Source of the DNA: Gemmatimonadota bacterium | Lineage (GTDB): Bacteria; Gemmatimonadota; Gemmatimonadetes; Longimicrobiales; Gaopeijiaceae | Direction of reading: 5' to 3' | NCBI GenBank assembly: GCA_026706635.1 | Contig: JAPOYJ010000075.1 | Location: 1 to 64,000 of the forward strand | Length of the DNA stretch: 64,000 bases | Part shown: positions 1-64,000 of the stretch, piece by piece | Numbering within the stretch: the first letter of the stretch is position 1 | How the letters are laid out: each line of letters opens with the position of its first letter | Notes under the pieces: generated by a model | Database searches by the model: none | What the model saw: only the letters and a program-made list of their open reading frames with translations | What the model was told of the DNA's origin: nothing | Program-made: the position numbers and the translations under genes

Positions 1-230
1 TCGCGCGAGCACCGAGAGCGGCGAAGCGCTCCGCTGGCAAGGCGCGACGAAGGGCTGGTAGCAGCGCTACCGGGCCAAGGAGCAACGCAGAGCGAAGCCC
101 CGGGTGCGGGCATTGGAAACCATGGATTACACATTGTAAAGCATAGATGACAGTATGGGTAAGCGAGCGAAGCGGTCCAGCGGAGATGCAGCGCTGCTCG
201 AATGCCGTGGGAGGTTTGTCCACGGGCTGC
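1..230 (+). repeat. Interspersed composite element, copy 1 (cut by window edge)
   Basis: Composite of three parts. A left arm (1-110) carries a short hairpin (GGTAGC-AGC-GCTACC, about 58-72). The AT-rich core at 114-152 is two 18-bp dyads, TGGAA-N8-TTACA and TGTAA-N8-TGACA, separated by CAT. The right arm (163-230) runs from GCGAGCGAAGCGGTCC to GTTTGTCCACGGGCTGC. The same arms and core recur at many intergenic sites in this window. The right end stops 16 bp before the hemW start codon. Confidence 0.85.
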
Positions 231-245
231 TATGCGCGAGGTGAG

Positions 246-1364
246 GTGAACGTCGCCAACCTGTACATTCACGCGCCCTTCTGCGCACGCCGCTGCTGCT
301 ACTGCGACTTCGCCGTCGAGGTGGAGCGGAGCCCGCCCACGGCGCGATGGCTGGCGGCAGTTGGCCGCGAGCTCGACACGATTCGCGCCTCGGGCCACCC
401 CGCGCTGGCTGCGGCATACGACACCGTGTACGTGGGGGGCGGGACGCCCTCGCTCCTTGGGCCCCACGCGATGCGGGGGCTCCGGGCGGCGATCGGAGAA
501 AGTCCCATGGGCGGAGCCGACCTGGAGTGGACCGCCGAGGCGAACCCGGAGTCCCTCTCGGCCGAGACCGCCTCCGAGTGGGCGGCGGCCGGGGTGAACA
601 GGATCTCGCTCGGAGTGCAGAGCTTCGAGCCCGACGCGCTCGCCTGGATGGGACGCCTGCACTCGCCCGAGGATGCGTGCGCGGCCGTCGAACGAGCCCG
701 CGCCGCCGGCGTCTCGAACCTCTCAGTGGATCTCATCTTCGGGCTCCCCGACGGCGTCCGCCGCAGGTGGAGCGACGAGGTCGGGAGGGTGTTGGAACTC
801 GATGTCCCGCACATATCCCTCTACGGGCTGACGGCCGAGGCGGGCACGCCGCTCGGGAAGTGGGTGAAGAGCGGACGGGCCAGGATGCCGACTGGCAGCC
901 GCTACCGCGAGGAGTACCTGCTCGCCGCCGAGGCCTTCGTGGCGGCTGGCTACCACCACTACGAGGTCTCCAACTTTGCGCGGCCGGACTTCGAGTCCCG
1001 CCACAACCGCGCCTGCTGGCGAGGGGCGCCGTACCTCGGTCTCGGCAACGGCGCCCACAGCTACCACGACGGCCGGCGCTGGTGGAACGTGAGCGACTGG
1101 GCTGCCTACGCCGCCCAGGTGGAGGAGCGGAGCCGGGCGGTGGCGGGGGAGGAGGTGCCGAACGCCGCGCAGCGCCGTCTGGAGCGGCTCTGGCTTGGGC
1201 TGCGCACCGCGGAGGGGATCGCGACCGACGGGCTCGGCCCGGCTGCGGAGGCGGCGTTCGAGCGCTGGACGGCGGCCGGGTGGGCCGAGCGTTCGGCGTC
1301 CCGGGTGCGCCTTACAGCGCCAGGATGGCTGATCCTCGACGAGCTGGTCCTGGAGCTGGCTTGA
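246..1364 (+). CDS. hemW: Radical SAM heme chaperone HemW
   Basis: Cytoplasmic radical-SAM protein of the HemW/HemN-like family (372 aa), thought to bind heme and pass it to target proteins. The cluster-binding CX3CX2C motif is at C13, C17 and C20 (CARRCCYC). A GGGTPS motif follows, and the HNxxxW motif (HNRACW) typical of HemW rather than true coproporphyrinogen dehydrogenase HemN lies around residue 255. I chose GTG at 246 because it gives the usual N-terminus MNVANLYIHAPFC and follows GAGGTGAG. A longer reading back to 147 would translate the upstream repeat element. The next gene, hrcA, starts 60 bp downstream on the same strand. Confidence 0.9.
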   Translation: MNVANLYIHAPFCARRCCYCDFAVEVERSPPTARWLAAVGRELDTIRASGHPALAAAYDTVYVGGGTPSLLGPHAMRGLRAAIGESPMGGADLEWTAEANPESLSAETASEWAAAGVNRISLGVQSFEPDALAWMGRLHSPEDACAAVERARAAGVSNLSVDLIFGLPDGVRRRWSDEVGRVLELDVPHISLYGLTAEAGTPLGKWVKSGRARMPTGSRYREEYLLAAEAFVAAGYHHYEVSNFARPDFESRHNRACWRGAPYLGLGNGAHSYHDGRRWWNVSDWAAYAAQVEERSRAVAGEEVPNAAQRRLERLWLGLRTAEGIATDGLGPAAEAAFERWTAAGWAERSASRVRLTAPGWLILDELVLELA

Positions 1365-1424
1365 CGGCCCCCGTCCTTCTGGGGTTCTTTACATTGGACC
1401 AGGCTGAGCGGAGGGGCACTCCAG

Positions 1425-2483
1425 ATGGCACTCAAGCGGCGTACCGAAGGCGGCCCGCTCTCCCGGCGGGAGCGCACGGTCCTCGAGGCCGTGATCCGGA
1501 CGTACGTCGAGACGGCGGAGCCGGTCGGGGGCCGCACGCTCGCCAGGCGCTACGACCTCGGAGTCTCGGCGGCCACGATCCGCAACACCATGGCCGACCT
1601 CGAGGCCGATGGGTACCTGAGCCACCCGCACGCCTCGGCCGGGCGCGTCCCCGCCGACCTGGCCTACCGCTACTTCGTCGACCGGCTGGTCAGGCCCGAG
1701 GCGCTCACCCCGGAGGAGACCGGGCTCATCGAGGTGCAGCTCGCGGCCAGCGACTCGACTGTGCAGCAGACGCTCCGGAGCGCCACGCGGGCGCTCGGGA
1801 TTCTCGTCAACGTGCTAGGCGTCGGTTCGGTGCCGCAGATGGAGGATGCCTTCCTGGAGTCGATCGAGCTGATCCGGGTCTCGAGCAGCAAGCTGCTGAT
1901 GGTGGTCACCGTGGGCGGCGGGCTTGTGCGGACGGTCTACATCGACCTCCCCGGCGAGATACCGGGCGACCTCCTGGAGGAGCTGCGCGTGGTCCTCAAC
2001 GAACGCCTCCGAGGCATCACCTTCGCCGAGATTCGCCGCTCCTTCGGCGATCGCGTGCGCGACTCCGTGGAGGACCCGGCGACCAGAGACGTCCTCAACA
2101 TTTTCGTGGAGTCCAGCGAGGAGATCTTCGGCCCCGGCGCGGCCGAGCCCGACGAGGTCGTCCTCGGCCAGACGTCGGCGATGGCCCACCAGCCGGAGTT
2201 CGCCAACAGCGAGCGCCTCATGGAGCTGATCGAGCTGACCGAGCGCAAGGACCTCCTCGGCGACATCCTCGGGAGCCGCGCCTCGGGCGGAGGGCCGTAC
2301 GTGACGATCGGCTCCGAACACGCTCCGGAGCTCGCCGACTTCACGCTCGTCACCTCGGGCTACCGCATGGGGGGGCTCAGGGGCGTCGTGGGGGTGATCG
2401 GACCGACGCGGATGCCCTACGAGAAGGTGATCGCGATCGTGGACTACACCTCGTCCCTCGTGACCCGCATGCTGGAGCCGTGA
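1425..2483 (+). CDS. hrcA: Heat-inducible transcription repressor HrcA
   Basis: HrcA (352 aa) represses heat-shock chaperone genes by binding CIRCE operators; its activity is titrated by GroEL in studied species. The N-terminal winged helix contains SAATIRNTMADLEADGYL (near residue 50), which matches the family recognition-helix region, followed by the usual HPHASAGRVPADLAYRYFVD segment. The C-terminal part ends in the conserved VGVIGPTRMPYEKVIAIVDY block. The ATG follows GGAGGGGCACTCCAG. dnaJ begins 29 bp after the stop, so the two are probably co-transcribed. I could not find a CIRCE palindrome upstream within the window. Confidence 0.93.
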   Translation: MALKRRTEGGPLSRRERTVLEAVIRTYVETAEPVGGRTLARRYDLGVSAATIRNTMADLEADGYLSHPHASAGRVPADLAYRYFVDRLVRPEALTPEETGLIEVQLAASDSTVQQTLRSATRALGILVNVLGVGSVPQMEDAFLESIELIRVSSSKLLMVVTVGGGLVRTVYIDLPGEIPGDLLEELRVVLNERLRGITFAEIRRSFGDRVRDSVEDPATRDVLNIFVESSEEIFGPGAAEPDEVVLGQTSAMAHQPEFANSERLMELIELTERKDLLGDILGSRASGGGPYVTIGSEHAPELADFTLVTSGYRMGGLRGVVGVIGPTRMPYEKVIAIVDYTSSLVTRMLEP

Positions 2484-2512
2484 CCGCGGATCCGCTCACG
2501 GACTGCTAGCAG

Positions 2513-3655
2513 ATGGCCGACTACTACGAGCTGCTCGGCGTCTCCCGGGACGCCGGTCAGGAGGAGATAAAGAAGGCGTACCGCAAGGTGGCGCTCCGGT
2601 ACCACCCCGACCGCAACGCCGGCTCCAAGGAGGCCGAGGAGCGCTTCAAGGAGGTGACGGAGGCGTACGAGGTCCTGAAGGACCCCCAGGCGCGCGCCCG
2701 CTACGACCGCTACGGGCGCGACGGCGTCCGCGGCCAGGGTGGCTTCCGGGGAGGCATGGACTTCTCGGACGCGCTCGAGGTCTTCATGCGGGACTTCGGG
2801 GGCTTCGGTGGTCTCGGGAGCCTCTTCGGCGGCCGTCGCGACGACCGTCGGCCGAGGCGCGGCAAGACGATGCGCATCCGTCTGCCTCTGACGCTCCGGG
2901 ACGTCTGCACGGGCGTGACGAAGAAGGTGCGCGTCGCCGTGCTCGAGAGGTGCGACCCGTGCGGCGCGACGGGGGTGAAGGGCGGGGGTTCTCCGCGCCC
3001 CTGCTCCGCCTGCCAGGGCTCCGGCGAGGAGCGCCGGGTCGAGCGCTCGGTCTTCGGGCAGTTTGTGAGCGTCGCGCCCTGCCGCAGCTGTCGAGGCGAG
3101 GGCAGGGTGGTGGACGACTACTGCCCGGAGTGCAGCGGCGAGGGTCGGGTCCGAGTCGAGAGGAGCGTCCGCATCGAGGTGCCCCCGGGCGTGACCTCCG
3201 AGAACTACCTGACCCTGCGCGGGGAGGGGAGCGTGGGTCCGAGGGGCGGCCCCCGAGGGGACATCGTGGCGCTCTTCGAGATCGCGGAGCACGACCGCTT
3301 CGCCCGCGACGGGACCGACCTCCTCCTGGAGCTCCCCATCACCTTCGGCCAGGCGGCGCTTGGCAGTGTGGCGGAGGTGCCGACCGTCGAGGAGGGCACG
3401 GCCCGTGTCGAGATCCCGCCCGGCGCGCAGAACGGCGATGTGGTGCGCGTGCGCGGTGAGGGGCTTCCATCGCTGAACGGGACCCGGCGGGGCGACCTCC
3501 TGGTGCGGCTGGCGGTCTGGGTTCCGAGGCGGCTGAGCGCCGAGCAGGAGAGGCTCGTCCGCATGCTGCGCGAGTCGGAGGATGCAGCGCCCGAACGGAT
3601 CGACGATCGCGAGCGGCGCGGATTCTGGTCGAGGGTGAAGGAGGCGCTGAGCTAG
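2513..3655 (+). CDS. dnaJ: Chaperone protein DnaJ
   Basis: Hsp40 co-chaperone (380 aa) that stimulates the ATPase of DnaK. The J domain has the HPD tripeptide at residues 31-33 (RYHPDRN). A Gly/Phe-rich stretch follows ([22 protein letters not shown]). The zinc region has four CxxCxGxG repeats ([32 protein letters not shown]), so it is a type I DnaJ. The C-terminal substrate-binding domain is complete. It lies just downstream of hrcA. dnaK and grpE are not in the window. A repeat element begins on the very next base after the stop codon. Confidence 0.96.
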
Positions 3656-3767
3656 CCGTGGACAGACCTCCCACAGCATTCGAGCGGCGATGCATCCGCG
3701 CTGGACGCTTCGCTTCACACTTCCACGCTGTAAAGTACACATTACATTATGTCATGTTCACTACACA
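3656..3767 (-). repeat. Interspersed composite element, copy 2
   Basis: Reverse orientation to copy 1. CCGTGGACAGACCTCCC starts directly after the dnaJ stop, then the arm (CATTCGAGC, GATGCATCC, CGCTGGAC) leads to the AT-rich core at 3729-3767: TGTAA-N8-TTACA, TTA, TGTCA-N8-ACACA. The ATG at 3754, the best start of the next gene, lies inside the second dyad. Confidence 0.85.
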
Positions 3768-5037
3768 TTTTGTCACTTCAAGGCCTCGCGCTGCATTGCT
3801 CCTCGGGCCAGTAGCACACCTCCTGCTCGTTACCACGGCGGCCACCGCCCTCGCGTCGTGCGGAACCGAATCGCCGTCGTCGAGCCCGACTCGCGAAGTG
3901 CTGCCAAACGGGGCGGTCGTCGTTCGCTACTCCGGCCTCCCCGCCATCGACTCCGTCGACCGCATGGTGACGGAAGCCCAGGTGGACCTTGAGTTCGGGA
4001 GCCTCGAGGGCGACGACCCCAACCTCACCTTCGGAGGCATCCGGGGCATCCAGGCCGCGAGCGACGGCACCATCTATGTGCTGGACGTCCAGGCCGCCGA
4101 AGTGCGGGCCTACGATCCCGATGGCCAATACCTGCGGACGGTAGTGCGGGGCGGCGAAGGCCCGGGCGAGATTACCGAAGCAAACGGGATCATCCTCGCG
4201 GGCGACACGCTCCTGTGGCTCAACGACCACGGCAAGTGGTCGATCATCGGGGTCGACCGGGCCGGGCAGGAGGTGCGCCGCTTCGTCAAGCCCATCTGGA
4301 GCTACGGGTATATCTGGGATGGCGCCTTCGACGATCGGGGACGCTACTGGAGGCATACCTCCCATGAGGAGGGCGGATTCACCTACCCGCCTCCACCGGG
4401 CCTGAGTTCAAGGACCGCCCGCAACTACTACAAGTCCTACGACCTGTCGAGCGAGGCCATTGACTCGGTCTACCTCGGTCAGAGCACCTTCCGGTCTTAC
4501 ACATACAAGGACCCGAACGGGAACTGGCAGTTTCTGCCGATCTCCTTCGAGCCATCCAACATCTTCGTGCTCAATCCGTCCGGCGGCTTCTGGCGGGCGA
4601 ACAGCGCCTCATACCGCATCGTGCGAACCGGCGAGGGAGGAGACACGCTTGTCGTGATCGAGGCCGGGGTGCCGGTGCAACGGGTCACGGACGAGGACCG
4701 CAGCGCGTACGTTGAGGGGTGGGTCGAGCATCGACCCGAGGCGCGCCGCGACTTGGAGGCGGTCGCGGCGCTCATGGCGGACGTCAAGCCGGTCTTGGCA
4801 GGCATCTTCGTCGACGATGAAGGCGTGCTCTGGGTAGAGAGAGTCGTGCCGAGCGACGCCCCCGCCTTCTACGACCGGTATTCCGCGGAGGGCGACTACC
4901 TGGGTTCCGTACGCCTCGCGTTCGAACCGGCGGGGGGCAAAATCTGGGTCCAACACGGCAGCATCTACTCCTGGGTCGTGGATGAGCTGGATGTTCCGTT
5001 CGTCGTGAGAGCGCCGCTGAGGTGGGAGCGGCGCTGA
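3754..5037 (+). CDS. 6-bladed beta-propeller lipoprotein (P1)
   Basis: Predicted exported lipoprotein of 427 aa: basic start, hydrophobic segment LLLGPVAHLLLVTTAATA and lipobox LASC. The body has repeated WD/NHL-like strands and the family turn motif GGEGPGEI near residue 135. No catalytic residues are evident; the function of these propellers is unknown. The ATG at 3754 is inside the AT-rich core of the upstream repeat element, and translation further upstream would only read that repeat. It is convergent with the next gene, with 79 bp between stops. The sequence is only distantly related to the A and B propellers next door. Confidence 0.75.
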   Translation: MFTTHFVTSRPRAALLLGPVAHLLLVTTAATALASCGTESPSSSPTREVLPNGAVVVRYSGLPAIDSVDRMVTEAQVDLEFGSLEGDDPNLTFGGIRGIQAASDGTIYVLDVQAAEVRAYDPDGQYLRTVVRGGEGPGEITEANGIILAGDTLLWLNDHGKWSIIGVDRAGQEVRRFVKPIWSYGYIWDGAFDDRGRYWRHTSHEEGGFTYPPPPGLSSRTARNYYKSYDLSSEAIDSVYLGQSTFRSYTYKDPNGNWQFLPISFEPSNIFVLNPSGGFWRANSASYRIVRTGEGGDTLVVIEAGVPVQRVTDEDRSAYVEGWVEHRPEARRDLEAVAALMADVKPVLAGIFVDDEGVLWVERVVPSDAPAFYDRYSAEGDYLGSVRLAFEPAGGKIWVQHGSIYSWVVDELDVPFVVRAPLRWERR

Positions 5038-5072
5038 GGTGAGCGGTTTCCACGATCGCGAGCGGACCCTGG

Positions 5073-7143
5073 TGTCGTGCGATCTCGGCGGCGTTGGCGA
5101 ACCCCGCGGACTGCTACTACCCTTGCGGTTCCAGCGCAATCAGCCTGACCACGCGCACGGTCTGAACCTCAAGCTCGTCGGTCTCGATGTAGGCCATGAG
5201 CCCGCCCGGACCGAAGGCATCCGGCGTATGTAGTCCATCCGGCGGCAGGGTACCTACGTAGCCCCCGTCGGGTGTCACGATGTCGGTCGGGCCGTCGTCG
5301 TCGCCCGTGGGACCCCAGCGTTCCAGCCAGACCCGGTCCTCCCAGTCCACCTTCAAGTCGTACAGCACCGGCACCTCGTCGGCGAAGGTGCGGCCCTCGA
5401 CGCCCTCCCGGTCAAGCCGGACGTTCGCAGCCTCTGCGCTCTCCCGCGCCGACGTCTCGTTTTCGCGGTAGCGCTCGCGTTCGGCTTCCCTGATCGCATC
5501 GTCGACCGGCAGTGGTGCGATCGGTCGCTCGATGGTTCCTGAGACGCTTCCGTCGAGTCCGATGAGCTTGACGCGATAGCCGATCGAGTCGATCAACGCG
5601 AGGCGGCCGTCGGTGAGCAGGTCGTATCGAAGGTGGGGCTCGAAGGCGCGGCCCGCCGGGATGCTCACGCTCAGACCCGTCGATCGGGATCCGCTCATGT
5701 CGATCTCGTCTTCGTCCTCTTCGGGCAGCTCCCAGGCGGTATAGAGGAGCTGCGGAACGATGCTGTCGCTGGGAAAGATGCGGATCGGGCGGCCCACTTC
5801 TTCAGGCTCCTCGTCGTCTCCGAAGCGCATGAACTCGGAGGACACCAGGCGACCATCGGGAAGCGCCACCCCACCCATGACGATACCCGTAGTCATCGGG
5901 TTCATGGCGATGCTCCCCGCGAACTCGCCGCCGGGTTCGAAGAGGTCGATCCGCGAGAATCCCATCACCTTGTAGGAGCCGTCGCGCGCCACGATCGCCG
6001 TCATCACGTTGCCGAACTCTCCCGGTCCCTCGCCCGGCCCGCCGACCGTACGGACCAGCGACCCATCCGTTCCGACCACCAGGATATGATCGGCCTGGCT
6101 GTCGAAGATGTGCAGGTTGGACTGGGCGTCGAAGTGCACCGAGCGAACGCTCCCGAAGGTGTCCCAGTCGTCGCCCGCAACAAAGCCGACGGTGAAGACC
6201 TCCTCGGTCACCGCGTTCACGATCACGTCCGGGCCGTCCAGGGTTCCGGCGGCGCCGGTGCCCGATCTGTCCCCACCGTCGCCGCAGGCTGGTAGCAGGG
6301 CGAGGGTGAGAGGCGCGAGCACCGCGAGACATCGCGGCACCAATCTCGTCGTCAGCTTCGGCATTTCGGGCATTTCGGTTGGTCTCTCCGGGTCAGGGGG
6401 CTCGCGCGAGTCGTTCGATATTCGGGGAGACCGGAGGCGTTGCCCGGTCGGTGCTTCGTGCCAAGGCGATCCGGCACCGCATGAAGGCTCGGCAGCGTCA
6501 GGTTCGTCCCATGTCAATGTACACAAGGGGCCCCTCATGGACGACGACTCTCGGAGGATCGGGCAACTGGTGGCGGCGGCGCGGAGACCCCGGCGGGAGC
6601 TTGCGGAGCTCGGGGGTGAGGGGCATCCCTGGGCGGCGCCGGGCCCCGCTACCGTTTCCTTCGCACGACTCGATGCACCCTGACGTACTCGACACCGAGT
6701 TCGTCCCGGTAGACGCCCGCCAGCAGCCCATCGCGGATCGAGAGAACCGTCAGGCCGCCTGGAGTCGAGACAGACCCAAGGTAGACCCCGGTCGGATCGA
6801 GGACATCCCACGTCGGCGGCTCTCGTGACAGCGGATCGGACTCGAAGCGACGCGCCCAGAAAGTTCCATCGCGGTCGGCCAGCAGCCGGTCGAATGCGGG
6901 CTCGTACCGGGGGACTTCAATACGATCTCTCCAGTCGCGCCAGACTGCCGCGCCAGCACCCGACTGACCGAGTTCGACAAGACTCTCGATGACCCGTGTG
7001 ACCTCCGACTCGGCCACGGCTCTCCGGTCGCGCGCGATCCGGTAGCGAGTCACCAGCGAGCCGTCCACGTCGTGCACCGACACTTCGGCGTCGGGGCCGG
7101 TTGCCACGGCGAGCCGGGTGCCGTACGTAGCCCACAGCGGCCG
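5073..7143 (-). repeat. Segmental duplication block 1 (propellers A and B)
   Basis: First of three related blocks. It runs from a conserved tract just downstream of gene A (TGTCGTGCGATCTCGGCGG) through gene A, its upstream region and part of gene B. The related blocks start near 9299 (A' only) and 13538 (A'' plus the end of B'). Blocks 1 and 3 stay alignable up to CCCACAGCGGCCG, ending at 7143 and 15606. The conserved intergenic part includes GGACGACGACTCTCGGAGG. Confidence 0.7.
5117..6373 (-). CDS. 6-bladed beta-propeller lipoprotein A
   Basis: 418-aa exported lipoprotein with signal MPEMPKLTTRLV..LALLPAC (lipobox LPAC). The motif GGPGEGPGEFGN marks the propeller family. It is a close paralog of A' (9343) and A'' (13583); all three share the end VQTVRVVRLIALEP. 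The ATG at 6373 follows GGAGAG and matches the start of A''; upstream codons are intergenic. A weak -10-like TACATT about 140 bp upstream aligns with TATATT and TACATT before the other two copies. A TIR-like GCAGTCCGCGG lies just past the stop. Function unknown; a surface or periplasmic binding role is a guess. Confidence 0.8.
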   Translation of the reverse strand: MPEMPKLTTRLVPRCLAVLAPLTLALLPACGDGGDRSGTGAAGTLDGPDVIVNAVTEEVFTVGFVAGDDWDTFGSVRSVHFDAQSNLHIFDSQADHILVVGTDGSLVRTVGGPGEGPGEFGNVMTAIVARDGSYKVMGFSRIDLFEPGGEFAGSIAMNPMTTGIVMGGVALPDGRLVSSEFMRFGDDEEPEEVGRPIRIFPSDSIVPQLLYTAWELPEEDEDEIDMSGSRSTGLSVSIPAGRAFEPHLRYDLLTDGRLALIDSIGYRVKLIGLDGSVSGTIERPIAPLPVDDAIREAERERYRENETSARESAEAANVRLDREGVEGRTFADEVPVLYDLKVDWEDRVWLERWGPTGDDDGPTDIVTPDGGYVGTLPPDGLHTPDAFGPGGLMAYIETDELEVQTVRVVRLIALEPQG

Positions 7144-7854
7144 AGGGCTGAACGGCACGGGCAGCATGTGTCGGCCCGTCCAGATCCACCGGCCGCCGAC
7201 GATCCTGGCTAGCCGAACCCGATTCTCCCAGGCTGGATCGTAGCGCCACAGCGCTATCGTGTCGAGCCAGGCGACTCCGGCCTCGGGTGCTGACAAGGTG
7301 GCTGGGAAGGTGACCAGCCAGGTGCCGTCGTCGAACACGGCCTGAGCCACGATCGCCGAGCCGCCGAAGGAGCGGCGCTCGGTCGCAATCAGCTGTCCGC
7401 TCTCTCCCACGACGGACAGACGAGACAGCGACCGGTCCCAGATCAGGAAAGCGCCGTCGTCCCGCCGGCCCAGATAGCGCTGGCTCCAGAACTCCCCCGG
7501 ACCGTCTCCGGTGCCGCCTGCCGACCAGAGGTGACGACCGGTGGCGTCGTAGCGCCGTACCTCGGACGACCCACCATCGACCACGATGACGTCGCCGTCG
7601 GCAAGCAACGCCACATCCAGGATCCTGAAGAAGTGCGAGGAGTGATCGTCTTCGACATTGCCCAGACGAACGACGGGCTCTGGAGCGACATACCACTCGT
7701 CGCCGGGCAGCCATGCAGCGGACGTGCTCTGTACGATCTGCACTCCGGCGCTGTCGATGCGGATCGCGGCATCCGGCTCCCGCTCGGCGCACGCCGCTGT
7801 ACAGAGTACGCAGAGTGCTGCCAGAGCCTGACGGCAGCTGTCGAACCGATCCAA
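6649..7854 (-). CDS. 6-bladed beta-propeller lipoprotein B
   Basis: 401-aa propeller lipoprotein. No ATG gives a sensible signal peptide. TTG at 7854 gives MDRFDSCRQALAALCVLCTAAC, a lipoprotein signal with lipobox TAAC, and it sits a few bases after AGGAGGAG, so I chose it. The family turn motif GGTGDGPGEFW is present. Gene A lies 275 bp downstream on the same strand. The last ~160 codons recur almost unchanged as the truncated copy B' at 15115-15606. Confidence 0.75.
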   Translation of the reverse strand: MDRFDSCRQALAALCVLCTAACAEREPDAAIRIDSAGVQIVQSTSAAWLPGDEWYVAPEPVVRLGNVEDDHSSHFFRILDVALLADGDVIVVDGGSSEVRRYDATGRHLWSAGGTGDGPGEFWSQRYLGRRDDGAFLIWDRSLSRLSVVGESGQLIATERRSFGGSAIVAQAVFDDGTWLVTFPATLSAPEAGVAWLDTIALWRYDPAWENRVRLARIVGGRWIWTGRHMLPVPFSPRPLWATYGTRLAVATGPDAEVSVHDVDGSLVTRYRIARDRRAVAESEVTRVIESLVELGQSGAGAAVWRDWRDRIEVPRYEPAFDRLLADRDGTFWARRFESDPLSREPPTWDVLDPTGVYLGSVSTPGGLTVLSIRDGLLAGVYRDELGVEYVRVHRVVRRKR

Positions 7855-8305
7855 CGGACTCCTCCTGCCGGGGATTCTGGATTCCACGATTGCAACTTGC
7901 TGCGGACCACCTCGTCGCCGCAACAACGCGTGATGGTCCACCGAAGCGGGCCGATAGTGGTGCGCCAACGACCGGGCCTTGGTCCGGCCCATCGGTGAAT
8001 GCGCGGGGCCGCAGGCGATTGACTGCTCCGGTCCCTTGCCTGGTCGTCACCGCTCGAAGGCACACCGACTACGATTCCCCTACAGTGGATGCCAACGGCA
8101 CCGCTGGACAACGTATTCCGTGGAGCAGGCTGCGGGACCTGACGGCAGCGCACGGAGCGTCCGCACCGCTACGGACGCTCCGGCAAGCTTGCTGCGTCTG
8201 GGTCGCCCGTCCCCCTCTCAGCCGCTGGAGGAAAGAAGAAGGGAATCACACCGGAACCGTCCGCGAAGACGGGGCAGGTCCAGTCTGCGGGATGATTGAC
8301 ATTTT
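7855..8305. other. Intergenic region with one strong hairpin
   Basis: Gap between gene B (leftward) and the DinB remnant (rightward). No convincing coding sequence on either strand. The only clear structure is the hairpin at 8153-8182, listed separately. The right end may hold decayed N-terminal dinB sequence, but I cannot align it. Confidence 0.5.
8153..8182. other. Perfect 11-bp-stem hairpin
   Basis: CGGAGCGTCCG (8153-8163) pairs perfectly with CGGACGCTCCG (8172-8182) around an 8-base loop. No T-tract follows on either strand, so a classic intrinsic terminator is not supported. It lies about 300 bp upstream of gene B and 140 bp upstream of the DinB remnant. Confidence 0.6.
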
Positions 8306-8614
8306 GACCGCTTCGCGCACGTGGAGCGGACTCGGGATCGTTCGCTAAAGGGCCTGCTCGCCGAATTCGAGACACTGCGCGAGTCCGGGATCAAGGCGCT
8401 GGAGGAAGTCCTAGAAGGACCACCCGTGCTAGATGCGGGAGGACTTCACCCGGAATTGGGCGAGGTCACGCTGCGCCAGTTGCTCGCCACGTGGGCGGTG
8501 CACGATCTAAACCATGTCGCCCAAATTGCTCGAGTCGTCGCCCGCCATTTTGACACGGAAGTGGGTCCATGGAGGGAGTATCTGCCGATCCTCCAGTCCT
8601 TGCGTCCGCGCTAG
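8306..8614 (+). pseudogene. DinB-family protein, C-terminal remnant
   Basis: About 100 codons matching the C-terminal part of DinB-like four-helix proteins: RTRDRSLKGLLAEFETLRESG, then HPELGEVTLRQLLATWAVHDLNH and a VGPWREYL tail. Such proteins are usually about 160-170 aa, so the N-terminal half is missing. In-frame family-like sequence (DRFAHV) continues upstream of the first usable start (GTG at 8321) until a stop at about 8297, which points to truncation rather than a genuine short gene. DinB-like proteins are metal-dependent and of mostly unknown role. Confidence 0.65.
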
Positions 8615-8619
8615 ATTCC

Positions 8620-8658
8620 CGCCATCTCCAGTTTACATAATGTAATGTCTGCTATACG
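8620..8658 (-). repeat. AT-rich double-dyad core (isolated)
   Basis: CGCCA-N8-TTACA, TAA, TGTAA-N8-ATACG: a degenerate core of the interspersed element, keeping the 18-3-18 spacing and a perfect inner palindrome TTACA-TAA-TGTAA. GC-rich arms are not recognisable. The ATG of the following GNAT gene (8645) overlaps TGTAATG in the core. Confidence 0.7.
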
Positions 8659-9148
8659 TTTTCGCCCCATGACGCCCCGGGATTGGCCCGCCGTGGTGGA
8701 TATCTACAGCCAAGGCATCGAGTCGGGCAATGCGACCTTCGAGACCGAGGTCCCCGATTGGCGGAGCTGGGACGGGGCCCGTAGTCCCGAGTGTCGGCTC
8801 GTGGCGGAGGCTGGCGGCGAGGTTATCGGATACGCGGCGCTGAGCCCGGTGTCGGGGCGGTGTGTCTACGACGGGGTCCGCGAGGCGATGATCTTCGTCG
8901 CGGCGGCGGTGCGGGGGCGGGGCGTGGGAGGCGGGCTGCTCGAGCGGCTGGTGGAGGAGAGCGAGGCGCACGGGATCTGGACGCTCCAGGCTGGCATCTT
9001 CCCAGAGAACGCGGCCTCGATCCGGATATGCGAGAAGGCCGGGTTTCGAATTCTGGGCACGCACGAACGGCTGGGCCGCTTTCACGATGGCCGGTGGCGC
9101 GACGTGGTGCTGATGGAGCGGCGGAGCGGGGTTGTGGGGGTGGACTGA
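8645..9148 (+). CDS. GNAT N-acetyltransferase, phosphinothricin-acetyltransferase type
   Basis: 167-aa GCN5-related acetyltransferase that would transfer acetyl from acetyl-CoA to an amine. The family pattern is clear: RFRPMTPRDWPAVVDIYSQG at the N-terminus, GNATFETEVPDW, the acetyl-CoA pyrophosphate loop VRGRGVGGGLLERL, then GIFPENAASIRICEKAGF and HDGRWRDVVLMER. This pattern fits the PAT/BAR and YncA-like subgroup. The actual substrate is unknown (phosphinothricin, methionine derivatives or other amines are possible). The start ATG at 8645 lies in an AT-rich repeat core and has no clear Shine-Dalgarno sequence. Confidence 0.88.
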   Translation: MSAIRFRPMTPRDWPAVVDIYSQGIESGNATFETEVPDWRSWDGARSPECRLVAEAGGEVIGYAALSPVSGRCVYDGVREAMIFVAAAVRGRGVGGGLLERLVEESEAHGIWTLQAGIFPENAASIRICEKAGFRILGTHERLGRFHDGRWRDVVLMERRSGVVGVD

Positions 9149-9298
9149 GGCCGCGCGCCACCTCGATCGGGTCAGCCAGAAACACGTCCTGGAAAAGGCT
9201 CAGCAGCATGGTCCCTCGGACATGGGGCGTTGGAACGCCTTCCGCCCCGAGATTCCCTATCTTTCCGCTCGAAGCGGGGAGCGGACAGGCACAGCAGG

Positions 9299-10770
9299 AT
9301 GTCGTGCGACCTCGGCGGCGTTGGCGGACCCCGCAGACTGCTCTACCCTCGCGGTTCCAGCGCAATCAGCCTGACCACGCGCACGGTCTGAACGTCGAGC
9401 TCGTCGCGTTCGATGTAGGCCATGAGCCCGCTCGGACCGAAGGCATCCGGCGTACGTAGTCCATCCGGCGCCAGGGTGCCGACGTAGCCCCCGTCGGGTG
9501 TAACGATGTCGGTCGGGCCGTCGTCGTCGCCGGTGGGTCCCCGGCGTTGAACCCAGAGTCGATCTTCCCGGTCCACCTTCAGGCGATACAGCACCGGCAC
9601 CTCGTCGGCGAAGGTGAGCCCCTCCACCCCCTCCACGTCGATCTGGATAGGCGAGTTGGTTCTCCTTGCGTTTGCGCGCGCCGTGCTTTCTCGGTAGCGC
9701 TCGCGTTCGGCGTCCCTGATCGCCTCGTCGACCGCAAGCGGCGCGATCGGCCGCTCGATGGTTCCGGCTACGCTGCCGTCGAGCCCGATGAGCTTGACCC
9801 GGTAGCCGATCGAGTCGATCAGCGCGAGGCGGCCATCGTTCAGAAGGTCATAGCTGACGAAGGGCTCGAAGGCGCGGCCCGCCGACCACGCCACACGCCT
9901 ACCGCTCTCTCGGGACCCGCTCACGCTGATATCGTCTTCGTCCTCGTCGGGTGGCCTCCAGGCGGTGTAGAGCACCTCCGCCTCAGTGCCGTCGAGTGGA
10001 AAGATGTGAATGGGATGGCCCTCCTCAGCCTCCTCGGCGTCATCACCCAGGCGCATGATCGCGCCCGCCAGCAGGCGACCGTCGGGAAGCACCATGTTGG
10101 CTATGACAATCCCAGTCGTCATCGGGTCCAGGGTGATGCGCCGCGCAAACTCGCCGTCGGGTTCGAGAAGGTCGATCGTCGTGAATCCCATTGCGATGTA
10201 GGAGCCGTCGCGCGGGACGATTACAGAGGTGACGTTGCCGAACTCGCCGGGTCCCTCCCCCCGGCCACCAACGGTACGGACCAACGACCCATCCGGTCCG
10301 ACGACCAGGATGTGTTCGGCCTGCATGTCGAAGATGTGCAGGTTGGCCCGCGCGTCGAAGTGCACCGAGCGAACGCTACCGAAGGTGTCCCAGTCGTCGC
10401 CCGCAACGGAGCCTACGGTGAAGACCTCCTCGGTCACCGCGCTCACGATCACGTCCGGGCCGTCCAGGGTTCCGGCGATGCCGGTGGCCGATCCGCCCCC
10501 CGCGTCGCTGCAAGCCAGTAGGAGGGCGAGAGGGGCGAGCGCCGCGAGGTATCGCGGCACCTTGTCGTCAGCTTCGGCACTTACGGGCATTTCGGTTGGT
10601 CTTTCCGGGTCAGGGGGCTCGTGCGGGCCGTTCGATGTTCGGGGAGATCGGAGGCGTTGCACGGTCGGCTCTCGTGTCAGGGCGATCAGGTGCCACGCGA
10701 AGGCTCGGCAGCGTCAGGTTCGTCCCGTTCAATATAAGCCAGAAACACTCGCGGACGACGGCTCCCGGAG
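9299..10770 (-). repeat. Segmental duplication block 2 (propeller A' only)
   Basis: Second related block: the downstream tract GTCGTGCGACCTCGGCGGCG, gene A' and about 180 bp of its upstream region align with blocks 1 and 3. Similarity fades before any B gene, so B is absent here. The right boundary is approximate. Confidence 0.65.
9343..10590 (-). CDS. 6-bladed beta-propeller lipoprotein A'
   Basis: 415-aa paralog of A (5117) and A'' (13583). Signal and lipobox: YLAALAPLALLLAC. The turn motif GGRGEGPGEFGN is conserved, and the C-terminus VRVVRLIALEPRG matches the other copies. The ATG at 10590 follows the same upstream context (GAAAGACC) as the paralogs. Most differences from A are substitutions plus small indels in the middle (MQAEHILVVGP for SQADHILVVGT, for example), so this is an older copy than the identical tandem pair at 37-40 kb. 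Confidence 0.8.
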   Translation of the reverse strand: MPVSAEADDKVPRYLAALAPLALLLACSDAGGGSATGIAGTLDGPDVIVSAVTEEVFTVGSVAGDDWDTFGSVRSVHFDARANLHIFDMQAEHILVVGPDGSLVRTVGGRGEGPGEFGNVTSVIVPRDGSYIAMGFTTIDLLEPDGEFARRITLDPMTTGIVIANMVLPDGRLLAGAIMRLGDDAEEAEEGHPIHIFPLDGTEAEVLYTAWRPPDEDEDDISVSGSRESGRRVAWSAGRAFEPFVSYDLLNDGRLALIDSIGYRVKLIGLDGSVAGTIERPIAPLAVDEAIRDAERERYRESTARANARRTNSPIQIDVEGVEGLTFADEVPVLYRLKVDREDRLWVQRRGPTGDDDGPTDIVTPDGGYVGTLAPDGLRTPDAFGPSGLMAYIERDELDVQTVRVVRLIALEPRG

Positions 10771-11095
10771 GACGACGGGGCTGGCCGTAGCGCTCGAAGA
10801 CGGGGGGGCTGGCCCGCCCGCCGCGGTTGCCGAGCTGAGCGGGATCTCGAAAATGGGCCAGCGCGATATCAGGCGGCCCCTGGTCTCTGGAGCAATGACA
10901 GTGGTCGCACATGCGATCCGGCGCGGCGAGGTCACTGGCAGGCGGCGTGCGCCGCACTCCCGGATCTTGGCCCCTGAGATAGGTCCGGGACCTTGCCGGT
11001 GCGCATCGCGGACACGAGATTCGCACCGCACCCGCCCAGCACCATCGGCGCACCGAACCAAGACACCTGCACACCTGCACCAGCGAGCCGCCGAC
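10591..11095. other. Intergenic region between divergent propeller genes
   Basis: About 500 bp separating A' (leftward) from P2 (rightward). The left third is the conserved upstream part of duplication block 2, including a -10-like TATATT on the minus strand near 10733. The rest shows no recognisable gene, hairpin or repeat core. Confidence 0.4.
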
Positions 11096-12214
11096 TTGAA
11101 GGACGCCCATCCCGCTTCACAACCGCGGGGAGTTCGCAGGCCGCGACTACCCGTCTGGCATTGGGCCACTGTCGCGTTCATCGCTACATCCTCCCATCTG
11201 TCCGCCCAACCCGCAATCTCCGTACGCGACTCGATCGTGCTCCAGGAATCGGGCGATGGCTACCTCGTGGTGCCGAGCCCTATCGTGCCCGATGGATCGG
11301 GCGGCTACCTGGTTGCCGACCATGGTCAGGCAGGTGTCTTCCACTTCCTGGGGGACGGGAGCCTGCTGCGACGCTACGGCCAGGAGGGCGAAGGACCGGG
11401 GGAGTGGAAGGAGGCCGATATCACTCTGCCTTGGGGAGACCAGCAAGTCATGGTGCTGTCGTGGAGTCCGTATGCCATCCACCTCTTCCGACGCAGCGAC
11501 GGAGGCTTCGTGGAGAGCCATCCTCTCAACACGCCGGTCGAGTCGGTGGTACCGGGCTCGGGGGGTCTTTGGTCGAGCGGGGCGCACCACGGTACCTCGA
11601 GCGCGATCCGCCGCCTGAAGCTCGGCGAACCCGAGGCCCGTCCCGTCCTTCGGCTTCCCGACGTATACACGGCGGGCGGTCCCGTTGGCGGGATCTTCGG
11701 AGAAATGCCGTTCGCGATGTGGGCCGACACGCTGCTTGTCGGGTTCATGCCGCTTCCGTACCTGATCGTGGCGGATACGACCGGCCGGGAGCTGGACCGC
11801 TTTGAGATCCCCGCGACCCGTCGGAAGGGCGGCACGGCGGACCCCGCAGCCGCAATCGACGAGGTGCTCGGGGGCGGGCGCCCGTACACCGAGGTCTTCG
11901 GTCTCTTCTCCGTAACCAGGGGCGTCCACCGCCGGCCGGATGGCACAGCATTGGTGGTCCACTTCGACATGGGCACCGAAGGCGGACCCGTGAGCACGGT
12001 GGGCCTATGGGTGAGTGTCATCGACGAGTCGAGGGAATCGGCTTGCGTGGACGCGCCGATCCCGCTGGAGCCGGGTTCGCGGGCTGCCATCGGATTCGAG
12101 GGGGATCTGGTTCTGGTGCTGGAGCCGGTGATACGAGGGGGGGACGCCGTAACGGTCTTGAGGCGGATCGAGGTGGATGTGGACGGCTGTGACTGGGTGC
12201 CGGTCAATCGTTGA
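11096..12214 (+). CDS. 6-bladed beta-propeller protein, exported (P2)
   Basis: About 372 aa. A hydrophobic segment WHWATVAFIATSSHLSAQ looks like a cleavable signal without a lipobox Cys. The propeller motif YGQEGEGPGEW follows near residue 105. The start is uncertain: TTG at 11096 is the closest usable codon before the signal, and an in-frame ATG at 10895 would add about 67 basic, Pro-rich residues typical of noncoding sequence. The product ends in VDGCDWVPVNR, like the VSEEGCDWL end of the propellers at 37-40 kb. Function unknown. Confidence 0.65.
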   Translation: MKDAHPASQPRGVRRPRLPVWHWATVAFIATSSHLSAQPAISVRDSIVLQESGDGYLVVPSPIVPDGSGGYLVADHGQAGVFHFLGDGSLLRRYGQEGEGPGEWKEADITLPWGDQQVMVLSWSPYAIHLFRRSDGGFVESHPLNTPVESVVPGSGGLWSSGAHHGTSSAIRRLKLGEPEARPVLRLPDVYTAGGPVGGIFGEMPFAMWADTLLVGFMPLPYLIVADTTGRELDRFEIPATRRKGGTADPAAAIDEVLGGGRPYTEVFGLFSVTRGVHRRPDGTALVVHFDMGTEGGPVSTVGLWVSVIDESRESACVDAPIPLEPGSRAAIGFEGDLVLVLEPVIRGGDAVTVLRRIEVDVDGCDWVPVNR

Positions 12215-12306
12215 GGTTTCACAGGGCCTTTGCGGCACCGGACAGATTGAATGGGATCGCCGACATTCCACACCTTACACGACCGTTCGCCACGGAGGGT
12301 ACAACG

Positions 12307-13389
12307 ATGATGCACCCCCGCTCACGCCACCGCGTGGCCTACCGACTGGCACTGTCGTTTGCCGCGCTCCTCTCCTCCGCCTGCGACCGTGGCCCGCAAG
12401 CCGTGTCCGGCCTTCAATGCGAACCCCACCCCTCCGACATCGCCACTCTGGACTTCGCAGAGGCGTTCGTCCCACTCGAACCTCTAGTATTCCGCACCAG
12501 CGATCCCAATCCCGTTTTGTCCGCCCGGACCTTGAGTGTTTCGCCGTCCGGGCAACTGCTCCTCGTTGACAGCCGCAGCTTCAACCTGAAGGTTGCCGAC
12601 AGTGAGGGCCGCGTCATCCAGGTCATCGGTGGCGAAGGCGAGGGTCCTGGCGAGTTCACAGCACTGATGGATGCCGTCTTCCTGCGGGACGACCGGATCC
12701 TCGCCCTTGATGCCGGTCGAGTACTCGCCACGCTTTTCGACACGACGGGCGAGGTCCTGAATGCCTTCCAGCTCGAGGACCAGCTCGACCCCCGTGCCGT
12801 GGTGGCCATGGACAAGTCCTCCTTTCTCATTGGAGGCATGGTCACCACGCCCGGTGAAGGGAATGACATGGCCAGGATCTATTCCCTTGACGGAACCACT
12901 ACGGATTCGTTCCTTCCCGCCGACCAGCTGCTCTTCGACACCCAGATGATCGTCGATGGTGTATGGGGAGTCGCGCTGCCGGGCGGTACCGTGGCCTTGG
13001 GCCTCGATGTAACGGCAGCCATCCATCTGTTCTCCGAGACCGGAGCTCACATCTGCACACAGGCATCGGAGCCGCCTCGTTGGTCGCAGTTGCTGCCGCG
13101 CGACGATCCGGTCGCCATGGATCAGGCGACGCGCGAATGGATCCGGCAAGCGACAATCACCATCGGTGCCGCGTATGCCAGCGGCAGGCTTTACAGACAG
13201 TACCGGAGTTCTGCTGAAGACGGTGTGTCGTTACTCGCCGAGTATGATGCCGACTTGAATCTGCGGAACGTCTACACCTCGCTTCCGGGTCGGTTGGTCG
13301 GCGGCGGTGGCGAAACGCTGTTCATTCTTGGCGACGAGTCGCGCGACGACACGCGCGTCTTGAGGTACCGGGCGTCGCAGCGGGAGTAG
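12307..13389 (+). CDS. 6-bladed beta-propeller lipoprotein (P3)
   Basis: 360 aa. Signal RLALSFAALLSSAC with lipobox SSAC, then a propeller body with GGEGEGPGEFTAL near residue 110. ATG at 12307 (or 12310) follows GGAGGGTAC; in-frame sequence upstream overlaps the end of P2 and is not signal-like. It starts 92 bp after P2 on the same strand, so the two may be co-transcribed. It is convergent with A''. Function unknown. Confidence 0.78.
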   Translation: MMHPRSRHRVAYRLALSFAALLSSACDRGPQAVSGLQCEPHPSDIATLDFAEAFVPLEPLVFRTSDPNPVLSARTLSVSPSGQLLLVDSRSFNLKVADSEGRVIQVIGGEGEGPGEFTALMDAVFLRDDRILALDAGRVLATLFDTTGEVLNAFQLEDQLDPRAVVAMDKSSFLIGGMVTTPGEGNDMARIYSLDGTTTDSFLPADQLLFDTQMIVDGVWGVALPGGTVALGLDVTAAIHLFSETGAHICTQASEPPRWSQLLPRDDPVAMDQATREWIRQATITIGAAYASGRLYRQYRSSAEDGVSLLAEYDADLNLRNVYTSLPGRLVGGGGETLFILGDESRDDTRVLRYRASQRE

Positions 13390-13449
13390 ACTTAGTCTGC
13401 CCGTCCTCACCCGCCCTTCGGCATTTCACGAATGAAACATCGTCTGTCT

Positions 13450-13488
13450 TGTAAAGTGTACTTTACAATATGTAGTCCGTGGTTTACA
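13450..13488 (-). repeat. AT-rich double-dyad core (isolated)
   Basis: TGTAA-N8-TTACA, ATA, TGTAG-N8-TTACA: a well preserved core without recognisable GC-rich arms, in the gap between the convergent genes P3 and A''. It lies just before the start of duplication block 3. Confidence 0.8.
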
Positions 13489-13582
13489 GATCCCGTATCC
13501 GTGGCTTCGCTCTATTCGTCCCCATTCCTGAACGGGATGTCGCGCGATCTCCGCGGATGTTGGCGGACCCCCGCGGATCGTC

Positions 13583-14839
13583 TCACCCTTGCGGTTCCAG
13601 CGCAATCAGCCTGACCACGCGCACGGTCTGAACGTCGAGCTCGTCAGTCTCAATGTAGGCCATCAACCCGCCCGGACCGAAGGCATCCGGCGTCCGCAAC
13701 CCGTCCGGCGGCAGGGTGCCGATATAGCTCCCGTCGGGTGTAACGATGTCGGTCGGTCCGTTGTCGTCGCCTGTGGGTCCCCGGCGTTGAACCCAGATTC
13801 GATCCTCCCAGTCCACCTTCAGGCGGTACAGCACCGGCACCTCGTCGGCGAAGGTGCGTTCCTCCACCCCCTCCCGCTCGATCCGGAGGGACGGGCTGGT
13901 TCTGCTTACTGCGTCAGCAGACTCCTCCTGAGCTTTGCGGAAGCGCTCGCGCTCGGCCTCCTTGATCTCTTCGTCGATGGGAAGGGGCGCGATTGGGCGC
14001 TCGATCGTCCCGGTGACGCTTCCGTCGAGTCCGATGAGCTTGACGCGGTACCCGATCGAGTCGATCAGCGCGAGGCGGCCGTCGGCCAGCGCATCGTAAT
14101 CGAGGCGGGGCTCGAAGGCGCGGCCGGCCGCCATGCGCACGACCGATCCTTCCGAGCTCGACCCGTTCACGGTGAATTCGTCGTCGTCCTCCTCGGGCAG
14201 CTCCCAGGCGGTGTAGAGGAGCTCCGGCTCGGTGCCGTCGAGCGCGAAGATGTGTATGGGGCGGCCCGCCTCGGACTGCTCGTCGTCGTCGCCGAAGCGT
14301 ATGATCTGGTCGGCGACCAGCCGTCCGTCCGGAAGCGCCATGTCGGCCATGACGATTCCCGTCGTCATCGGGTCCACCGTGATGCGCCGAATGAACTCAC
14401 CGCCGGGGTCGATAAGGTCGACCTGCGAGAATCCCGCCACCGTGTAGGAACCGTCGCGCGCGACGAACGTCGCCATGACGTTGCCGAACTCTCCCGGTCC
14501 TTCTCCCTTCCCTCCGACCGTGCGGACAAGCGATCCGTCCGGCCCGACCGCGAGGATGTGATCGGCCTGGCTGTCGAAGATGTGCAGGTTGGCCCGGGCG
14601 TCGAAGTGCACCGAGCGAACGCTTCCGAAGGTGTCCCAGTCGTCGCCCACGACTGACCCGACGGTGAAGACCTCCTCGGTCACCGCGCTCACGATCACGT
14701 CCGGGCCATCGAGGGTCCCGGCAGTGCCGGTGCCCGATCCGTCCCCACCGTCGCCGCAGGCTAGTACCAGGGCGAGAGAGGCGAGCGCCGCGAGGTATCG
14801 CGGCACCCTCATCGTCGGCAGCTTCGGCGTTTCGGGCAT
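13583..14839 (-). CDS. 6-bladed beta-propeller lipoprotein A''
   Basis: 418 aa, same length as A. Signal MPETPKLPTMRV..ASLALVLAC with lipobox VLAC; turn motif GGKGEGPGEFGN; C-terminus VRVVRLIALEPQG as in A. The ATG at 14839 is the first in frame and aligns with A. The many synonymous and replacement differences from A and A' indicate that the copies have been evolving apart for some time and remain open, so all three are probably expressed. Confidence 0.8.
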   Translation of the reverse strand: MPETPKLPTMRVPRYLAALASLALVLACGDGGDGSGTGTAGTLDGPDVIVSAVTEEVFTVGSVVGDDWDTFGSVRSVHFDARANLHIFDSQADHILAVGPDGSLVRTVGGKGEGPGEFGNVMATFVARDGSYTVAGFSQVDLIDPGGEFIRRITVDPMTTGIVMADMALPDGRLVADQIIRFGDDDEQSEAGRPIHIFALDGTEPELLYTAWELPEEDDDEFTVNGSSSEGSVVRMAAGRAFEPRLDYDALADGRLALIDSIGYRVKLIGLDGSVTGTIERPIAPLPIDEEIKEAERERFRKAQEESADAVSRTSPSLRIEREGVEERTFADEVPVLYRLKVDWEDRIWVQRRGPTGDDNGPTDIVTPDGSYIGTLPPDGLRTPDAFGPGGLMAYIETDELDVQTVRVVRLIALEPQG

Positions 14840-15077
14840 TTCGGTTGGTCTTTCCGGGTCAGGGGGCTTGCGCGAGTCGTTCGCATTTTTCGGGGGAACC
14901 CGAGGCGTCGAGTCGATTCCTCGTGCTGGGGCGATCAGGCACCACGCGAATGCTCGGCGGCGTCAGAGTCGTCCCACTAAATGTAGACAAGGGCCCCCTC
15001 GTGGACGACGACTCTCGGAGGATCGCGCGACTGGTGGCACCGGGGACACCCTGGCGGGAGCTGGTTTACGGTGTTAA

Positions 15078-15094
15078 GTCTGTCCACGGACTGC
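15078..15094. repeat. Solo end of the interspersed element
   Basis: GTCTGTCCACGGACTGC is the reverse complement of the outer end GCAGTCCGTGGACAGAC. It follows TGGTTTACGGTG, which resembles a broken half-dyad of the AT-rich core. This looks like a decayed copy between A'' and B'. Confidence 0.55.
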
Positions 15095-15114
15095 CAGCAC
15101 GGCGCTGGCACCCG

Positions 15115-15606
15115 CTATCGTTCCCCTCGCACGACTCGATGCACGCTGACGTACTCGACACCAAGCTCGTCCCGGTAGGCGCCCGCGAGCAGCCCATCGC
15201 TGATCGAGAGAACCGTCAGGCCCCCGGGGGTCGAGACAGACCCAAGGTAGACCCCGGTGTCGAGTACATCCCATGTCGGCAGCTCGGCTGACAGCGGATC
15301 GGACTCGAAGCGACGCGCCCAGAGGGTTCCATCGCGGTCGGCCAGCAGTCGATCGAATGCGGGCTCGTACCGCGGGACTTCCATACGATCTCTCCACTCG
15401 CGCCAGACCGCCGCGCCAGCACCTGACTGACCGAGTTCGACAAGACTCTCGATGATCTGTGTGACCTTCGACTCGGCTACGGCTCGCCGGTCGCGTGCGA
15501 TCCGGTAGCGAGCCACCAGCGAGCCGTCCGCATCGCGCACCGACACTTCGGCGTCGGGGCCGGTCGCCACGGCGAGCCGGGTGCCATCCGTAGCCCACAG
15601 CGGCCG
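15115..15606 (-). pseudogene. Truncated propeller B' (C-terminal part only)
   Basis: The last ~160 codons are nearly identical to the end of B (6649): RLAVATGPDAEVSV, RYRIARDRRAVAES, GQSGAGAAVWR, RYEPAFDRLLADRDG and GVYLGSVSTPGGLTVLS are all kept. One residue is missing (DTGVY for DPTGVY). At 15606 homology to B ends and the open frame runs into unrelated sequence with no signal peptide. This is a duplication remnant, not a working lipoprotein. Confidence 0.8.
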
Positions 15607-15995
15607 TTGAAGCCGTCGAGTGAGTGAAGGACATGATCGACTGCCTCCTGCGAACACGTCGCCAGCGCGTTCTTCCGGTGGTTCGCTCAACGTTGCCATA
15701 CTCCCCACCCTCGCGCTCGTAGCGCCCTGGCCAAGGAGACTTCTCGTCTTCCAGCTCATGTGGCTTTCCGGCAAGGGGTTGATCCGGTCTATTCTCGGCA
15801 GGCGGCAGGCACTCACGACGGGCAGTAGTGGTTGCCGCGCCAGATTGCGACAGGGGCTTGTTCTTCGCAACCCTCCTCCTCCTCGGGTCACGAGACCCGG
15901 GTGCAAACCCGGCCCGGCCTCCACCACGTCCCCGATTACCAAATGTCACCCGTCGAGTGTCCAGAATCACGGCCCCCCCAACCCCCCTACCATCC
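15607..15995. other. Unassigned region
   Basis: About 390 bp between the broken B' copy and the next gene. Open frames exist on both strands but none looks protein-like. A GC-rich inverted stretch (GGTCACGAGACCCGGGTGC) around 15883 is not a complete tRNA. I see no function. Confidence 0.4.
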
Positions 15996-16406
15996 TCACA
16001 CACTCCACGGACCGGTCGCGAGGCAGGCCCTCATCGCCTCCTCCGCCTTGATCGCCCACCTGCACGCCTCGAGGCGCGAGTCCGGCGCCACCTCCTCGCC
16101 CAGCGCGGCGAGACTTTCCCAGAGGGGGCGCGCGATCCCCGGCTGCAGCGGGGCGTCGGCGGGCGATGTGAGCGCCACCCAGCTTGCCAGGGAGCAGGCT
16201 CGGCGACGGACCCCCACCGCCTCGATCCCCACCTCCACGAAGAGGAGGCGCCTGCCGGATTCACGGGCCAGGTTGCGGACCTGCTCGGTGCTCAGCACGA
16301 CCGCCGGGTGGAGGCGCAGCAGCTCCCTGCGCAGGCGATCGGTCGGGAGCACTCCGGGACCGCACCGCCTGAGCACCTCCACCATCCTCTCCACCGTCTC
16401 CTCCAT
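15996..16406 (-). CDS. Hypothetical protein, 136 aa
   Basis: Not recognised. Start MEETVERMVEVLRRCGPGVL, with ATG at 16406 following GGAGGCGC. The first half (LPTDRLRRELLRLHP.. LSTEQVRNLARESG) could form helices of a small winged-helix or DprA/RecX-like fold, but this is speculative. No signal peptide or membrane segment. It is divergent from yqeY, with a large repeat element between. Amino-acid composition is ordinary for a high-GC protein, which favours a real gene. Confidence 0.5.
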   Translation of the reverse strand: MEETVERMVEVLRRCGPGVLPTDRLRRELLRLHPAVVLSTEQVRNLARESGRRLLFVEVGIEAVGVRRRACSLASWVALTSPADAPLQPGIARPLWESLAALGEEVAPDSRLEACRWAIKAEEAMRACLATGPWSV

Positions 16407-16431
16407 GCGCCTCCTTGCGACATGCCAGTGA

Positions 16432-16690
16432 GGCGGCCCGCGAACAGTACCCCGACGGCATTCGACCGGCGGAGCATCCCCGCTGGGCCGCTGCGCTCTG
16501 CGTTGCTCCTCGAACCAATAGCGCTGCGGCTATTGGCCCTTCGTCGCGCCTTGCCAGCGGGGCACTTCGCCGGTCTCGGTGCTCGTCCGGGCCCGTCCAC
16601 GGACCGCTGGCGCCTCGCCGCTCTCGGTGCTCGCGCGAGTCCGTCCACGGACCGGGCCGACAGCCCGCGGACGGGCGAAGTGTAGCCACC
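16432..16690 (-). repeat. Interspersed composite element, copy 3 (long, no AT-rich core)
   Basis: Reverse orientation. Right arm GGCATTCGACCGG..GCATCCCCGCTGGGCCGC, then left-arm sequence CTCTGCGTTGCTCCTCG, a perfect hairpin CCAATAGC-6 nt-GCTATTGG (16516-16537), CCTTCGTCGCGCCTTGCC and two copies of a CTCTCGGTGCTCG-like tract, with GTCCACGGACCG ends. The TGTAA/TTACA core is missing. The hairpin sits where copy 1 has GGTAGC-AGC-GCTACC. Confidence 0.75.
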
Positions 16691-16861
16691 CGCAGCGGTC
16701 CGCCACATATCCAGATGGGACGGCGACGGCGCCGGTTCCACCTCTCACCCGAGCCAGCGCCCCTGAGGGCGATGATGAGGGGTGACCGCCGGAGTCCATC
16801 TTTGGCCATATTGGATCGTCCGCCCGCCCCATCTGCCCACGATCTTCGCGCCGAGGAAGAG

Positions 16862-17305
16862 ATGACGGACTCACTCAAGGAGACGCTGCGCACCGACCTC
16901 AACGCCGCTCGTCTGGACCGCGACCGCGAGCGGACGCTCGTCCTCTCGACGGTGCTCGCCGAGATCCGCAATCGGGAGATCGAGACGGGGGGAGATCTCG
17001 CCGATGACGGCGTGCGGCCCGTGGTGGCACGGGCGGTCAGGCAGAGGCTCGACGCGGCGAAGCAGATGCGCGATGCGGGCCGGGAAGAGCTGGCCGAGCG
17101 AGAGGAGGGGCAGGCAAAGGTGCTGCGCGCATACCTGCCGAGCGAGCTCTCCGAGGACGAGGTGCGCGAGATGGTGCGGAGCATCGTGGCCTCGGGGGCG
17201 GGTCACATCGGTGCGGTGATGCCGCGCCTCATGCCGCAGATCCAGGGGCGGTTCGACGGCAGAGTCGCCTCGGCGATCGTGCGCCAGGAGCTGCAGGGGG
17301 GGTAG
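16862..17305 (+). CDS. yqeY: GatB/YqeY domain protein
   Basis: 147 aa, the usual length. YqeY proteins are related to the tail domain of the GatB amidotransferase subunit and are thought to act on tRNA-linked substrates, but their role is not settled. The family pattern is clear: LKETLRTDLNAARLDRDRER, LSTVLAEIRNREIE, a middle helical region and the end IGAVMPRLMPQIQGRFDGR. ATG at 16862 follows GAGGAAGAG. Upstream in-frame sequence lies in a repeat. The stop codon abuts the next repeat copy. Confidence 0.88.
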   Translation: MTDSLKETLRTDLNAARLDRDRERTLVLSTVLAEIRNREIETGGDLADDGVRPVVARAVRQRLDAAKQMRDAGREELAEREEGQAKVLRAYLPSELSEDEVREMVRSIVASGAGHIGAVMPRLMPQIQGRFDGRVASAIVRQELQGG

Positions 17306-17400
17306 CGGCCCGTGGGCGGACAGTTTGGACACGCGAGCAAAGCGGTCCAGCGGGGATGCAGCGCCGTTCGAATGCCGTGGGAGGTTTGTCCACGGGCTGC
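17306..17400 (+). repeat. Interspersed composite element, copy 4 (arms only)
   Basis: Bounded by inverted ends: CGGCCCGTGGGCGGACAG directly after the yqeY stop and GTTTGTCCACGGGCTGC at the right. Between them is the right arm GCGAGCAAAGCGGTCCAGCGG..CGAATGCCGTGGG. No TGTAA/TTACA core. A different dyad pair (17438-17525) follows. Confidence 0.8.
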
Positions 17401-17437
17401 AAGGCACCGAGCGGCGCTTCAAGAGCGGCAGAGAAAA

Positions 17438-17525
17438 TGACAGATAGTGGCCGCAATCTGTCACAGATTGGGCGTCGCTGCCCGTGGAGGAACCGGTATT
17501 GACAGATAACGGGCACAATCTGTCA
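17438..17525. promoter_or_regulatory. Pair of 26-bp palindromes upstream of mutS2
   Basis: Two copies of TGACAGAT-N10-ATCTGTCA, at 17438-17463 and 17500-17525. Both have perfect 8-bp arms and different 10-bp centres, and their starts are 62 bp apart (about six helical turns). The second overlaps the mutS2 translation start. They look like paired operators for a dimeric regulator, or a second type of repeat core. The regulator is unknown. Confidence 0.65.
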
Positions 17526-19883
17526 GGGCCTGAGCGGCGGTCGCTGGAGGTCCTCGACTTCGGCCGAGTCCTCGAGCGCGTTGCGGACTACGCCTCCACC
17601 CGGGCGGGTAGGCGGGCGGTCCTCGCGATGGTGCCGTCGGCCGAGCTCCGCGTCGTCCGCGAGCAACTGCTGGCTGGCGAGGAGGCGCGCCGTTTTCTGG
17701 AGGAGCGGGAGGGGTGGTTCCTTCCGGCGGTCCCGGAGTCCGATGCCACGCTGCGGCGCCTGGGTGTCGAGGGCTCCGTCCTGACGCCGACCGAGTTGGC
17801 GGAGGTGGGGGGCCTCCTGGAGGCGAACCGGACGCTCGCCGCGGAGCTGGGGTCCGAGGGCGAGCTGGGGACGCTCGGCGCGCTCTGCAGACGCCTCCCG
17901 GCCGCCCCGGAGATCGAATCGGCGATTCGACGCGCCATAGGGCCCGAGGGCACCGTTCTGGACGGGGCCAGCCGCGAGCTCAGGAGGCTGCGCTCTCGGC
18001 TGGCGGGGGCGCGAAACCGGGTCGTGGCCCACCTGGAGGAGCTGCTGGGGACGCTGTCCGAGCGCCACCGGGTGCCCGACGCCTCGGTGACGATCCGAGA
18101 CGGCCGCTACGTGATCCCGCTCAGGCGCGAGGGGCGCAGGGCGGTCGGCGGATACCTGCACGACGAGTCGTCCTCGGGAGCCACGGTCTTCGTCGAACCC
18201 CCGTCGGCGATCGAGATGATGAACCAGCTCCGCACGCTGGAGCTCGCCGAGGCCAGGGAGGTCCACCGGATCCTCGTCGAGCTCTCGGCGCTCTGCCGTC
18301 CGCTCGCCAACGCTCTGGCCGGCTCGCTGGCGGCGATCACCGAGCTCGACCGGCGCCTCGCGGTCGCGCTGGCCGTCGAGAGGTGGGAGGGCGTGGCCCC
18401 CGAGATCGCGCCCGGCCCGCTCCGCCTCCGCCGGGGCCGTCACCCGCTCCTGGTCCTCGGCGACTCCCCGGCGGTCCCGTTCGACCTGGAGCTCGAGGGG
18501 ACGGAGCGCGTGGTCGTGGTCACCGGACCGAACGCCGGGGGAAAGACCGCCTTCCTCAAGGCGACGGGTCTCATAGCTGCCCTGGCGCAGTCGGGGATCG
18601 CTCCTCCGGTGGGCCCCGGCACCCGCCTGCCGCTCTTCGGTGCCATCCTCGCCGAATCGGGCGACGGCCAGTCGATCAGCGACAGCCTCTCGACCTTCTC
18701 CGCCCACCTGGCGAGCGTCGGGCGGATCCTGGAGGAGGCCGGGCCCACCTCGCTCGTCCTGATCGACGAACCCGGCGCGGGGACCGATCCGGGCGAGGGC
18801 GAGGCGCTGGCGCGGGCTCTCGTCGAGACGCTGGCGGGGCGGGGCTGCACGGCCGTCGTGACGTCGCACCTGGGGGGACTGAAGGAGCTCGCCGGTATCG
18901 ACGACCGAATTGTCAATGCCTCGCTCGCCTTCGACGGCGACCGGCTCGCGCCCACATTCCGATTCGCCAAGGGCAGCCCCGGGCGCTCCTACGGTCTGGC
19001 GATTGCCCGCGGCCTGGGCTTCCCGGCCGAGCTCCTCGATCGGGCGGAGAGCTACCGGGACGGGCGCGAGCTGCGCCTCGACGAGCTCCTGGCACGGGCG
19101 GAGGAGCGCGACGAGCATTCGGCGCGGCTGCTGGGCGATCTCGAGGGCGAGCGCGAGCGGCTGGACTCCCTTCGGAGCGAGCTCGAAGGCCGCGAGGCGC
19201 GACTTCGGCGTCGGGAGCGGGAGGCCGCATCGCTCTCCCGGGCCGAGACCCGCCGCATGCTCCTCGAGGGCCGAGGGAGGGTGGAAGCGGCGATCCTGGA
19301 TCTCAAGGCGGCCGCCTCCGAGAGCGGCGACCTCGCCGCTGCGGCCCGGCGGGCGCGGGTGGAGGTCGAGGCGGCGGCACGCGAGCTGGAGGGGGACGAA
19401 GCGCAGAGCGCGACGGCTACTCCCCACGGCCACGGCGCCCGGATCGAGCCCGGCACCCCTGTACGGATGACCGACACGGGCGCCCGGGGCGTGCTCGTTG
19501 GCCTCGAGGGAGGGCGCGCGGTGGTGAGGGTGGGCGGACTCCTCCTGCGTACGCCCAGCGAGCGCGTGATTCCAGAGCTGGCGGAGGTCGATAGGGCAGT
19601 CGAGCCGAGGCGCCACTGGGATGCCTCGACGGCTGCGCCCCCGGAGCCCGAGGTGGACCTGCGAGGGCTGCGCGCCGACGAGGCCGAGCGGTCGCTCCTG
19701 GGCGCTCTCGACCGGGCGGCGGTCGCCGACCTGCGCGAGGTGCGGGTCATCCACGGCAAGGGGACCGGGGCGCTCCGCAAGCGTGTCGGCGAGGTCCTGG
19801 AGCGTGACGAGCGGGTGGAGCGCTTCCGCGCGGGCGGAGTCGGCGAGGGCGGGTTCGGCGTGACGGTGGCCAGGATGCGCTGA
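17484..19883 (+). CDS. mutS2: Endonuclease MutS2
   Basis: 799-aa MutS2 family ATPase-nuclease acting on branched or recombination DNA, or on collided ribosomes in some species. It has the MutS core and clamp-like helices, a Walker A motif GPNAGGKT at about residue 348, Walker B VLIDEPGAGTDP, and ABC signature-like DSLSTFSAHL. A long coiled-coil follows around 520-640. A C-terminal Smr domain (from about 720) contains VDLRGLRADEAE and VIHGKGTGALR. Start GTG 17484 or TTG 17499; the conserved part begins LEVLDFGRVLERVADYAS. The start region lies within a pair of palindromes that probably control it. dnaG follows on the same strand. Confidence 0.93.
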   Translation: MEEPVLTDNGHNLSGPERRSLEVLDFGRVLERVADYASTRAGRRAVLAMVPSAELRVVREQLLAGEEARRFLEEREGWFLPAVPESDATLRRLGVEGSVLTPTELAEVGGLLEANRTLAAELGSEGELGTLGALCRRLPAAPEIESAIRRAIGPEGTVLDGASRELRRLRSRLAGARNRVVAHLEELLGTLSERHRVPDASVTIRDGRYVIPLRREGRRAVGGYLHDESSSGATVFVEPPSAIEMMNQLRTLELAEAREVHRILVELSALCRPLANALAGSLAAITELDRRLAVALAVERWEGVAPEIAPGPLRLRRGRHPLLVLGDSPAVPFDLELEGTERVVVVTGPNAGGKTAFLKATGLIAALAQSGIAPPVGPGTRLPLFGAILAESGDGQSISDSLSTFSAHLASVGRILEEAGPTSLVLIDEPGAGTDPGEGEALARALVETLAGRGCTAVVTSHLGGLKELAGIDDRIVNASLAFDGDRLAPTFRFAKGSPGRSYGLAIARGLGFPAELLDRAESYRDGRELRLDELLARAEERDEHSARLLGDLEGERERLDSLRSELEGREARLRRREREAASLSRAETRRMLLEGRGRVEAAILDLKAAASESGDLAAAARRARVEVEAAARELEGDEAQSATATPHGHGARIEPGTPVRMTDTGARGVLVGLEGGRAVVRVGGLLLRTPSERVIPELAEVDRAVEPRRHWDASTAAPPEPEVDLRGLRADEAERSLLGALDRAAVADLREVRVIHGKGTGALRKRVGEVLERDERVERFRAGGVGEGGFGVTVARMR

Positions 19884-19929
19884 TGCCGCACTCGCACCCT
19901 TCCCCTGCCCGCTCCGACCGGGACGAGTG

Positions 19930-21738
19930 ATGGCGCGCGACGACATCGTCGAGGAGGTGCGGGCCCGCGCCGACATCGTCGAGATCATCGGCCAGTTCGT
20001 CTCGCTCCGGAAGGCGGGCCGGGAGTTCCGCGGACTCAGTCCCTTCAAGAAGGAGAAGACGCCGTCCTTCTTCGTGATTCCGGCGAAGGGCTTCTTTCAC
20101 GACTTCTCCTCCGGGGAGTCCGGCGACGTCTTCGCCTTCCTGATGAAGCACCAGGGGATGAGCTTCCTGGACGCCGTGAGGCACGTCGGCGCGCACGCGG
20201 GCGTCGATGTCAGCAACCTCGGGAGGCGCAGGGAGAAGGACGACCCGGCGCGGCCCTACTACGAGGCGTGCGCGTACGCGAGCTCCTTCTACCGGGAGCG
20301 CCTCTGGGACGCCGCGGACGGCGCTAGGGCCCGCGCCTACCTGGAGGGAAGGGGCATAGGGCGCGAGACCGCCGAGCGCTTCGGCCTGGGCTATGCGCCA
20401 GACAGCTGGGAGGCCTTCCGCGAGGCGGCCTCGGTCCACGGCCTGAGCGAGCCGCTCCTCCTAGAGATCGGCCTGCTCAAGGAGGCCGAGGGCCGGGACA
20501 GGCCCTACGACGGCCTCCGGGACCGGATCACCTTCCCGATCGAGTCGCTGTCGGGGCGGGTAGTAGCCTTCGGGGGCCGCCTCCTGGGCAAGGAGGGCAA
20601 GGGCCAGCCGAAGTACCTGAACTCCCCCGAGAGTCCGATCTTCCGGAAGGGCGAGGTGCTCTACGGGCTGCGGCGGGCCAGGAACCACATCCGTCGCTCG
20701 GGCTCGGCGCTCGTCGTCGAGGGCTTCGTGGACGTGGTGTCGCTCTCGGCGGCCGAGATCGGGAGTGCGGTGGCACCCCTCGGGACCGCCCTGACAGATG
20801 GGCAGGCCAGACTTCTGAGGCGCTTCACCGAGCAGGTCTGCCTCCTATTCGACAGCGACGCGGCCGGCCTCAGGGCCACCTTCCGCGCCGCGGACACCCT
20901 CCTCGCCCACGGGGTCAGCGTCTCGGTGGCGACGCTTCCGGAGGGGGAGGATCCCGACTCGCTGGTCCGGGGGGAGGGGCGCGAGTCGCTCCTGGAGTGC
21001 GTGCGGCAGTCCGTCGACGTCCTCGACCGCAAGATCGGCATCCTGGAGGAGCACGGCTACTTCGGTTCGACCCAGGGTAGGCGCCGCGCCGTGGACCGCC
21101 TCCTTCCCACGATCCGCGCGGCGCTGAATCCGCGCGTCCGCGACATTTACGTGACCCGGGTGGCGGAACGCGTCGGCGTCCGGGAGGAGACCCTGCTGGC
21201 GGAGGTAGGATCGCGGCCCGCCCCCCGGGGCGACCCCGCTGCCCGCCGCCCCTCGCCCGGTCGCAGACGCCGGGCGCCTCGCTTCCACGGCCTCGGCCCC
21301 GAGCGCTTTCTCCTCCTGCTCCTCGTCAAGGAGCGCAGCCTGGTGGAGAGGGCGAGCGAGAAGGTGGGGCCCTCCGACTTGGAGGATCGGGCCAACCGCG
21401 CGATCTTCGAGGCGCTGGTTGACGACCCCGAGCTGGTCACGATGCCGGAGGGGAGCGAGAGAGAGGCGGTGAGGCGCTTCGAGGAGCTCAGCGCGGACCC
21501 CGAGAGGTGGGCTTCGCCCGCCCAGGCCTTTGCCGATGCGGTCGACAGCATCGCGACCCGGAACATCGACCGGCAGATCGAGTCGATCGAGGCGCGGCTG
21601 GCTGGGGCGAGTGCCGACCAGAAGCTAGAAATGGCAAGGCGCAAGGAGGCGCTCACACAGGAGAAGCTCGCCCGGAGCGTGGACTGGCGCCGGTCCGCCA
21701 GGGCGATCGGGACCATCGGCAGGAAGGCCGAGGAGTGA
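19930..21738 (+). CDS. dnaG: DNA primase DnaG (zinc ligands replaced)
   Basis: 602 aa. Makes RNA primers at the replication fork. The N-terminal CHC2-type domain is recognisable (GLSPFKKEKTPSFFV, GFFHDFSSGESGDVFAFLM), but all four expected zinc ligands are changed: S37, K40, D58 and S61 stand where Cys, His, Cys and Cys are usual. The TOPRIM catalytic core is intact (VVEGFVDVVSL, LLFDSDAAGLRAT). A C-terminal helicase-binding-like domain completes the protein. ATG 19930 (GTG 19927 just before it) follows CGGGACGA. It lies between mutS2 and the zinc-ribbon gene, probably one operon. Confidence 0.93.
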   Translation: MARDDIVEEVRARADIVEIIGQFVSLRKAGREFRGLSPFKKEKTPSFFVIPAKGFFHDFSSGESGDVFAFLMKHQGMSFLDAVRHVGAHAGVDVSNLGRRREKDDPARPYYEACAYASSFYRERLWDAADGARARAYLEGRGIGRETAERFGLGYAPDSWEAFREAASVHGLSEPLLLEIGLLKEAEGRDRPYDGLRDRITFPIESLSGRVVAFGGRLLGKEGKGQPKYLNSPESPIFRKGEVLYGLRRARNHIRRSGSALVVEGFVDVVSLSAAEIGSAVAPLGTALTDGQARLLRRFTEQVCLLFDSDAAGLRATFRAADTLLAHGVSVSVATLPEGEDPDSLVRGEGRESLLECVRQSVDVLDRKIGILEEHGYFGSTQGRRRAVDRLLPTIRAALNPRVRDIYVTRVAERVGVREETLLAEVGSRPAPRGDPAARRPSPGRRRRAPRFHGLGPERFLLLLLVKERSLVERASEKVGPSDLEDRANRAIFEALVDDPELVTMPEGSEREAVRRFEELSADPERWASPAQAFADAVDSIATRNIDRQIESIEARLAGASADQKLEMARRKEALTQEKLARSVDWRRSARAIGTIGRKAEE

Positions 21739-21749
21739 GGGAAGCAAAG

Positions 21750-22487
21750 GTGAGTGTGGAGAGAGCTCCGGCGACCAGCGGACTGCTGGAGCTGCAGACG
21801 ATGGACAGCCGGATCCGGGAGGCCCAGCGCCGGGCCGATGCCTACGGCCCCCAGCTGGACGAGATTGCGGCCGCTGCGGAGCGGGCCGCCGAGGCGGCCG
21901 ACGAGACCGGCCGCAGAGTGCGGGATCTTCAGGTGGAGGAGCGTCGGCGCCGACTCGCGGCGGAGGAGAAGACGGGGCGCGTGCGCCGGCTCGAGGAGCG
22001 GCTGAGGCAGGTGAGGACGCTCCGCGAGGAGGCGGCGGTGCAGGCCGAGCTGGCGGTGCTCAACCGCGCTGTGGAGCAGGAGGAGATGGAGGTGATCCAG
22101 CTCCTCGACCAGATCTCCCGGCTCGAGGAGCGGCTGCGCGATCAGCGCGAGGAGCTCGAGGGCGCCGAGAGCGAAGCCGATCCGGAGCGAGAGGAGCTCC
22201 TCGCCGGGCAGGCGATGGCCGTTGCCCAGGTCGAGCGCCTGAATGTCGTGCGCGAGGAGATCAGGGCCGAGATCGATCCGCGCCTGCTCCGCGCCTATGA
22301 CCACCTGGCCAGGGGCGGCAGCCGCAAGGCCGTCGCCCGCATGACCGAGGACGGCGCCTGCGGGTCGTGCTACTCGGTGATTCCGCTGCAGATCCAGAAC
22401 GAGATACGCACACACGCGCCGCTCGTGCGCTGCGAGGCCTGCGGGCTCCTCGTGGCCGCGCCCACAGACGAGGCCGACGGGGATTAG
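21750..22487 (+). CDS. Coiled-coil C4 zinc-ribbon protein (COG1579 type)
   Basis: 245 aa: a long helical coiled coil (residues about 10-185, rich in Glu, Arg and Leu) followed by a zinc ribbon with CGSC and CEAC pairs about 26 residues apart. This matches the COG1579 family of predicted nucleic-acid-binding proteins of unknown role. GTG 21750 lies 7 nt after AGGGA; GTG 21735 overlaps the dnaG stop and is an alternative. Its place between dnaG and recJ suggests a link with replication or repair, by context only. Confidence 0.8.
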   Translation: MSVERAPATSGLLELQTMDSRIREAQRRADAYGPQLDEIAAAAERAAEAADETGRRVRDLQVEERRRRLAAEEKTGRVRRLEERLRQVRTLREEAAVQAELAVLNRAVEQEEMEVIQLLDQISRLEERLRDQREELEGAESEADPEREELLAGQAMAVAQVERLNVVREEIRAEIDPRLLRAYDHLARGGSRKAVARMTEDGACGSCYSVIPLQIQNEIRTHAPLVRCEACGLLVAAPTDEADGD

Positions 22488-22599
22488 CGGACTCTCTCCG
22501 CGTCCGCGGTGGAAGCTGCGCCCGGAGCCGTCCCCCCACGCCGTCCGGGAGCTGAAGCGCGAGCTCAGGCTTCCAGAGGCTCTCTGCAGGCTCCTGGCG

Positions 22600-24216
22600 G
22601 TGCGCGGACTGACCTCACCGGAGGATGCGAAGGGCTTCCTGCGCCCGCTCCTCGGCGACCTCCACGATCCTTCGCGGCTACTCGATGCGGAGGTGGCGGC
22701 CGAGAGGCTGGCCCACGCAGTCCGAGGTGGCGAGATGGTGGTTGTGCACGGCGACTACGACGTGGACGGGATCAGCGGGGCGGTGCTCCTGACTCTCTGG
22801 ATCCGGGCGCTGGGGGGGCGCGCCGAGGCGGTCGTGCCCGATCGGCTGCGCCACGGCTACGACCTCTCGGGGCCGGGGGTCGAGAGGGCGGCGGAGCTCG
22901 GCGCCGCGCTCCTCGTGACGGTGGACTGCGGCATCGTGGCGCTGGAGCCGTCCCGCCTCGCCGCCGAGGCCGGGATCGACCTGATCGTCACCGACCACCA
23001 CACGCCGGGCCCCGAGCTTCCGAGCGCGCTGGCCGTCGTGAACCCCAGTCGTCCGGGGTGCGCCTATCCGAACAAGGGCCTCTCCGGCTGCGGGGTCGCA
23101 TTCAAGGTCGGCCAGCTCCTGGCCGCCGGATTGGGACGCCCGGCGGACGAGAGCTGGGAGTACCTCGACCTGGTGGCGCTCGCCACGATCGCCGACCAGA
23201 TGCCGCTCGTCGGCGAGAATCGCATCCTGGCCCGCTACGGCCTGCGGCAGCTGGCGCGCACCGGGCGTCCGGGTCTCCGAGCGCTGATGGCGGAGGCGCG
23301 AGTGCGGCCGGACGAAGGACTCGAGGCGGGAGACGTGGCCTTCAGGCTGGCCCCCAGAATCAACGCCGCCGGAAGGGTGGGCAATTCCGACTCGGCGCTA
23401 CGGCTGCTCCTCGGCGACGACTCTGCCGAAGCCGGTCGCCTCGCCCGCAGGCTGGAGAGCGACAACTCCGCCAGACGCGAGCTGGAGGGGAAGGCGACGG
23501 GGGAGGCGCTGGCGGAGGTGCGGTCGAGCTACGATCCTGAGCGCGACCGGGCGGTCGTGGTCGATGGCGAGGGGTGGCACCCCGGCGTGATCGGGATAGT
23601 GGCGTCGAGGATCGCCGAGCGGATCTTTCGCCCCGCGATCGTCATCTCGGTCGAGGGCGACCGGGGGCGGGGAAGCGGCCGCTCGATCCCCCATTTCGAC
23701 CTGCACGGCGCTATTTCCCGCTGCGGCGACCTCCTCGAGCGCTTCGGCGGCCACCACCAGGCGGCCGGACTCGACATTCGGCGCGACCGCATCCCGGCGT
23801 TCGCCCGGGCCTTCCAGGAGGAGGCCCGCCAAGATCTGGGCGACGCCATCCCCCGCCCCAGCCTCGATGTGGAGCTAGAGGTCGGCCTTGAAGAGGTCAC
23901 GCCCGAGCTCTGCCGCTACTACAGCTACGCGGGGCCGTACGGTCGCGGCAACCCGGAGCCGATCCTCATGGCCCGAGGAGTTCGGGTCGAGCCCGGCGTG
24001 CGCGTCCTGAACGGCGGCCACGTCGCCTTCCGCGTCGAGCAGGGCGGCGCGCGCCTGAGGGCGATCGGATTCGGGATGGCGGACAGGGTGGATACCGATA
24101 GCCTCGGGGACGCCCCCGTCGACCTGGCCTTCACCCTGCTCCGCGACGTGTGGCGCGGACACCCGACCGTCAGTGCGCGGGTCGCGGAGATACGGCCGTC
24201 CGAGTGCGCATCATAG
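22600..24216 (+). CDS. recJ: Single-stranded-DNA exonuclease RecJ
   Basis: 5'-3' ssDNA exonuclease of the DHH family used in repair and recombination. Motifs: HGDYDVDGISG, TVDCGI, TDHHTPG (the DHH motif) and the DHHA1-type FGGHHQAAGLDI, followed by an OB-like C-terminal domain (538 aa from GTG 22600). The true start is unclear: family-like N-terminal residues (WKLRPEPSP.. LKRELRLPEALCRLLAVRG) run on in frame upstream to about 22510, but there is no ATG, GTG or TTG there, so the protein may start at a rare codon. The end overlaps the start of rsmD by 13 bp. Confidence 0.92.
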   Translation: MRGLTSPEDAKGFLRPLLGDLHDPSRLLDAEVAAERLAHAVRGGEMVVVHGDYDVDGISGAVLLTLWIRALGGRAEAVVPDRLRHGYDLSGPGVERAAELGAALLVTVDCGIVALEPSRLAAEAGIDLIVTDHHTPGPELPSALAVVNPSRPGCAYPNKGLSGCGVAFKVGQLLAAGLGRPADESWEYLDLVALATIADQMPLVGENRILARYGLRQLARTGRPGLRALMAEARVRPDEGLEAGDVAFRLAPRINAAGRVGNSDSALRLLLGDDSAEAGRLARRLESDNSARRELEGKATGEALAEVRSSYDPERDRAVVVDGEGWHPGVIGIVASRIAERIFRPAIVISVEGDRGRGSGRSIPHFDLHGAISRCGDLLERFGGHHQAAGLDIRRDRIPAFARAFQEEARQDLGDAIPRPSLDVELEVGLEEVTPELCRYYSYAGPYGRGNPEPILMARGVRVEPGVRVLNGGHVAFRVEQGGARLRAIGFGMADRVDTDSLGDAPVDLAFTLLRDVWRGHPTVSARVAEIRPSECAS

Positions 24217-24776
24217 GGGGCGAGTGGAGGGGCCGGCCGATCGTGGCACCCCGGGGGAGGGGAGTGCGACCCACAACCGACCGCGTCCGCGAGGCGCTGA
24301 TGTCGATCCTCGCCCCCCGGCTGCCTGGCGCAACGGTCGTCGATCTCTTCGCCGGCTCGGGGGCGCTGGGGCTCGAGGCGCTGAGCCGAGGGGCGAGCCA
24401 CGCCACCTTCGTGGAGCGCAGTCGCCGTGCAATCCGGGCGATCGAGCGGAACGTCCGGTCGTTCGGTGCCGAGGGGAGGGCAACGGTCGTCTCGGGCGAC
24501 GCGCTCGCCCATCTCCGAACCCTGGCTCCCCGGAGCCGCGATCTGGGGCTGGCCGATCCTCCTTACGGCCGCGGCTACGCCTTCGAGCTGCTGAGGCGCT
24601 ATTCGCGCAAGCCCTTTGCGGGGGAGCTGTGGATCGAGCACGATCGCCGAGAGGAGCTACCTGCGGGGACATGGGTGGAGCAGAGGCGCTACGGCGACTC
24701 CATCCTTACTGCGGCGAGGGTGCCGGCCCACCATGGCGACGGTCCGGCAGTCCGTGGACAGACTCGGGCACTGTAA
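24204..24776 (+). CDS. rsmD: 16S rRNA (guanine(966)-N(2))-methyltransferase RsmD
   Basis: 190 aa. Methylates G966 of 16S rRNA using SAM. The start VRIIGGEWRGRPI and PTTDRVREALMSIL are characteristic; the SAM loop is VDLFAGSGALGLEALSRGA, and the catalytic motif is ADPPYG (usually NPPY or DPPY). GTG 24204 lies inside the end of recJ, suggesting translational coupling. The last residues (VRGQTRAL) are encoded by the inserted repeat element, and the stop TAA is part of its first TGTAA half-site, so the native C-terminus was probably trimmed or replaced by the insertion. Confidence 0.9.
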   Translation: MRIIGGEWRGRPIVAPRGRGVRPTTDRVREALMSILAPRLPGATVVDLFAGSGALGLEALSRGASHATFVERSRRAIRAIERNVRSFGAEGRATVVSGDALAHLRTLAPRSRDLGLADPPYGRGYAFELLRRYSRKPFAGELWIEHDRREELPAGTWVEQRRYGDSILTAARVPAHHGDGPAVRGQTRAL

Positions 24777-24941
24777 ACCATAGGTTACATATTGTAAAGC
24801 ATGAATTACACTGCGAGTAGACCATTTGTAAACTGTGGATTACATATTGTAAAGTATACATTACATTATGGCGGACTAGCGGAGCGGTCTAGTGGGGATG
24901 CAGCGCTGCTCGAATGTTGCGGGAGGCTTGTCCGCGGGCTG
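24747..24941 (+). repeat. Interspersed composite element, copy 5 (both ends, two cores)
   Basis: The most complete copy. Left end GGCAGTCCGTGGACAGAC; first core 24772-24810 (TGTAA-N8-TTACA, TAT, TGTAA-N8-TTACA); 16-bp spacer; second core 24827-24865 with the same layout and the same TAT spacer. The right arm GGAGCGGTCTAGTGGGGATGC leads to CTTGTCCGCGGGCTG. All eight half-sites are perfect TGTAA/TTACA. The left end overlaps the rsmD C-terminus. Confidence 0.9.
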
Positions 24942-25057
24942 TTCACGTCCCGCCGGTCACCAGCCGATCATATCCCTGGCTTGAGCACCCGGCGGCGATA
25001 GCGTAGCTTGGACGGTACGCGGCGCACCGGACGGCGTCCCCAGGCGAGCGAGGGAGC

Positions 25058-26281
25058 GTGACGGGAAATACTGTGGCGGTTGACGTGGGGGGCGTGCCGG
25101 TCGGCGGCGGTAACCCCATCGTCGTGCAGTCGATGACGAACACCGACACCGCGGACGCCGCCGCGACCGCCGTCCAGGTCGGGGCGCTTGCGGATGCCGG
25201 CAGCGAGATCGTGCGCGTCACCGTCAACAACAAGCAGGCCGCCGGCGCGGTCCCCGAGCTATTCGAAAGGCTTGCGGACCTTGGCTGCACGACGCCGATA
25301 GTGGGCGACTTCCACTACAACGGCCACATCCTGCTGAGGGACTACCCCGAGGCGGCAACCCTCCTCGCCAAGTACAGGATCAACCCGGGCAATGTGGGGA
25401 CGAGCCGACGCGACGAGAACTTCCAGGCGATAGTGCGCATCGCCATCGAGAACGGCAAGGCGGTGCGCATCGGGGTCAACTGGGGCTCGCTTGACCAGCG
25501 CCTCCTGACGCAGATGATGGACGCGAACGGCCGCCGCCCCGAGCCGAAGGCCGCCGACCAGGTGGTGCGCGACTGCATAGTGGAGAGCGCTGTCCGCTCC
25601 GCGGAGCTGGCCTTGGAGACCGGGCTCGGGGAGGACAGGATCGTGCTCAGCGCCAAGGTCTCGGGGGTTCGGGATCTGATCAGCGTCTACAGGCAGCTCG
25701 CGCCGCTGACCTCGCACCCGCTGCACCTGGGTCTCACCGAGGCGGGGATGGGGACGAAGGGGATCGTGGCGACGGCCGCGGCGCTCTCGCCCCTCCTCCT
25801 CGACGGCATCGGCGACACGATCCGGGTGTCGCTCACCCCTAGGCCGCACGGCGACCGCACCGAGGAGGTGCGGGTCGCGCAGCAGCTCCTGCAGTCACTC
25901 GAGCTCCGGAGCTTCGAGCCAGCCGTCACCTCCTGCCCGGGGTGCGGCCGCACGACCAGCACCTTCTTCCAGGAGATGACGGAGAACATTCAGGGACACA
26001 TCTGGGAGCGCATGCCGAGCTGGCGACACGACTATCCCGGCGTCGAGGAGCTCAAGGTCGCCGTCATGGGGTGCGTGGTGAACGGGCCGGGCGAATCGAA
26101 GCACGCCGACCTGGGGATCTCGCTGCCGGGCACCTTCGAGGAGCCCAAGGCGCCCGTCTATGTGGACGGGAAGCATCTGCGGACGCTGAAGGGCGATCAG
26201 ATAGTGGAGGAGTTCAAGGAGATTCTCGGCGACTACGTGATGCGCAGATACGGTGCCCAGCAGCCACGGGGAGAGGGGTAG
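25058..26281 (+). CDS. ispG: 4-hydroxy-3-methylbut-2-en-1-yl diphosphate synthase (IspG/GcpE)
   Basis: 407 aa. MEP-pathway enzyme that converts the cyclic diphosphate MEcPP to HMBPP using a [4Fe-4S] cluster. Conserved starts [16 protein letters not shown] and [11 protein letters not shown], and cluster ligands CPGC (near residue 294) and [17 protein letters not shown]. The GTG at 25058 follows GCGAGGGAGC. The length fits the short bacterial form. The efflux adaptor gene begins 4 bp after its stop, so the isoprenoid gene and the pump genes share a transcript. Confidence 0.95.
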
Positions 26282-26285
26282 TGGG

Positions 26286-27473
26286 ATGGCGGCCTCCAGA
26301 TCGACGCTAAAGGTCCTTACCGCACTGATCCTGGTGGCGCTGGCGGGGTGGGCGACGTGGGCGCGGCTCCGCGTCGTGGAAGACGAGGCCGAGGACGAGG
26401 TGGATGCGCCCTCGGCGGCGGAGGGAGCGGTGGTCGAGTCGGTGCAGGAGCAGTTCAGAACCGAGCTGCCGGTGCCAGTCGCCGGAGCGGTGGCCATACT
26501 GGACACGCTCAGGATCTCGGTCGGCGCGGAGGGGCGGGCCGAGGCGATTCGCCTGGCGAAGGTGAAGGCCAGGAAGTCCGGCCTCCTCTCCGATCTGCGC
26601 GTTCGGGAGAACCAGCTCGTCGAGGCCGGCGACACCCTGGCGCGAATCGACACGACCGAGTACGCGCTCGATCTTGCGGCCCGCGGCGCGGCCCTCCGGA
26701 GGGCCCAGGCCGACTACCGGGCGCGGATCCTCGGCGACGAGGCGATCGCCGATCCCGAGGCGCGCGAGGCCCGCGACAAGCTCGCTCGCGCCGTCACCGG
26801 CCTGGAACAGGCGGAGGTCGACTATCGCAGGGCCGTCCTCAATCTGGAGCAGACGGCGGTTCGCGCTCCCTTCGCCGGCCGCGTTGCCGACATCATGGTC
26901 GTGGCTGGCCAATTCCTGGGCGAGGGCGAGGAGGTGGCCACCGTCGTCGACGCCGACCCGATCGAGGTCGCCGTGCAGGTGCTGGGCACCGAGGTGGTGC
27001 ACCTCGAGGAGGGGAACGCGGCCACGGTCGAGTTCACCGCCTTTCCGGGGAGCCCCTTCATCGGGAGGATCGAGACGATCAACCCCCTGGTGGACCCGGC
27101 GACGAGCACCGCCCGCGTGACGGTCCACATCGCCAACACCGACGGGAGCGTGCTTCCGGGGATGTACGCCGAGGCGCAGCTGGAGGCGCGCAAGTTCGCG
27201 GGCCGACTCCTCGTGCCGCGCACGGCGCTCCTCGAGGCGAGCGATGGACGGCCGTACCTCTTCGTCCTGGAGGAGGACCGCGCCGCCTGGCGGTACGTCC
27301 ACCCGGGGATGCAGAACGACGAGCTGGTCGAGCTTCTCGATCCGGGGAATGCGCGGGAGTGGGTGGAGGCGGGCGAGACGGTGCTCGTGGACGGGCACCA
27401 CTACCTGACCCACGACGCCCTGGTGAAGGTGACCGACGACCCTGTGGGCGAGGGCGGGAGGCCGTCGCGGTGA
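26286..27473 (+). CDS. RND efflux periplasmic adaptor (membrane fusion protein)
   Basis: 395 aa. Links an inner-membrane RND pump to an outer-membrane channel. N-terminal membrane anchor (LTALILVALAGWATWARLRVV), then a biotinyl-lipoyl-like half (KSGLLSDLRVRENQLVEAGDTLARID), a helical hairpin (about 125-195) and the second half (TAVRAPFAGRVADIMVVAGQFLGEG), followed by beta-barrel and membrane-proximal domains. ATG 26286 follows GGAGAGGGG. First gene of a four-gene efflux cluster; the TolC gene overlaps its stop by 4 bp. Confidence 0.9.
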   Translation: MAASRSTLKVLTALILVALAGWATWARLRVVEDEAEDEVDAPSAAEGAVVESVQEQFRTELPVPVAGAVAILDTLRISVGAEGRAEAIRLAKVKARKSGLLSDLRVRENQLVEAGDTLARIDTTEYALDLAARGAALRRAQADYRARILGDEAIADPEAREARDKLARAVTGLEQAEVDYRRAVLNLEQTAVRAPFAGRVADIMVVAGQFLGEGEEVATVVDADPIEVAVQVLGTEVVHLEEGNAATVEFTAFPGSPFIGRIETINPLVDPATSTARVTVHIANTDGSVLPGMYAEAQLEARKFAGRLLVPRTALLEASDGRPYLFVLEEDRAAWRYVHPGMQNDELVELLDPGNAREWVEAGETVLVDGHHYLTHDALVKVTDDPVGEGGRPSR

Positions 27474-28861
27474 GGACGGCGGCACTGCTGGTCCTGGCGA
27501 CAGTCTCGCCCATCGGCGCACAGGAGGGGGAGGGGGATCGGGCGCCGCCTCTGCTCACCCTCCAGGCCGCGATGGAGCGGGCCGCCGAGTTCAGCCCCGA
27601 GTACCGCCGGGCGCTGGGCGAGCTGGAGCTCCTGTCGCACCCCCGGCAGCGTTGGTGGGCCGACTTCATCCCGCGTCTCAACCTCACCTACGGAACCGGC
27701 TACGACGTGGATCGGCGCACCTCCTGGCTGGGTCTTGACGGCAACCCCATCCAGAATCCGGATCCCACGACCGTCAGACGCTCTTCGTCGCTTCACAACC
27801 TCGGGGTGGAGGTGTCGCTCCTGGATGGAGGCACGCGCTTCCGGCAACTCGGGGAGAGGCGGGCTCAGTGGCACCAGCGGGAGGCCAGCGCCTCGGGACT
27901 CCTGAACCAGACTCTGGCCGGCGTGCAGCGCCGCTACCTCGCCGCGCAGAAGGCCCAGGCGCAGCTGGCCCTCGAGGAGGAGCTGCTCCGAGGTGCCGAG
28001 GAGGATATCCGGTCGAAGCGCTCTCGCTACGAGCTCCTCGCGATCCGCCGCTCCGAGCTGCTCAGCGCCGAGCTGGATCTCGAGAATCAGCGGGTCGCGG
28101 TGGGCCGCGCGCGCGGCGAGCTCGAGAAGGCCCTTCTCTCGCTGCGCACCGCGATCGGGGACCCCGGACTCGGGAGCTTCGCGATCGAGGCCACCGCCCC
28201 GGCGCCATTCGACCCCGCGGGGCTCGACGTGCTAGCGCTCCTTGCCGCCGCCCAGCGCGAGAGCCCGTCCGTCGCCTCCGCCGAGGCGGAGATCGAGGTG
28301 CGCCGCGCCGCGCTCCGGACGGCGTCGGGGTGGCGCTGGCCGACCGTGAGACTCTCGGCGACGATGGGGAGCAGCACCAACGCCCCCGGCGGCACCGAGC
28401 TCTTCGGATTCGAGACCAATACCGACCGCTTCGCCTACGGCTATCAGCTCGGAGTGAACCTGGCCGTGCCGGTCTTCGACGGCTTCCAGCGCTCCTACGC
28501 CACCGCCACCGCGGCCAGCGCCCTGAGCGCATCGGAGGCCTCGCTCCGCCACGCCAGACTTGGAGTCGAGGAGTCGATCCGCTCCAGGTACCTCGACCTT
28601 GCCACCGCGTGGGCGAGCGTCACGCAGCAGGCCAAGGCGACGGAGGTCGCTTCGCAGCGCCGCGCCATCGCGAACGAGGAGTACCTCCTGGCGACGATCG
28701 GGATCGAGGAGCTTCGCTCCGCGACCCGCGACGAGGAGCGTGCAAGGCGGGACGCACTGCTCCGCCGCTTCGAATTCGCCGAGGCGCTGCTCGCGCTCCA
28801 CGAGGAGGCGGGAATCGTCGCCCGCGAGGCGGGGATCGGGGCGTCGCCCGGGAGCGGGTGA
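27470..28861 (+). CDS. TolC-family outer membrane efflux channel
   Basis: 463 aa. Signal peptide MRTAALLVLATVSPIGAQ, then the duplicated helical-hairpin layout of outer membrane efflux proteins (LTLQAAMERAAEFSPEYRRA at the start of the first half; LLAAAQRESPSVASAEAEI in the second), rich in Ala, Arg, Glu and Leu, with a strand-forming stretch (YGYQLGVNLAVPVFDGF). The start GTG overlaps the adaptor stop (GTGA), so the two are translationally coupled. The first RND pump follows after 3 bp. Confidence 0.88.
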   Translation: MRTAALLVLATVSPIGAQEGEGDRAPPLLTLQAAMERAAEFSPEYRRALGELELLSHPRQRWWADFIPRLNLTYGTGYDVDRRTSWLGLDGNPIQNPDPTTVRRSSSLHNLGVEVSLLDGGTRFRQLGERRAQWHQREASASGLLNQTLAGVQRRYLAAQKAQAQLALEEELLRGAEEDIRSKRSRYELLAIRRSELLSAELDLENQRVAVGRARGELEKALLSLRTAIGDPGLGSFAIEATAPAPFDPAGLDVLALLAAAQRESPSVASAEAEIEVRRAALRTASGWRWPTVRLSATMGSSTNAPGGTELFGFETNTDRFAYGYQLGVNLAVPVFDGFQRSYATATAASALSASEASLRHARLGVEESIRSRYLDLATAWASVTQQAKATEVASQRRAIANEEYLLATIGIEELRSATRDEERARRDALLRRFEFAEALLALHEEAGIVAREAGIGASPGSG

Positions 28862-28864
28862 TCC

Positions 28865-31800
28865 ATGTCCATCCCAGGCGCCTCGACCAAGCGTCCGGTC
28901 GCGGTCGCGATGCTCTTCCTGGCGGTGGTTCTCCTGGGAGCCATCTCCTACGCCCGTCTTCCGATCGACCTCCTGCCCGATGTGAGCTTTCCGCGGCTGG
29001 TCGTCTACACCTCCTACCCCAACGTCGCGCCCGCCGAGGTCGAGCGGCTCATTACCGAGCCGGTCGAGCGCCAGGTCGCCCAGGTGGCGGGAGTGGAGCA
29101 GGTGGCCTCCATCTCGCGCGACGGGGTGAGTCTCGTCACGGTGGGGTTCGCCTGGGGCACCGACATGGACTTCGCGGCGCTCAACACCCGCGAGCGCCTC
29201 GACGACATTCGCGACGTGCTCCCCGAGAGCGCCCAGCGGCCGACGATTCTGCGGGTCGACCCCCAGGTCGAGCCGATCATGGCGGTGTCGATCGCCGGCG
29301 GCGGCAGCCTCCTCCGCAACAAGGAGGTCGCCCGCGACGTCTTCGGTCGCCGCCTGGAACAGCTGGATGGCATTGCGCAGGCGTCGGTGACCGGTGGGCT
29401 GGACCGGGAGATTCAGGTCAACGTCGACAGAGCCCGGCTGGAGGCCCACTCCGTGACGCTGGAGGACATCTCCGGCGCGATCGGCCAAGCCAACTACTCC
29501 GCGCGGGGGGGCACGGTCCTGCGAGGGCGCTACCGCTACCCGCTCCGCACCCTCGGGGAGTTCCAGACGGTCCGGGAGATCGAGGAGGCGGTTGTCGCAC
29601 GGAGCGGGGAGGACGAATCGGAGGGCTATCGCCAGATCCGGGTGTCCGACCTCGCCGAGGTGGTCGACGGCTTCAGGGAGCGCGAGGAGATCGCTCGCTA
29701 CAATGGCGCCGAGTCGGTCGGGCTCCTCGTCTTCAAGGAGTCGGGCGCCAATACCGTGCGCGTCGCCGAGGACGTGGTGGAGACCCTTGGAGTCCTCTCG
29801 GAGCAGTGGCCCGACTTCACCGCGGAGGTGGCGTACAGCCAGGCCGAGTTCATCTCCGACTCGATCAGCAACGTCGTGCAGGCGCTGGTCCTGGGGGGTG
29901 CGCTCGCCTTCGTGGTGCTCTTCCTCTTCCTGCGCGACCCGCGCTACCCGGTGGCGATCGCGCTGGCGATACCGATCTCGGTGGCGGGCGCCTTCGCGCT
30001 GATGGACGCCTTCGGGGTCTCGCTCAACGTCATGAGCCTCGGGGGGCTGGCGCTCGGCGTCGGAATGCTTGTGGACAACTCGATCGTGGTCCTCGAGAAC
30101 ATCTTCCGGCACCGGCAGGAGGGGCGCAGCATGATCGAGGCGGCGGCGATGGGCGGCCGGGAGGTTCAGAGCGCGATCACCGCGTCTACGCTCACGACGA
30201 TCTCGGTCTTCGGGCCGATCATCTATGTGAAGGGGGTGGCGGGCGAGCTCTTCCGCTCCCTCTCGCTGGCGGTCGCCTTCTCGCTGCTCGCCAGCCTGCT
30301 AGTCGCCATTACGCTGCTTCCGGCGATGGCGGCGCACTTCGGCAGGCGGGGCGCGGCGACGCCGGGGCACGCCCGACCGCTTCCCCCGCGCGGGCGCATC
30401 GCAGGTGTGCTGGCGCTGCCGCTCCGGGCGCTGCGCGGGCTCGCCGGCCTCGTCGCCAGCCTCCTTCGCTTCTGGATCGAGTCGATCGGCCGCATCCTGA
30501 CGGTCGTCCTGCGACCCCTGCAGGACTCCTTCGACCGTCGGTTCGAGGCCTTCGCGGAGTGGTACCACCGCCTTCTGGCGTCGGCTCTCGCCCGGCGGGG
30601 GACGGTCCTGGGGATCGCGGCTGCCTCTCTGGCCAGCTGTGCGCTTCTTGCGCTCGCGCTCGACCGCGACCTGCTGCCCGATGTGGACCAGGGGGCCTTC
30701 GAGGCCAGGCTCGAGCTACCCGAGGGCACGCAGCTCCGCGTCACCGCCGAGGAGGTGGGGCGCCTGGAGGAGCGCCTGCTGGAGGATCCGGATGTGGTGG
30801 CCGTCTTCAGCCATATCGGCCGCGATGTGCGGGCGAGGGGCGTTCATGGCCGCGCGACGGGGCTGAACACCGCCGCGCTGCGCGTCCGCCTGCGCGAGGG
30901 GGCCGCCACCGACGAGGTCGTGCGGCGCGTCGAGGTCGTGCGGAAGCACTACCCGTCAGGGGCACTCTCCCTCGAGAGCGGTCGGGCCACCGCCCTCGGG
31001 CAGATCCTGGGCGGTGGATCGTCGGACATAGCTGTGCGTGTCCGAGGGGAGGATCTGGAGCGGTCGTACCCCTTTGCCGAGCGGATCCGGGACCGTCTGG
31101 AGGCCTTGCCGGAGATCATGAACGCCCGCATCGCCTCGGAGCGGGGCCAGCCCCAGTTCCAGGTGCAGGTGGACAGGGAGGCCGCGGCCCGCCACCAGAT
31201 CGAGGCCAGAGTGGTCGCCGAGACCGTCGAGAAGGCTATGCGGGGCGCGATCGCGACGGAGTTCCTCGACTTCGACCGGAAGATCGACGTCGTTGTGCGG
31301 CTCCCGGATGCGCTCCGCCACGATGCCTCCACTCTCGACCGCCTCGCCGTGCGGGGAATTCCGCTCAGGGAGCTGGTGGTCGTGCGCGAGACGGTGGGGC
31401 CGGCGGAGATTCGCCGCGAGGACCAGGGGCGCGTCGTGACCGTGTACGCGGATGTGGCGAGCGGGGGGCTCGCGGACGCGATCGCGGCAATCGAGGGCGA
31501 GCTCGCCGAGGTGAGTCCCCCTCGCGACACCCGCGTGCAGGTGGGCGGCGAGAGCGAGGAGATGCGCCGGTCCTTCCGTGACCTCGCGTACGCCTTCGCC
31601 CTGGCGCTGCTCCTGGTCTACATGATCCTGGCTGCCCAGTTCGAGTCGCTGGTGCACCCCTTCACGATCCTGACCGCAGTGCCGCTGGCGCTCGTCGGGG
31701 CGGTGCTGGCGCTGGCGCTGACCGGCCAGGGTCTCAACACCATGAGCCTGATCGGAGTCGTGATCCTCGTCGGCATTGTCGTCAACGACGCGATCGTCAA

Positions 31801-32119
31801 GGTGGACTTCATCAATCGCGGCCTGGGGGGCGGCCGGACGCTGACTGAGGCGGTGATGGAGGCTGGCCGGGTCCGGCTGCGCCCCATCGTGATGACGACG
31901 GTGACCACGGTGCTCGGTCTGACGCCGATGGCGCTCGGGCTGGGGCGGGGCGCCGACCTGAGGGCGCCGATGGCGATTTCGGTGATCGGCGGACTCCTGG
32001 TGGCCACCGCGCTCACGCTCATAGTGGTGCCGGTCGTCTACTCGGTGATCGAGGACGCGCGCCACCGCTGGCGGGGACGCATCGGGGCCGGCGGCGGGCG
32101 GGCGCGTGCCCGGGAGTAG
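28865..32119 (+). CDS. RND efflux pump permease, HAE1 type (first)
   Basis: 1,084 aa inner-membrane proton antiporter. Twelve membrane segments in two halves with two large periplasmic loops. N-terminus STKRPVAVAMLFLAVVLLGAISYARLPIDLLPD is typical. The transmembrane helix 4 motif is GVGMLVDNSIVVLENI (Asp-Asn rather than the Asp-Asp of AcrB), and the second-half counterpart is GIVVNDAIVKVDFIN. It could export hydrophobic compounds; the substrate cannot be told from sequence. It is followed 4 bp later by a second, clearly different pump gene, so the single adaptor and channel may serve both or a heteromeric pump. Confidence 0.93.
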   Translation: MSIPGASTKRPVAVAMLFLAVVLLGAISYARLPIDLLPDVSFPRLVVYTSYPNVAPAEVERLITEPVERQVAQVAGVEQVASISRDGVSLVTVGFAWGTDMDFAALNTRERLDDIRDVLPESAQRPTILRVDPQVEPIMAVSIAGGGSLLRNKEVARDVFGRRLEQLDGIAQASVTGGLDREIQVNVDRARLEAHSVTLEDISGAIGQANYSARGGTVLRGRYRYPLRTLGEFQTVREIEEAVVARSGEDESEGYRQIRVSDLAEVVDGFREREEIARYNGAESVGLLVFKESGANTVRVAEDVVETLGVLSEQWPDFTAEVAYSQAEFISDSISNVVQALVLGGALAFVVLFLFLRDPRYPVAIALAIPISVAGAFALMDAFGVSLNVMSLGGLALGVGMLVDNSIVVLENIFRHRQEGRSMIEAAAMGGREVQSAITASTLTTISVFGPIIYVKGVAGELFRSLSLAVAFSLLASLLVAITLLPAMAAHFGRRGAATPGHARPLPPRGRIAGVLALPLRALRGLAGLVASLLRFWIESIGRILTVVLRPLQDSFDRRFEAFAEWYHRLLASALARRGTVLGIAAASLASCALLALALDRDLLPDVDQGAFEARLELPEGTQLRVTAEEVGRLEERLLEDPDVVAVFSHIGRDVRARGVHGRATGLNTAALRVRLREGAATDEVVRRVEVVRKHYPSGALSLESGRATALGQILGGGSSDIAVRVRGEDLERSYPFAERIRDRLEALPEIMNARIASERGQPQFQVQVDREAAARHQIEARVVAETVEKAMRGAIATEFLDFDRKIDVVVRLPDALRHDASTLDRLAVRGIPLRELVVVRETVGPAEIRREDQGRVVTVYADVASGGLADAIAAIEGELAEVSPPRDTRVQVGGESEEMRRSFRDLAYAFALALLLVYMILAAQFESLVHPFTILTAVPLALVGAVLALALTGQGLNTMSLIGVVILVGIVVNDAIVKVDFINRGLGGGRTLTEAVMEAGRVRLRPIVMTTVTTVLGLTPMALGLGRGADLRAPMAISVIGGLLVATALTLIVVPVVYSVIEDARHRWRGRIGAGGGRARARE

Positions 32120-32123
32120 CTAG

Positions 32124-35100
32124 GTGATCCGAGTCAGCGCCGCACGTCCGGTGGCAGTCGCGATGTTCTACGTCGCGCTCGCCTGCCTCGGGATCAGAGC
32201 GTGGATGAACATACCCATCGAGCTGATGCCGAACGCCGAGCTGCCCCGCCTCACGGTAAGCGGCTCCTGGCCGGGTTCGTCGCCCGAGACCGTCGAGGCC
32301 TTCCTCACGTCGCCGCTCGAGGCGGAGATTCAGCTGATGGACGGGGTCGAGAAGGTGACCTCCCGCTCGACCGAGGGCGGCGCCTCGATCGAGGTGCGCT
32401 TCGCACGCGACACCGACATGAACTTCGCCCGCCTGGATCTGAGCGAGCGCCTTGCCAATCTCGAGGAGAGCGTGCTCCCCGCCGGAGTCGGCAGGGTTGC
32501 GGTGACGCCGTACGTGCCGGACGACTTCGCGGCCGCCGAGCGTGCGCTGATGCGGTACACGCTGACCGGCAGGCGGACCCAGGAGGCGCTCCGGGAGCAC
32601 CTGGACGACGTCGTGGCGCCCGAGCTCTCCCAGGTCGAGGGGGTCGCGTACGTATCGGCTCGGGGTGGACGCGACCGCCTCCTCGAGGTCGAGCTCGACC
32701 GCTCCCGCATGGCTGCACTGAAGGTGACTCCCGGCGATGTGGCCTCCGGGCTCGCCGGGCTGGACCTGGTCCGGGAGGCAGGGTCGGTCCGCGACGGGAC
32801 GCGGGAGTGGACGATCACGATCCGCAATCGCGCCGCCACCGCCCCGGACGTTCGGAGCGCCGTCATCGGGACCGCCGCGGGGCGCCCGGTGCGCATCTCC
32901 GACGTGGCGACGGTGCGCACCGGGTACGAGGAGGCGCGCAGCCACTACCGTATCAACGCCCAGCCAGCGGTCAGCCTCTCGGTGTACAGGGAGGTCGGCG
33001 CCAATTCGGTGGCGGTGGCCGAGCGCGTCAGGGAGCGGGCGGCCGGGATCGTGCCCCGGCTTCCCGCCAACACCCGTTTCGTCCTGCAGTACGACGGAAG
33101 CGAGCGCATCAGAGAGCAGCTCTCGGACCAGCGGAGCCGGGCGGCGCTATCGGTCGTCGTGATCCTCGGCGTGCTGATCCTCTTCCTGGGATCGGTCCGC
33201 ACGTCGCTGATCGTCTTCGCGACGATCGCCTTCTCGGTGCTGATCGCCGTCAATGTGATCTACTTCGGCGGCTACACCATGAACCAGCTGACGCTGATGG
33301 GCCTCGCCGCCGGCTTCGGCCTCTACGTCGACAACTCCATCGTCGTCCTGGAGAACATCTACCGCCGCTGGCAGCAGGGGGCCTCCAGGCGCGAGGCGAT
33401 CGTCGACGGGGCCAAGCATGTCGTCTTGCCGGTGATGGCGGCCACCGGCACGACGCTGATCGTCTACGCTCCCTTCCTCTACCTGACCGGCGAGCAGCGG
33501 GTCTACTACCTGCCCCTGGCGGTGATAATCGTACTGAGCGTCCTCGGCTCGGTCGTGGTCGCCTTCTCCTTCATCCCGGCGATGGTCGGCAGGCTTCTCC
33601 CCGCCCAGCAGTGGCGGTCGCTAGCCGACAGGGACCGTCCGCCCCTGTACCAGCGCCTCTACCTCGGGCTGGTCGCGGGGACGCTCCGCCGGCCGTGGGT
33701 CGCGGTGGCCGTGCCGGCTCTCCTCCTCGTCGGCTCTGGCTACCTCTTCAACGAGCATGTGCCGCGCGGCAGACTCTGGGGCTGGGGGGGAGGCGACCGC
33801 ACCTACATCGATCTCTACGTGCGACTGCCCAGGGGGTCGGACATCGAACGCACCGACCAGTTCGCCCGCTTCTTCGAGGACCGCCTCTCCGCGATGCCGG
33901 AGATAAGGGAGTTCGTGACCAACGTCTCGGAGACGTCCAGCCACACCCGCATCTCCTTCCCCGAGGCGCTCGAACACACCAGCGTGCCCGTCGCCATCAA
34001 GGATCGGCTCTTTGCGTACTCGCTGGGCTTCGCGCGCGCCGAGGTGCGGGTCTACGGCTATGGCCCCTCCTTCTACGGTGGAGGCGGAGGGAGCGGCGGC
34101 AACTATGGCATCCAGGTGCTGGGCTACAACTACGAGGAGGTCAGGGACATCGCCGAGAATCTCGGGGCCCGGCTGGAGCGCTTTCCGAGGATCCGGGATG
34201 TGGACACCAACGCCTCCTTCGGCTACGGCGCCAGCGACCGCGCCACCGAGTTCGCGGTGGCGATCCAGCGCGAGGCCGCCGCGCGCTACAAGATCCCCGT
34301 GAGCCAGCTCGTACAGCATGTGTCGGCGGCGGTGCAGGGTCAGGTGGCATCGAACACGATCAAGATGGGCGGCGACGAGATCCGCTACGACGTCAAGCTG
34401 GAGGGGCATCGGGAGGTTGATCTGCACGAGCTCATGAACACGGTCGTGCTGAATCCGGAGGGCGAGCCGCTGCGCCTCGGTCAGGTCGCGGCCATCGAGG
34501 AGCGCGAGGTGCTGGGCACGATTCTCCGCGAGGACCAGCGCTACCAGCGCACCGTCAGGTACGAGTTCCGGGGCCCCCGCAAGCTGGGCGACGTCACCTA
34601 CGATGCGGTGATCGATGCGACCTCGGTGCCCCCGGGCTACACGCTGAAGAAGGGGTCCGGCTGGGGCATATGGTCCCAGGAGGACAAGTCCCAGATCTAC
34701 ATGGTGCTCGCGGTGGCTCTCCTCCTCGTCTACATGGTGACGGCAGCGTTGTTCGAGTCGCTTCGCCTCCCGCTCTGCGTGCTCCTGGCCGTGCCGATGG
34801 CGCTGATCGGCGTCTTCCTCCTCTTCTTCTTCAGCGGCGCACACTTCACCAGGGAGGCGTACATAGGAGTGATCATGATGGGCGGAATTGTGGTCAACAA
34901 TGCGATACTGCTCGTCGACCACATCAATCGGGTGCGGGGGGAGAGCGCCCTGCCGCTTCGGGAGGCAGTGCTCCAGGCGACGCTCGAACGGGTGCGGCCC
35001 ATACTCATGACCTCGGCCACGACGATCATGGCGCTCCTTCCGCTCGTCGTCTTCAGCCCTACCGCGAACGCCAACATCTGGAACGCAATCGCGTACACGC

Positions 35101-35255
35101 TGATCGGGGGACTCCTGGCCTCGACCTTCCTGGTGCTCACCGTCACCCCGGCGCTCTACCTCCTCTTCGAGCGCGGCCGGGCCGGAGGGCGTGCGGCGTT
35201 GGCGGCCCGTGGACAGAGCTCCCGCGGCGTTCGACCAGCGCTGCATCCCCGCTGA
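32124..35255 (+). CDS. RND efflux pump permease (second)
   Basis: 1,043 aa, same family as the preceding gene but only distantly similar. GTG start 4 bp after the first pump. N-terminus SAARPVAVAMFYVALACLGI, helix 4 motif GFGLYVDNSIVVLENIYRRW, second-half motif GIVVNNAILLVDHINRV. A Gly-rich tract (YGGGGGSGGNYG) lies in the second periplasmic loop. The last ~17 residues (ARGQSSRGVRPALHPR) are encoded by the inserted repeat element, which also supplies the stop codon; the true end was probably near [13 protein letters not shown]. Confidence 0.93.
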   Translation: MIRVSAARPVAVAMFYVALACLGIRAWMNIPIELMPNAELPRLTVSGSWPGSSPETVEAFLTSPLEAEIQLMDGVEKVTSRSTEGGASIEVRFARDTDMNFARLDLSERLANLEESVLPAGVGRVAVTPYVPDDFAAAERALMRYTLTGRRTQEALREHLDDVVAPELSQVEGVAYVSARGGRDRLLEVELDRSRMAALKVTPGDVASGLAGLDLVREAGSVRDGTREWTITIRNRAATAPDVRSAVIGTAAGRPVRISDVATVRTGYEEARSHYRINAQPAVSLSVYREVGANSVAVAERVRERAAGIVPRLPANTRFVLQYDGSERIREQLSDQRSRAALSVVVILGVLILFLGSVRTSLIVFATIAFSVLIAVNVIYFGGYTMNQLTLMGLAAGFGLYVDNSIVVLENIYRRWQQGASRREAIVDGAKHVVLPVMAATGTTLIVYAPFLYLTGEQRVYYLPLAVIIVLSVLGSVVVAFSFIPAMVGRLLPAQQWRSLADRDRPPLYQRLYLGLVAGTLRRPWVAVAVPALLLVGSGYLFNEHVPRGRLWGWGGGDRTYIDLYVRLPRGSDIERTDQFARFFEDRLSAMPEIREFVTNVSETSSHTRISFPEALEHTSVPVAIKDRLFAYSLGFARAEVRVYGYGPSFYGGGGGSGGNYGIQVLGYNYEEVRDIAENLGARLERFPRIRDVDTNASFGYGASDRATEFAVAIQREAAARYKIPVSQLVQHVSAAVQGQVASNTIKMGGDEIRYDVKLEGHREVDLHELMNTVVLNPEGEPLRLGQVAAIEEREVLGTILREDQRYQRTVRYEFRGPRKLGDVTYDAVIDATSVPPGYTLKKGSGWGIWSQEDKSQIYMVLAVALLLVYMVTAALFESLRLPLCVLLAVPMALIGVFLLFFFSGAHFTREAYIGVIMMGGIVVNNAILLVDHINRVRGESALPLREAVLQATLERVRPILMTSATTIMALLPLVVFSPTANANIWNAIAYTLIGGLLASTFLVLTVTPALYLLFERGRAGGRAALAARGQSSRGVRPALHPR

Positions 35256-35318
35256 ACCGCTGTGCCCGCCTGCCCACAGTGTAATCTGTGATTTACAATG
35301 TGTAATCTATGGTTTACA
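35202..35318 (-). repeat. Interspersed composite element, copy 6
   Basis: Reverse orientation. CGGCCCGTGGACAGAGC and arm GCGTTCGACCAGCGC..CATCCCCGCTGAACCGC overlap the end of the second RND pump gene. The core at 35280-35318 is TGTAA-N8-TTACA, ATG, TGTAA-N8-TTACA with perfect half-sites. It ends 31 bp before gltX and lies where the gltX promoter should be. Confidence 0.88.
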
Positions 35319-35349
35319 ATACGCGTAACCTCGGTGCCACGACTTCGCC

Positions 35350-36807
35350 ATGAGGGTTAGGTTCGCCCCGTCCCCGACCGGAAGCCTACACGTCGGCGGG
35401 GCCCGGGCGGCGCTCTTCAACTGGCTGATGGTGCGGCAGAGCGGCGGCGAGTTTCTGCTCCGGATCGAGGACACGGACCGGGGCCGCAGCCGCCCCGAGC
35501 ATGTGGACGCCATTCTGGAGGGTCTCAGCTGGCTTGGGATGGACTGGGACTGGGAGCCGCGATTCCAGGCGGATGGCACCGAGCGGCACCGGGCCGACGC
35601 ACTGGCGCTCCTGGATCTTGGTGCCGCCTACCGCGACTTCACCCCTCAGTCCGACTTCGCACGGGCTCGAGATGCGGCCGTCGAGGTGGGGAGCGGGGCG
35701 GTGACACGGCTCGCGCGCGAACTCGCGGCCGAGGTCGGCGAAGCGGAGGGGAGGGCCCGGGCGGCGCAGGGCGAGCCATTTGCCGTGCGCTTCCAGGTGC
35801 CGGAGGGAGAGACCGCCTGGGACGACCTCGTGCACGACGAGCTGCGCTTCGCCAACGCCGAGATCGACGACTTCGTGATTCTCCGGAGCGACGGCACCCC
35901 CACCTACAACCTAGCCGTCGCCTCGGACGACGCCGAAATGGGGATCACGCATGTGCTGCGCGGCGACGACCACATCTCGAACACCCCCAAGCAGATCCTC
36001 ATCTACGAGGCGCTGGGGCGCGAGCGGCCGGCCTTCGGTCATCTGCCGATGATCCTGGGGCCGGATGGGAGGCGACTCTCGAAGCGGCACGGGGCCCGGT
36101 CGGTGCGGGACTATCGCAGCGACGGGATTCTCCCCGAGGCGATGGTCAACTTCCTGGCGCTCCTCGGCTGGTCTCCTGGCGACGACGAGGAGCTGCTCTC
36201 CCGCGAGGAGCTGATCCGCCGGTTCTCGCTAGGGCGCGTCCTGAGGAAGGGCGCGGTCTTCGACCCGGCGAAGCTCGAGTGGATGAACGGACGCTACATT
36301 GCGGCGATGCGCCCCGACGAGCTCGATTCCGCACTTCGCGATGCGCTGCGACGGGACGGGGTGTCAGGCGACGGCATCCGCCTCTCCGACGAGGCATTCC
36401 TCCGCCTTGCGGGTGCGCTCGCGCCCCGCAGCCGTACCCTCGCCCAGATGGCACGCCTGGCACGCCCCTACGTCGGGTCGATCGACGCCTACGACTCAAA
36501 GGCGGCGCGCAAGCTCTGGCTCCGCGACCGGGAGGGGGCGGTGGCGCTGCTGGAGGCGGTGGCCGAACGACTGACTGCGGCGGAGTGGACGGCGGAGGCG
36601 CTGGAGGCGTCGCTGCGCTCTCTCGCGGCTGCCATGAGTGTGGGCGCCGGCAAGGTGTTTCAGCCGCTTCGCCTTGCGCTCACCGGGCAGTCGGCGTCGC
36701 CGGGGATCTTCGATGTGCTGCTCGTCCTTGGACGCGGGCGCTCTCTCGCCAGGATTCGCCGCGGGATCGAGTGGATAGCCGCCGAGCGCGTCGACTCCGT
36801 TCCTTGA
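35350..36807 (+). CDS. gltX: Glutamate--tRNA ligase
   Basis: 485 aa class I aminoacyl-tRNA synthetase charging tRNA-Glu. The HIGH-type motif is in APSPTGSLHVGGARAALFNW; FLLRIEDTDRGRSRPEHVDA follows; the KMSKS-type motif is RRLSKRHGARSV. The C-terminal anticodon-binding helical domain is complete. Length is normal for bacterial GltX. No SD is obvious before ATG 35350 (GACTTCGCC). The repeat core ending at 35318 is the only distinctive sequence upstream. Confidence 0.95.
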   Translation: MRVRFAPSPTGSLHVGGARAALFNWLMVRQSGGEFLLRIEDTDRGRSRPEHVDAILEGLSWLGMDWDWEPRFQADGTERHRADALALLDLGAAYRDFTPQSDFARARDAAVEVGSGAVTRLARELAAEVGEAEGRARAAQGEPFAVRFQVPEGETAWDDLVHDELRFANAEIDDFVILRSDGTPTYNLAVASDDAEMGITHVLRGDDHISNTPKQILIYEALGRERPAFGHLPMILGPDGRRLSKRHGARSVRDYRSDGILPEAMVNFLALLGWSPGDDEELLSREELIRRFSLGRVLRKGAVFDPAKLEWMNGRYIAAMRPDELDSALRDALRRDGVSGDGIRLSDEAFLRLAGALAPRSRTLAQMARLARPYVGSIDAYDSKAARKLWLRDREGAVALLEAVAERLTAAEWTAEALEASLRSLAAAMSVGAGKVFQPLRLALTGQSASPGIFDVLLVLGRGRSLARIRRGIEWIAAERVDSVP

Positions 36808-36838
36808 CCGGCACCCGCCCTCTCGGTAGCGTTTCGGC

Positions 36839-37030
36839 ATGGCACGAGCAAGGCAGCGGACGGACGAGTCCTCGCTGAGGTTCACCCCCGTCAATCTCTG
36901 GTTGGCGCTGGCCGCGGTTACCCTGATCTCGCTGGGCTACTACCTCCTGTCCCAGGGGTCGGTCACCCTCGCGCCAACTCTCCTCGTCGTCGGCTATGTC
37001 GTTGCCGTCCCGCTAGCGATCATCAGGTAG
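36839..37030 (+). CDS. Small membrane protein, 63 aa
   Basis: Short protein with a charged N-terminus (MARARQRTDESSLRFTPVN), two membrane segments (LWLALAAVTLISLGYYLL and TLLVVGYVVAVPLAIIR) and a short loop (SQGSVTLAP). It resembles the DUF3098-like small membrane proteins found beside housekeeping genes in Bacteroidetes and relatives. Starts 31 bp after gltX on the same strand. Function unknown. Confidence 0.65.
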   Translation: MARARQRTDESSLRFTPVNLWLALAAVTLISLGYYLLSQGSVTLAPTLLVVGYVVAVPLAIIR

Positions 37031-37061
37031 CGGGAGCAGCCGAAAGCTGCCCCCCTGTCAT

Positions 37062-38424
37062 ATCATCGTTCGTCCGAACCGACGGTCATGAGCCGGTCCT
37101 GCCGCGTCGGAGCCGCGCTGCTCGCTGCACTGGTCCTGGTCTCGGGCTGCAGCTCCGAGTCGGGCGAATTGGCGACCTCGGATGCGGCGGGGCCGACTCT
37201 GATACCGATCGACAGCGTCCTCCTGGAGGAGGCTGACACGCTGTATATCGGCAATCCGAACACACCGGTCGTCGATCCCTTCGACGGCTCCTTCCACATA
37301 CCCGACAACTTCTCCCTGCGGGTGCTGCGGTTCGGGCGGGGCGGAAACCTGATGATGACGTACGGCCGACCGGGCGAAGGCCCCGGCGAGTTCCATGGAG
37401 GGGTGGAGACTCCGATCATCCTGGACGACTCGACAGTGGTCGTCCAGTCAACCTGGAACCGGCAGGCGAATGTCTTCGACCGGCGCACCGGCGAGGTCAG
37501 GCGGGTGGTGAGCTTCCCCGCGATGGCCGGGATCACGCCACCGTTGGTGATCGGCGACGATGTCTGGATGAACGACTTCGAGGTTGAACGAAGAACATCG
37601 CTGACACGCTGGAGACCGGCCACGGACGAATTCGAGAGCCTGGGCACCCTCCCAGCCGAGTATCTGGCGTCGGTCGAGAGCGGCAACTGGAGATTCGCAG
37701 GCGCCTTCTCGATCAGCTCCCTTGCGTACTCGGAAGGTCGCTTTCTCCAGGGCTGGTCGGGGATGGACGAGATGTTCGTCCTGAACATGCGGGGCGAGGT
37801 GGTCGACACCGCCGATGTGCCGGTGGTGCGTCGCCAGGGTGTGCCGGCCGACCTGCGCGAACAGATCGACATAGAGCACATGCCATTTCGCGAGGTCATG
37901 GAGATCAACTCGGATCTGCGGCAGCTGCAGGCACGTCCCGGCGGCGGCTTCCACTTCACCCACCACGACCATACGGTGCTCGCGATGGAGCCGATGCCGG
38001 TGCTCACGGCCAAGGCGTGGGTTGGGATCCTCTCGCCGGATCTGTCGAGTGCGTGTGTTGACACCCCGGTCCCGCACGACTTCGAGATAAAGCCGATGGA
38101 GACCTTTCGTGGCGACACGCTCTTCGTGCTGGACAGGCGCATCGACGAGGGCGAGAAGCTCCAGACCTGGATCCTGATGTTCCTGGTTTCGGAGGAGGGG
38201 TGCGACTGGCTGAGCACCGATCCGGCGGATGCCGGAAGAGCGGTGGGTCGGCGGGAGGGATGAGGCTGGTGGAAGGGGTCTGCGGAGAGATGCGGGCTTG
38301 GGCGCAGATCGGGCTAACGGCTGCAGGGATGTGACGCTGGGCTGCACCGAGGGCCGCAGTGCCGATCCGGGGGAGTGGACACTCTCGGACGGGAGGGGTA
38401 TTGCGGAGCTGACCCTCGGGGACC
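37062..38424 (+). repeat. Tandem duplication, first copy (1,363 bp)
   Basis: Matches 38771-40133 at an offset of 1,709 bp. The only differences I found are two bases near the left end (GAACCGACGG against GAAGTGACGG). It contains the last ~17 bp of the peptide gene (ATCATCGTTCGTCCGAA), the whole propeller gene and the first ~31 codons of the CxxC gene. Near-identity means a very recent event. Confidence 0.95.
37088..38263 (+). CDS. 6-bladed beta-propeller lipoprotein P4, copy 1
   Basis: 391 aa. Signal MSRSCRVGAALLAALVLVSGC (lipobox VSGC). Propeller motif YGRPGEGPGEFHGG near residue 97, and the C-terminal VSEEGCDWLSTDPADAG. Identical in protein sequence to the copy at 38797. This copy has lost its native upstream peptide gene: only the last bases of that gene remain in front of it, so its expression may depend on gltX transcription. 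Function unknown. Confidence 0.85.
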   Translation: MSRSCRVGAALLAALVLVSGCSSESGELATSDAAGPTLIPIDSVLLEEADTLYIGNPNTPVVDPFDGSFHIPDNFSLRVLRFGRGGNLMMTYGRPGEGPGEFHGGVETPIILDDSTVVVQSTWNRQANVFDRRTGEVRRVVSFPAMAGITPPLVIGDDVWMNDFEVERRTSLTRWRPATDEFESLGTLPAEYLASVESGNWRFAGAFSISSLAYSEGRFLQGWSGMDEMFVLNMRGEVVDTADVPVVRRQGVPADLREQIDIEHMPFREVMEINSDLRQLQARPGGGFHFTHHDHTVLAMEPMPVLTAKAWVGILSPDLSSACVDTPVPHDFEIKPMETFRGDTLFVLDRRIDEGEKLQTWILMFLVSEEGCDWLSTDPADAGRAVGRREG

Positions 38425-38474
38425 GTCATATGATCGCGATCTTGACACGGTACAGGGGGATTGCATACTGCTGA
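38331..38474 (+). pseudogene. 5' fragment of the CxxC protein gene
   Basis: GTG start and about 31 codons identical to the start of the gene at 40040 (LGCTEGRSADPGEWTLSDG), then the duplication boundary at 38424, after which 16 unrelated codons lead to a stop. Created by the tandem duplication. Confidence 0.85.
38442..38469 (+). promoter_or_regulatory. Probable sigma-70 promoter of the peptide gene
   Basis: TTGACA at 38442-38447, 16-bp spacer, then CATACT at 38464-38469 (4 of 6 matches to TATAAT). It lies 83 bp upstream of the peptide start and just right of the duplication junction, so it is original to the peptide-propeller-CxxC cassette. Confidence 0.45.
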
Positions 38475-38551
38475 GTCATGGTCAACGCACGGCAGTTGCC
38501 GAGGTCACCACCCGGGTGGCACCGGTGACGGCCACAGCCAAAGGAGATACG

Positions 38552-38791
38552 ATGACGACCATGACGAAGAAGACGCGTACCTGGATCGGCGGCCTGCTGG
38601 GCGTTGGGGTGCTGGTGGCAGTTGGCTGGGGGGCCATGCCCTTCGGGGCGGGGGCGCAGAAACCTCCCTCCCATTGGCTACAGTTTAACGACGCCAAATG
38701 CGCGCAGACGTGCCCGGCTTTTCCACAGAAGCCCGGGGTGGAGTGCTGCAACTCGGAGCCGTTGGATCCCATCATCGTTCGTCCGAAGTGA
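38552..38791 (+). CDS. Small exported Cys-rich peptide
   Basis: 79 aa. Basic start MTTMTKKTR, hydrophobic segment TWIGGLLGVGVLVAVGWGAM, probable cleavage near GAGA-Q, and a 40-residue mature part with four Cys (KCAQTCPAF, VECCNSE) ending IIVRPK. AAGGAG lies 7 bp before the ATG. The propeller lipoprotein starts 5 bp after its stop. Bacteroidetes have a comparable pairing of NVEALA peptides with 6-bladed beta-propellers; this peptide lacks the NVEALA motif, so the likeness is in arrangement only. Function unknown. Confidence 0.75.
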   Translation: MTTMTKKTRTWIGGLLGVGVLVAVGWGAMPFGAGAQKPPSHWLQFNDAKCAQTCPAFPQKPGVECCNSEPLDPIIVRPK

Positions 38792-40133
38792 CGGTCATGA
38801 GCCGGTCCTGCCGCGTCGGAGCCGCGCTGCTCGCTGCACTGGTCCTGGTCTCGGGCTGCAGCTCCGAGTCGGGCGAATTGGCGACCTCGGATGCGGCGGG
38901 GCCGACTCTGATACCGATCGACAGCGTCCTCCTGGAGGAGGCTGACACGCTGTATATCGGCAATCCGAACACACCGGTCGTCGATCCCTTCGACGGCTCC
39001 TTCCACATACCCGACAACTTCTCCCTGCGGGTGCTGCGGTTCGGGCGGGGCGGAAACCTGATGATGACGTACGGCCGACCGGGCGAAGGCCCCGGCGAGT
39101 TCCATGGAGGGGTGGAGACTCCGATCATCCTGGACGACTCGACAGTGGTCGTCCAGTCAACCTGGAACCGGCAGGCGAATGTCTTCGACCGGCGCACCGG
39201 CGAGGTCAGGCGGGTGGTGAGCTTCCCCGCGATGGCCGGGATCACGCCACCGTTGGTGATCGGCGACGATGTCTGGATGAACGACTTCGAGGTTGAACGA
39301 AGAACATCGCTGACACGCTGGAGACCGGCCACGGACGAATTCGAGAGCCTGGGCACCCTCCCAGCCGAGTATCTGGCGTCGGTCGAGAGCGGCAACTGGA
39401 GATTCGCAGGCGCCTTCTCGATCAGCTCCCTTGCGTACTCGGAAGGTCGCTTTCTCCAGGGCTGGTCGGGGATGGACGAGATGTTCGTCCTGAACATGCG
39501 GGGCGAGGTGGTCGACACCGCCGATGTGCCGGTGGTGCGTCGCCAGGGTGTGCCGGCCGACCTGCGCGAACAGATCGACATAGAGCACATGCCATTTCGC
39601 GAGGTCATGGAGATCAACTCGGATCTGCGGCAGCTGCAGGCACGTCCCGGCGGCGGCTTCCACTTCACCCACCACGACCATACGGTGCTCGCGATGGAGC
39701 CGATGCCGGTGCTCACGGCCAAGGCGTGGGTTGGGATCCTCTCGCCGGATCTGTCGAGTGCGTGTGTTGACACCCCGGTCCCGCACGACTTCGAGATAAA
39801 GCCGATGGAGACCTTTCGTGGCGACACGCTCTTCGTGCTGGACAGGCGCATCGACGAGGGCGAGAAGCTCCAGACCTGGATCCTGATGTTCCTGGTTTCG
39901 GAGGAGGGGTGCGACTGGCTGAGCACCGATCCGGCGGATGCCGGAAGAGCGGTGGGTCGGCGGGAGGGATGAGGCTGGTGGAAGGGGTCTGCGGAGAGAT
40001 GCGGGCTTGGGCGCAGATCGGGCTAACGGCTGCAGGGATGTGACGCTGGGCTGCACCGAGGGCCGCAGTGCCGATCCGGGGGAGTGGACACTCTCGGACG
40101 GGAGGGGTATTGCGGAGCTGACCCTCGGGGACC
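38771..40133 (+). repeat. Tandem duplication, second (original) copy
   Basis: Counterpart of 37062-38424. Here both ends are intact genes (the peptide gene at the left, the CxxC gene at the right), so this is the source locus and the upstream block is the copy. The 346 bp between the copies hold the peptide gene and its promoter. Confidence 0.95.
38797..39972 (+). CDS. 6-bladed beta-propeller lipoprotein P4, copy 2
   Basis: 391 aa, identical to the product at 37088 (lipobox VSGC, motif GEGPGEF). It lies 5 bp after the Cys-rich peptide and 67 bp before the CxxC protein, forming an apparent three-gene operon of exported products behind the promoter at 38442. The propeller may present or bind the peptide or its product; that is inference from arrangement only. 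Confidence 0.87.
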   Translation: MSRSCRVGAALLAALVLVSGCSSESGELATSDAAGPTLIPIDSVLLEEADTLYIGNPNTPVVDPFDGSFHIPDNFSLRVLRFGRGGNLMMTYGRPGEGPGEFHGGVETPIILDDSTVVVQSTWNRQANVFDRRTGEVRRVVSFPAMAGITPPLVIGDDVWMNDFEVERRTSLTRWRPATDEFESLGTLPAEYLASVESGNWRFAGAFSISSLAYSEGRFLQGWSGMDEMFVLNMRGEVVDTADVPVVRRQGVPADLREQIDIEHMPFREVMEINSDLRQLQARPGGGFHFTHHDHTVLAMEPMPVLTAKAWVGILSPDLSSACVDTPVPHDFEIKPMETFRGDTLFVLDRRIDEGEKLQTWILMFLVSEEGCDWLSTDPADAGRAVGRREG

Positions 40134-40498
40134 CGGTCGTGGTCCTCGCGGTGGACCCGAGTCAGTGTCTTCGCTGTTCGTCCGTTCTGGCTGAATGGCT
40201 GGAGTGGGAGCGGAGCACGGGGTCCAACGTGTGGCTGCTGCTCACCAGAGAGCCGACCGAGGGGGAGAGGCGCATTCTCCTGGCGACCGGCATCAGGACG
40301 GACGGGCAGCTCGCCGGGGTGCGCATCGAAGCGCAGAGAACGCCGGTCGAGCTGGTGGTGGACACAGGCGGAGTTATCGTGCGCACCGAACAGGTGTACG
40401 GGCCATCAAGCCCTCTGTTGGACGCCCTCGACGATGGCAAGTCGTTGCAGGAAGCCGTGGCCGAGTTGACTGCGGCTTATGGGGAGCCCCCCTCCTAG
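40040..40498 (+). CDS. CxxC protein, thioredoxin-fold-like
   Basis: 152 aa from GTG 40040. The stretch VVVLAVDPSQCLRCSSVLAEWLEW places a CLRC pair after a beta strand, as in thioredoxin-like and AhpC/TSA-like proteins; the rest (NVWLLLTREPTEGERRILLATGI, VELVVDTGGVIVRTEQVYG) also reads as alternating strands and helices. No clear signal peptide in this frame. An overlapping short frame (ATG 39999, MRAWAQIGLTAAGM) just upstream could supply one if a -1 shift at GCAGGGAT occurred, or if a base was lost. Partner of the peptide and propeller upstream. Confidence 0.6.
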   Translation: MTLGCTEGRSADPGEWTLSDGRGIAELTLGDPVVVLAVDPSQCLRCSSVLAEWLEWERSTGSNVWLLLTREPTEGERRILLATGIRTDGQLAGVRIEAQRTPVELVVDTGGVIVRTEQVYGPSSPLLDALDDGKSLQEAVAELTAAYGEPPS

Positions 40499-40518
40499 CC
40501 AGGGCGCTCCGCATCGTG

Positions 40519-42378
40519 CTAGCCCGAGCCTCGGGCGAGCCATCTCCCCAGCTCCTGCAGCAGCTCCGCCGCGGCCTCGGCTCCCCCCGGCGACGGCGCG
40601 ATCTGGATCCCCGCGACCCTTCCCCGGAGCGCCTCGGCCGTCTCCCGCGCAATCGCCGCGCCCTCGGCGGCGGCGTGCCGGGCTCCCTTCGCCTCGGCTC
40701 GCCGCATCCTCTCCGCAACCCAGCCCGGGAGGTGCACCGTCGGCACCTCGTTCCGCAGGAACTCCGCCTGGCGGGCGCTCCCAAGCAAAGCGATCTCGGC
40801 GACGAGTGGAATCCGGGTCCCGCTCGCCTCGGCGAAGCGCTCGAGCTGGCCCACGTCGAAGACCGGCCGCGAGAGCGCGAAGTCGGCCCCGGCCTCCACC
40901 TTCCACCGGTAGCGGCCCAGCTCGCGCTCCATGTCGCGGGCCGACTGGTTCGCCGATACGCCCACCACGAACGCTGCCGCGGCGCCGATTCGGTTGCCGG
41001 AGGGGTCGAGCCCGGCGTTCAGGCCGGCCACCACATTCGCCAGGCCGATCGGGTCCACCTCGACCGTCGAGCTGTAGTCCGGGTAGGGACCCGGTCCCGG
41101 CGGGTCGCCGGTCACGAGGAGCACATTCCCGAGGTCTGTGGCGGCCGCGCTGAAGAGGTCGCTCACCATTGCGGACAGCTTGCGGTCGCGGCACCTGTAC
41201 TCGAGGAGCACTTCGAGCTCGGGGAGCGCTCTCTGGATTGCGGCCGCCGCGGCCAGGCCACCGAGCCTCGGGCCGCCGCGGTCCTCGTGCACACATACCA
41301 TTGTGGCCCCGGCCTCGGCAAGCGCACGGCACTCTTCGACGAGCGCCGCCGTGTCCCACCCCCGCGGCGGCACCACCCGCACCGATACCACTGTTAGCCG
41401 CCGGGCGAGAGTGCTACCAAGTCGGGACCTCTCCGCCAGTGGGGCGGGGGGAACACCCGAGTGCGCTTGGCCGGGCCGATCGACGACAGCGATCGGTCTG
41501 CGTGGCTGCAGCTGGGCGACCTGCTCGCCGATGCGTCGGGTGTGCTCGGGCGTCGTGCCGCAGCACCCCCCCACCAGGCGGGCGCCGGCCGAGATGAAGC
41601 GCCGCGCGTAGCGGGCCATGTAGGCGGGCCTTGTCAGGTAGATCTTGCGCTCCTGCACTGTGCGTGGCAGCCCGGCGTTGGGCTGCGCGGAGAGCGGAAG
41701 CGAGGTCGCGCTGGCCATCCGCTCGAGCGCCTCCAGGAGGACGGCAGGCCCCACCGAGCAGTTGAGCCCCGCCACGTCGGCCCCGCCGCGCTCGATCGCA
41801 CGCGCCGCCTGCTCGACCGTGGCGCCGAACTCGGTCGATCCGTCCTCGCCGACCGTCACCTGCGCCACCACCGGCAGGTTGCTTCGCTCCTTCACCGCCA
41901 GGAGCGCCTGCTCGAGCTCGGCCAGATCCGAGAAGGTCTCGAGCACGAAGCCCTGGACGCCTCCCTCGAGGAGCCCGTCCACCTGTCTCCCGAAGCACGC
42001 CCTCGCCTCCCGCAGCGAGGTGGGGCCAAGGGGCTCGACCCGAATGCCGAGGGGGCCGACCGCGCCCGCCACCGCCGCCCGCCCGCCCGCGGCCCGCAGG
42101 GCGATCTCGGCCGCCCGCCGGTTCAGCTCCTCGGTGCGCTCCTCCAGCCGGTACGCCGAGAGCTTGACCGGGTTGGCCCCGAAGGTGTTCGTCTCGAGGA
42201 TCTCCGCGCCCGCCCAGAGGTACTGGCGGTGGACCTCCTCCACGAGCTCGGGGCGAGTCGCGTTGAGCTCATCGTAGCAGACGTTCACGAATATGCCCTG
42301 CTCGTAGAGCATCGTGCCCATGGCGCCGTCCACCAGGTGGACCCGGCCGTCCCCGAGTAGAGATCGCACGTCAGGCAC
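40519..42378 (-). CDS. Bifunctional homocysteine S-methyltransferase / methylenetetrahydrofolate reductase
   Basis: 619 aa, YitJ-like. The N-terminal half is a homocysteine methyltransferase domain ([30 protein letters not shown]) with zinc ligands in GGCCGT (C272, C273). The C-terminal half is a MetF-type reductase barrel ([48 protein letters not shown]) that would reduce 5,10-methylene-THF to 5-methyl-THF. The start overlaps the end of metH by 8 bp, so the pair is co-translated: one enzyme makes methyl-THF and the next uses it. Confidence 0.9.
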
Positions 42379-45300
42379 TGTCGCCTCCGCCCCGGGATGC
42401 CGCCATCTCCGGATCGTCGGCGAGGTTGTGCGAGAGCCAGCGGCCGGCCTCGGCGAGCGGCATCCCGGACCGCCCGGCGTAGTCCTCCAGCTGGTCGGCT
42501 CCGACCCGTCCGACGCCGAAGTAGAAGCTGTCGGGGTGGCCGATGTAGAGCCCCGAGACGGAGGCGGCCGGGAACATCGCGCAGCTCTCCGTCAGCGTCA
42601 CTCCGATCCGATCCGCGCCGAGGAGGCGGAATAGCGTGCGCTTCGTGGAATGGTCCGGGCAGGCGGGGTAGCCCGGGGCTGGGCGGATGCCGGCGTACTC
42701 CTCCCTGATCAGCTGGGTGTTGCTCAGCTTCTCCTGCGGGGCGTATCCCCAGATCTCGCGCCGCACCCGTTCGTGCAGCCGCTCGGCGAATGCCTCGGCC
42801 AGGCGGTCCGCCACCGCCCTGACCAGGATGCTCCTGTAGACGTCGCCCTCGGCCTCGTAGCTCGCCGCCAGCTCCTCGGCCCCCTCGCCCGCCGTCAGGG
42901 CGAATGCGCCCGCGTAGTCGGCCACCCCGGAAGACGCAGGCGCCACGAAGTCGGCGAGCGCCAGGTTGGGTCGGCCCCCGCCCTTCTCGAACTGCTGCCG
43001 GAGCGTCGGGATCACCGCTACCGGGTCCTGCCTCGATTCGTCGGCGTAGAGGACGATGTCGTCCCCGGCGGAGTTGGCCGGGTAGAGCCCCACGACGCCC
43101 CTGGCCCGGACGAGGCCCTCGCGGCGAAGGCGCTCGACCAGCTCGAGCGCGTCCCGGTGCAGCGAAGTCGCCTCGGCCCCAAACTCCGGATGGCTCAGTA
43201 TCTCGGGGTACACGCCCCTGAGCTCCCAGACGCGGAAGAATGGGGTCCAGTCGATGCGGCCGGCGATCTCGCCCAAGTCGTAGGAGAGCTGCCTGGGCGC
43301 CTCGGGGGCGGCTGCGTTGGTGTGGCCATGCGCCACGTTCGCCACTGTGGCGGCAGGAAGCACCCGGTTGCCGATCAGCGTCGGCCGCACTGGCGCTGGC
43401 CCGCTCCACTCCAGCTCGAGCCTCCGGGCGCGGGCTTCGCCCAGCGGGAGGAGCGGAGCCCTTCGCGCCGTACGACGTCTACGGTGGCGCAGGTCGGCGT
43501 ATTCCTCTCGCAAGCGCGCCAGGTATCCGTCGCGTCGCGCCGGGTCGAGGAGGCTGCCGACCACCGCCACCGAGCGCGAGGCGTCCTGGACGTGCACCAC
43601 CGGTCCCGAGTAGCGCTCCTCGATCCGGAGCGCCGTATGCACCCGCGAGGTGGTCGCCCCGCCGATCAGGAGAGGCAGCCGCATCCCGGCTCGCTCCATC
43701 TCGGTGGCAACGTGCGCCATCTGGTCGAGGCTCGGCGTGATCAGCCCGGAGAGCCCCACGATGTCGGCCTCCGCCTCGAGCGCCGCGGCCAGAATTGCCT
43801 CCGCGGGCGCCATCACCCCGAGATCGACCACCTCGTAGCTGTTGCACTCGAGCACCACGGCGACGATGCTCTTGCCGATGTCGTGCACGTCGCCCTTGAC
43901 GGTGGCGAGGACGACCCTTCCGGCGGCACGCCCGCCCACGCCCGCCTTCTCGCGCTCCAGGTGCGGCACCAGGTGCGCGACGGCCCGCTTCATCACCCGC
44001 GCGCTCTTCACGACCTGGGGCAGGAACATCTTCCCCGCGCCGAAGAGGTCGCCCACCGCGTTCATCCCCGCCATGAGCGGCCCTTCGATCACCTCGAGAG
44101 CCCGGGTGGCCGCCCGGCGGGCCTCCTCGGCGTCCTCCTCGACATGGTCGGCGATCCCGTGCACAAGGGCATGGCGGAGCCGCTCGGCCACCGGCCCGTC
44201 CCTCCACGCCAGATCCTCCTCCGACGCCCCCCCCCCATCGCGGTAGCTGCTCGCCAGCGCGATCAGCCTTTCGGTGGCACCCTCCCGCCGGGCCAGCACG
44301 ACGTCCTCGACCGCCTCGCGCAGCTCTTCGGGGATCTCGTCGTACACGGCGATGGCACCGGCGTTGACGATCCCCATGTCCATCCCGGCCCGCCCGGCGT
44401 GGTAGAGGAAGACGGAGTGCATCGCCTCGCGCACCCCGTCGATGCCTCGAAAGGAGAAGGAGAGGTTGCTCACGCCTCCGCTCGCCAGCGCATGCGGCAG
44501 CGTCGCCTTGATTCGACGCACGGCCTCGATGTAGGCCACGGCGTAGTCGTCGTGCTCCTCGATCCCGGTGGCCACCGCGAAGATGTTCGGGTCGAAGACG
44601 ATGTCCTCGGGGGGGAAACCCTCCTGGCGGACCAGTATGTCGTAGGCCCTCGTGCAGATCTCCACCTTGTGCTCCTCGGTCGCCGCCTGGCCCTCCTCGT
44701 CGAAGGCCATCACCACGACCGCCGCCCCGTAGCGCCTCGCCAAGCGGGCCTTGGAGCGGAACTCCTCCTCGCCGTCCTTGAGGCTGATCGAGTTGACGAC
44801 GGCCTTGCCCTGGACGCACCGCAGCCCCTCCTCGATCACCTCCCACCGCGACGAGTCGACCATGACGGGAACGCGCGCGATCTCCGGCTCGGCGGCGACG
44901 AGATTCAGGAAGATCCGCATCGACTGCGCCGAGTCGAGGAGACCCTCGTCCATATTCACGTCGATGATCTGGGCACCGCCCCTGACCTGCTGGCGGGCCA
45001 CCTCGACCGCCTCCTCGTAGTCGCCCTCGGCGATCAGACGGGCGAAGCGCGCCGATCCGGTGACGTTGGCGCGTTCGCCGATATTCACGAAGAGGGAATC
45101 AGGACCGATCGTCAGCGGCTCGAGCCCGGCCAGACGGGTGCGGCGGGGAAGCTCCGGGAGCGGACGTGGGCGAACCCCGTCGACCTCGGCGGCGATCGCG
45201 CGGATGTGCTCGGGCGTCGTGCCGCAGCAGCCGCCCACGATGTTCAGGAAGCCGTCGCGCGCGAACTCGCCCATCGTGGCCGCCATCTCGTCGGGGGTGA

Positions 45301-46192
45301 GGTCGTATTCGCCGAGCTCGTTGGGGAGTCCAGCGTTCGGGTGGCAACTAATGCGGTTTTCGCATACGTTCGATAGTTCATGCAGGTATGGACGGAGCGC
45401 CAGCGGGCCCAGTGCGCAGTTGAGTCCGAAGGCGAGAGGCTCGGCGTGCCGGAGCGAGTTGTAGAAGGCCTCCGGGGTCTGTCCGGAGAGGGTGCGCCCG
45501 CTCTGGTCGGTGATGGTCCCCGAGATCATGATCGGGAGCTGGACGCCCACTTCGCCCAGCACCTCGTCGATCGCGAAGAGCGCGGCCTTGGCGTTCAGCG
45601 TGTCGAAGATCGTCTCGACCATCAGGAGGTCCACGCCCCCCTCGATCAGCGCGCGCGCCTGCTCCCGGTACGCGAGGCGCAGCTCCTCGAAGGTGACCGA
45701 GCGGGCACCGGGGTCGGAAACGTCGGGTGAGATCGACGCGGTGCGGTTCGTCGGGCCCATTATTCCCGCCACGAAGCGCGGGCGGCCGGGTGTGTGCGCG
45801 GTGTACTCGTCGGCCGCGTCGCGCGCGATCCGGGCCGCCGCCAAGTTGATCTCGCGTACCGCGTCGCCGACTCCGAAGTCGGCCATTGCGATGCTGGTGG
45901 CCGAGAAGGTGTTCGTCTCGACCATGTCCGCACCCGCATCGAGGTAGGCGCGGTGGATTTCCCCGATGATGTCCGGTCGGGTCAGCGAGAGGAGGTCGTT
46001 GTTGCCGAGCTGTGGAGTGGGGTGGTCGGCAAAGAGGTCGCCCCGGAAGTCGGCCTCGCCGAGGCCCCGCCGCTGGATCATCGTCCCCATGGCGCCGTCG
46101 AGGACCAGGATCCGCTCCTCGAGGACGCGGGCGATCTCCGCCGCGCCCGCCCCTGAGGTGTGGCGGCTGGCTCCCTCCTGGGTGGTGACCAT
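42371..46192 (-). CDS. metH: Cobalamin-dependent methionine synthase MetH
   Basis: 1,273 aa, all four modules present. Homocysteine domain ([23 protein letters not shown]; zinc pair C322/C323 in GGCCGT). Pterin domain ([16 protein letters not shown]). Cobalamin module with the DxHxxG ligand motif DVHDIGKSI (H770) and the loop [14 protein letters not shown]-terminal reactivation domain with [17 protein letters not shown] and [21 protein letters not shown]. Transfers the methyl group of methyl-THF to homocysteine through B12. Upstream is a repeat element; I see no cobalamin riboswitch. Overlaps the next gene by 8 bp. Confidence 0.96.
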
Positions 46193-46205
46193 GCGCTCTT
46201 CAGCT

Positions 46206-46312
46206 AGCAGTCCGTGGATAATCTCGCGCGAGCACCGAGAGCGGCGAAGCGCTGGCGGCCCAGCGCGGATGCAGCGCTGCTCCTGCCGTGGGAGGTTTGT
46301 CCACGGGCTGCT
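46206..46312 (+). repeat. Interspersed composite element, copy 7 (both ends, core deleted)
   Basis: AGCAGTCCGTGGATAATCTC at the left and GGTTTGTCCACGGGCTGCT at the right form the inverted ends. Between them are the left-arm tract CGCGCGAGCACCGAGAGCGG and a shortened right arm. The AT-rich core is missing. It fills the gap between metH and the autotransporter; its right end overlaps the autotransporter stop codon (46311-46313). Confidence 0.85.
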
Positions 46313-48659
46313 AAAGACCGACTCGTCCCTCTAGAACAAGCCGGGTGAGCGGAGTGCCGTCGGGGTCGAACGCCCGCTCGCCGACCAGGTGAACGACGCC
46401 GGTGCGCAGGGCGTACCCCATCTCGACCCGTATCTGGTCCGGGTGCAATCGGTGGCCCATGGCCTTGGCGCCCGCGGGCTTCGCCGCGGCTTCCGTCCAG
46501 AGGCGCCGAATGTCGGAGGCCACCTCCCCCCATGCGGGCACGACCGAGATCGAGAGCCCTGACGGCCGACGACCGGGGCGGACGCTCAACTCGACGCCGA
46601 CCCCCCAGTCGCTCAGATCCGAATCCTGATGCGCCACCACCGTGCGTCCCCGAGCGCCGAGAGTCACCCCCAGCGGTGCATACGCCAGAGCCAGGTCACC
46701 GGCGACCCCCGCCCCCACGCCCGTCTCCGCGTCGCCCCCGTCGACTCGCACCCCCACCTCCACATTCGCCGAGAGCGCGGTCGAGCCCCCATCGATCCGA
46801 CCGCTCAGCTGCGGCGCGATCCGCACTCGCCGCGAGACGGCGTCGAGCGCATCGATGCCCTCCGCGTCCAGTGTCGAGATCGTCGTCTGGAAGGCATCCG
46901 CCCTGATCGACAGGAACCTCGAGAATCGCTTGCGTACCCCCCCGGCGCCCATGGTCAGACGCAGGTCGGTTGCAAGCACTCCGCCCTGGTCGTCGAGGTC
47001 GGCGTCTCCCCACCCGAAGCCAGCTGTAGCCCACGCATCGATGTCGCGTGGCGACCACTTCAGGTAGGGGTGCACGCCGGTGATCCGCGCCTCCAAGGTG
47101 CCTTGGCCATTGACGCCGCTCTCGAAGTCGATCGAGGCCGAGCTGCGTGAGCCGGCCAACCCGAGAGCGACCCCGCTCGGGCGCTGGTAGTCGCCACCGA
47201 CGAAGGCGGTCACGGAGGATCCGTCCACGGTGAAGTCTTCTTCCGGCGTGCCCTCGAAGCCACCGGATCCGACCCTCGCCCAGAGGGTCAGCCCGCCGTG
47301 CGCCACCTGCGCGGAGCTGCCCGACGCCAGCGCCGAGAGCCTCAGGCGGTCGCCCGGGGAGCTCGGCAGAGCCTGCCCGCCGCGATCCCATCCAGACCCC
47401 TCCTGGTAGGCGGCAGTCCCGCGCTGGGCAGCGTGCGCCAGCCTCCCGGCCGTGCGCCACATCCCGCCGAAGCCAATCACGTCGGCGGCCTGGGCCAGCA
47501 CTTCCGTCGTCGAGCAGCCGCCCACCGCGCAGTCGAGAGAGCGGTCGCCGAGGCGCAGGTGGCTGCCACCCGCGATATCTGCGCCGCCCTCCCAGTGGTC
47601 GACAGGATCCAGACGCTGGGCGATCGCGTCCGCCGCCGCCGTCCCGATCGTGCGCCCAAAGGCCGAGAGGGTGCGCCTAAGCGTTCTCTCGCGATCGGCG
47701 GCGCTGATCGTCACGGTCACCGCAAGGGTCTCTGTGGCCGATAGCCCCCCGGGATCGAAGGCCGTGACCTGCACCTCCGCCCTTCCCACGGACCTGGCGA
47801 CGAGAGTCAGAAGACCCCCGAACATCTCTGCACTCACAACCGAGGGGGTCCCGAGTACGATCGCCTGGTAGCCGAGCTCGTCGCCGTCGGGGTCGATGAA
47901 GTGCCCGGGGAGATGCATCTCGCGCGAGGTGCCGACCTCGAACACGACTGGCGGAATTGCCAACGTCGCGGGCGCCTCGTTTACGTCTCGAAGTGCGACC
48001 GTGATCGCGGCCGAATCCGAGAGGCCGCCCCCGTCGGTCGCCGTCACCGTCATTGAGAGCTCCTGGGGCCCGCCCTCGAAGTCCTCGCCCGCCCCGACGT
48101 ATCTCACCCGGCCCCGGTCGTCGATGTCGAAACCACCTGCCGCCTCGCCCGCAAGGGAGTAGCGGAGCCGACTCCCGGCGTCCTGATCTCTGGCCCTGAC
48201 CGTCCCCACGGCAACTGGTCCGGCCCGATTCTCTGCGAGCGAGAAGGCGTAGAGGTCGCGCTCGAAGGTCGGCATCTCGTTCACATCCTGCACGGCCACC
48301 TCGACCTGGGCCGTAGCGTAGAGACCGTCGGAGTCGGTCGCCCGCACCGAGAGCTCGAAGTTCTTGCGTCCGCCCTCGAAGTCCTCGCCCGAGCCGCTGT
48401 AGCGCACCACCCCGCCCGCATCGATCGAGAAGCGGTTCCAGCCGCCCGTCAGCCGGTAGGTGACCGGGCCGCCCTCAGGGTCCGTCGCCACGACTGTGCC
48501 GACGGTGTGGCTGGTCAGGTTCTCCGGCAGCTCGAAGGAGTAGGAGCCGCGGGCGAATTCCGGCGGCTCGTTCGTCTGGGCAACGAGCGGCGAGCTGCCG
48601 AGCCCGCTCAGGGCGGCTGCAAGCGCGGCCGAGAGCAACGTGAAGCGCGGGTAGCGCAT
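46311..48659 (-). CDS. Autotransporter-type protein with cadherin-like repeats
   Basis: 782 aa. Signal peptide [28 protein letters not shown]. Two cadherin-like domains follow, each with a DFEGG loop ([32 protein letters not shown]) and D-x-N-E linkers ([16 protein letters not shown]), then an Ig-like domain with FIDPDGDE. A linker with a CAVGGC pair leads to an outer-membrane beta-barrel of about 300 residues ([14 protein letters not shown].. LEGRVGL). ATG 48659 follows AAGGAAAGG. Probably displays the cadherin-like part on the cell surface or passes it through; adhesion is a reasonable guess. Divergent from the next gene. Confidence 0.82.
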
Positions 48660-48787
48660 GACACCTTTCCTTGCCACGGGGACGCGGGCGCCGCAAAGGC
48701 CGTCTGGCGAACGGTCGAGTAGCCGGGATGCTGCCGACCAGCCTGCGAGACTACCACGATCAGGAGAGAATGGAAACGGTTGTAGTA

Positions 48788-48807
48788 GCGCGAAGCAACC
48801 TTCGCGC
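48788..48807. other. Hairpin in divergent intergenic region
   Basis: GCGCGAAG-CAAC-CTTCGCGC is a perfect 8-bp stem with a 4-base loop between the two divergent genes. With no T-tract on either strand it could be an operator or an mRNA leader structure. A TATGAT at about 48832 may be a -10 element for the rightward gene. Confidence 0.45.
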
Positions 48808-48896
48808 GGGCGCGAGCCACCGGATTTCCTTATGATTGTAGGGGTGCGCGACGGGGGCCCCACAGATACGGGCTCGAGCATCTGGGAGCGACGGCC

Positions 48897-50030
48897 ATGA
48901 TCAGCCGGACGAATCGAAGTCGGATTGGGGACAGCCAGCGGTGGGGCGTGCACCACCACTTTGCGGCCCTCCTTGCCGTGGTGCTCGCGCCCGCCGTCGC
49001 CTTCGCCCAGGAGCCGGTCTCGATCACGGGCCGGGTTGTGGATGTCGCGACGGGCGATCCGATCGCTGGGGTAGAGGTGGTGCTGGCCTCCAGAGAGGAC
49101 GCGCTCCAGCCCGGCCTCCTCTTTCACACGGACGACCAGGGCGAGTTCTCGGTCGCGAGCCTCCAAGCCGGCATGTACCGGCTAGAGCTCTCGCACCCGC
49201 TCTACAATCCCTCGGTGGGCGACTTCAATGTGATGCGGTCGGGGGGGTTCCAGACCTCGATGCAGCCTGTCGGGCACCAGGAGGGCGGAGAGCTCGTGAC
49301 CGGGATCGTAGGCGTGCTGACCGACGCCGAGTCGGGCGAGCTGATCTCGGGCGCGGTGGTGCGCACGGGGCAGGGGAACCGGGGCACTCTCACCGACCCT
49401 CGGGGCGAGTTCATCATCGAGGATCTCATCGCGGGGCAGTATGTCGTCGAATTCGCGATGATCGGGTACGCTCCCCGTGCCGACACCATCCGGGTTACCG
49501 GCGGGCGGGTGACGCACGTGCGGGTGTCGATGGCAGTCGACCCGCACGCGCTCGATCCCCTCGAGGTGACGGTGGAGAGGCGCGAGGTGAAGCTCCAGCA
49601 GGTTGGGTTCTACAACCGCCGGGAGATCGGCTTCGGGAAGTACCTCGACCGCGAGGAGATCGAGCGGAGGGGTCCCTACGAGTTCACCGACCTCTTCATG
49701 GGGATGCCGGGGGTGGAGATCTACCCCGACCCCCAGAACGGGCTGCAGAAGTACGTGGTGCTCCGGACCGGGAGGCTGCAGCTCCCAACCTCCACCGGTT
49801 ACAACCGCTGCTTCCCCCGTATCTACATTGACGGCCTGCTCACGGCCCACGGGGGCGACGAGCCCGGGAATATCGACAGCTTCCTGGACACGAACGTGAT
49901 CGCTGGGGTGGAGATATACTCCTCGACGGCGGGTCTTCCGCCGCAGTACCAGGGTAGGTTCGCTGGCTGCGGCGTCATCTTGGTGTGGACCAGGGTGACG
50001 GGAAGGGCCCAGCCGAGCTCCACCCGCTAG
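48897..50030 (+). CDS. Carboxypeptidase-regulatory-like plus TonB-plug protein without barrel
   Basis: 377 aa. Signal peptide HHHFAALLAVVLAPAVAFAQ, then two carboxypeptidase-regulatory-like repeats (ITGRVVDVATGDPIAGVEVVL; GVLTDAESGELISGAVVRTG), and a plug-like domain (YLDREEIERRGPYEFTDLF, IYIDGLL, VIAGVEIYSSTAGLPPQYQG) ending GCGVILVWTR. This is the N-terminal architecture of TonB-dependent receptors, but the 500-residue barrel is absent; such stand-alone forms are seen in Gemmatimonadota. The ATG follows GGGAGCGAC. Role unknown. Confidence 0.82.
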   Translation: MISRTNRSRIGDSQRWGVHHHFAALLAVVLAPAVAFAQEPVSITGRVVDVATGDPIAGVEVVLASREDALQPGLLFHTDDQGEFSVASLQAGMYRLELSHPLYNPSVGDFNVMRSGGFQTSMQPVGHQEGGELVTGIVGVLTDAESGELISGAVVRTGQGNRGTLTDPRGEFIIEDLIAGQYVVEFAMIGYAPRADTIRVTGGRVTHVRVSMAVDPHALDPLEVTVERREVKLQQVGFYNRREIGFGKYLDREEIERRGPYEFTDLFMGMPGVEIYPDPQNGLQKYVVLRTGRLQLPTSTGYNRCFPRIYIDGLLTAHGGDEPGNIDSFLDTNVIAGVEIYSSTAGLPPQYQGRFAGCGVILVWTRVTGRAQPSSTR

Positions 50031-50085
50031 CGGCAGCCCCTGGACAGACCAGCCACGGAGTTCGAGCGCCGCTCGCAGCCGGTTG
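50031..50085 (-). repeat. Interspersed composite element, copy 8 (partial)
   Basis: CGGCAGCCCCTGGACAGACC follows the stop codon directly, then GCCACGGAGTTCGAGCGCCGC, a diverged right arm. No AT-rich core. It runs in frame into the arginase coding sequence and occupies its expected start. Confidence 0.65.
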
Positions 50086-50987
50086 CCCCGCGCGACATCG
50101 CGCTCGTCTCGGTATCGATCGACCTGGGGGCCGGACGGAGAGGGGTCGACATGGGTCCGTCGGCGCTCCGGATCGCGGGCGTCACCTCGGAGGTCGAGGC
50201 GATAGGCCACCGCGTGATCGAGTGCGGGACGATCACCGCCGGGGGACTCGAGACGGCAGCTGCGGGTCAGGGGGGGCTTCCCTATCTCGACGAGATCGCC
50301 GCGGTGGCCGAGCGAATCCGGGCCGCCGTCGGGGAGGGGCTGGCACGCGGCTGTACCCCGCTCGTGCTGGGCGGCGACCACTCGATCTCGATCGGCTCGG
50401 TCGCGGCCATCGCCCAGCACCGCCGCTCCCTAGGGGAGAGGATCGGGCTAATCTGGGTGGACGCGCACGCCGACATGAACCGACCCCACACGAGCCCCAG
50501 CGGGAACATCCACGGAATGCCGCTCGCAGTGCTCCTGGGGTACGGAGACCCGCGCCTAACGAGCCCGAACCCGTCGGTGAGGCCCGAAAACGTCAGCGTG
50601 CTGGGTGCCCGCCAGCTGGATCCTGGCGAGAAGCGGCTCATCGGAAGACTTGGGGTGCGGGTCTTCACGATGACCGAGATCGACGAGGTGGGCATCGGCG
50701 CCTGCATGGACGAGGCGGTCGAGCGGGCGACGGCCGACACCGTCGGCTTCCACCTCTCGCTCGACCTGGATGCGCTCGACCCTCGTCTCGCGCCTGGCGT
50801 GGGGACCCCGGTGAAGGGCGGCCTCACATACCGGGAGGGACACCTCGTCTGCGAGAAGGCGGCCCGCTGCGGGCGCCTCCTCAGCCTCGAGGTGGTCGAG
50901 CTCAATCCGGTGCTCGACGACCGCAACCACACGGCCCAGCTCGCCGTCGGGCTGGTTGCCTCGGCGCTGGGGCGGACCATACTGTAG
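50040..50987 (+). CDS. rocF: Arginase (start codon uncertain)
   Basis: Manganese enzyme hydrolysing arginine to ornithine and urea. Metal-binding motifs are complete: GGDHSISIG, WVDAHADMN and SLDLDALDP; SGNIHGMPLAVLLG is the arginase signature. The conserved N-terminal block (IALVSVSIDLGAGRRGVDMGPSALR) lies upstream of the first in-frame ATG (50151), and no ATG, GTG or TTG precedes it: the frame is open back to the previous gene's stop through a repeat copy. I give CTG 50040 as the earliest possible start. Starting at ATG 50151 would lose the first strand and probably the activity. Either an unusual start is used or the insertion damaged the gene. Confidence 0.8.
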   Translation: MDRPATEFERRSQPVAPRDIALVSVSIDLGAGRRGVDMGPSALRIAGVTSEVEAIGHRVIECGTITAGGLETAAAGQGGLPYLDEIAAVAERIRAAVGEGLARGCTPLVLGGDHSISIGSVAAIAQHRRSLGERIGLIWVDAHADMNRPHTSPSGNIHGMPLAVLLGYGDPRLTSPNPSVRPENVSVLGARQLDPGEKRLIGRLGVRVFTMTEIDEVGIGACMDEAVERATADTVGFHLSLDLDALDPRLAPGVGTPVKGGLTYREGHLVCEKAARCGRLLSLEVVELNPVLDDRNHTAQLAVGLVASALGRTIL

Positions 50988-51017
50988 GCCCCCGCAGGTG
51001 CTGCCTTGCACCTTTCC

Positions 51018-51101
51018 GCCGGGGTGGTGAAATCGGCATACACAGGGGACTTAAAATCCCCCGGGAGCAATCCCATGCGGGTTCGAGTCCCGCCCCCGGC
51101 A
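51018..51101 (+). tRNA. tRNA-Leu(UAA)
   Basis: 84-nt class II tRNA. Acceptor GCCGGGG pairs with CCCCGGC; D-arm GTGGTGAAATCGG; anticodon stem GGGGA/TCCCC with loop CTTAAAA (anticodon TAA at 51052-51054); a long variable arm; T-arm GCGGGTTCGAGTCCCGC; discriminator A. CCA is not encoded. Same strand as arginase and mscS. Confidence 0.95.
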
Positions 51102-51106
51102 CTCCT

Positions 51107-51133
51107 GCCGAGCGAGCCGTGCGAGCGCTCGGC
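51107..51133 (+). terminator. Possible terminator hairpin after tRNA-Leu
   Basis: GCCGAGCG and CGCTCGGC form an 8-bp stem around an 11-base loop, starting 5 bp after the tRNA. No U-tract follows, so termination is only suggested by position. Confidence 0.3.
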
Positions 51134-51214
51134 GGCGCTCAGCGAGCCATGAGCGGCAGTCGTCGGAGTGCTCGACTCCATCGTGAATGCTACAGGAAGC
51201 GAGGCTAGCGAGAG

Positions 51215-52474
51215 GTGAATCCCCAGAACTCGGCCAACTGGCCACTGATCGTGGCCAGCTTCCTGGTCGTTGCGTCGGTGGTGTGGATCGTGGGCTCCAG
51301 GCTGATCCGGCGCCAGGTGAAGAGGATGACGCGGCGTGGCGCCGAGAGGGAGGAGGAGATCGGCTGGGAGGACCGCCTCAGCGAGCACCACTTCTTCCGG
51401 CGCATGGCGCTCGTCGTTCCCGCGGTGGCCGTCTACCTGGGCGCCGAGTCGACGCTCGGCTACCTGAGCGTCTCCGGGCAGTTCCCCGACGAGCTCGGGG
51501 TGGCGGGGGTGGTGGTGCGCCGCATAGCCGGAGCGCTGGCGGTCTTTGCGGTCGCGAGGGCGTTCCAGGCGCTCCTGGACGCCGCCGACGACATCTACAA
51601 CGACAGGTGGGCCGAGGCCAAGACGAGGCCGATCAAGGGCTACCTGCAGCTCGTAGCTCTCGCGGCGTGGATCGTGGCGGTCGTCGTGATCGTGGCGATC
51701 GCGATCGGGCAGTCTCCGGTCACCTTCCTCACCGGGTTGGGGGCGCTGGCGGCGGTGCTGATGCTCGTCTTCCGCGACACGATCCTCTCGCTCGTCGCGA
51801 GCGTCCAGATCAGCTCGAACGACATGATCCGGATCGGCGACTGGGTGAGCGTCCCCCAGGCGAACTGCGACGGCGAGGTCGTCGAGGTCGCCCTGCACAC
51901 CGTCAAGGTGCAGAACTGGGACAAGACGATCTCGACGATCCCCACCTCCAGGTTCATCACGGAGTCCTTCCGCAACTGGCGGGGGATGTCCGAATCGGGG
52001 GGGAGGCGGATCAAGCGCTCGCTCTCGATCGACATGAACTCGGTGCGCTTCCTGACCGAGAAGGAGGTGGCGGAGCTCTCGCGGCGCGAGCTGCTGGTCG
52101 ACTACATGCGCGAGGCCGTCGGATCGATCACGCGCTTCAACAGCGCCAAGGCATCCGGCGAGGAGGGGGTCGAACCGGAGATCCGCCGTCTCACCAATCT
52201 GGGCACCTTCCGGATCTACGTCCTCAGGTACCTGCAGGCGAACCCCCGGACCCACAAGGAGATGACAACGCTGGTGCGCCAGCTCGACCCCCGCCCCGAG
52301 GGTGTGCCGATCGAGGTCTACTGCTTCTCGAAGAACACCGAGTGGGCTAAGTACGAGGCGCTCCAGGCGGACATCTTCGACCACCTTATCGCCGTGCTCC
52401 CGGAGTTCGGGCTGCGCCCCTTCCAGGCGCCTACCGGCAGCGACTTCAGGAGGGTGCTGGCGGCCGGGGCCTAA
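51215..52474 (+). CDS. Mechanosensitive ion channel, MscS family (YbdG-like)
   Basis: 419 aa. Several N-terminal membrane segments (LIVASFLVVASVVWIVGSRL; RMALVVPAVAVYLGAESTLGYL; VVRRIAGALAVFAVARAF), then the pore helix and beta domain (GLGALAAVLMLVFRDTILSLVASVQISSNDMIRIGDWV, TVKVQNWDKTISTIP). The insertions in the C-terminal half and the ISSNDMIRIGDWV sequence fit the YbdG/MscM branch. Opens under osmotic downshift. GTG 51215 follows GCGAGAG. A decayed scrap of a second copy of its C-terminal part occurs at 55960-56090. Confidence 0.88.
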   Translation: MNPQNSANWPLIVASFLVVASVVWIVGSRLIRRQVKRMTRRGAEREEEIGWEDRLSEHHFFRRMALVVPAVAVYLGAESTLGYLSVSGQFPDELGVAGVVVRRIAGALAVFAVARAFQALLDAADDIYNDRWAEAKTRPIKGYLQLVALAAWIVAVVVIVAIAIGQSPVTFLTGLGALAAVLMLVFRDTILSLVASVQISSNDMIRIGDWVSVPQANCDGEVVEVALHTVKVQNWDKTISTIPTSRFITESFRNWRGMSESGGRRIKRSLSIDMNSVRFLTEKEVAELSRRELLVDYMREAVGSITRFNSAKASGEEGVEPEIRRLTNLGTFRIYVLRYLQANPRTHKEMTTLVRQLDPRPEGVPIEVYCFSKNTEWAKYEALQADIFDHLIAVLPEFGLRPFQAPTGSDFRRVLAAGA

Positions 52475-52549
52475 GCGACGGATAGGAAGACCGGGGTCTG
52501 AGGCCGGTGCGGGGACACCGCGGAGGAGATTGGGGCGCTGATCTAGGGT

Positions 52550-52858
52550 TTGGTCGAGATCGCGCTAGCCCCCGATTCGGTCCTGCGCGAGCTGGGCGCG
52601 CGCCTGAGGGCGCTCCGGCTCCAGCAGAATCTGCGCGTCCAGGATCTGGCCGCCGACTCGGGCGTGAGCCCGCGCACCATCGACCGTTTGGAGGCCGGGC
52701 ACAGCGTCGGCACCGAGAACCTGGTTCGCGTCATGCGCGGACTGGGTCGCCTCCAGGCCTTCGAGGCGTTCGTTCCGCTGCCCGAAGTATCTCCGTATGA
52801 GATCGCGCGACTGCGGGGCAAGGTGCGCCAACGGGCGTCCAGGCGTGCCCGTGACTGA
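52550..52858 (+). CDS. XRE-family regulator, HipB-like antitoxin
   Basis: 102 aa with a lambda-repressor-like helix-turn-helix (LRALRLQQNLRVQDLAADSGVSPRTIDRLEAGHSVGTENLVRVMRGLG). It sits directly in front of, and overlaps by 8 bp, a broken hipA gene, the usual order for HipBA toxin-antitoxin modules, in which HipB represses the operon and neutralises the HipA kinase. The TTG start at 52550 has a weak ribosome site, so the true start could be elsewhere. With no intact toxin, it may now be a stand-alone regulator. Confidence 0.7.
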   Translation: MVEIALAPDSVLRELGARLRALRLQQNLRVQDLAADSGVSPRTIDRLEAGHSVGTENLVRVMRGLGRLQAFEAFVPLPEVSPYEIARLRGKVRQRASRRARD

Positions 52859-53384
52859 CTACGCGGTCGCCAGGGTCAGCCTGTGGGGGCGGGACGTCGG
52901 CATGCTGGGCGAGTCCTCGACCGGGCGGGTGACGTTATATCATGCAGGTCGGGGGCAGCGCGGGAGGTGCCCGCCCTAAGGCGCTCGTTCTCTGGAATCG
53001 GTCGGCCAACCGCATCCGCTCGGGATTCGTCCGCCCCGAACCCGGCGAAGAGGCATGGCTCATCAAGTTCGACGGCGTGACGCGGGATTCGGCCGGACGG
53101 GGCATGCGCGGAGAAAGACAACCCGGCCCCTGGGGGCGCATCGAGTACGCGTACTCGCGCATGGCGAGCAACGCGGGCATCCGCATGGCCGAGTCCCATT
53201 GCGTGGCATCGCGCGGAGCGATCTGCTGCAGGTGGGGAGGAGCTACGACCTTCCGGAGGACGGAGGCACGGTCATCGACCAAGTGGTCGATTCACTGGGC
53301 CGCTGGCGCGAATACGCCTCGGCCGCCGGGGTTCCCGGCAGCATGGCGGAGCACTTGGAGTGCAGGTTCGAGCGGTTCCCCTGA
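52851..53384 (+). pseudogene. HipA-like toxin kinase, degraded
   Basis: Pieces of HipA in different frames: the start VTDYAVARVSLWGRDVGML (GTG 52851, overlapping hipB), then a jump to QVGGSAGGARPKALVLWN (from about 52943), KFDGVTRDSAG and RIEYAYSRMASNAGIRMAES, and finally the C-terminal end (VVDSLGRWREYASAAGVP..AEHLECRFERFP) in another frame. About 100 residues of the N-terminal part and most of the kinase core are missing. Not functional. HipA kinases normally phosphorylate glutamyl-tRNA synthetase or another target to stop growth. Confidence 0.75.
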
Positions 53385-53477
53385 GGGGCCGGTGATCGTC
53401 CGCAACCGCGGCCAACGAACACGGGCTCCCGACGCTGGCGAAGATCGAGCGATGCAGGCTCGGGCGGGCTCCCCGCC

Positions 53478-55814
53478 TCACCGGTCATCGCCGAGCAGCT
53501 CGCGCCTCTCCTCGTCCGTGAGGCCGATGCTGTCGAAGTCGATCTCCTCCTGGGGGTCGCCGGGGCCGGGAGGAGGGGGCGCGGTGCGGGATGGCACCGC
53601 TTCGGGGGCGGAGCCGGGCGTGCTGGCGCCGGACGCGGCCTGAGCTCCCGTCGTCGCGTCGTCGGTCCTGCCCGACCTGCTGCGCTTCCCCGGTGGCCGC
53701 CGCGAGACCGGCCTTCCCCACCACGAACCCAGCACCTCGGCCAGCTCCGCGGTGTCCCGGCTGCGGAAGAAGTAGCTCCGTCCTTTGACCGGGCGCAGAT
53801 GGATGCCCGGGCCGAGGAGCCCGAAGGCGAGCGGAGGGCTCCGCAGGACCCCCCGGCCGAACCAGGCGCCTAAGCCGCGCTCCAGCGCGATGTCCTCGAT
53901 ATCGCCAGCCCTGAAGGCGCGCGAACGCCAGGCCCGCGACTTGACGCGGATGTGGTCCTCGAAGATGAGCAGCTTGCGCGGGGGCGAGGTCAGGAGGAGG
54001 GCAGCGGCCACGAGGCTGGCCACCAGCATCCCCCCGATGGCGGCATGCTGGACGAGATAGCTGTCCACGGGCAGAAGCCAGCGGCCAACCCCCCAGGCGA
54101 TCCCGGCCGCCGCGACCCGCCCCAGAGCGAGCGCGACCGCGATCAGGGCGAGCGCGTACAACGTCCGCAGCACGACCGGGAGCCGGAAGTGGGCGACGTA
54201 GCGGATGTCCTTCATCCGGACGGGCTTGGTCAGCGCCCACGCGATCGCCTTCAGCGTGATCCAGATGAGCGCCGCCACCGCGAGCACCGCCATCCCCTGG
54301 CTTACCGGCTGCGTTCGCGACACCGACAGCACCTGGCGCGACTCGTCGAAGGCGCGCGAGGCGAAGGACGCGACCTGGCTCTGGGTCAGCTCTTCGTAGA
54401 AGGAAAGGACGTCGGGGAAGTCGCCGAAGATGGCCGGATCGTAGAAGACCTGCCGGGTCCAGGCATTGAGGGATTCCGCGGTCTGGTTGGCACCGCGCAG
54501 CCGTTCGATCACTGCGGCGCGGTCGGCCTCGAACTCGGCGGCGTCGAGGGTGCCGGAGCGCAGGAACTCGATCTCCTCGGCGATGATCGCTCGGGCGAAG
54601 TCGTAGTCCTCCTCGTCTATCCGGCTACTGATCTGCAGGAACGCCGCTGGCCCGCGCACCGCCAGGCTTGCGCTCGCGCCATAGACGGCCTTCCGCTCGC
54701 CGTAGCGCAGGCGCTGGTTGAGACGGCGGTTCAGCAGGTCGCGGACGAACATCGCGGTCAGCAGCTCGCCGGCGTTCGGGTGGAAGAGCTTGTGGCGCGA
54801 CTGGTAGCTGGCCGTCGACTGGAAGCCCCACTGGTAGGCGGACCGTCCGCGCCCCGGATCCTCGGCCGTGGTCGTCCAGCGCTCCACAGGTCGCGCGGGG
54901 AACGACCCGAAGGTGCTCCGGGCGCGGTCGAGGGCCTCCTCCCGGTCGAGGTCGCCGACGATCGTGACCGTCATGACCGCGGGTGAATAGTACCGGTCGT
55001 AGAAGCCGCGCAGATCCTCCGGTGTGATGGCTTGGAGGCTCCGCCACATGTCCGGGAAGGGGGCGCGCAACCGCTCGATCCCGAACTCGCGCTCCCAGAA
55101 GTCGGGGGGAGCGAGCCACCCCGGGTTGAGCGCGGCCACGAGGTGGTCGAAGAACTCGCGCGGCCGGGCCCGGATCTCGTTCTCGACCGGCTGCCGCCCG
55201 CGGTCCACCACGGCCGGGTCCATCTCGTGCGGCGAAAGGATGCCGGCCAGCCACTCGATGGCGAAGAGGCCGTGCTCGCGGCCGATGGTTACGTAGTACC
55301 AGGTGTGGTCGCGGTAGGTGACGCCGTTGCGCCGTCCGCCGATCCCCTCCACGGCGTCCTTGATCTCCTGCTCGGTGCGGCCGTCGTGGTCGGAGAAGAG
55401 CATGTGCTCGGTGAAGTGGGCGAGCTGCTCCCTGCCGGGCGGATCCGCGTCCGAACCCACCGGCACGCCCGCGCTCACCGAGACGTTGGGGGTGCCGGGC
55501 AGCCGCTTGAACCAGACCTTCACGCCGTTGGCGAGGAAGTGGGTCTCGAAGCCTGCGAAGGGGTTGGAGGGGCCGGTCTCCGGGGCATCGACCCCGCCCG
55601 TGTCCGCCGACGCTGGCCCGCGCGCCTCCTGGCCCGCGCCCCGTCCGGCGCCAGTCAGTACGGCCAGCGCCAGCGCCAGCAGCCCGTGGACGAATCCGCG
55701 CGTGAACCGAGAGCGGCGATGCTCCCTCGGGCGAGTGCCGCCGGGGTCCTGTTCGCGGGCCGCCCCACTGGCAAGGCGCGGAGGAACGCAGAGCGAAGCC
55801 ACACGCACCGGCAT
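53478..55814 (-). CDS. M16-type peptidase with C-terminal membrane segments and PH-like tail
   Basis: About 778 aa. A pitrilysin-family domain carries the inverted zinc motif HFTEH (H133, E136, H137) and a downstream ENEIRARPREF, so the catalytic set looks complete. After about residue 485 come at least three membrane segments (MAVLAVAALIWITLKAIAW, TLYALALIAVALALG, MLVASLVAAALLL), then a PH-like part (LLIFEDHIRVKSRAWRSRAF) and a Pro/Ser/Arg-rich tail. The 5' end lies in a repeat element: ATG 55814 is in the repeat core, and the signal peptide TRGFVHGLLALALAVLTGAG is partly read from the repeat end. The start is therefore uncertain. Confidence 0.82.
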   Translation of the reverse strand: MPVRVASLCVPPRLASGAAREQDPGGTRPREHRRSRFTRGFVHGLLALALAVLTGAGRGAGQEARGPASADTGGVDAPETGPSNPFAGFETHFLANGVKVWFKRLPGTPNVSVSAGVPVGSDADPPGREQLAHFTEHMLFSDHDGRTEQEIKDAVEGIGGRRNGVTYRDHTWYYVTIGREHGLFAIEWLAGILSPHEMDPAVVDRGRQPVENEIRARPREFFDHLVAALNPGWLAPPDFWEREFGIERLRAPFPDMWRSLQAITPEDLRGFYDRYYSPAVMTVTIVGDLDREEALDRARSTFGSFPARPVERWTTTAEDPGRGRSAYQWGFQSTASYQSRHKLFHPNAGELLTAMFVRDLLNRRLNQRLRYGERKAVYGASASLAVRGPAAFLQISSRIDEEDYDFARAIIAEEIEFLRSGTLDAAEFEADRAAVIERLRGANQTAESLNAWTRQVFYDPAIFGDFPDVLSFYEELTQSQVASFASRAFDESRQVLSVSRTQPVSQGMAVLAVAALIWITLKAIAWALTKPVRMKDIRYVAHFRLPVVLRTLYALALIAVALALGRVAAAGIAWGVGRWLLPVDSYLVQHAAIGGMLVASLVAAALLLTSPPRKLLIFEDHIRVKSRAWRSRAFRAGDIEDIALERGLGAWFGRGVLRSPPLAFGLLGPGIHLRPVKGRSYFFRSRDTAELAEVLGSWWGRPVSRRPPGKRSRSGRTDDATTGAQAASGASTPGSAPEAVPSRTAPPPPGPGDPQEEIDFDSIGLTDEERRELLGDDR

Positions 55815-55892
55815 TGTAAACCGTGAATTACACATTGTAAAGCCCACTTTACATTACGAAGAGACGAGCGAAGGTGTCCAGCTGGGATGCGG
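55679..55892 (+). repeat. Interspersed composite element, copy 9
   Basis: Same orientation as copy 1: end GCAGCCCGTGGACGAATC, left arm (ACCGAGAGCGGCGATGC, TGGCAAGGCGCG, GGAACGCAGAGCGAAGCC), core 55815-55853 (TGTAA-N8-TTACA, CAT, TGTAA-N8-TTACA, all perfect) and a short part of the right arm (GTCCAGCTGGGATGC). The left-arm hairpin of copies 1 and 3 is deleted. It overlaps the start of the M16 peptidase gene. Confidence 0.88.
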
Positions 55893-55959
55893 CACCACGC
55901 CTTCTCCCCGCCATGGCCCACCTCCTGGGTCCGTCCAAGATGGAAAGGTGGCCTTCATG

Positions 55960-56095
55960 GCGTGGCTTTACCAGATCGATCACGTGTGTCACCAGCGCCG
56001 AGGCGTCCAGGGAGGAGGGGGCGGAACCGGAGTTTCGCCGCTCAGCAATCTGGGCACCGTGCACATGCTCGTGCGCGGGTTCACGACCCTGCGCG
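55960..56095 (+). pseudogene. MscS-family gene scrap
   Basis: Reads SITCVTSAEASREEGAEPEFRR and, after a one-base shift, SNLGTVHMLVRG. This matches SITRFNSAKASGEEGVEP and NLGTFRIYVLR of the intact channel at 51215. DNA similarity is also clear (GGGGGCGGAACCGGAG against GGGGGTCGAACCGGAG). A relic of a second mscS copy, with nothing else of the gene left. Confidence 0.7.
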
Positions 56096-56342
56096 GCCCC
56101 TCCGGATAGCGCGGCCGCAAGCTGGGGACGATTCCATCCCCCTCACCCGGCCGCAAGGGCGCCGAGGTGTTTCCCGGTGCCGAAAAATGTTTCCTTCGGA
56201 CTCGGATCGCCGCCTCTCTGCCCCCGAACCGCCCAGAATCGGCCTCGCATCTGCCCGTACGGCTTGCGAAACGCCCCTCAGCCCCACACCCTAGTCTAGT
56301 CCTCGACCCGTTTCGTGTCTTACGAGTTGCGAGGCTGGTGTC
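56096..56342. other. Upstream region of the LRR protease gene
   Basis: About 250 bp with no recognisable gene or repeat. Compared with its surroundings it is modestly AT-rich near 56180 (GAAAAATGTTTCC) and 56290-56320 (CTAGTCTAGTCC, CGTGTCTTACGAG), where the promoter of the following gene may lie, but no good -35/-10 pair stands out. Confidence 0.35.
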
Positions 56343-59300
56343 ATGTGCGGTTTACCTTCGGATTTGAACCCGGGGCCAGTTCTTCAGACCTTTGCGCTGG
56401 CTGCGGCGCTGTGGGCGGCCGGGTGCGACTCGAACGAGGCACCGGTCTCGATGGGCAGCATTCCCGGCCAGGAGCTCTTCCGGGGCGACTCCGTGACGTT
56501 CGGCCTTGCGCCGTACTTCAGCGATCCCGACGGCGACGCGCTGACCTTCGAGGCGACCTCCTCGGCTGCCTCCGTGGCAACCGTATCGGTCTCCGGCGGC
56601 ACGGTCGCGATACTCGCGGTGGCTTCGGGCAGGACCAGGGCCACAGTTGTCGCCACGGACCCCGCCGGCCTTTCCGTCTCGCAGACCTTCGAGGTCATGG
56701 TCCCGAACCGATCTCCCGTGGTCTCGGATTCCATTGCGGACCAGGAGCTCTTCCGGGGCGATTCCGTCCGGTTCGGCATGATGGCATACTTTGCCGATCC
56801 CGACGGCGATTCGCTGCGGTTCGCCGGGGCTTCCTCCGACTCCGCGGTGACCGTTCTCTCCGCGGCGGGGGCGACGGTCACGCTCCGGGCGCTGGGGAAG
56901 GGGGCGGCCACAGCCAAGGTCACAGCCACGGACCCCGCCGGCCTTTCCGTCTCGCAGACCTTCGAGGTCGTGGTCCCGAACCGGCCGCCCCGGGTGTCGG
57001 ACTCCATCGCCGCGCAGGAGCTGTTTCGGGGCCACTCGACGACTCTCGACATGATGGCCCACTTCGACGATCCGGACGGAGACTCCCTAGCCTTCGCGCC
57101 GACGTCCTCGGATTCCTCCGTGGCGCTTGTGTACGCTTCGGGAGGCGGCGTGACCGTGTCGGCCGTCGGTTTGGGAGCCGCCCAGGTTACCGTCACCGCA
57201 TCGGACCCCGGCGGGCTTTCCGTCCGGCAGACCTTCGATGTCACCGTCGGGCCGTCGGACCTCGACTGGCTCGAGGCGCTGTACAGCTCCACGAACGGAG
57301 ACGATTGGGCCGACAATTCCAACTGGCTCAGCGACAAGCCCCTGCCCGAGTGGCACGGCGTCCGGACGACCCCCAGCCGGGGGAGTGGACATTGGGTGGT
57401 CGAACTCCGCCTCGGTGGCAACAACCTCGGCGGTTCAATCCCACCGGAGATCGGGAACCTAGACAGCCTCAAGCACCTGGACCTTGCCGACAACCAGCTC
57501 ACCGGCGGCATTCCCCCCGAGCTCGGCAACCTCGGGAACCTCAAGGTGCTGTACATACACCAGAACTCGCTAAGCGGTCCGCTTCCGGCGACGCTTGGCA
57601 ACCTCGCGGGCCTGGAGGAGATGTCAGGCTATCTCAACAACTTCGCCGGACCCATTCCGCCCGAGCTCGGCGACCTCGAGAACCTCGAGGTGTTGCACCT
57701 ATTCTGGAGCTCCCTGAGCGGTCCGCTTCCGGCGACATTTGGAAACCTCCCCAAGCTTCGGCGTCTCTGGCTCGGCGGCAATCGACTCGGCGGCCCAATC
57801 CCGCCGGAGATCGGGGACCTGGACAGCCTCAGGTATCTAGACCTTGCCGACAACCAGCTAACCGGCGGCATTCCCCCCGAACTCGGCAACCTCGAGAACC
57901 TCGAGGAGTTGCGGCTTCAGGCCAACAACCTCACCGGGTCCATTCCCCCCGAACTCGGCAACCTCGAGAACCTCGAGGAGTTGCGGCTTCAGGCCAACAA
58001 CCTCACCGGACCCCTTCCGCCCGAGCTCGGCGGCCTCGAGAACCTCGAGAGGCTGCAACTGTTCGGGAACTCGCTGAGCGGGCCGCTTCCACCTGAGTTC
58101 GAGGGGCTGGAACAGCTTCGCGAACTGACGCTCACGGGCAGCTCGAATATGAACGGCTCCCTTCCCTCCGGTCTGACGGCACTCGAGGACGTCCGAATTC
58201 TCCTGGCCGGAGGAACTGGCCTTTGCGCACCCAGGACCCCGGACTTCCAGGAATGGCTCAGGGGAGTCTACAAGGTGCGGATCGCCTCCTGCGGCGAGGG
58301 GCCAGCCGCATACCTGACCCAGGCGGTGCAGTCGCGGAAGTTTCCGGTTCCGCTGATCGCGGGAGATCGGGCGCTGCTCCGCGTCTTCCTCACGGCCGAC
58401 AGGATGAACGACGAGGACCTCCCCGGAGTCACTGTCCGCCTCTACGACGACGACGGCGAAATCCACTCGAAGTACGTCGCCGGCAAGGCGGGGCCCATTC
58501 CCATGACGGTGGACGAGGGCGACCTCGCGAAGTCGGTGAACTACGAGGTCCCGGGCGAGATGATTCGCGAAGACCTCGAAATGGTCGTCGAAGTCGACTC
58601 CGTGGACGCTTCGCTGGGGGTGCCAAGGCGAATCCCGGAGGGGGGTCGCATGGCGATCGGGGTGGACTCGATGCCCGCCCTCGTATTGACGGCGATACCC
58701 TTTCTCTGGACCTCGGACCCCGACAGCTCGATCATCGACGTCGTTTCGGCCATGTCCAGGAACCCGACGGAGCACGAGCTGCTGCAGCCCACGCGCACGC
58801 TGCTGCCCGTGGCCGGTGTGGAGGTGGCGGCCCATTCGCCGGTGGAGTCGTCGACCAACAGCGCACTCAGTATGCTTAATCGGACCCACGCCATCCGTGT
58901 CCTGGAGGGGGGTAAGGGCTACTACATGGGAACGATGGCCGAGCCGGTCACGGTCGCGGCCGGCGTGGCCTTCCGTCCAGGCAGGTCGAGCTTCTCCATC
59001 CCCCACTCGGAGGTCATAGCCCACGAACTGGGTCACAACATGAACCTCGCTCATGCCCCGTGCGGGGGAGCGGGCCGTCCCGACCAATCCTATCCGCACG
59101 ATGACGGAGTCATCGGAGCGTGGGGATGGGACTTCGAGACGGAGGAGCTCCTGTCCCCGGGCACGAGGGACCTCATGTCGTACTGCGAACCCAAGTGGAT
59201 CAGCGACTACCACTTCACCAACGCCGCCCGCTTTCGGCTGAGCGACGACGACCACGAGGAGCTGCCGGGTCCTCCTCCACGCTCTCTCCTCCTCTGGGGC

Positions 59301-59711
59301 GGCGTGAACGCCGACGGCGCCCCCTTCCTCGAACCCGCCTTCGTGGTGAACGCTCCGGCTGCGTTGCCGGATTCCCCCGGAGACTACCGGCTCGAGGGAC
59401 TGAGGGCCGACGGCACCGAGCTCTTCTCGCTGAACTTCAACATGCTCGATGTGGCCGACGCGGAAGGCGCCTCGGGGTTCGTTTTTGCGCTCCCGGCCCA
59501 ACCTGGGTGGGCTGGCGCGCTAGCGGGCATCAGGCTCGCCGGATCTGCCGGATCCGCAATGATCGACTCGGAGACCCGGCGGCCAATGGCGATCCTGCGC
59601 GACCGGACCACCGGCGAGGTGCGGGGCTTCCTGGACCGCTTGCCAGCGGACGTCTCCGGTTTCGAAGTCCATTTCAGCCGGGGAATCCCCGATCCGGAGG
59701 CGTGGCACTGA
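56343..59711 (+). CDS. Leucine-rich-repeat lipoprotein with C-terminal metzincin protease
   Basis: 1,122 aa. Lipobox WAAGC (C28). Three ~88-residue Ig/cadherin-like repeats, each starting QELFRG and containing DPDGD and DPAGLSVSQTF. About ten plant-type LRRs (about 310-600; motif IPPELGNLENLEELRLQANNLTG). The C-terminal half has a zinc-protease signature HELGHNMNLAH (H894, E895, H898, H904) and a Met-turn DLMSYC about 50 residues later, so it is a metzincin; the usual Gly of HExxHxxGxxH is Asn here. Likely on the cell surface, degrading or binding external protein or glycan. ATG 56343. Confidence 0.88.
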   Translation: MCGLPSDLNPGPVLQTFALAAALWAAGCDSNEAPVSMGSIPGQELFRGDSVTFGLAPYFSDPDGDALTFEATSSAASVATVSVSGGTVAILAVASGRTRATVVATDPAGLSVSQTFEVMVPNRSPVVSDSIADQELFRGDSVRFGMMAYFADPDGDSLRFAGASSDSAVTVLSAAGATVTLRALGKGAATAKVTATDPAGLSVSQTFEVVVPNRPPRVSDSIAAQELFRGHSTTLDMMAHFDDPDGDSLAFAPTSSDSSVALVYASGGGVTVSAVGLGAAQVTVTASDPGGLSVRQTFDVTVGPSDLDWLEALYSSTNGDDWADNSNWLSDKPLPEWHGVRTTPSRGSGHWVVELRLGGNNLGGSIPPEIGNLDSLKHLDLADNQLTGGIPPELGNLGNLKVLYIHQNSLSGPLPATLGNLAGLEEMSGYLNNFAGPIPPELGDLENLEVLHLFWSSLSGPLPATFGNLPKLRRLWLGGNRLGGPIPPEIGDLDSLRYLDLADNQLTGGIPPELGNLENLEELRLQANNLTGSIPPELGNLENLEELRLQANNLTGPLPPELGGLENLERLQLFGNSLSGPLPPEFEGLEQLRELTLTGSSNMNGSLPSGLTALEDVRILLAGGTGLCAPRTPDFQEWLRGVYKVRIASCGEGPAAYLTQAVQSRKFPVPLIAGDRALLRVFLTADRMNDEDLPGVTVRLYDDDGEIHSKYVAGKAGPIPMTVDEGDLAKSVNYEVPGEMIREDLEMVVEVDSVDASLGVPRRIPEGGRMAIGVDSMPALVLTAIPFLWTSDPDSSIIDVVSAMSRNPTEHELLQPTRTLLPVAGVEVAAHSPVESSTNSALSMLNRTHAIRVLEGGKGYYMGTMAEPVTVAAGVAFRPGRSSFSIPHSEVIAHELGHNMNLAHAPCGGAGRPDQSYPHDDGVIGAWGWDFETEELLSPGTRDLMSYCEPKWISDYHFTNAARFRLSDDDHEELPGPPPRSLLLWGGVNADGAPFLEPAFVVNAPAALPDSPGDYRLEGLRADGTELFSLNFNMLDVADAEGASGFVFALPAQPGWAGALAGIRLAGSAGSAMIDSETRRPMAILRDRTTGEVRGFLDRLPADVSGFEVHFSRGIPDPEAWH
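57869..58009 (+). repeat. Recent in-frame duplication of one LRR unit (72-bp period)
   Basis: 57869-57937 and 57941-58009 are identical over 69 bp at an offset of 72 bp, encoding the same 24-residue LRR unit (PELGNLENLEELRLQANNLTG) twice. Neighbouring LRRs differ much more, so this unit was copied recently. Confidence 0.85.
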
Positions 59712-59715
59712 CGCG

Positions 59716-59883
59716 ATGAGGGGAAGGTCGGTCGGCGGATCGGCGTCGAGCTACGCGTCCGTCTACAACGTGCTCAACACCGAGAATTCCATGGGCGTTT
59801 TCGGCGGCGGCGGCTTCGGTGGCTGGCAGCGCCAGGAAGGGCTGTTCCTGCTGCCCTTCCTGAGGGTTGAGTATCGATGGTGA
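59716..59883 (+). pseudogene. C-terminal tail of a TonB-dependent receptor or other outer membrane protein
   Basis: 55 codons ending SVYNVLNTENSMGVFGG.. LFLLPFLRVEYRW-stop. NVLNTEN is the usual wording near the last strands of TonB-dependent receptors, and the final aromatic residue (W) is the outer-membrane assembly signal. The remaining ~800 residues are absent, so this is a remnant. It lies 4 bp after the LRR protease gene. Confidence 0.6.
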
Positions 59884-59913
59884 GGCAGGTACGGTGCCGT
59901 TCGGCAGACGCAA

Positions 59914-59952
59914 TGTAAAGGCAACATTGCAAAACGACAACTAGAGTTTACA
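59914..59952 (-). repeat. AT-rich double-dyad core (isolated, diverged)
   Basis: TGTAA-N8-TTGCA, AAA, CGACA-N8-TTACA: keeps the 18-3-18 layout but has several changed half-site bases. No GC-rich arms seen. Lies between the outer-membrane-protein remnant and the CopD end. Confidence 0.65.
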
Positions 59953-59991
59953 ATGTGGCCTGGGAGGGTGCGTCCCGGTTGGGCTGCGTGA

Positions 59992-61380
59992 CTAGAGTGG
60001 CTGCGTCGCCAGCTGCGCCGTCGCCCAGATCGCGACCGTAGCCAGGACGACCTCGCAGAGGACCGACGCCCTGAGCCTCCCAAGCGAGGGTGCGGTTGCA
60101 AGCGACGGCTGCACGACTCTCCAGTTGTAGAGGCCGACAAGCATCGCGGCCGCCACCCAGCCGAGCTTCACCAGGAGCGCCGCGCCCCACTCGGTGTCGA
60201 GGAGCTGGCCGGGCGACGAGAGGTGCAGCCAGCCCTTCAGGGCGCCGGTGGCGATCAGCGTTGCCACAGCCACGCGGGCAGTCCGGGAGAAGGCCCCGAG
60301 GAGGGGGATGAAGTGCCCTGGGTCCGGCCATCGCTTCGCCGCCGACCTCGCCGCCAGCGCCAGGCAGGCAAGGCCACCGACCCAGGCCGCCGCCGCTCCG
60401 ATGTGCAGGTAGGTGGCCGCTGTCGAAAGCGGGAGCGGCCTGTCCGAAACGCCGTGTCCTGCCAGGAGGGGAGCGAGGGGCAGGAGCAGCGCAGCCACCG
60501 ACACCATCCTCCAGCCGAGCGCCCCCGAGCCCTTCCTGCGGGCAAGGAGGAGGCCAGCGGCGATCAGGAGCGCCGAGGTGCAGTGGGCCCACCACCCGAT
60601 CCCCCACGGCGTCCGGTAGAGCAGCGTCTCAACCGCCTCCCACCTCTGCCCAGGGGGGAAAGCCGCCGCCTCGGCACAGAGGCGGGCGGGCAGGGCGATG
60701 GCCACGAGTACGCAACCCGCCGTGGCGATTTGCCGGAGGGCCGCCTGGAGGCGCCGCACTTCCTCGTCGTCCGCGACGGTGCCGGCAGTTTCTCGGTGCT
60801 CGCCCGTGGCTGTCCTCCGAGTGCTCGGCACCACGGCGGTGCGAAACGCCACCGCGCCCAGCACCCCGACGATCCCCGCATAGAGGAGAAAGCGAGCGAA
60901 GTGGTCGAGCAGCCCCTCCCCCTCGCCGCCGTGCTGAACAGGTGTTTCCGGGTGGACGGCTCTCGCAGGGGGCTCCGTCGTCGGCTGCACCCAGAAGCCG
61001 AGTCTTCCCGAGACGCGGTGCCCATCCGGCCCTGCCGTCGCCCACACAACGGTGTAGCGGCCTCGGCCGAGCGCTTCGATGATCGGCAGCCTCAGGGCGT
61101 GGAGGCTGTCCTCTGGATGAACGAGCTAGCCGACCGCCACCGAAGGCTCCGGTGCGCCCTCGCTCCTCACCTCGACCGAGCTGAGCGCGAGCTGCACCTC
61201 GGTCGTGAAGACGAGGAGGATGAAGCCAGGCGACTCGGCGAGACGGGCGTCGGGCGCCGGTTTCGACGAGCGGAGCTCCGTATGGGGCGGCGTGCCCCAT
61301 CCGGCAAGGACGAACGCGGCAAGGATCGCTCCCCCGAAACCGACCGCTGGCACTGGGAAGGAGTCGCCCGCCCCGGTCAC
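59992..61380 (-). pseudogene. CopC-CopD fusion interrupted by an in-frame stop
   Basis: Reading leftward from GTG 61380: hydrophobic signal (FGGAILAAFVLAGWG), CopC domain start (HTELRSSKPAPDARLAESPG, SSVEVRSEGAPEPSVAVG), then TAG at 61126-61128, then the same frame continues with the rest of CopC (LRLPIIEALGRGRYTVVWATAGPDGHRVSGRLGFWV) and a full CopD part with about eight membrane segments to 59992. CopC binds copper in the periplasm and CopD moves it across the membrane. The stop splits the protein; a GTG at 61047 could restart translation for CopD only. GTG 61380 overlaps the previous gene's stop (GTGA). Confidence 0.75.
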
Positions 61381-62708
61381 CCCTGCGGAAGTCCGTGCGC
61401 CATTGCCCACTCGACGGCCTCGCAGAAACGGTCCAGCTCCTCGAGCGTCGTGTAGACGCTGGGGCAGATGCGCAGCCCCGGGCACTCCTCGTGTCCGATC
61501 GGGGTCGAGATGATCCGGTGCGCGTCGAAGAGCCAGATCGCGAGCGGGCCCGGATCCAGGCCGTCGATTCGGACATTCCCGATTCCGCACGCGAAGCCCG
61601 GCCGCTGGCTGGTGTTGAGCGAGACCCGGTCGCTCTCCAGGAGCCGGTTTGCCCAGTAGTCCCGCAGGTACACCAGGCGCGCGGCCTTGCGCGCGGCACC
61701 CAGCCCCTGGTGGAAGGTCAGCGCCTCGCCGATCGCCAGGTAGTTGGCGGCGGGGTGCGTGCCGATCTCCTCGTACTTGCGGATGTCGCCGTCCATCTCG
61801 CTGACCGCGGCCATGAGCGGCCAGATCTCGGGGATCTTCTCGCGGCGCACGTAGAGCATCCCGGTCCCGTGCGGAGCGAAGAGCCACTTGTGAAGCGAGG
61901 TGGAGTAGTTGTCGCACTCGAGCTCGTCGAGCCGAAAGGGAAAGTGGGCTAGAGCGTGGGCGCCGTCGACGATGACGTCCACGCCGCGCTTCCTCGCCAT
62001 CGCAACGACCTCTCTGACTGGCAGAATCTGGCCCGTGAGGTTGATCATATGGCAGAGCAGAACCAGTCGCGTGCGGGGCCCGATCGCCTCCTCGAAGCTC
62101 CTCACCACCACCTCGGGGTCCTCGGCGGGGACGGGCACCCGGACCAGCCGCATGACGATCCCCTCGCGACGCTCCCGCTGGCGGAAGGTGGTGATCATGC
62201 GGCCGTAGTCCTGCGTGGTGGTGACGACCTCGTCGCCGGGCTTCAGGTCGTATCCGAGCTGACAGATCTGCAGGCTCTCGGAGGCGTTGCGGGTCAGCGC
62301 CACCTCCTCTGGATGCACTCCCCACTCGCGGGCCAGGCGGGCGCGCACCCCCTCGCGCTGCGGCTCCAGCACCCGTCTCATCGTGTACGACGGTGCGGTG
62401 TGCGAGTAGTCCAGGTGGCGCTTCATCGCCTCCTGCACGAAGGCCGGCGAGGGGCTGACGGCGCCGTTGTTCAGGTTGACCAGCGACCGGTCAACGGTGA
62501 AGGCCCTGGCCACCGCGGCCCAGAAGGTCTCGTCGCCGGCTGTCTCGGCGGGGGACCCGGGGTGGGCGGCGAGCTCCCCGGCGATCTCCGTCGCGCTCGC
62601 CGACAGCGCCGCCACATGGGCCGCGCCGAGCACCCCGACGGCCGAGCCGACGAAGCTCCGCCTGCCGATCGCCCTACCGGGGGCGGGGTTCAGTCGATCG
62701 ATAGGCAT
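61377..62708 (-). CDS. Tat-exported PLP-dependent aminotransferase class V (isopenicillin N epimerase-like)
   Basis: 443 aa. Twin-arginine signal with RRSFVGSAVGVLGAAHVAALS, then a class V fold-type I PLP enzyme: VNLNNGAVSPSP, LTRNASESLQICQLG, the Asp of VIVDGAHALAHFPF and the Schiff-base Lys in YSTSLHKWLFAPHGTGM. The closest family type is isopenicillin N epimerase/cysteine desulfurase-like; Tat-exported members of unknown substrate are common in this phylum. ATG 62708 (in ACGATGCCT) is the natural start before the Tat motif. Coupled to the CopC-CopD gene by a 4-bp overlap. Confidence 0.87.
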   Translation of the reverse strand: MPIDRLNPAPGRAIGRRSFVGSAVGVLGAAHVAALSASATEIAGELAAHPGSPAETAGDETFWAAVARAFTVDRSLVNLNNGAVSPSPAFVQEAMKRHLDYSHTAPSYTMRRVLEPQREGVRARLAREWGVHPEEVALTRNASESLQICQLGYDLKPGDEVVTTTQDYGRMITTFRQRERREGIVMRLVRVPVPAEDPEVVVRSFEEAIGPRTRLVLLCHMINLTGQILPVREVVAMARKRGVDVIVDGAHALAHFPFRLDELECDNYSTSLHKWLFAPHGTGMLYVRREKIPEIWPLMAAVSEMDGDIRKYEEIGTHPAANYLAIGEALTFHQGLGAARKAARLVYLRDYWANRLLESDRVSLNTSQRPGFACGIGNVRIDGLDPGPLAIWLFDAHRIISTPIGHEECPGLRICPSVYTTLEELDRFCEAVEWAMAHGLPQG

Positions 62709-62877
62709 CGTGATGGGATCGTAGCACCGCCGCCAAAGGGTCGGCAAGGTCAGCCGCGCGAGGTTGTCCACCAACGGCGGACGAGCGAGGCGCGTTGCCA
62801 AACGGGGCGTCCACGATAGAATTCGACCTCCCCGCTCACCCCGCACTCCGTCGCCATTGCGGCGAAATGCCGCCCTA

Positions 62878-63792
62878 ATGATCCGAATTCGCTTCCTCGG
62901 CACCGCCGCCGCCCGCCCGACCGTGCGGCGCAACGTTGCCGGAATCGCCGTGCAGCGAGAGGGCGAGTCCTTCCTCTGGGACTGCGGCGAGGGCACACAG
63001 CGGCAGATGATGCGCTACGGCACCGGCTTCTCCTTCAACCACATCTTCATCACGCACGCCCACGCGGACCACATCCTCGGCCTGCCGGGACTGCTGCGCA
63101 CCATGGGGCTGCAGGGCAGGGAGGAGGGCATGACGGTCTATGGGCCCAAAGGGACGGAGGGGCGACTTAGGGAGGCGGTCCGGCTCGGTGCGCAGCGCTC
63201 GCCCTTTCCGGTCGAGGTGCGGGGACTCGAGGCCGGTGCCAGGGTGGAGTTCGAGGGCTGGGCGGTGCACGCCTACCCCGCGAACCACGGCGTGCCCGCG
63301 CTCGGCTACGCCCTGGTCGAGGAGGTCCGCCTCGGGCGCTTCGACCCGGAGGCCGCGCGGAGGCTGGGGGTGCCGGAGGGACCGCTCTTCGGGAAACTGC
63401 ACCGAGGCGAGGCGGTCGTTGTCGATGGCAGGGAGGTCGCGCCTGCAGACGTGGTTGGCCCCCCGCGACGTGGGCGCAAGGTGGTGTACAGCGGCGACAC
63501 GCGCCCCACCCGCGATACCGTCGAGATCGCGCGCGGCGCCGAGCTGCTGATCCACGAGGCGACCTTCGGTGCCGACGAGGTCGCTCGTGCCAGGGAAACG
63601 CGCCACTCCACCTCGGCCGAGGCTGCACGAGTGGCTCTCCGGGCCGGCGTTCAGGAGCTCGTCCTGACGCACATCTCGGCCCGCCACTCGGAGAATCCGG
63701 CGCGGCTGAAGGCTGGCGGCCGAAAGGTCTTCCCCGCCTGCAGGGTGGCCCGCGACGGCCTCGAGATCGAGATCGGATATCGGGACGGATAA
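62878..63792 (+). CDS. rnz: Ribonuclease Z
   Basis: 304 aa. Zinc-dependent endonuclease that trims the 3' end of tRNA precursors; needed here because the one tRNA seen lacks an encoded CCA. Metallo-beta-lactamase motifs: FLGTAAARPTVRRN, THAHADHILGLPGLLRTMGLQGR (HxHxDH), KVVYSGDTRPT and LTHISARHS. ATG 62878 follows GCCGCCCTA; the start MIRIRFLGT is standard. A repeat copy begins directly after the TAA. Divergent from the aminotransferase gene. Confidence 0.93.
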   Translation: MIRIRFLGTAAARPTVRRNVAGIAVQREGESFLWDCGEGTQRQMMRYGTGFSFNHIFITHAHADHILGLPGLLRTMGLQGREEGMTVYGPKGTEGRLREAVRLGAQRSPFPVEVRGLEAGARVEFEGWAVHAYPANHGVPALGYALVEEVRLGRFDPEAARRLGVPEGPLFGKLHRGEAVVVDGREVAPADVVGPPRRGRKVVYSGDTRPTRDTVEIARGAELLIHEATFGADEVARARETRHSTSAEAARVALRAGVQELVLTHISARHSENPARLKAGGRKVFPACRVARDGLEIEIGYRDG

Positions 63793-63909
63793 CTGTCCCC
63801 AGAGACGAGCCTCCCGCGGCGGCGAGTAGCGCCGCTTCCCAGCTGGACCGCTTTCCTCGACTGCCTACAGTGTAATGTGTGCTTTACAATATGTAATCCA
63901 TGGTTTACA
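63793..63909 (-). repeat. Interspersed composite element, copy 10
   Basis: Reverse orientation, directly after the rnz stop: CTGTCCCCAGAGACGAGCC, CTCCCGCGGCGG, CCCAGCTGGACCGCTTTCCTCG, then the core 63871-63909 (TGTAA-N8-TTACA, ATA, TGTAA-N8-TTACA, all perfect). The sequence after it to 64000 holds no recognisable gene; AGGCAGTCCCCGTTGAC at about 63939 may be another end. Confidence 0.85.
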
Positions 63910-64000
63910 ATTCCCGTAAGGTGGCGTGAGATTGTCTAGGCAGTCCCCGTTGACCGGACCGTAGCGGCGGTGCCTTGGCGAATAGCCGTCCCCGCGGACA

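Follow-up and report, generated by a model that had tools for sequence, protein, structure and literature searches.

Organization of the locus

The window, here the whole 64-kb stretch of DNA that was analyzed, is the start of contig C5 of an assembly of 2.8 Mb in 86 contigs. It contains a module of three genes on the same strand, comprising a peptide gene (38552-38791), a propeller lipoprotein gene 5 bp further on (38797-39972), and the gene of a thioredoxin-like protein, CLRC (approximately 39969-40498). The module is flanked on one side by a 63-aa membrane ORF, which lies after what we take to be a glutamyl-tRNA-synthetase-like gene, and on the other side by a convergent block, presumably for methionine synthesis, both named from a reading of the sequence. 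The features are as follows:

37057-37063, + strand: direct repeat GTCATAT flanking the duplicate on its left
37081-38424, + strand: exact 1344-bp copy of 38790-40133 (100% identical)
38425-38431, + strand: direct repeat GTCATAT flanking the duplicate on its right
38442-38469, + strand: sigma-70-like promoter candidate upstream of the peptide gene, TTGACA-16-CATACT, 10/12, a consensus match only
38540-38546, + strand: aaaggag, Shine-Dalgarno (SD) motif of the peptide gene
38552-38791, + strand: 79-aa exported peptide with the cysteine framework CxxxC-x10-CC, a C-terminal PIIV and a likely site for signal peptidase I
38797-39972, + strand: 391-aa propeller lipoprotein with the lipobox VSGC, a blade motif GEGPGEF and conserved cysteines in ACVD and GCDW
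39969-40498, + strand: gene of the CLRC thioredoxin-like lipoprotein, likely start 39969, frame broken at TGA 40041 and then open to 40498
40166-40177, + strand: CLRC (CxxC) active-site-like motif within DPSQCLRC, cysteine codons 40166-40168 and 40175-40177

The promoter considered plausible in the first-pass annotation is present as a match to 10 of the 12 consensus positions (TTGACA at 38442), and such a site was found once, as opposed to 0.3 ± 0.6 times in shuffled sequences.

The exported peptide

The peptide has a hydrophobic export segment, with a likely cleavage after residue 35, between AGA and Q, and its four cysteines are Cys50, 54, 65 and 66. The ORF, its SD motif and the gap to 38797 confirm the first description of this gene as a 79-aa exported four-cysteine peptide placed 5 bp ahead of a propeller lipoprotein. 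An SD-like sequence precedes all 17 of the peptide starts checked, every tested start of a relative among them. The peptide had no Pfam or NCBIfam match, and no relative of it was found among solved structures; a snake-toxin-like Pfam match was discarded as a chance match of a short cysteine-containing sequence (E 0.012, below cut-off).

Peptides of different genera have little in common beyond the signal sequence and the pattern C-x(2,3)-C-x(n)-C-x(0,1)-C. The framework CxxxC...CxC/CC, a pattern written after several members had been seen, occurs in 25 of 30 Gemmatimonadota peptides, compared with 2.3 expected from composition-keeping shuffles. The pN/pS ratios of the peptides were 0.2-0.8, apart from 0.97 in one near-identical pair, and those of their partner propellers were 0.14-0.34, so that substitutions in the peptides are mostly below neutral; in most pairs the peptide changes faster than its own propeller while the cysteines are retained. 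G316 has two tandem divergent peptides, and in G013 the peptide has a longer counterpart, an exported protein of 145 aa rich in cysteine that accompanies a CLRC-like gene and a propeller (L063, 5698-8063).

The propeller lipoprotein

The AlphaFold2 model of the propeller (pLDDT 85, pTM 0.84) matches solved structures of NHL propellers and 4raa, a protein from Bacteroides, with E values of about 1e-8 or better, and on this model the window protein has a beta-propeller fold. The likeness to the six-bladed DUF5128/NHL propellers, such as BF0058 (4raa), covers the predicted fold and the GPGEF-type blade, and relatives of the window propeller match PF17170 (L200, 27.5 bits for a cut-off of 22.9); the window protein differs from them in having no Pfam match and in its conserved ACVD and GCDW cysteines. 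A match to ScyF was rejected, since its 22 bits (cut-off 350) reflect just the common NHL blade. The window also contains a second propeller of the same subfamily (11190-12214), 29% identical and without a peptide gene, as well as further GPGEF propellers at 5.1-14.8 kb.

The CLRC protein

The most likely start of CLRC is the ATG at 39969, which has an SD motif and overlaps the propeller stop. From this ATG the frame reads MRLVEGVCGEMRAWAQIGLTAAGM and then TGA, with the lipobox LGC one frame away, so the window CLRC lacks a signal peptide and lipobox in one frame, the break lying between the 39969 start and LGC. The lipoprotein signal is intact in the relatives of CLRC, and therefore either the gene is defective in this genome or an indel has entered the sequence. 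The same frame break (39969-40043) is common to both copies present in the window. The CxxC protein with thioredoxin-like features reported in the first reading is present and has a predicted thioredoxin/TlpA-like fold, with the correction that the start at 39938 and the frame given there were wrong.

The AlphaFold2 model of CLRC (pLDDT 81) matches thiol-disulfide isomerases, TlpA, CcmG and ResA, with the CxxC before a helix and a proline before a strand, and it places CLRC in the thioredoxin-like (TlpA/DsbE) fold, at the level of fold only; the VIA Z was at most 7.8, under the level that is safe by itself. CLRC shares with TlpA, CcmG and ResA this predicted fold, the CxxC at the start of the helix, the proline before the next strand and the predicted envelope location. 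It differs from them in having no Pfam or NCBIfam match, in the replacement of the first cysteine in some members, and in its genomic tie to a peptide and a propeller. A PqqD match of CLRC (E 0.048) was below cut-off and was not retained. Within the family the second cysteine of the CxxC is invariant, and the first is replaced in a few relatives, where the motif reads WFRC, WLEC or YPAC (L056 in G003, L153 in G380, and L196). Because the first cysteine is missing in these, not every CLRC relative can be a classical disulfide exchanger.

An exact duplicate upstream of the module

The duplicate listed above does not appear in the first-pass annotation. The upstream copy includes the whole propeller gene (37088-38263) and the 5' part of CLRC (ORF 38229-38474), ending before the CxxC, and 17 of its bases match the peptide gene at its end, beyond which there are two changes. 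The 1344-bp unit has two copies only in the assembly. This arrangement fits either an insertion or a tandem duplication in which the first peptide was later lost. It is also quite conceivable, if somewhat less probable than not, that the layout of propeller, truncated CLRC, peptide, propeller and CLRC is a product of the assembly or of a strain mixture, a reading that concerns the layout only and not the module. The zero mismatches over 1344 bp in an assembly of 86 contigs are consistent with such an artifact, and a simple loop R-P-R would give the same assembly; against it, the junctions are clean, with the 7-bp GTCATAT on either side, and a pair of propellers with 93% identity also lies near a single module in a relative (L114 in G099, 3956-8292). 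Because the propeller is duplicated and the signal peptide of CLRC is broken, the module in this genome may be partly decayed.

Recurrence in Gemmatimonadota genomes

The first-pass annotation had staked its proposal on the pairing of peptide and propeller recurring in the phylum, and the pairing does recur in many Gemmatimonadota genomes. Of 395 Gemmatimonadota genomes, 21 have a match to the peptide profile and 31 have one to the CLRC profile. Among 40 distinct CLRC loci, counts that are inflated by near-identical loci and include nine loci from which the CLRC profile had been built, 37 have a same-strand propeller no more than 2.5 kb away, and a small exported Cys-rich ORF lies on the same strand in 30 (0/40 in the antisense control). 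In a sample chosen by the propeller alone, 12 of 42 close propellers had such an ORF upstream, and none had one downstream or antisense, compared with 62 of 4000 random windows. The remaining 30 of these 42 close propellers have no peptide.

The order of the three genes is permuted among genomes. G006 has the order of the window, peptide-propeller-CLRC, and the order CLRC-peptide-propeller is found in G008, G010, G013 and G003, which belong to the same genus, and also in G099, G310 and others; G012 has propeller-peptide-CLRC and G185 has peptide-CLRC-propeller. The SD-like sequence at every tested peptide start, the mostly below-neutral substitutions and this recurrence indicate a pairing beyond chance. 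The relatives with names are mostly Gemmatimonadota, including Candidatus Palauibacter, and Palauibacterales are common in sponges (PMC10469786).

In G117 (L116, 4233-5255), a six-cysteine exported peptide is followed by a DsbA-family protein and then by a propeller, so that a member of the family of DsbA-type disulfide oxidases, which CLRC itself does not resemble, occupies the CLRC slot. This substitution favors a role of CLRC in disulfide chemistry, and the earlier idea that CLRC may handle the disulfides of the peptide is strengthened by it.

Comparison with NVEALA loci of Bacteroidaceae

As first noted from the sequence, the peptide lacks the NVEALA motif, and neither the peptide nor any other part of the window genome matched PF14055, for which the control Bacteroides was positive; membership of the NVEALA family is thus ruled out. 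The background on which the comparison had been drawn also holds, as Bacteroidaceae NVEALA peptides directly precede propeller lipoproteins of PF17170, PF15869 or PF13970. The further proposal of an independent peptide-propeller system was only partly right, because these loci contain the same three kinds of protein. As in the Gemmatimonadota module, a small exported Cys peptide adjoins a propeller lipoprotein, and the loci have a CxxC lipoprotein of their own (YVDSxGCTSCKLQ) and similarly permuted orders. This lipoprotein was found in the NVEALA loci of seven genomes among those examined and has a weak match to the thiol-disulfide oxidoreductase StoA.

The plan is common to both phyla, whereas the peptide family and the cysteine framework differ, and the CxxC family probably does as well. 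The Gemmatimonadota peptides have no NVEALA motif and use another cysteine framework, which is present in 3 of 38 NVEALA peptides as opposed to 25 of 30. Across 296 genomes from the phylum to which Bacteroidaceae belong, the CLRC profile had no match, and hhalign of CLRC with the Bacteroidaceae CxxC family profiles gave E 0.006 with a probability of 6%. Two of the 38 NVEALA peptides (L281, 615-845, and L290, 5376-5621; 0.2 expected) have the Gemmatimonadota framework in the form CxxxC-x6-CxC. Additionally, L252 and L280-L282 are Bacteroidaceae NVEALA arrays, in which peptide-propeller pairs occur with transposase genes, and the region also holds genes for a CxxC lipoprotein and for a signal peptidase of the S26 type. 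No description of the Gemmatimonadota module or of NVEALA-type loci was found in a literature search on NVEALA, the propeller Pfam names and Gemmatimonadota propellers, with subscription journals mostly outside its coverage.

Because it recurs across Gemmatimonadota and has a look-alike in gut Bacteroides, the trio of peptide, propeller and thioredoxin-like protein is probably a real, uncharacterised peptide system.

Proposed function of the module

Here it is proposed, with a probability of roughly 55%, that the three genes form an envelope module in which an exported disulfide peptide is matured by CLRC and held by a dedicated propeller. Observed are the genes and their cross-phylum linkage, together with a conserved cysteine framework and the folds predicted for the proteins. 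The peptide would be exported by Sec and cut by signal peptidase I, releasing a form of approximately 40 residues with two cysteine pairs. CLRC, as a lipoprotein of the thioredoxin/TlpA fold, would oxidise, isomerise or reduce these cysteines, and the propeller lipoprotein would be the dedicated binding partner that keeps the mature peptide in the envelope. We infer the disulfides in the peptide, the redox action of CLRC, the binding by the propeller and the purpose of the whole. Counting against this reading are the CLRC relatives that have lost the first cysteine, the many close propellers with no peptide (30/42), the missing in-frame signal peptide of the window CLRC and its modest VIA Z.

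The most attractive, though unproved, purpose for the module is antagonism. It is possible, but on balance doubtful, that the peptide is secreted as a bacteriocin-like effector, with the propeller directly downstream serving as the cognate receptor or immunity protein and CLRC folding the toxin. The position of the peptide immediately ahead of the propeller, with few or overlapping bases, is consistent with such a pair, as are the tandem divergent peptides of G316 and the one peptide per propeller of the Bacteroidaceae NVEALA arrays. The faster evolution of the peptide relative to its propeller in most pairs also points this way; however, weak constraint could also explain fast change in short peptides. 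No dedicated exporter was seen, orphan propellers are common (30/42), and the peptide is unlike any known toxin. The secreted B. fragilis toxin BfUbb also speaks for antagonism, as it is reported from a variable region in which divergent beta-propeller genes are its neighbors (PMC5705921), in passages that give no link to NVEALA.

Two other functions are less likely. In the first, which is improbable, the peptide would belong to the propeller as a small subunit, either structural or carrying a cofactor, with CLRC acting as the assembly factor. Methylamine dehydrogenase offers the model, with the small disulfide subunit MauA, the propeller MauB and the thioredoxin-like MauD, and the module has the same three kinds of protein, a conserved cysteine framework and tight operons. 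However, the TTQ/CTQ cofactor needs tryptophan, the mature peptide would have just about 40 residues, and its variation is too high for a catalytic subunit; a methylamine-dehydrogenase-like subunit was rejected, as the peptide alignment has no conserved tryptophan. Slightly less probable still is a metal-binding carrier (CxxxC...CxC) kept reduced by CLRC, as TlpA does for Sco proteins, with the propeller as the receiving site: the two closely spaced cysteine pairs and the Foldseek matches of CLRC to TlpA and its ScoI complex would suit it, but no metal transporter or oxidase gene adjoins the module in the loci read, and the loops between the cysteine pairs are strongly variable.

Taking the envelope module as the preferred reading, a wider extension can be offered only tentatively, namely that Gemmatimonadota and Bacteroidota share one plan for an undescribed peptide system, in which fast-diverging two-disulfide secreted peptides, each with a cognate propeller binder and a dedicated thioredoxin-like maturation lipoprotein, would be used between cells.

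Small exported ORFs are poorly annotated, and the Gemmatimonadota peptides and CLRC lie outside Pfam and NCBIfam; their linkage to a propeller and a thioredoxin fold gives both a partner assignment that can be tested. The parallel between the phyla suggests that the NVEALA loci of gut Bacteroides, which are unstudied, may have a redox maturation factor as their third part. Should the peptides act between cells, uncultured symbionts would offer a new source of disulfide peptides.
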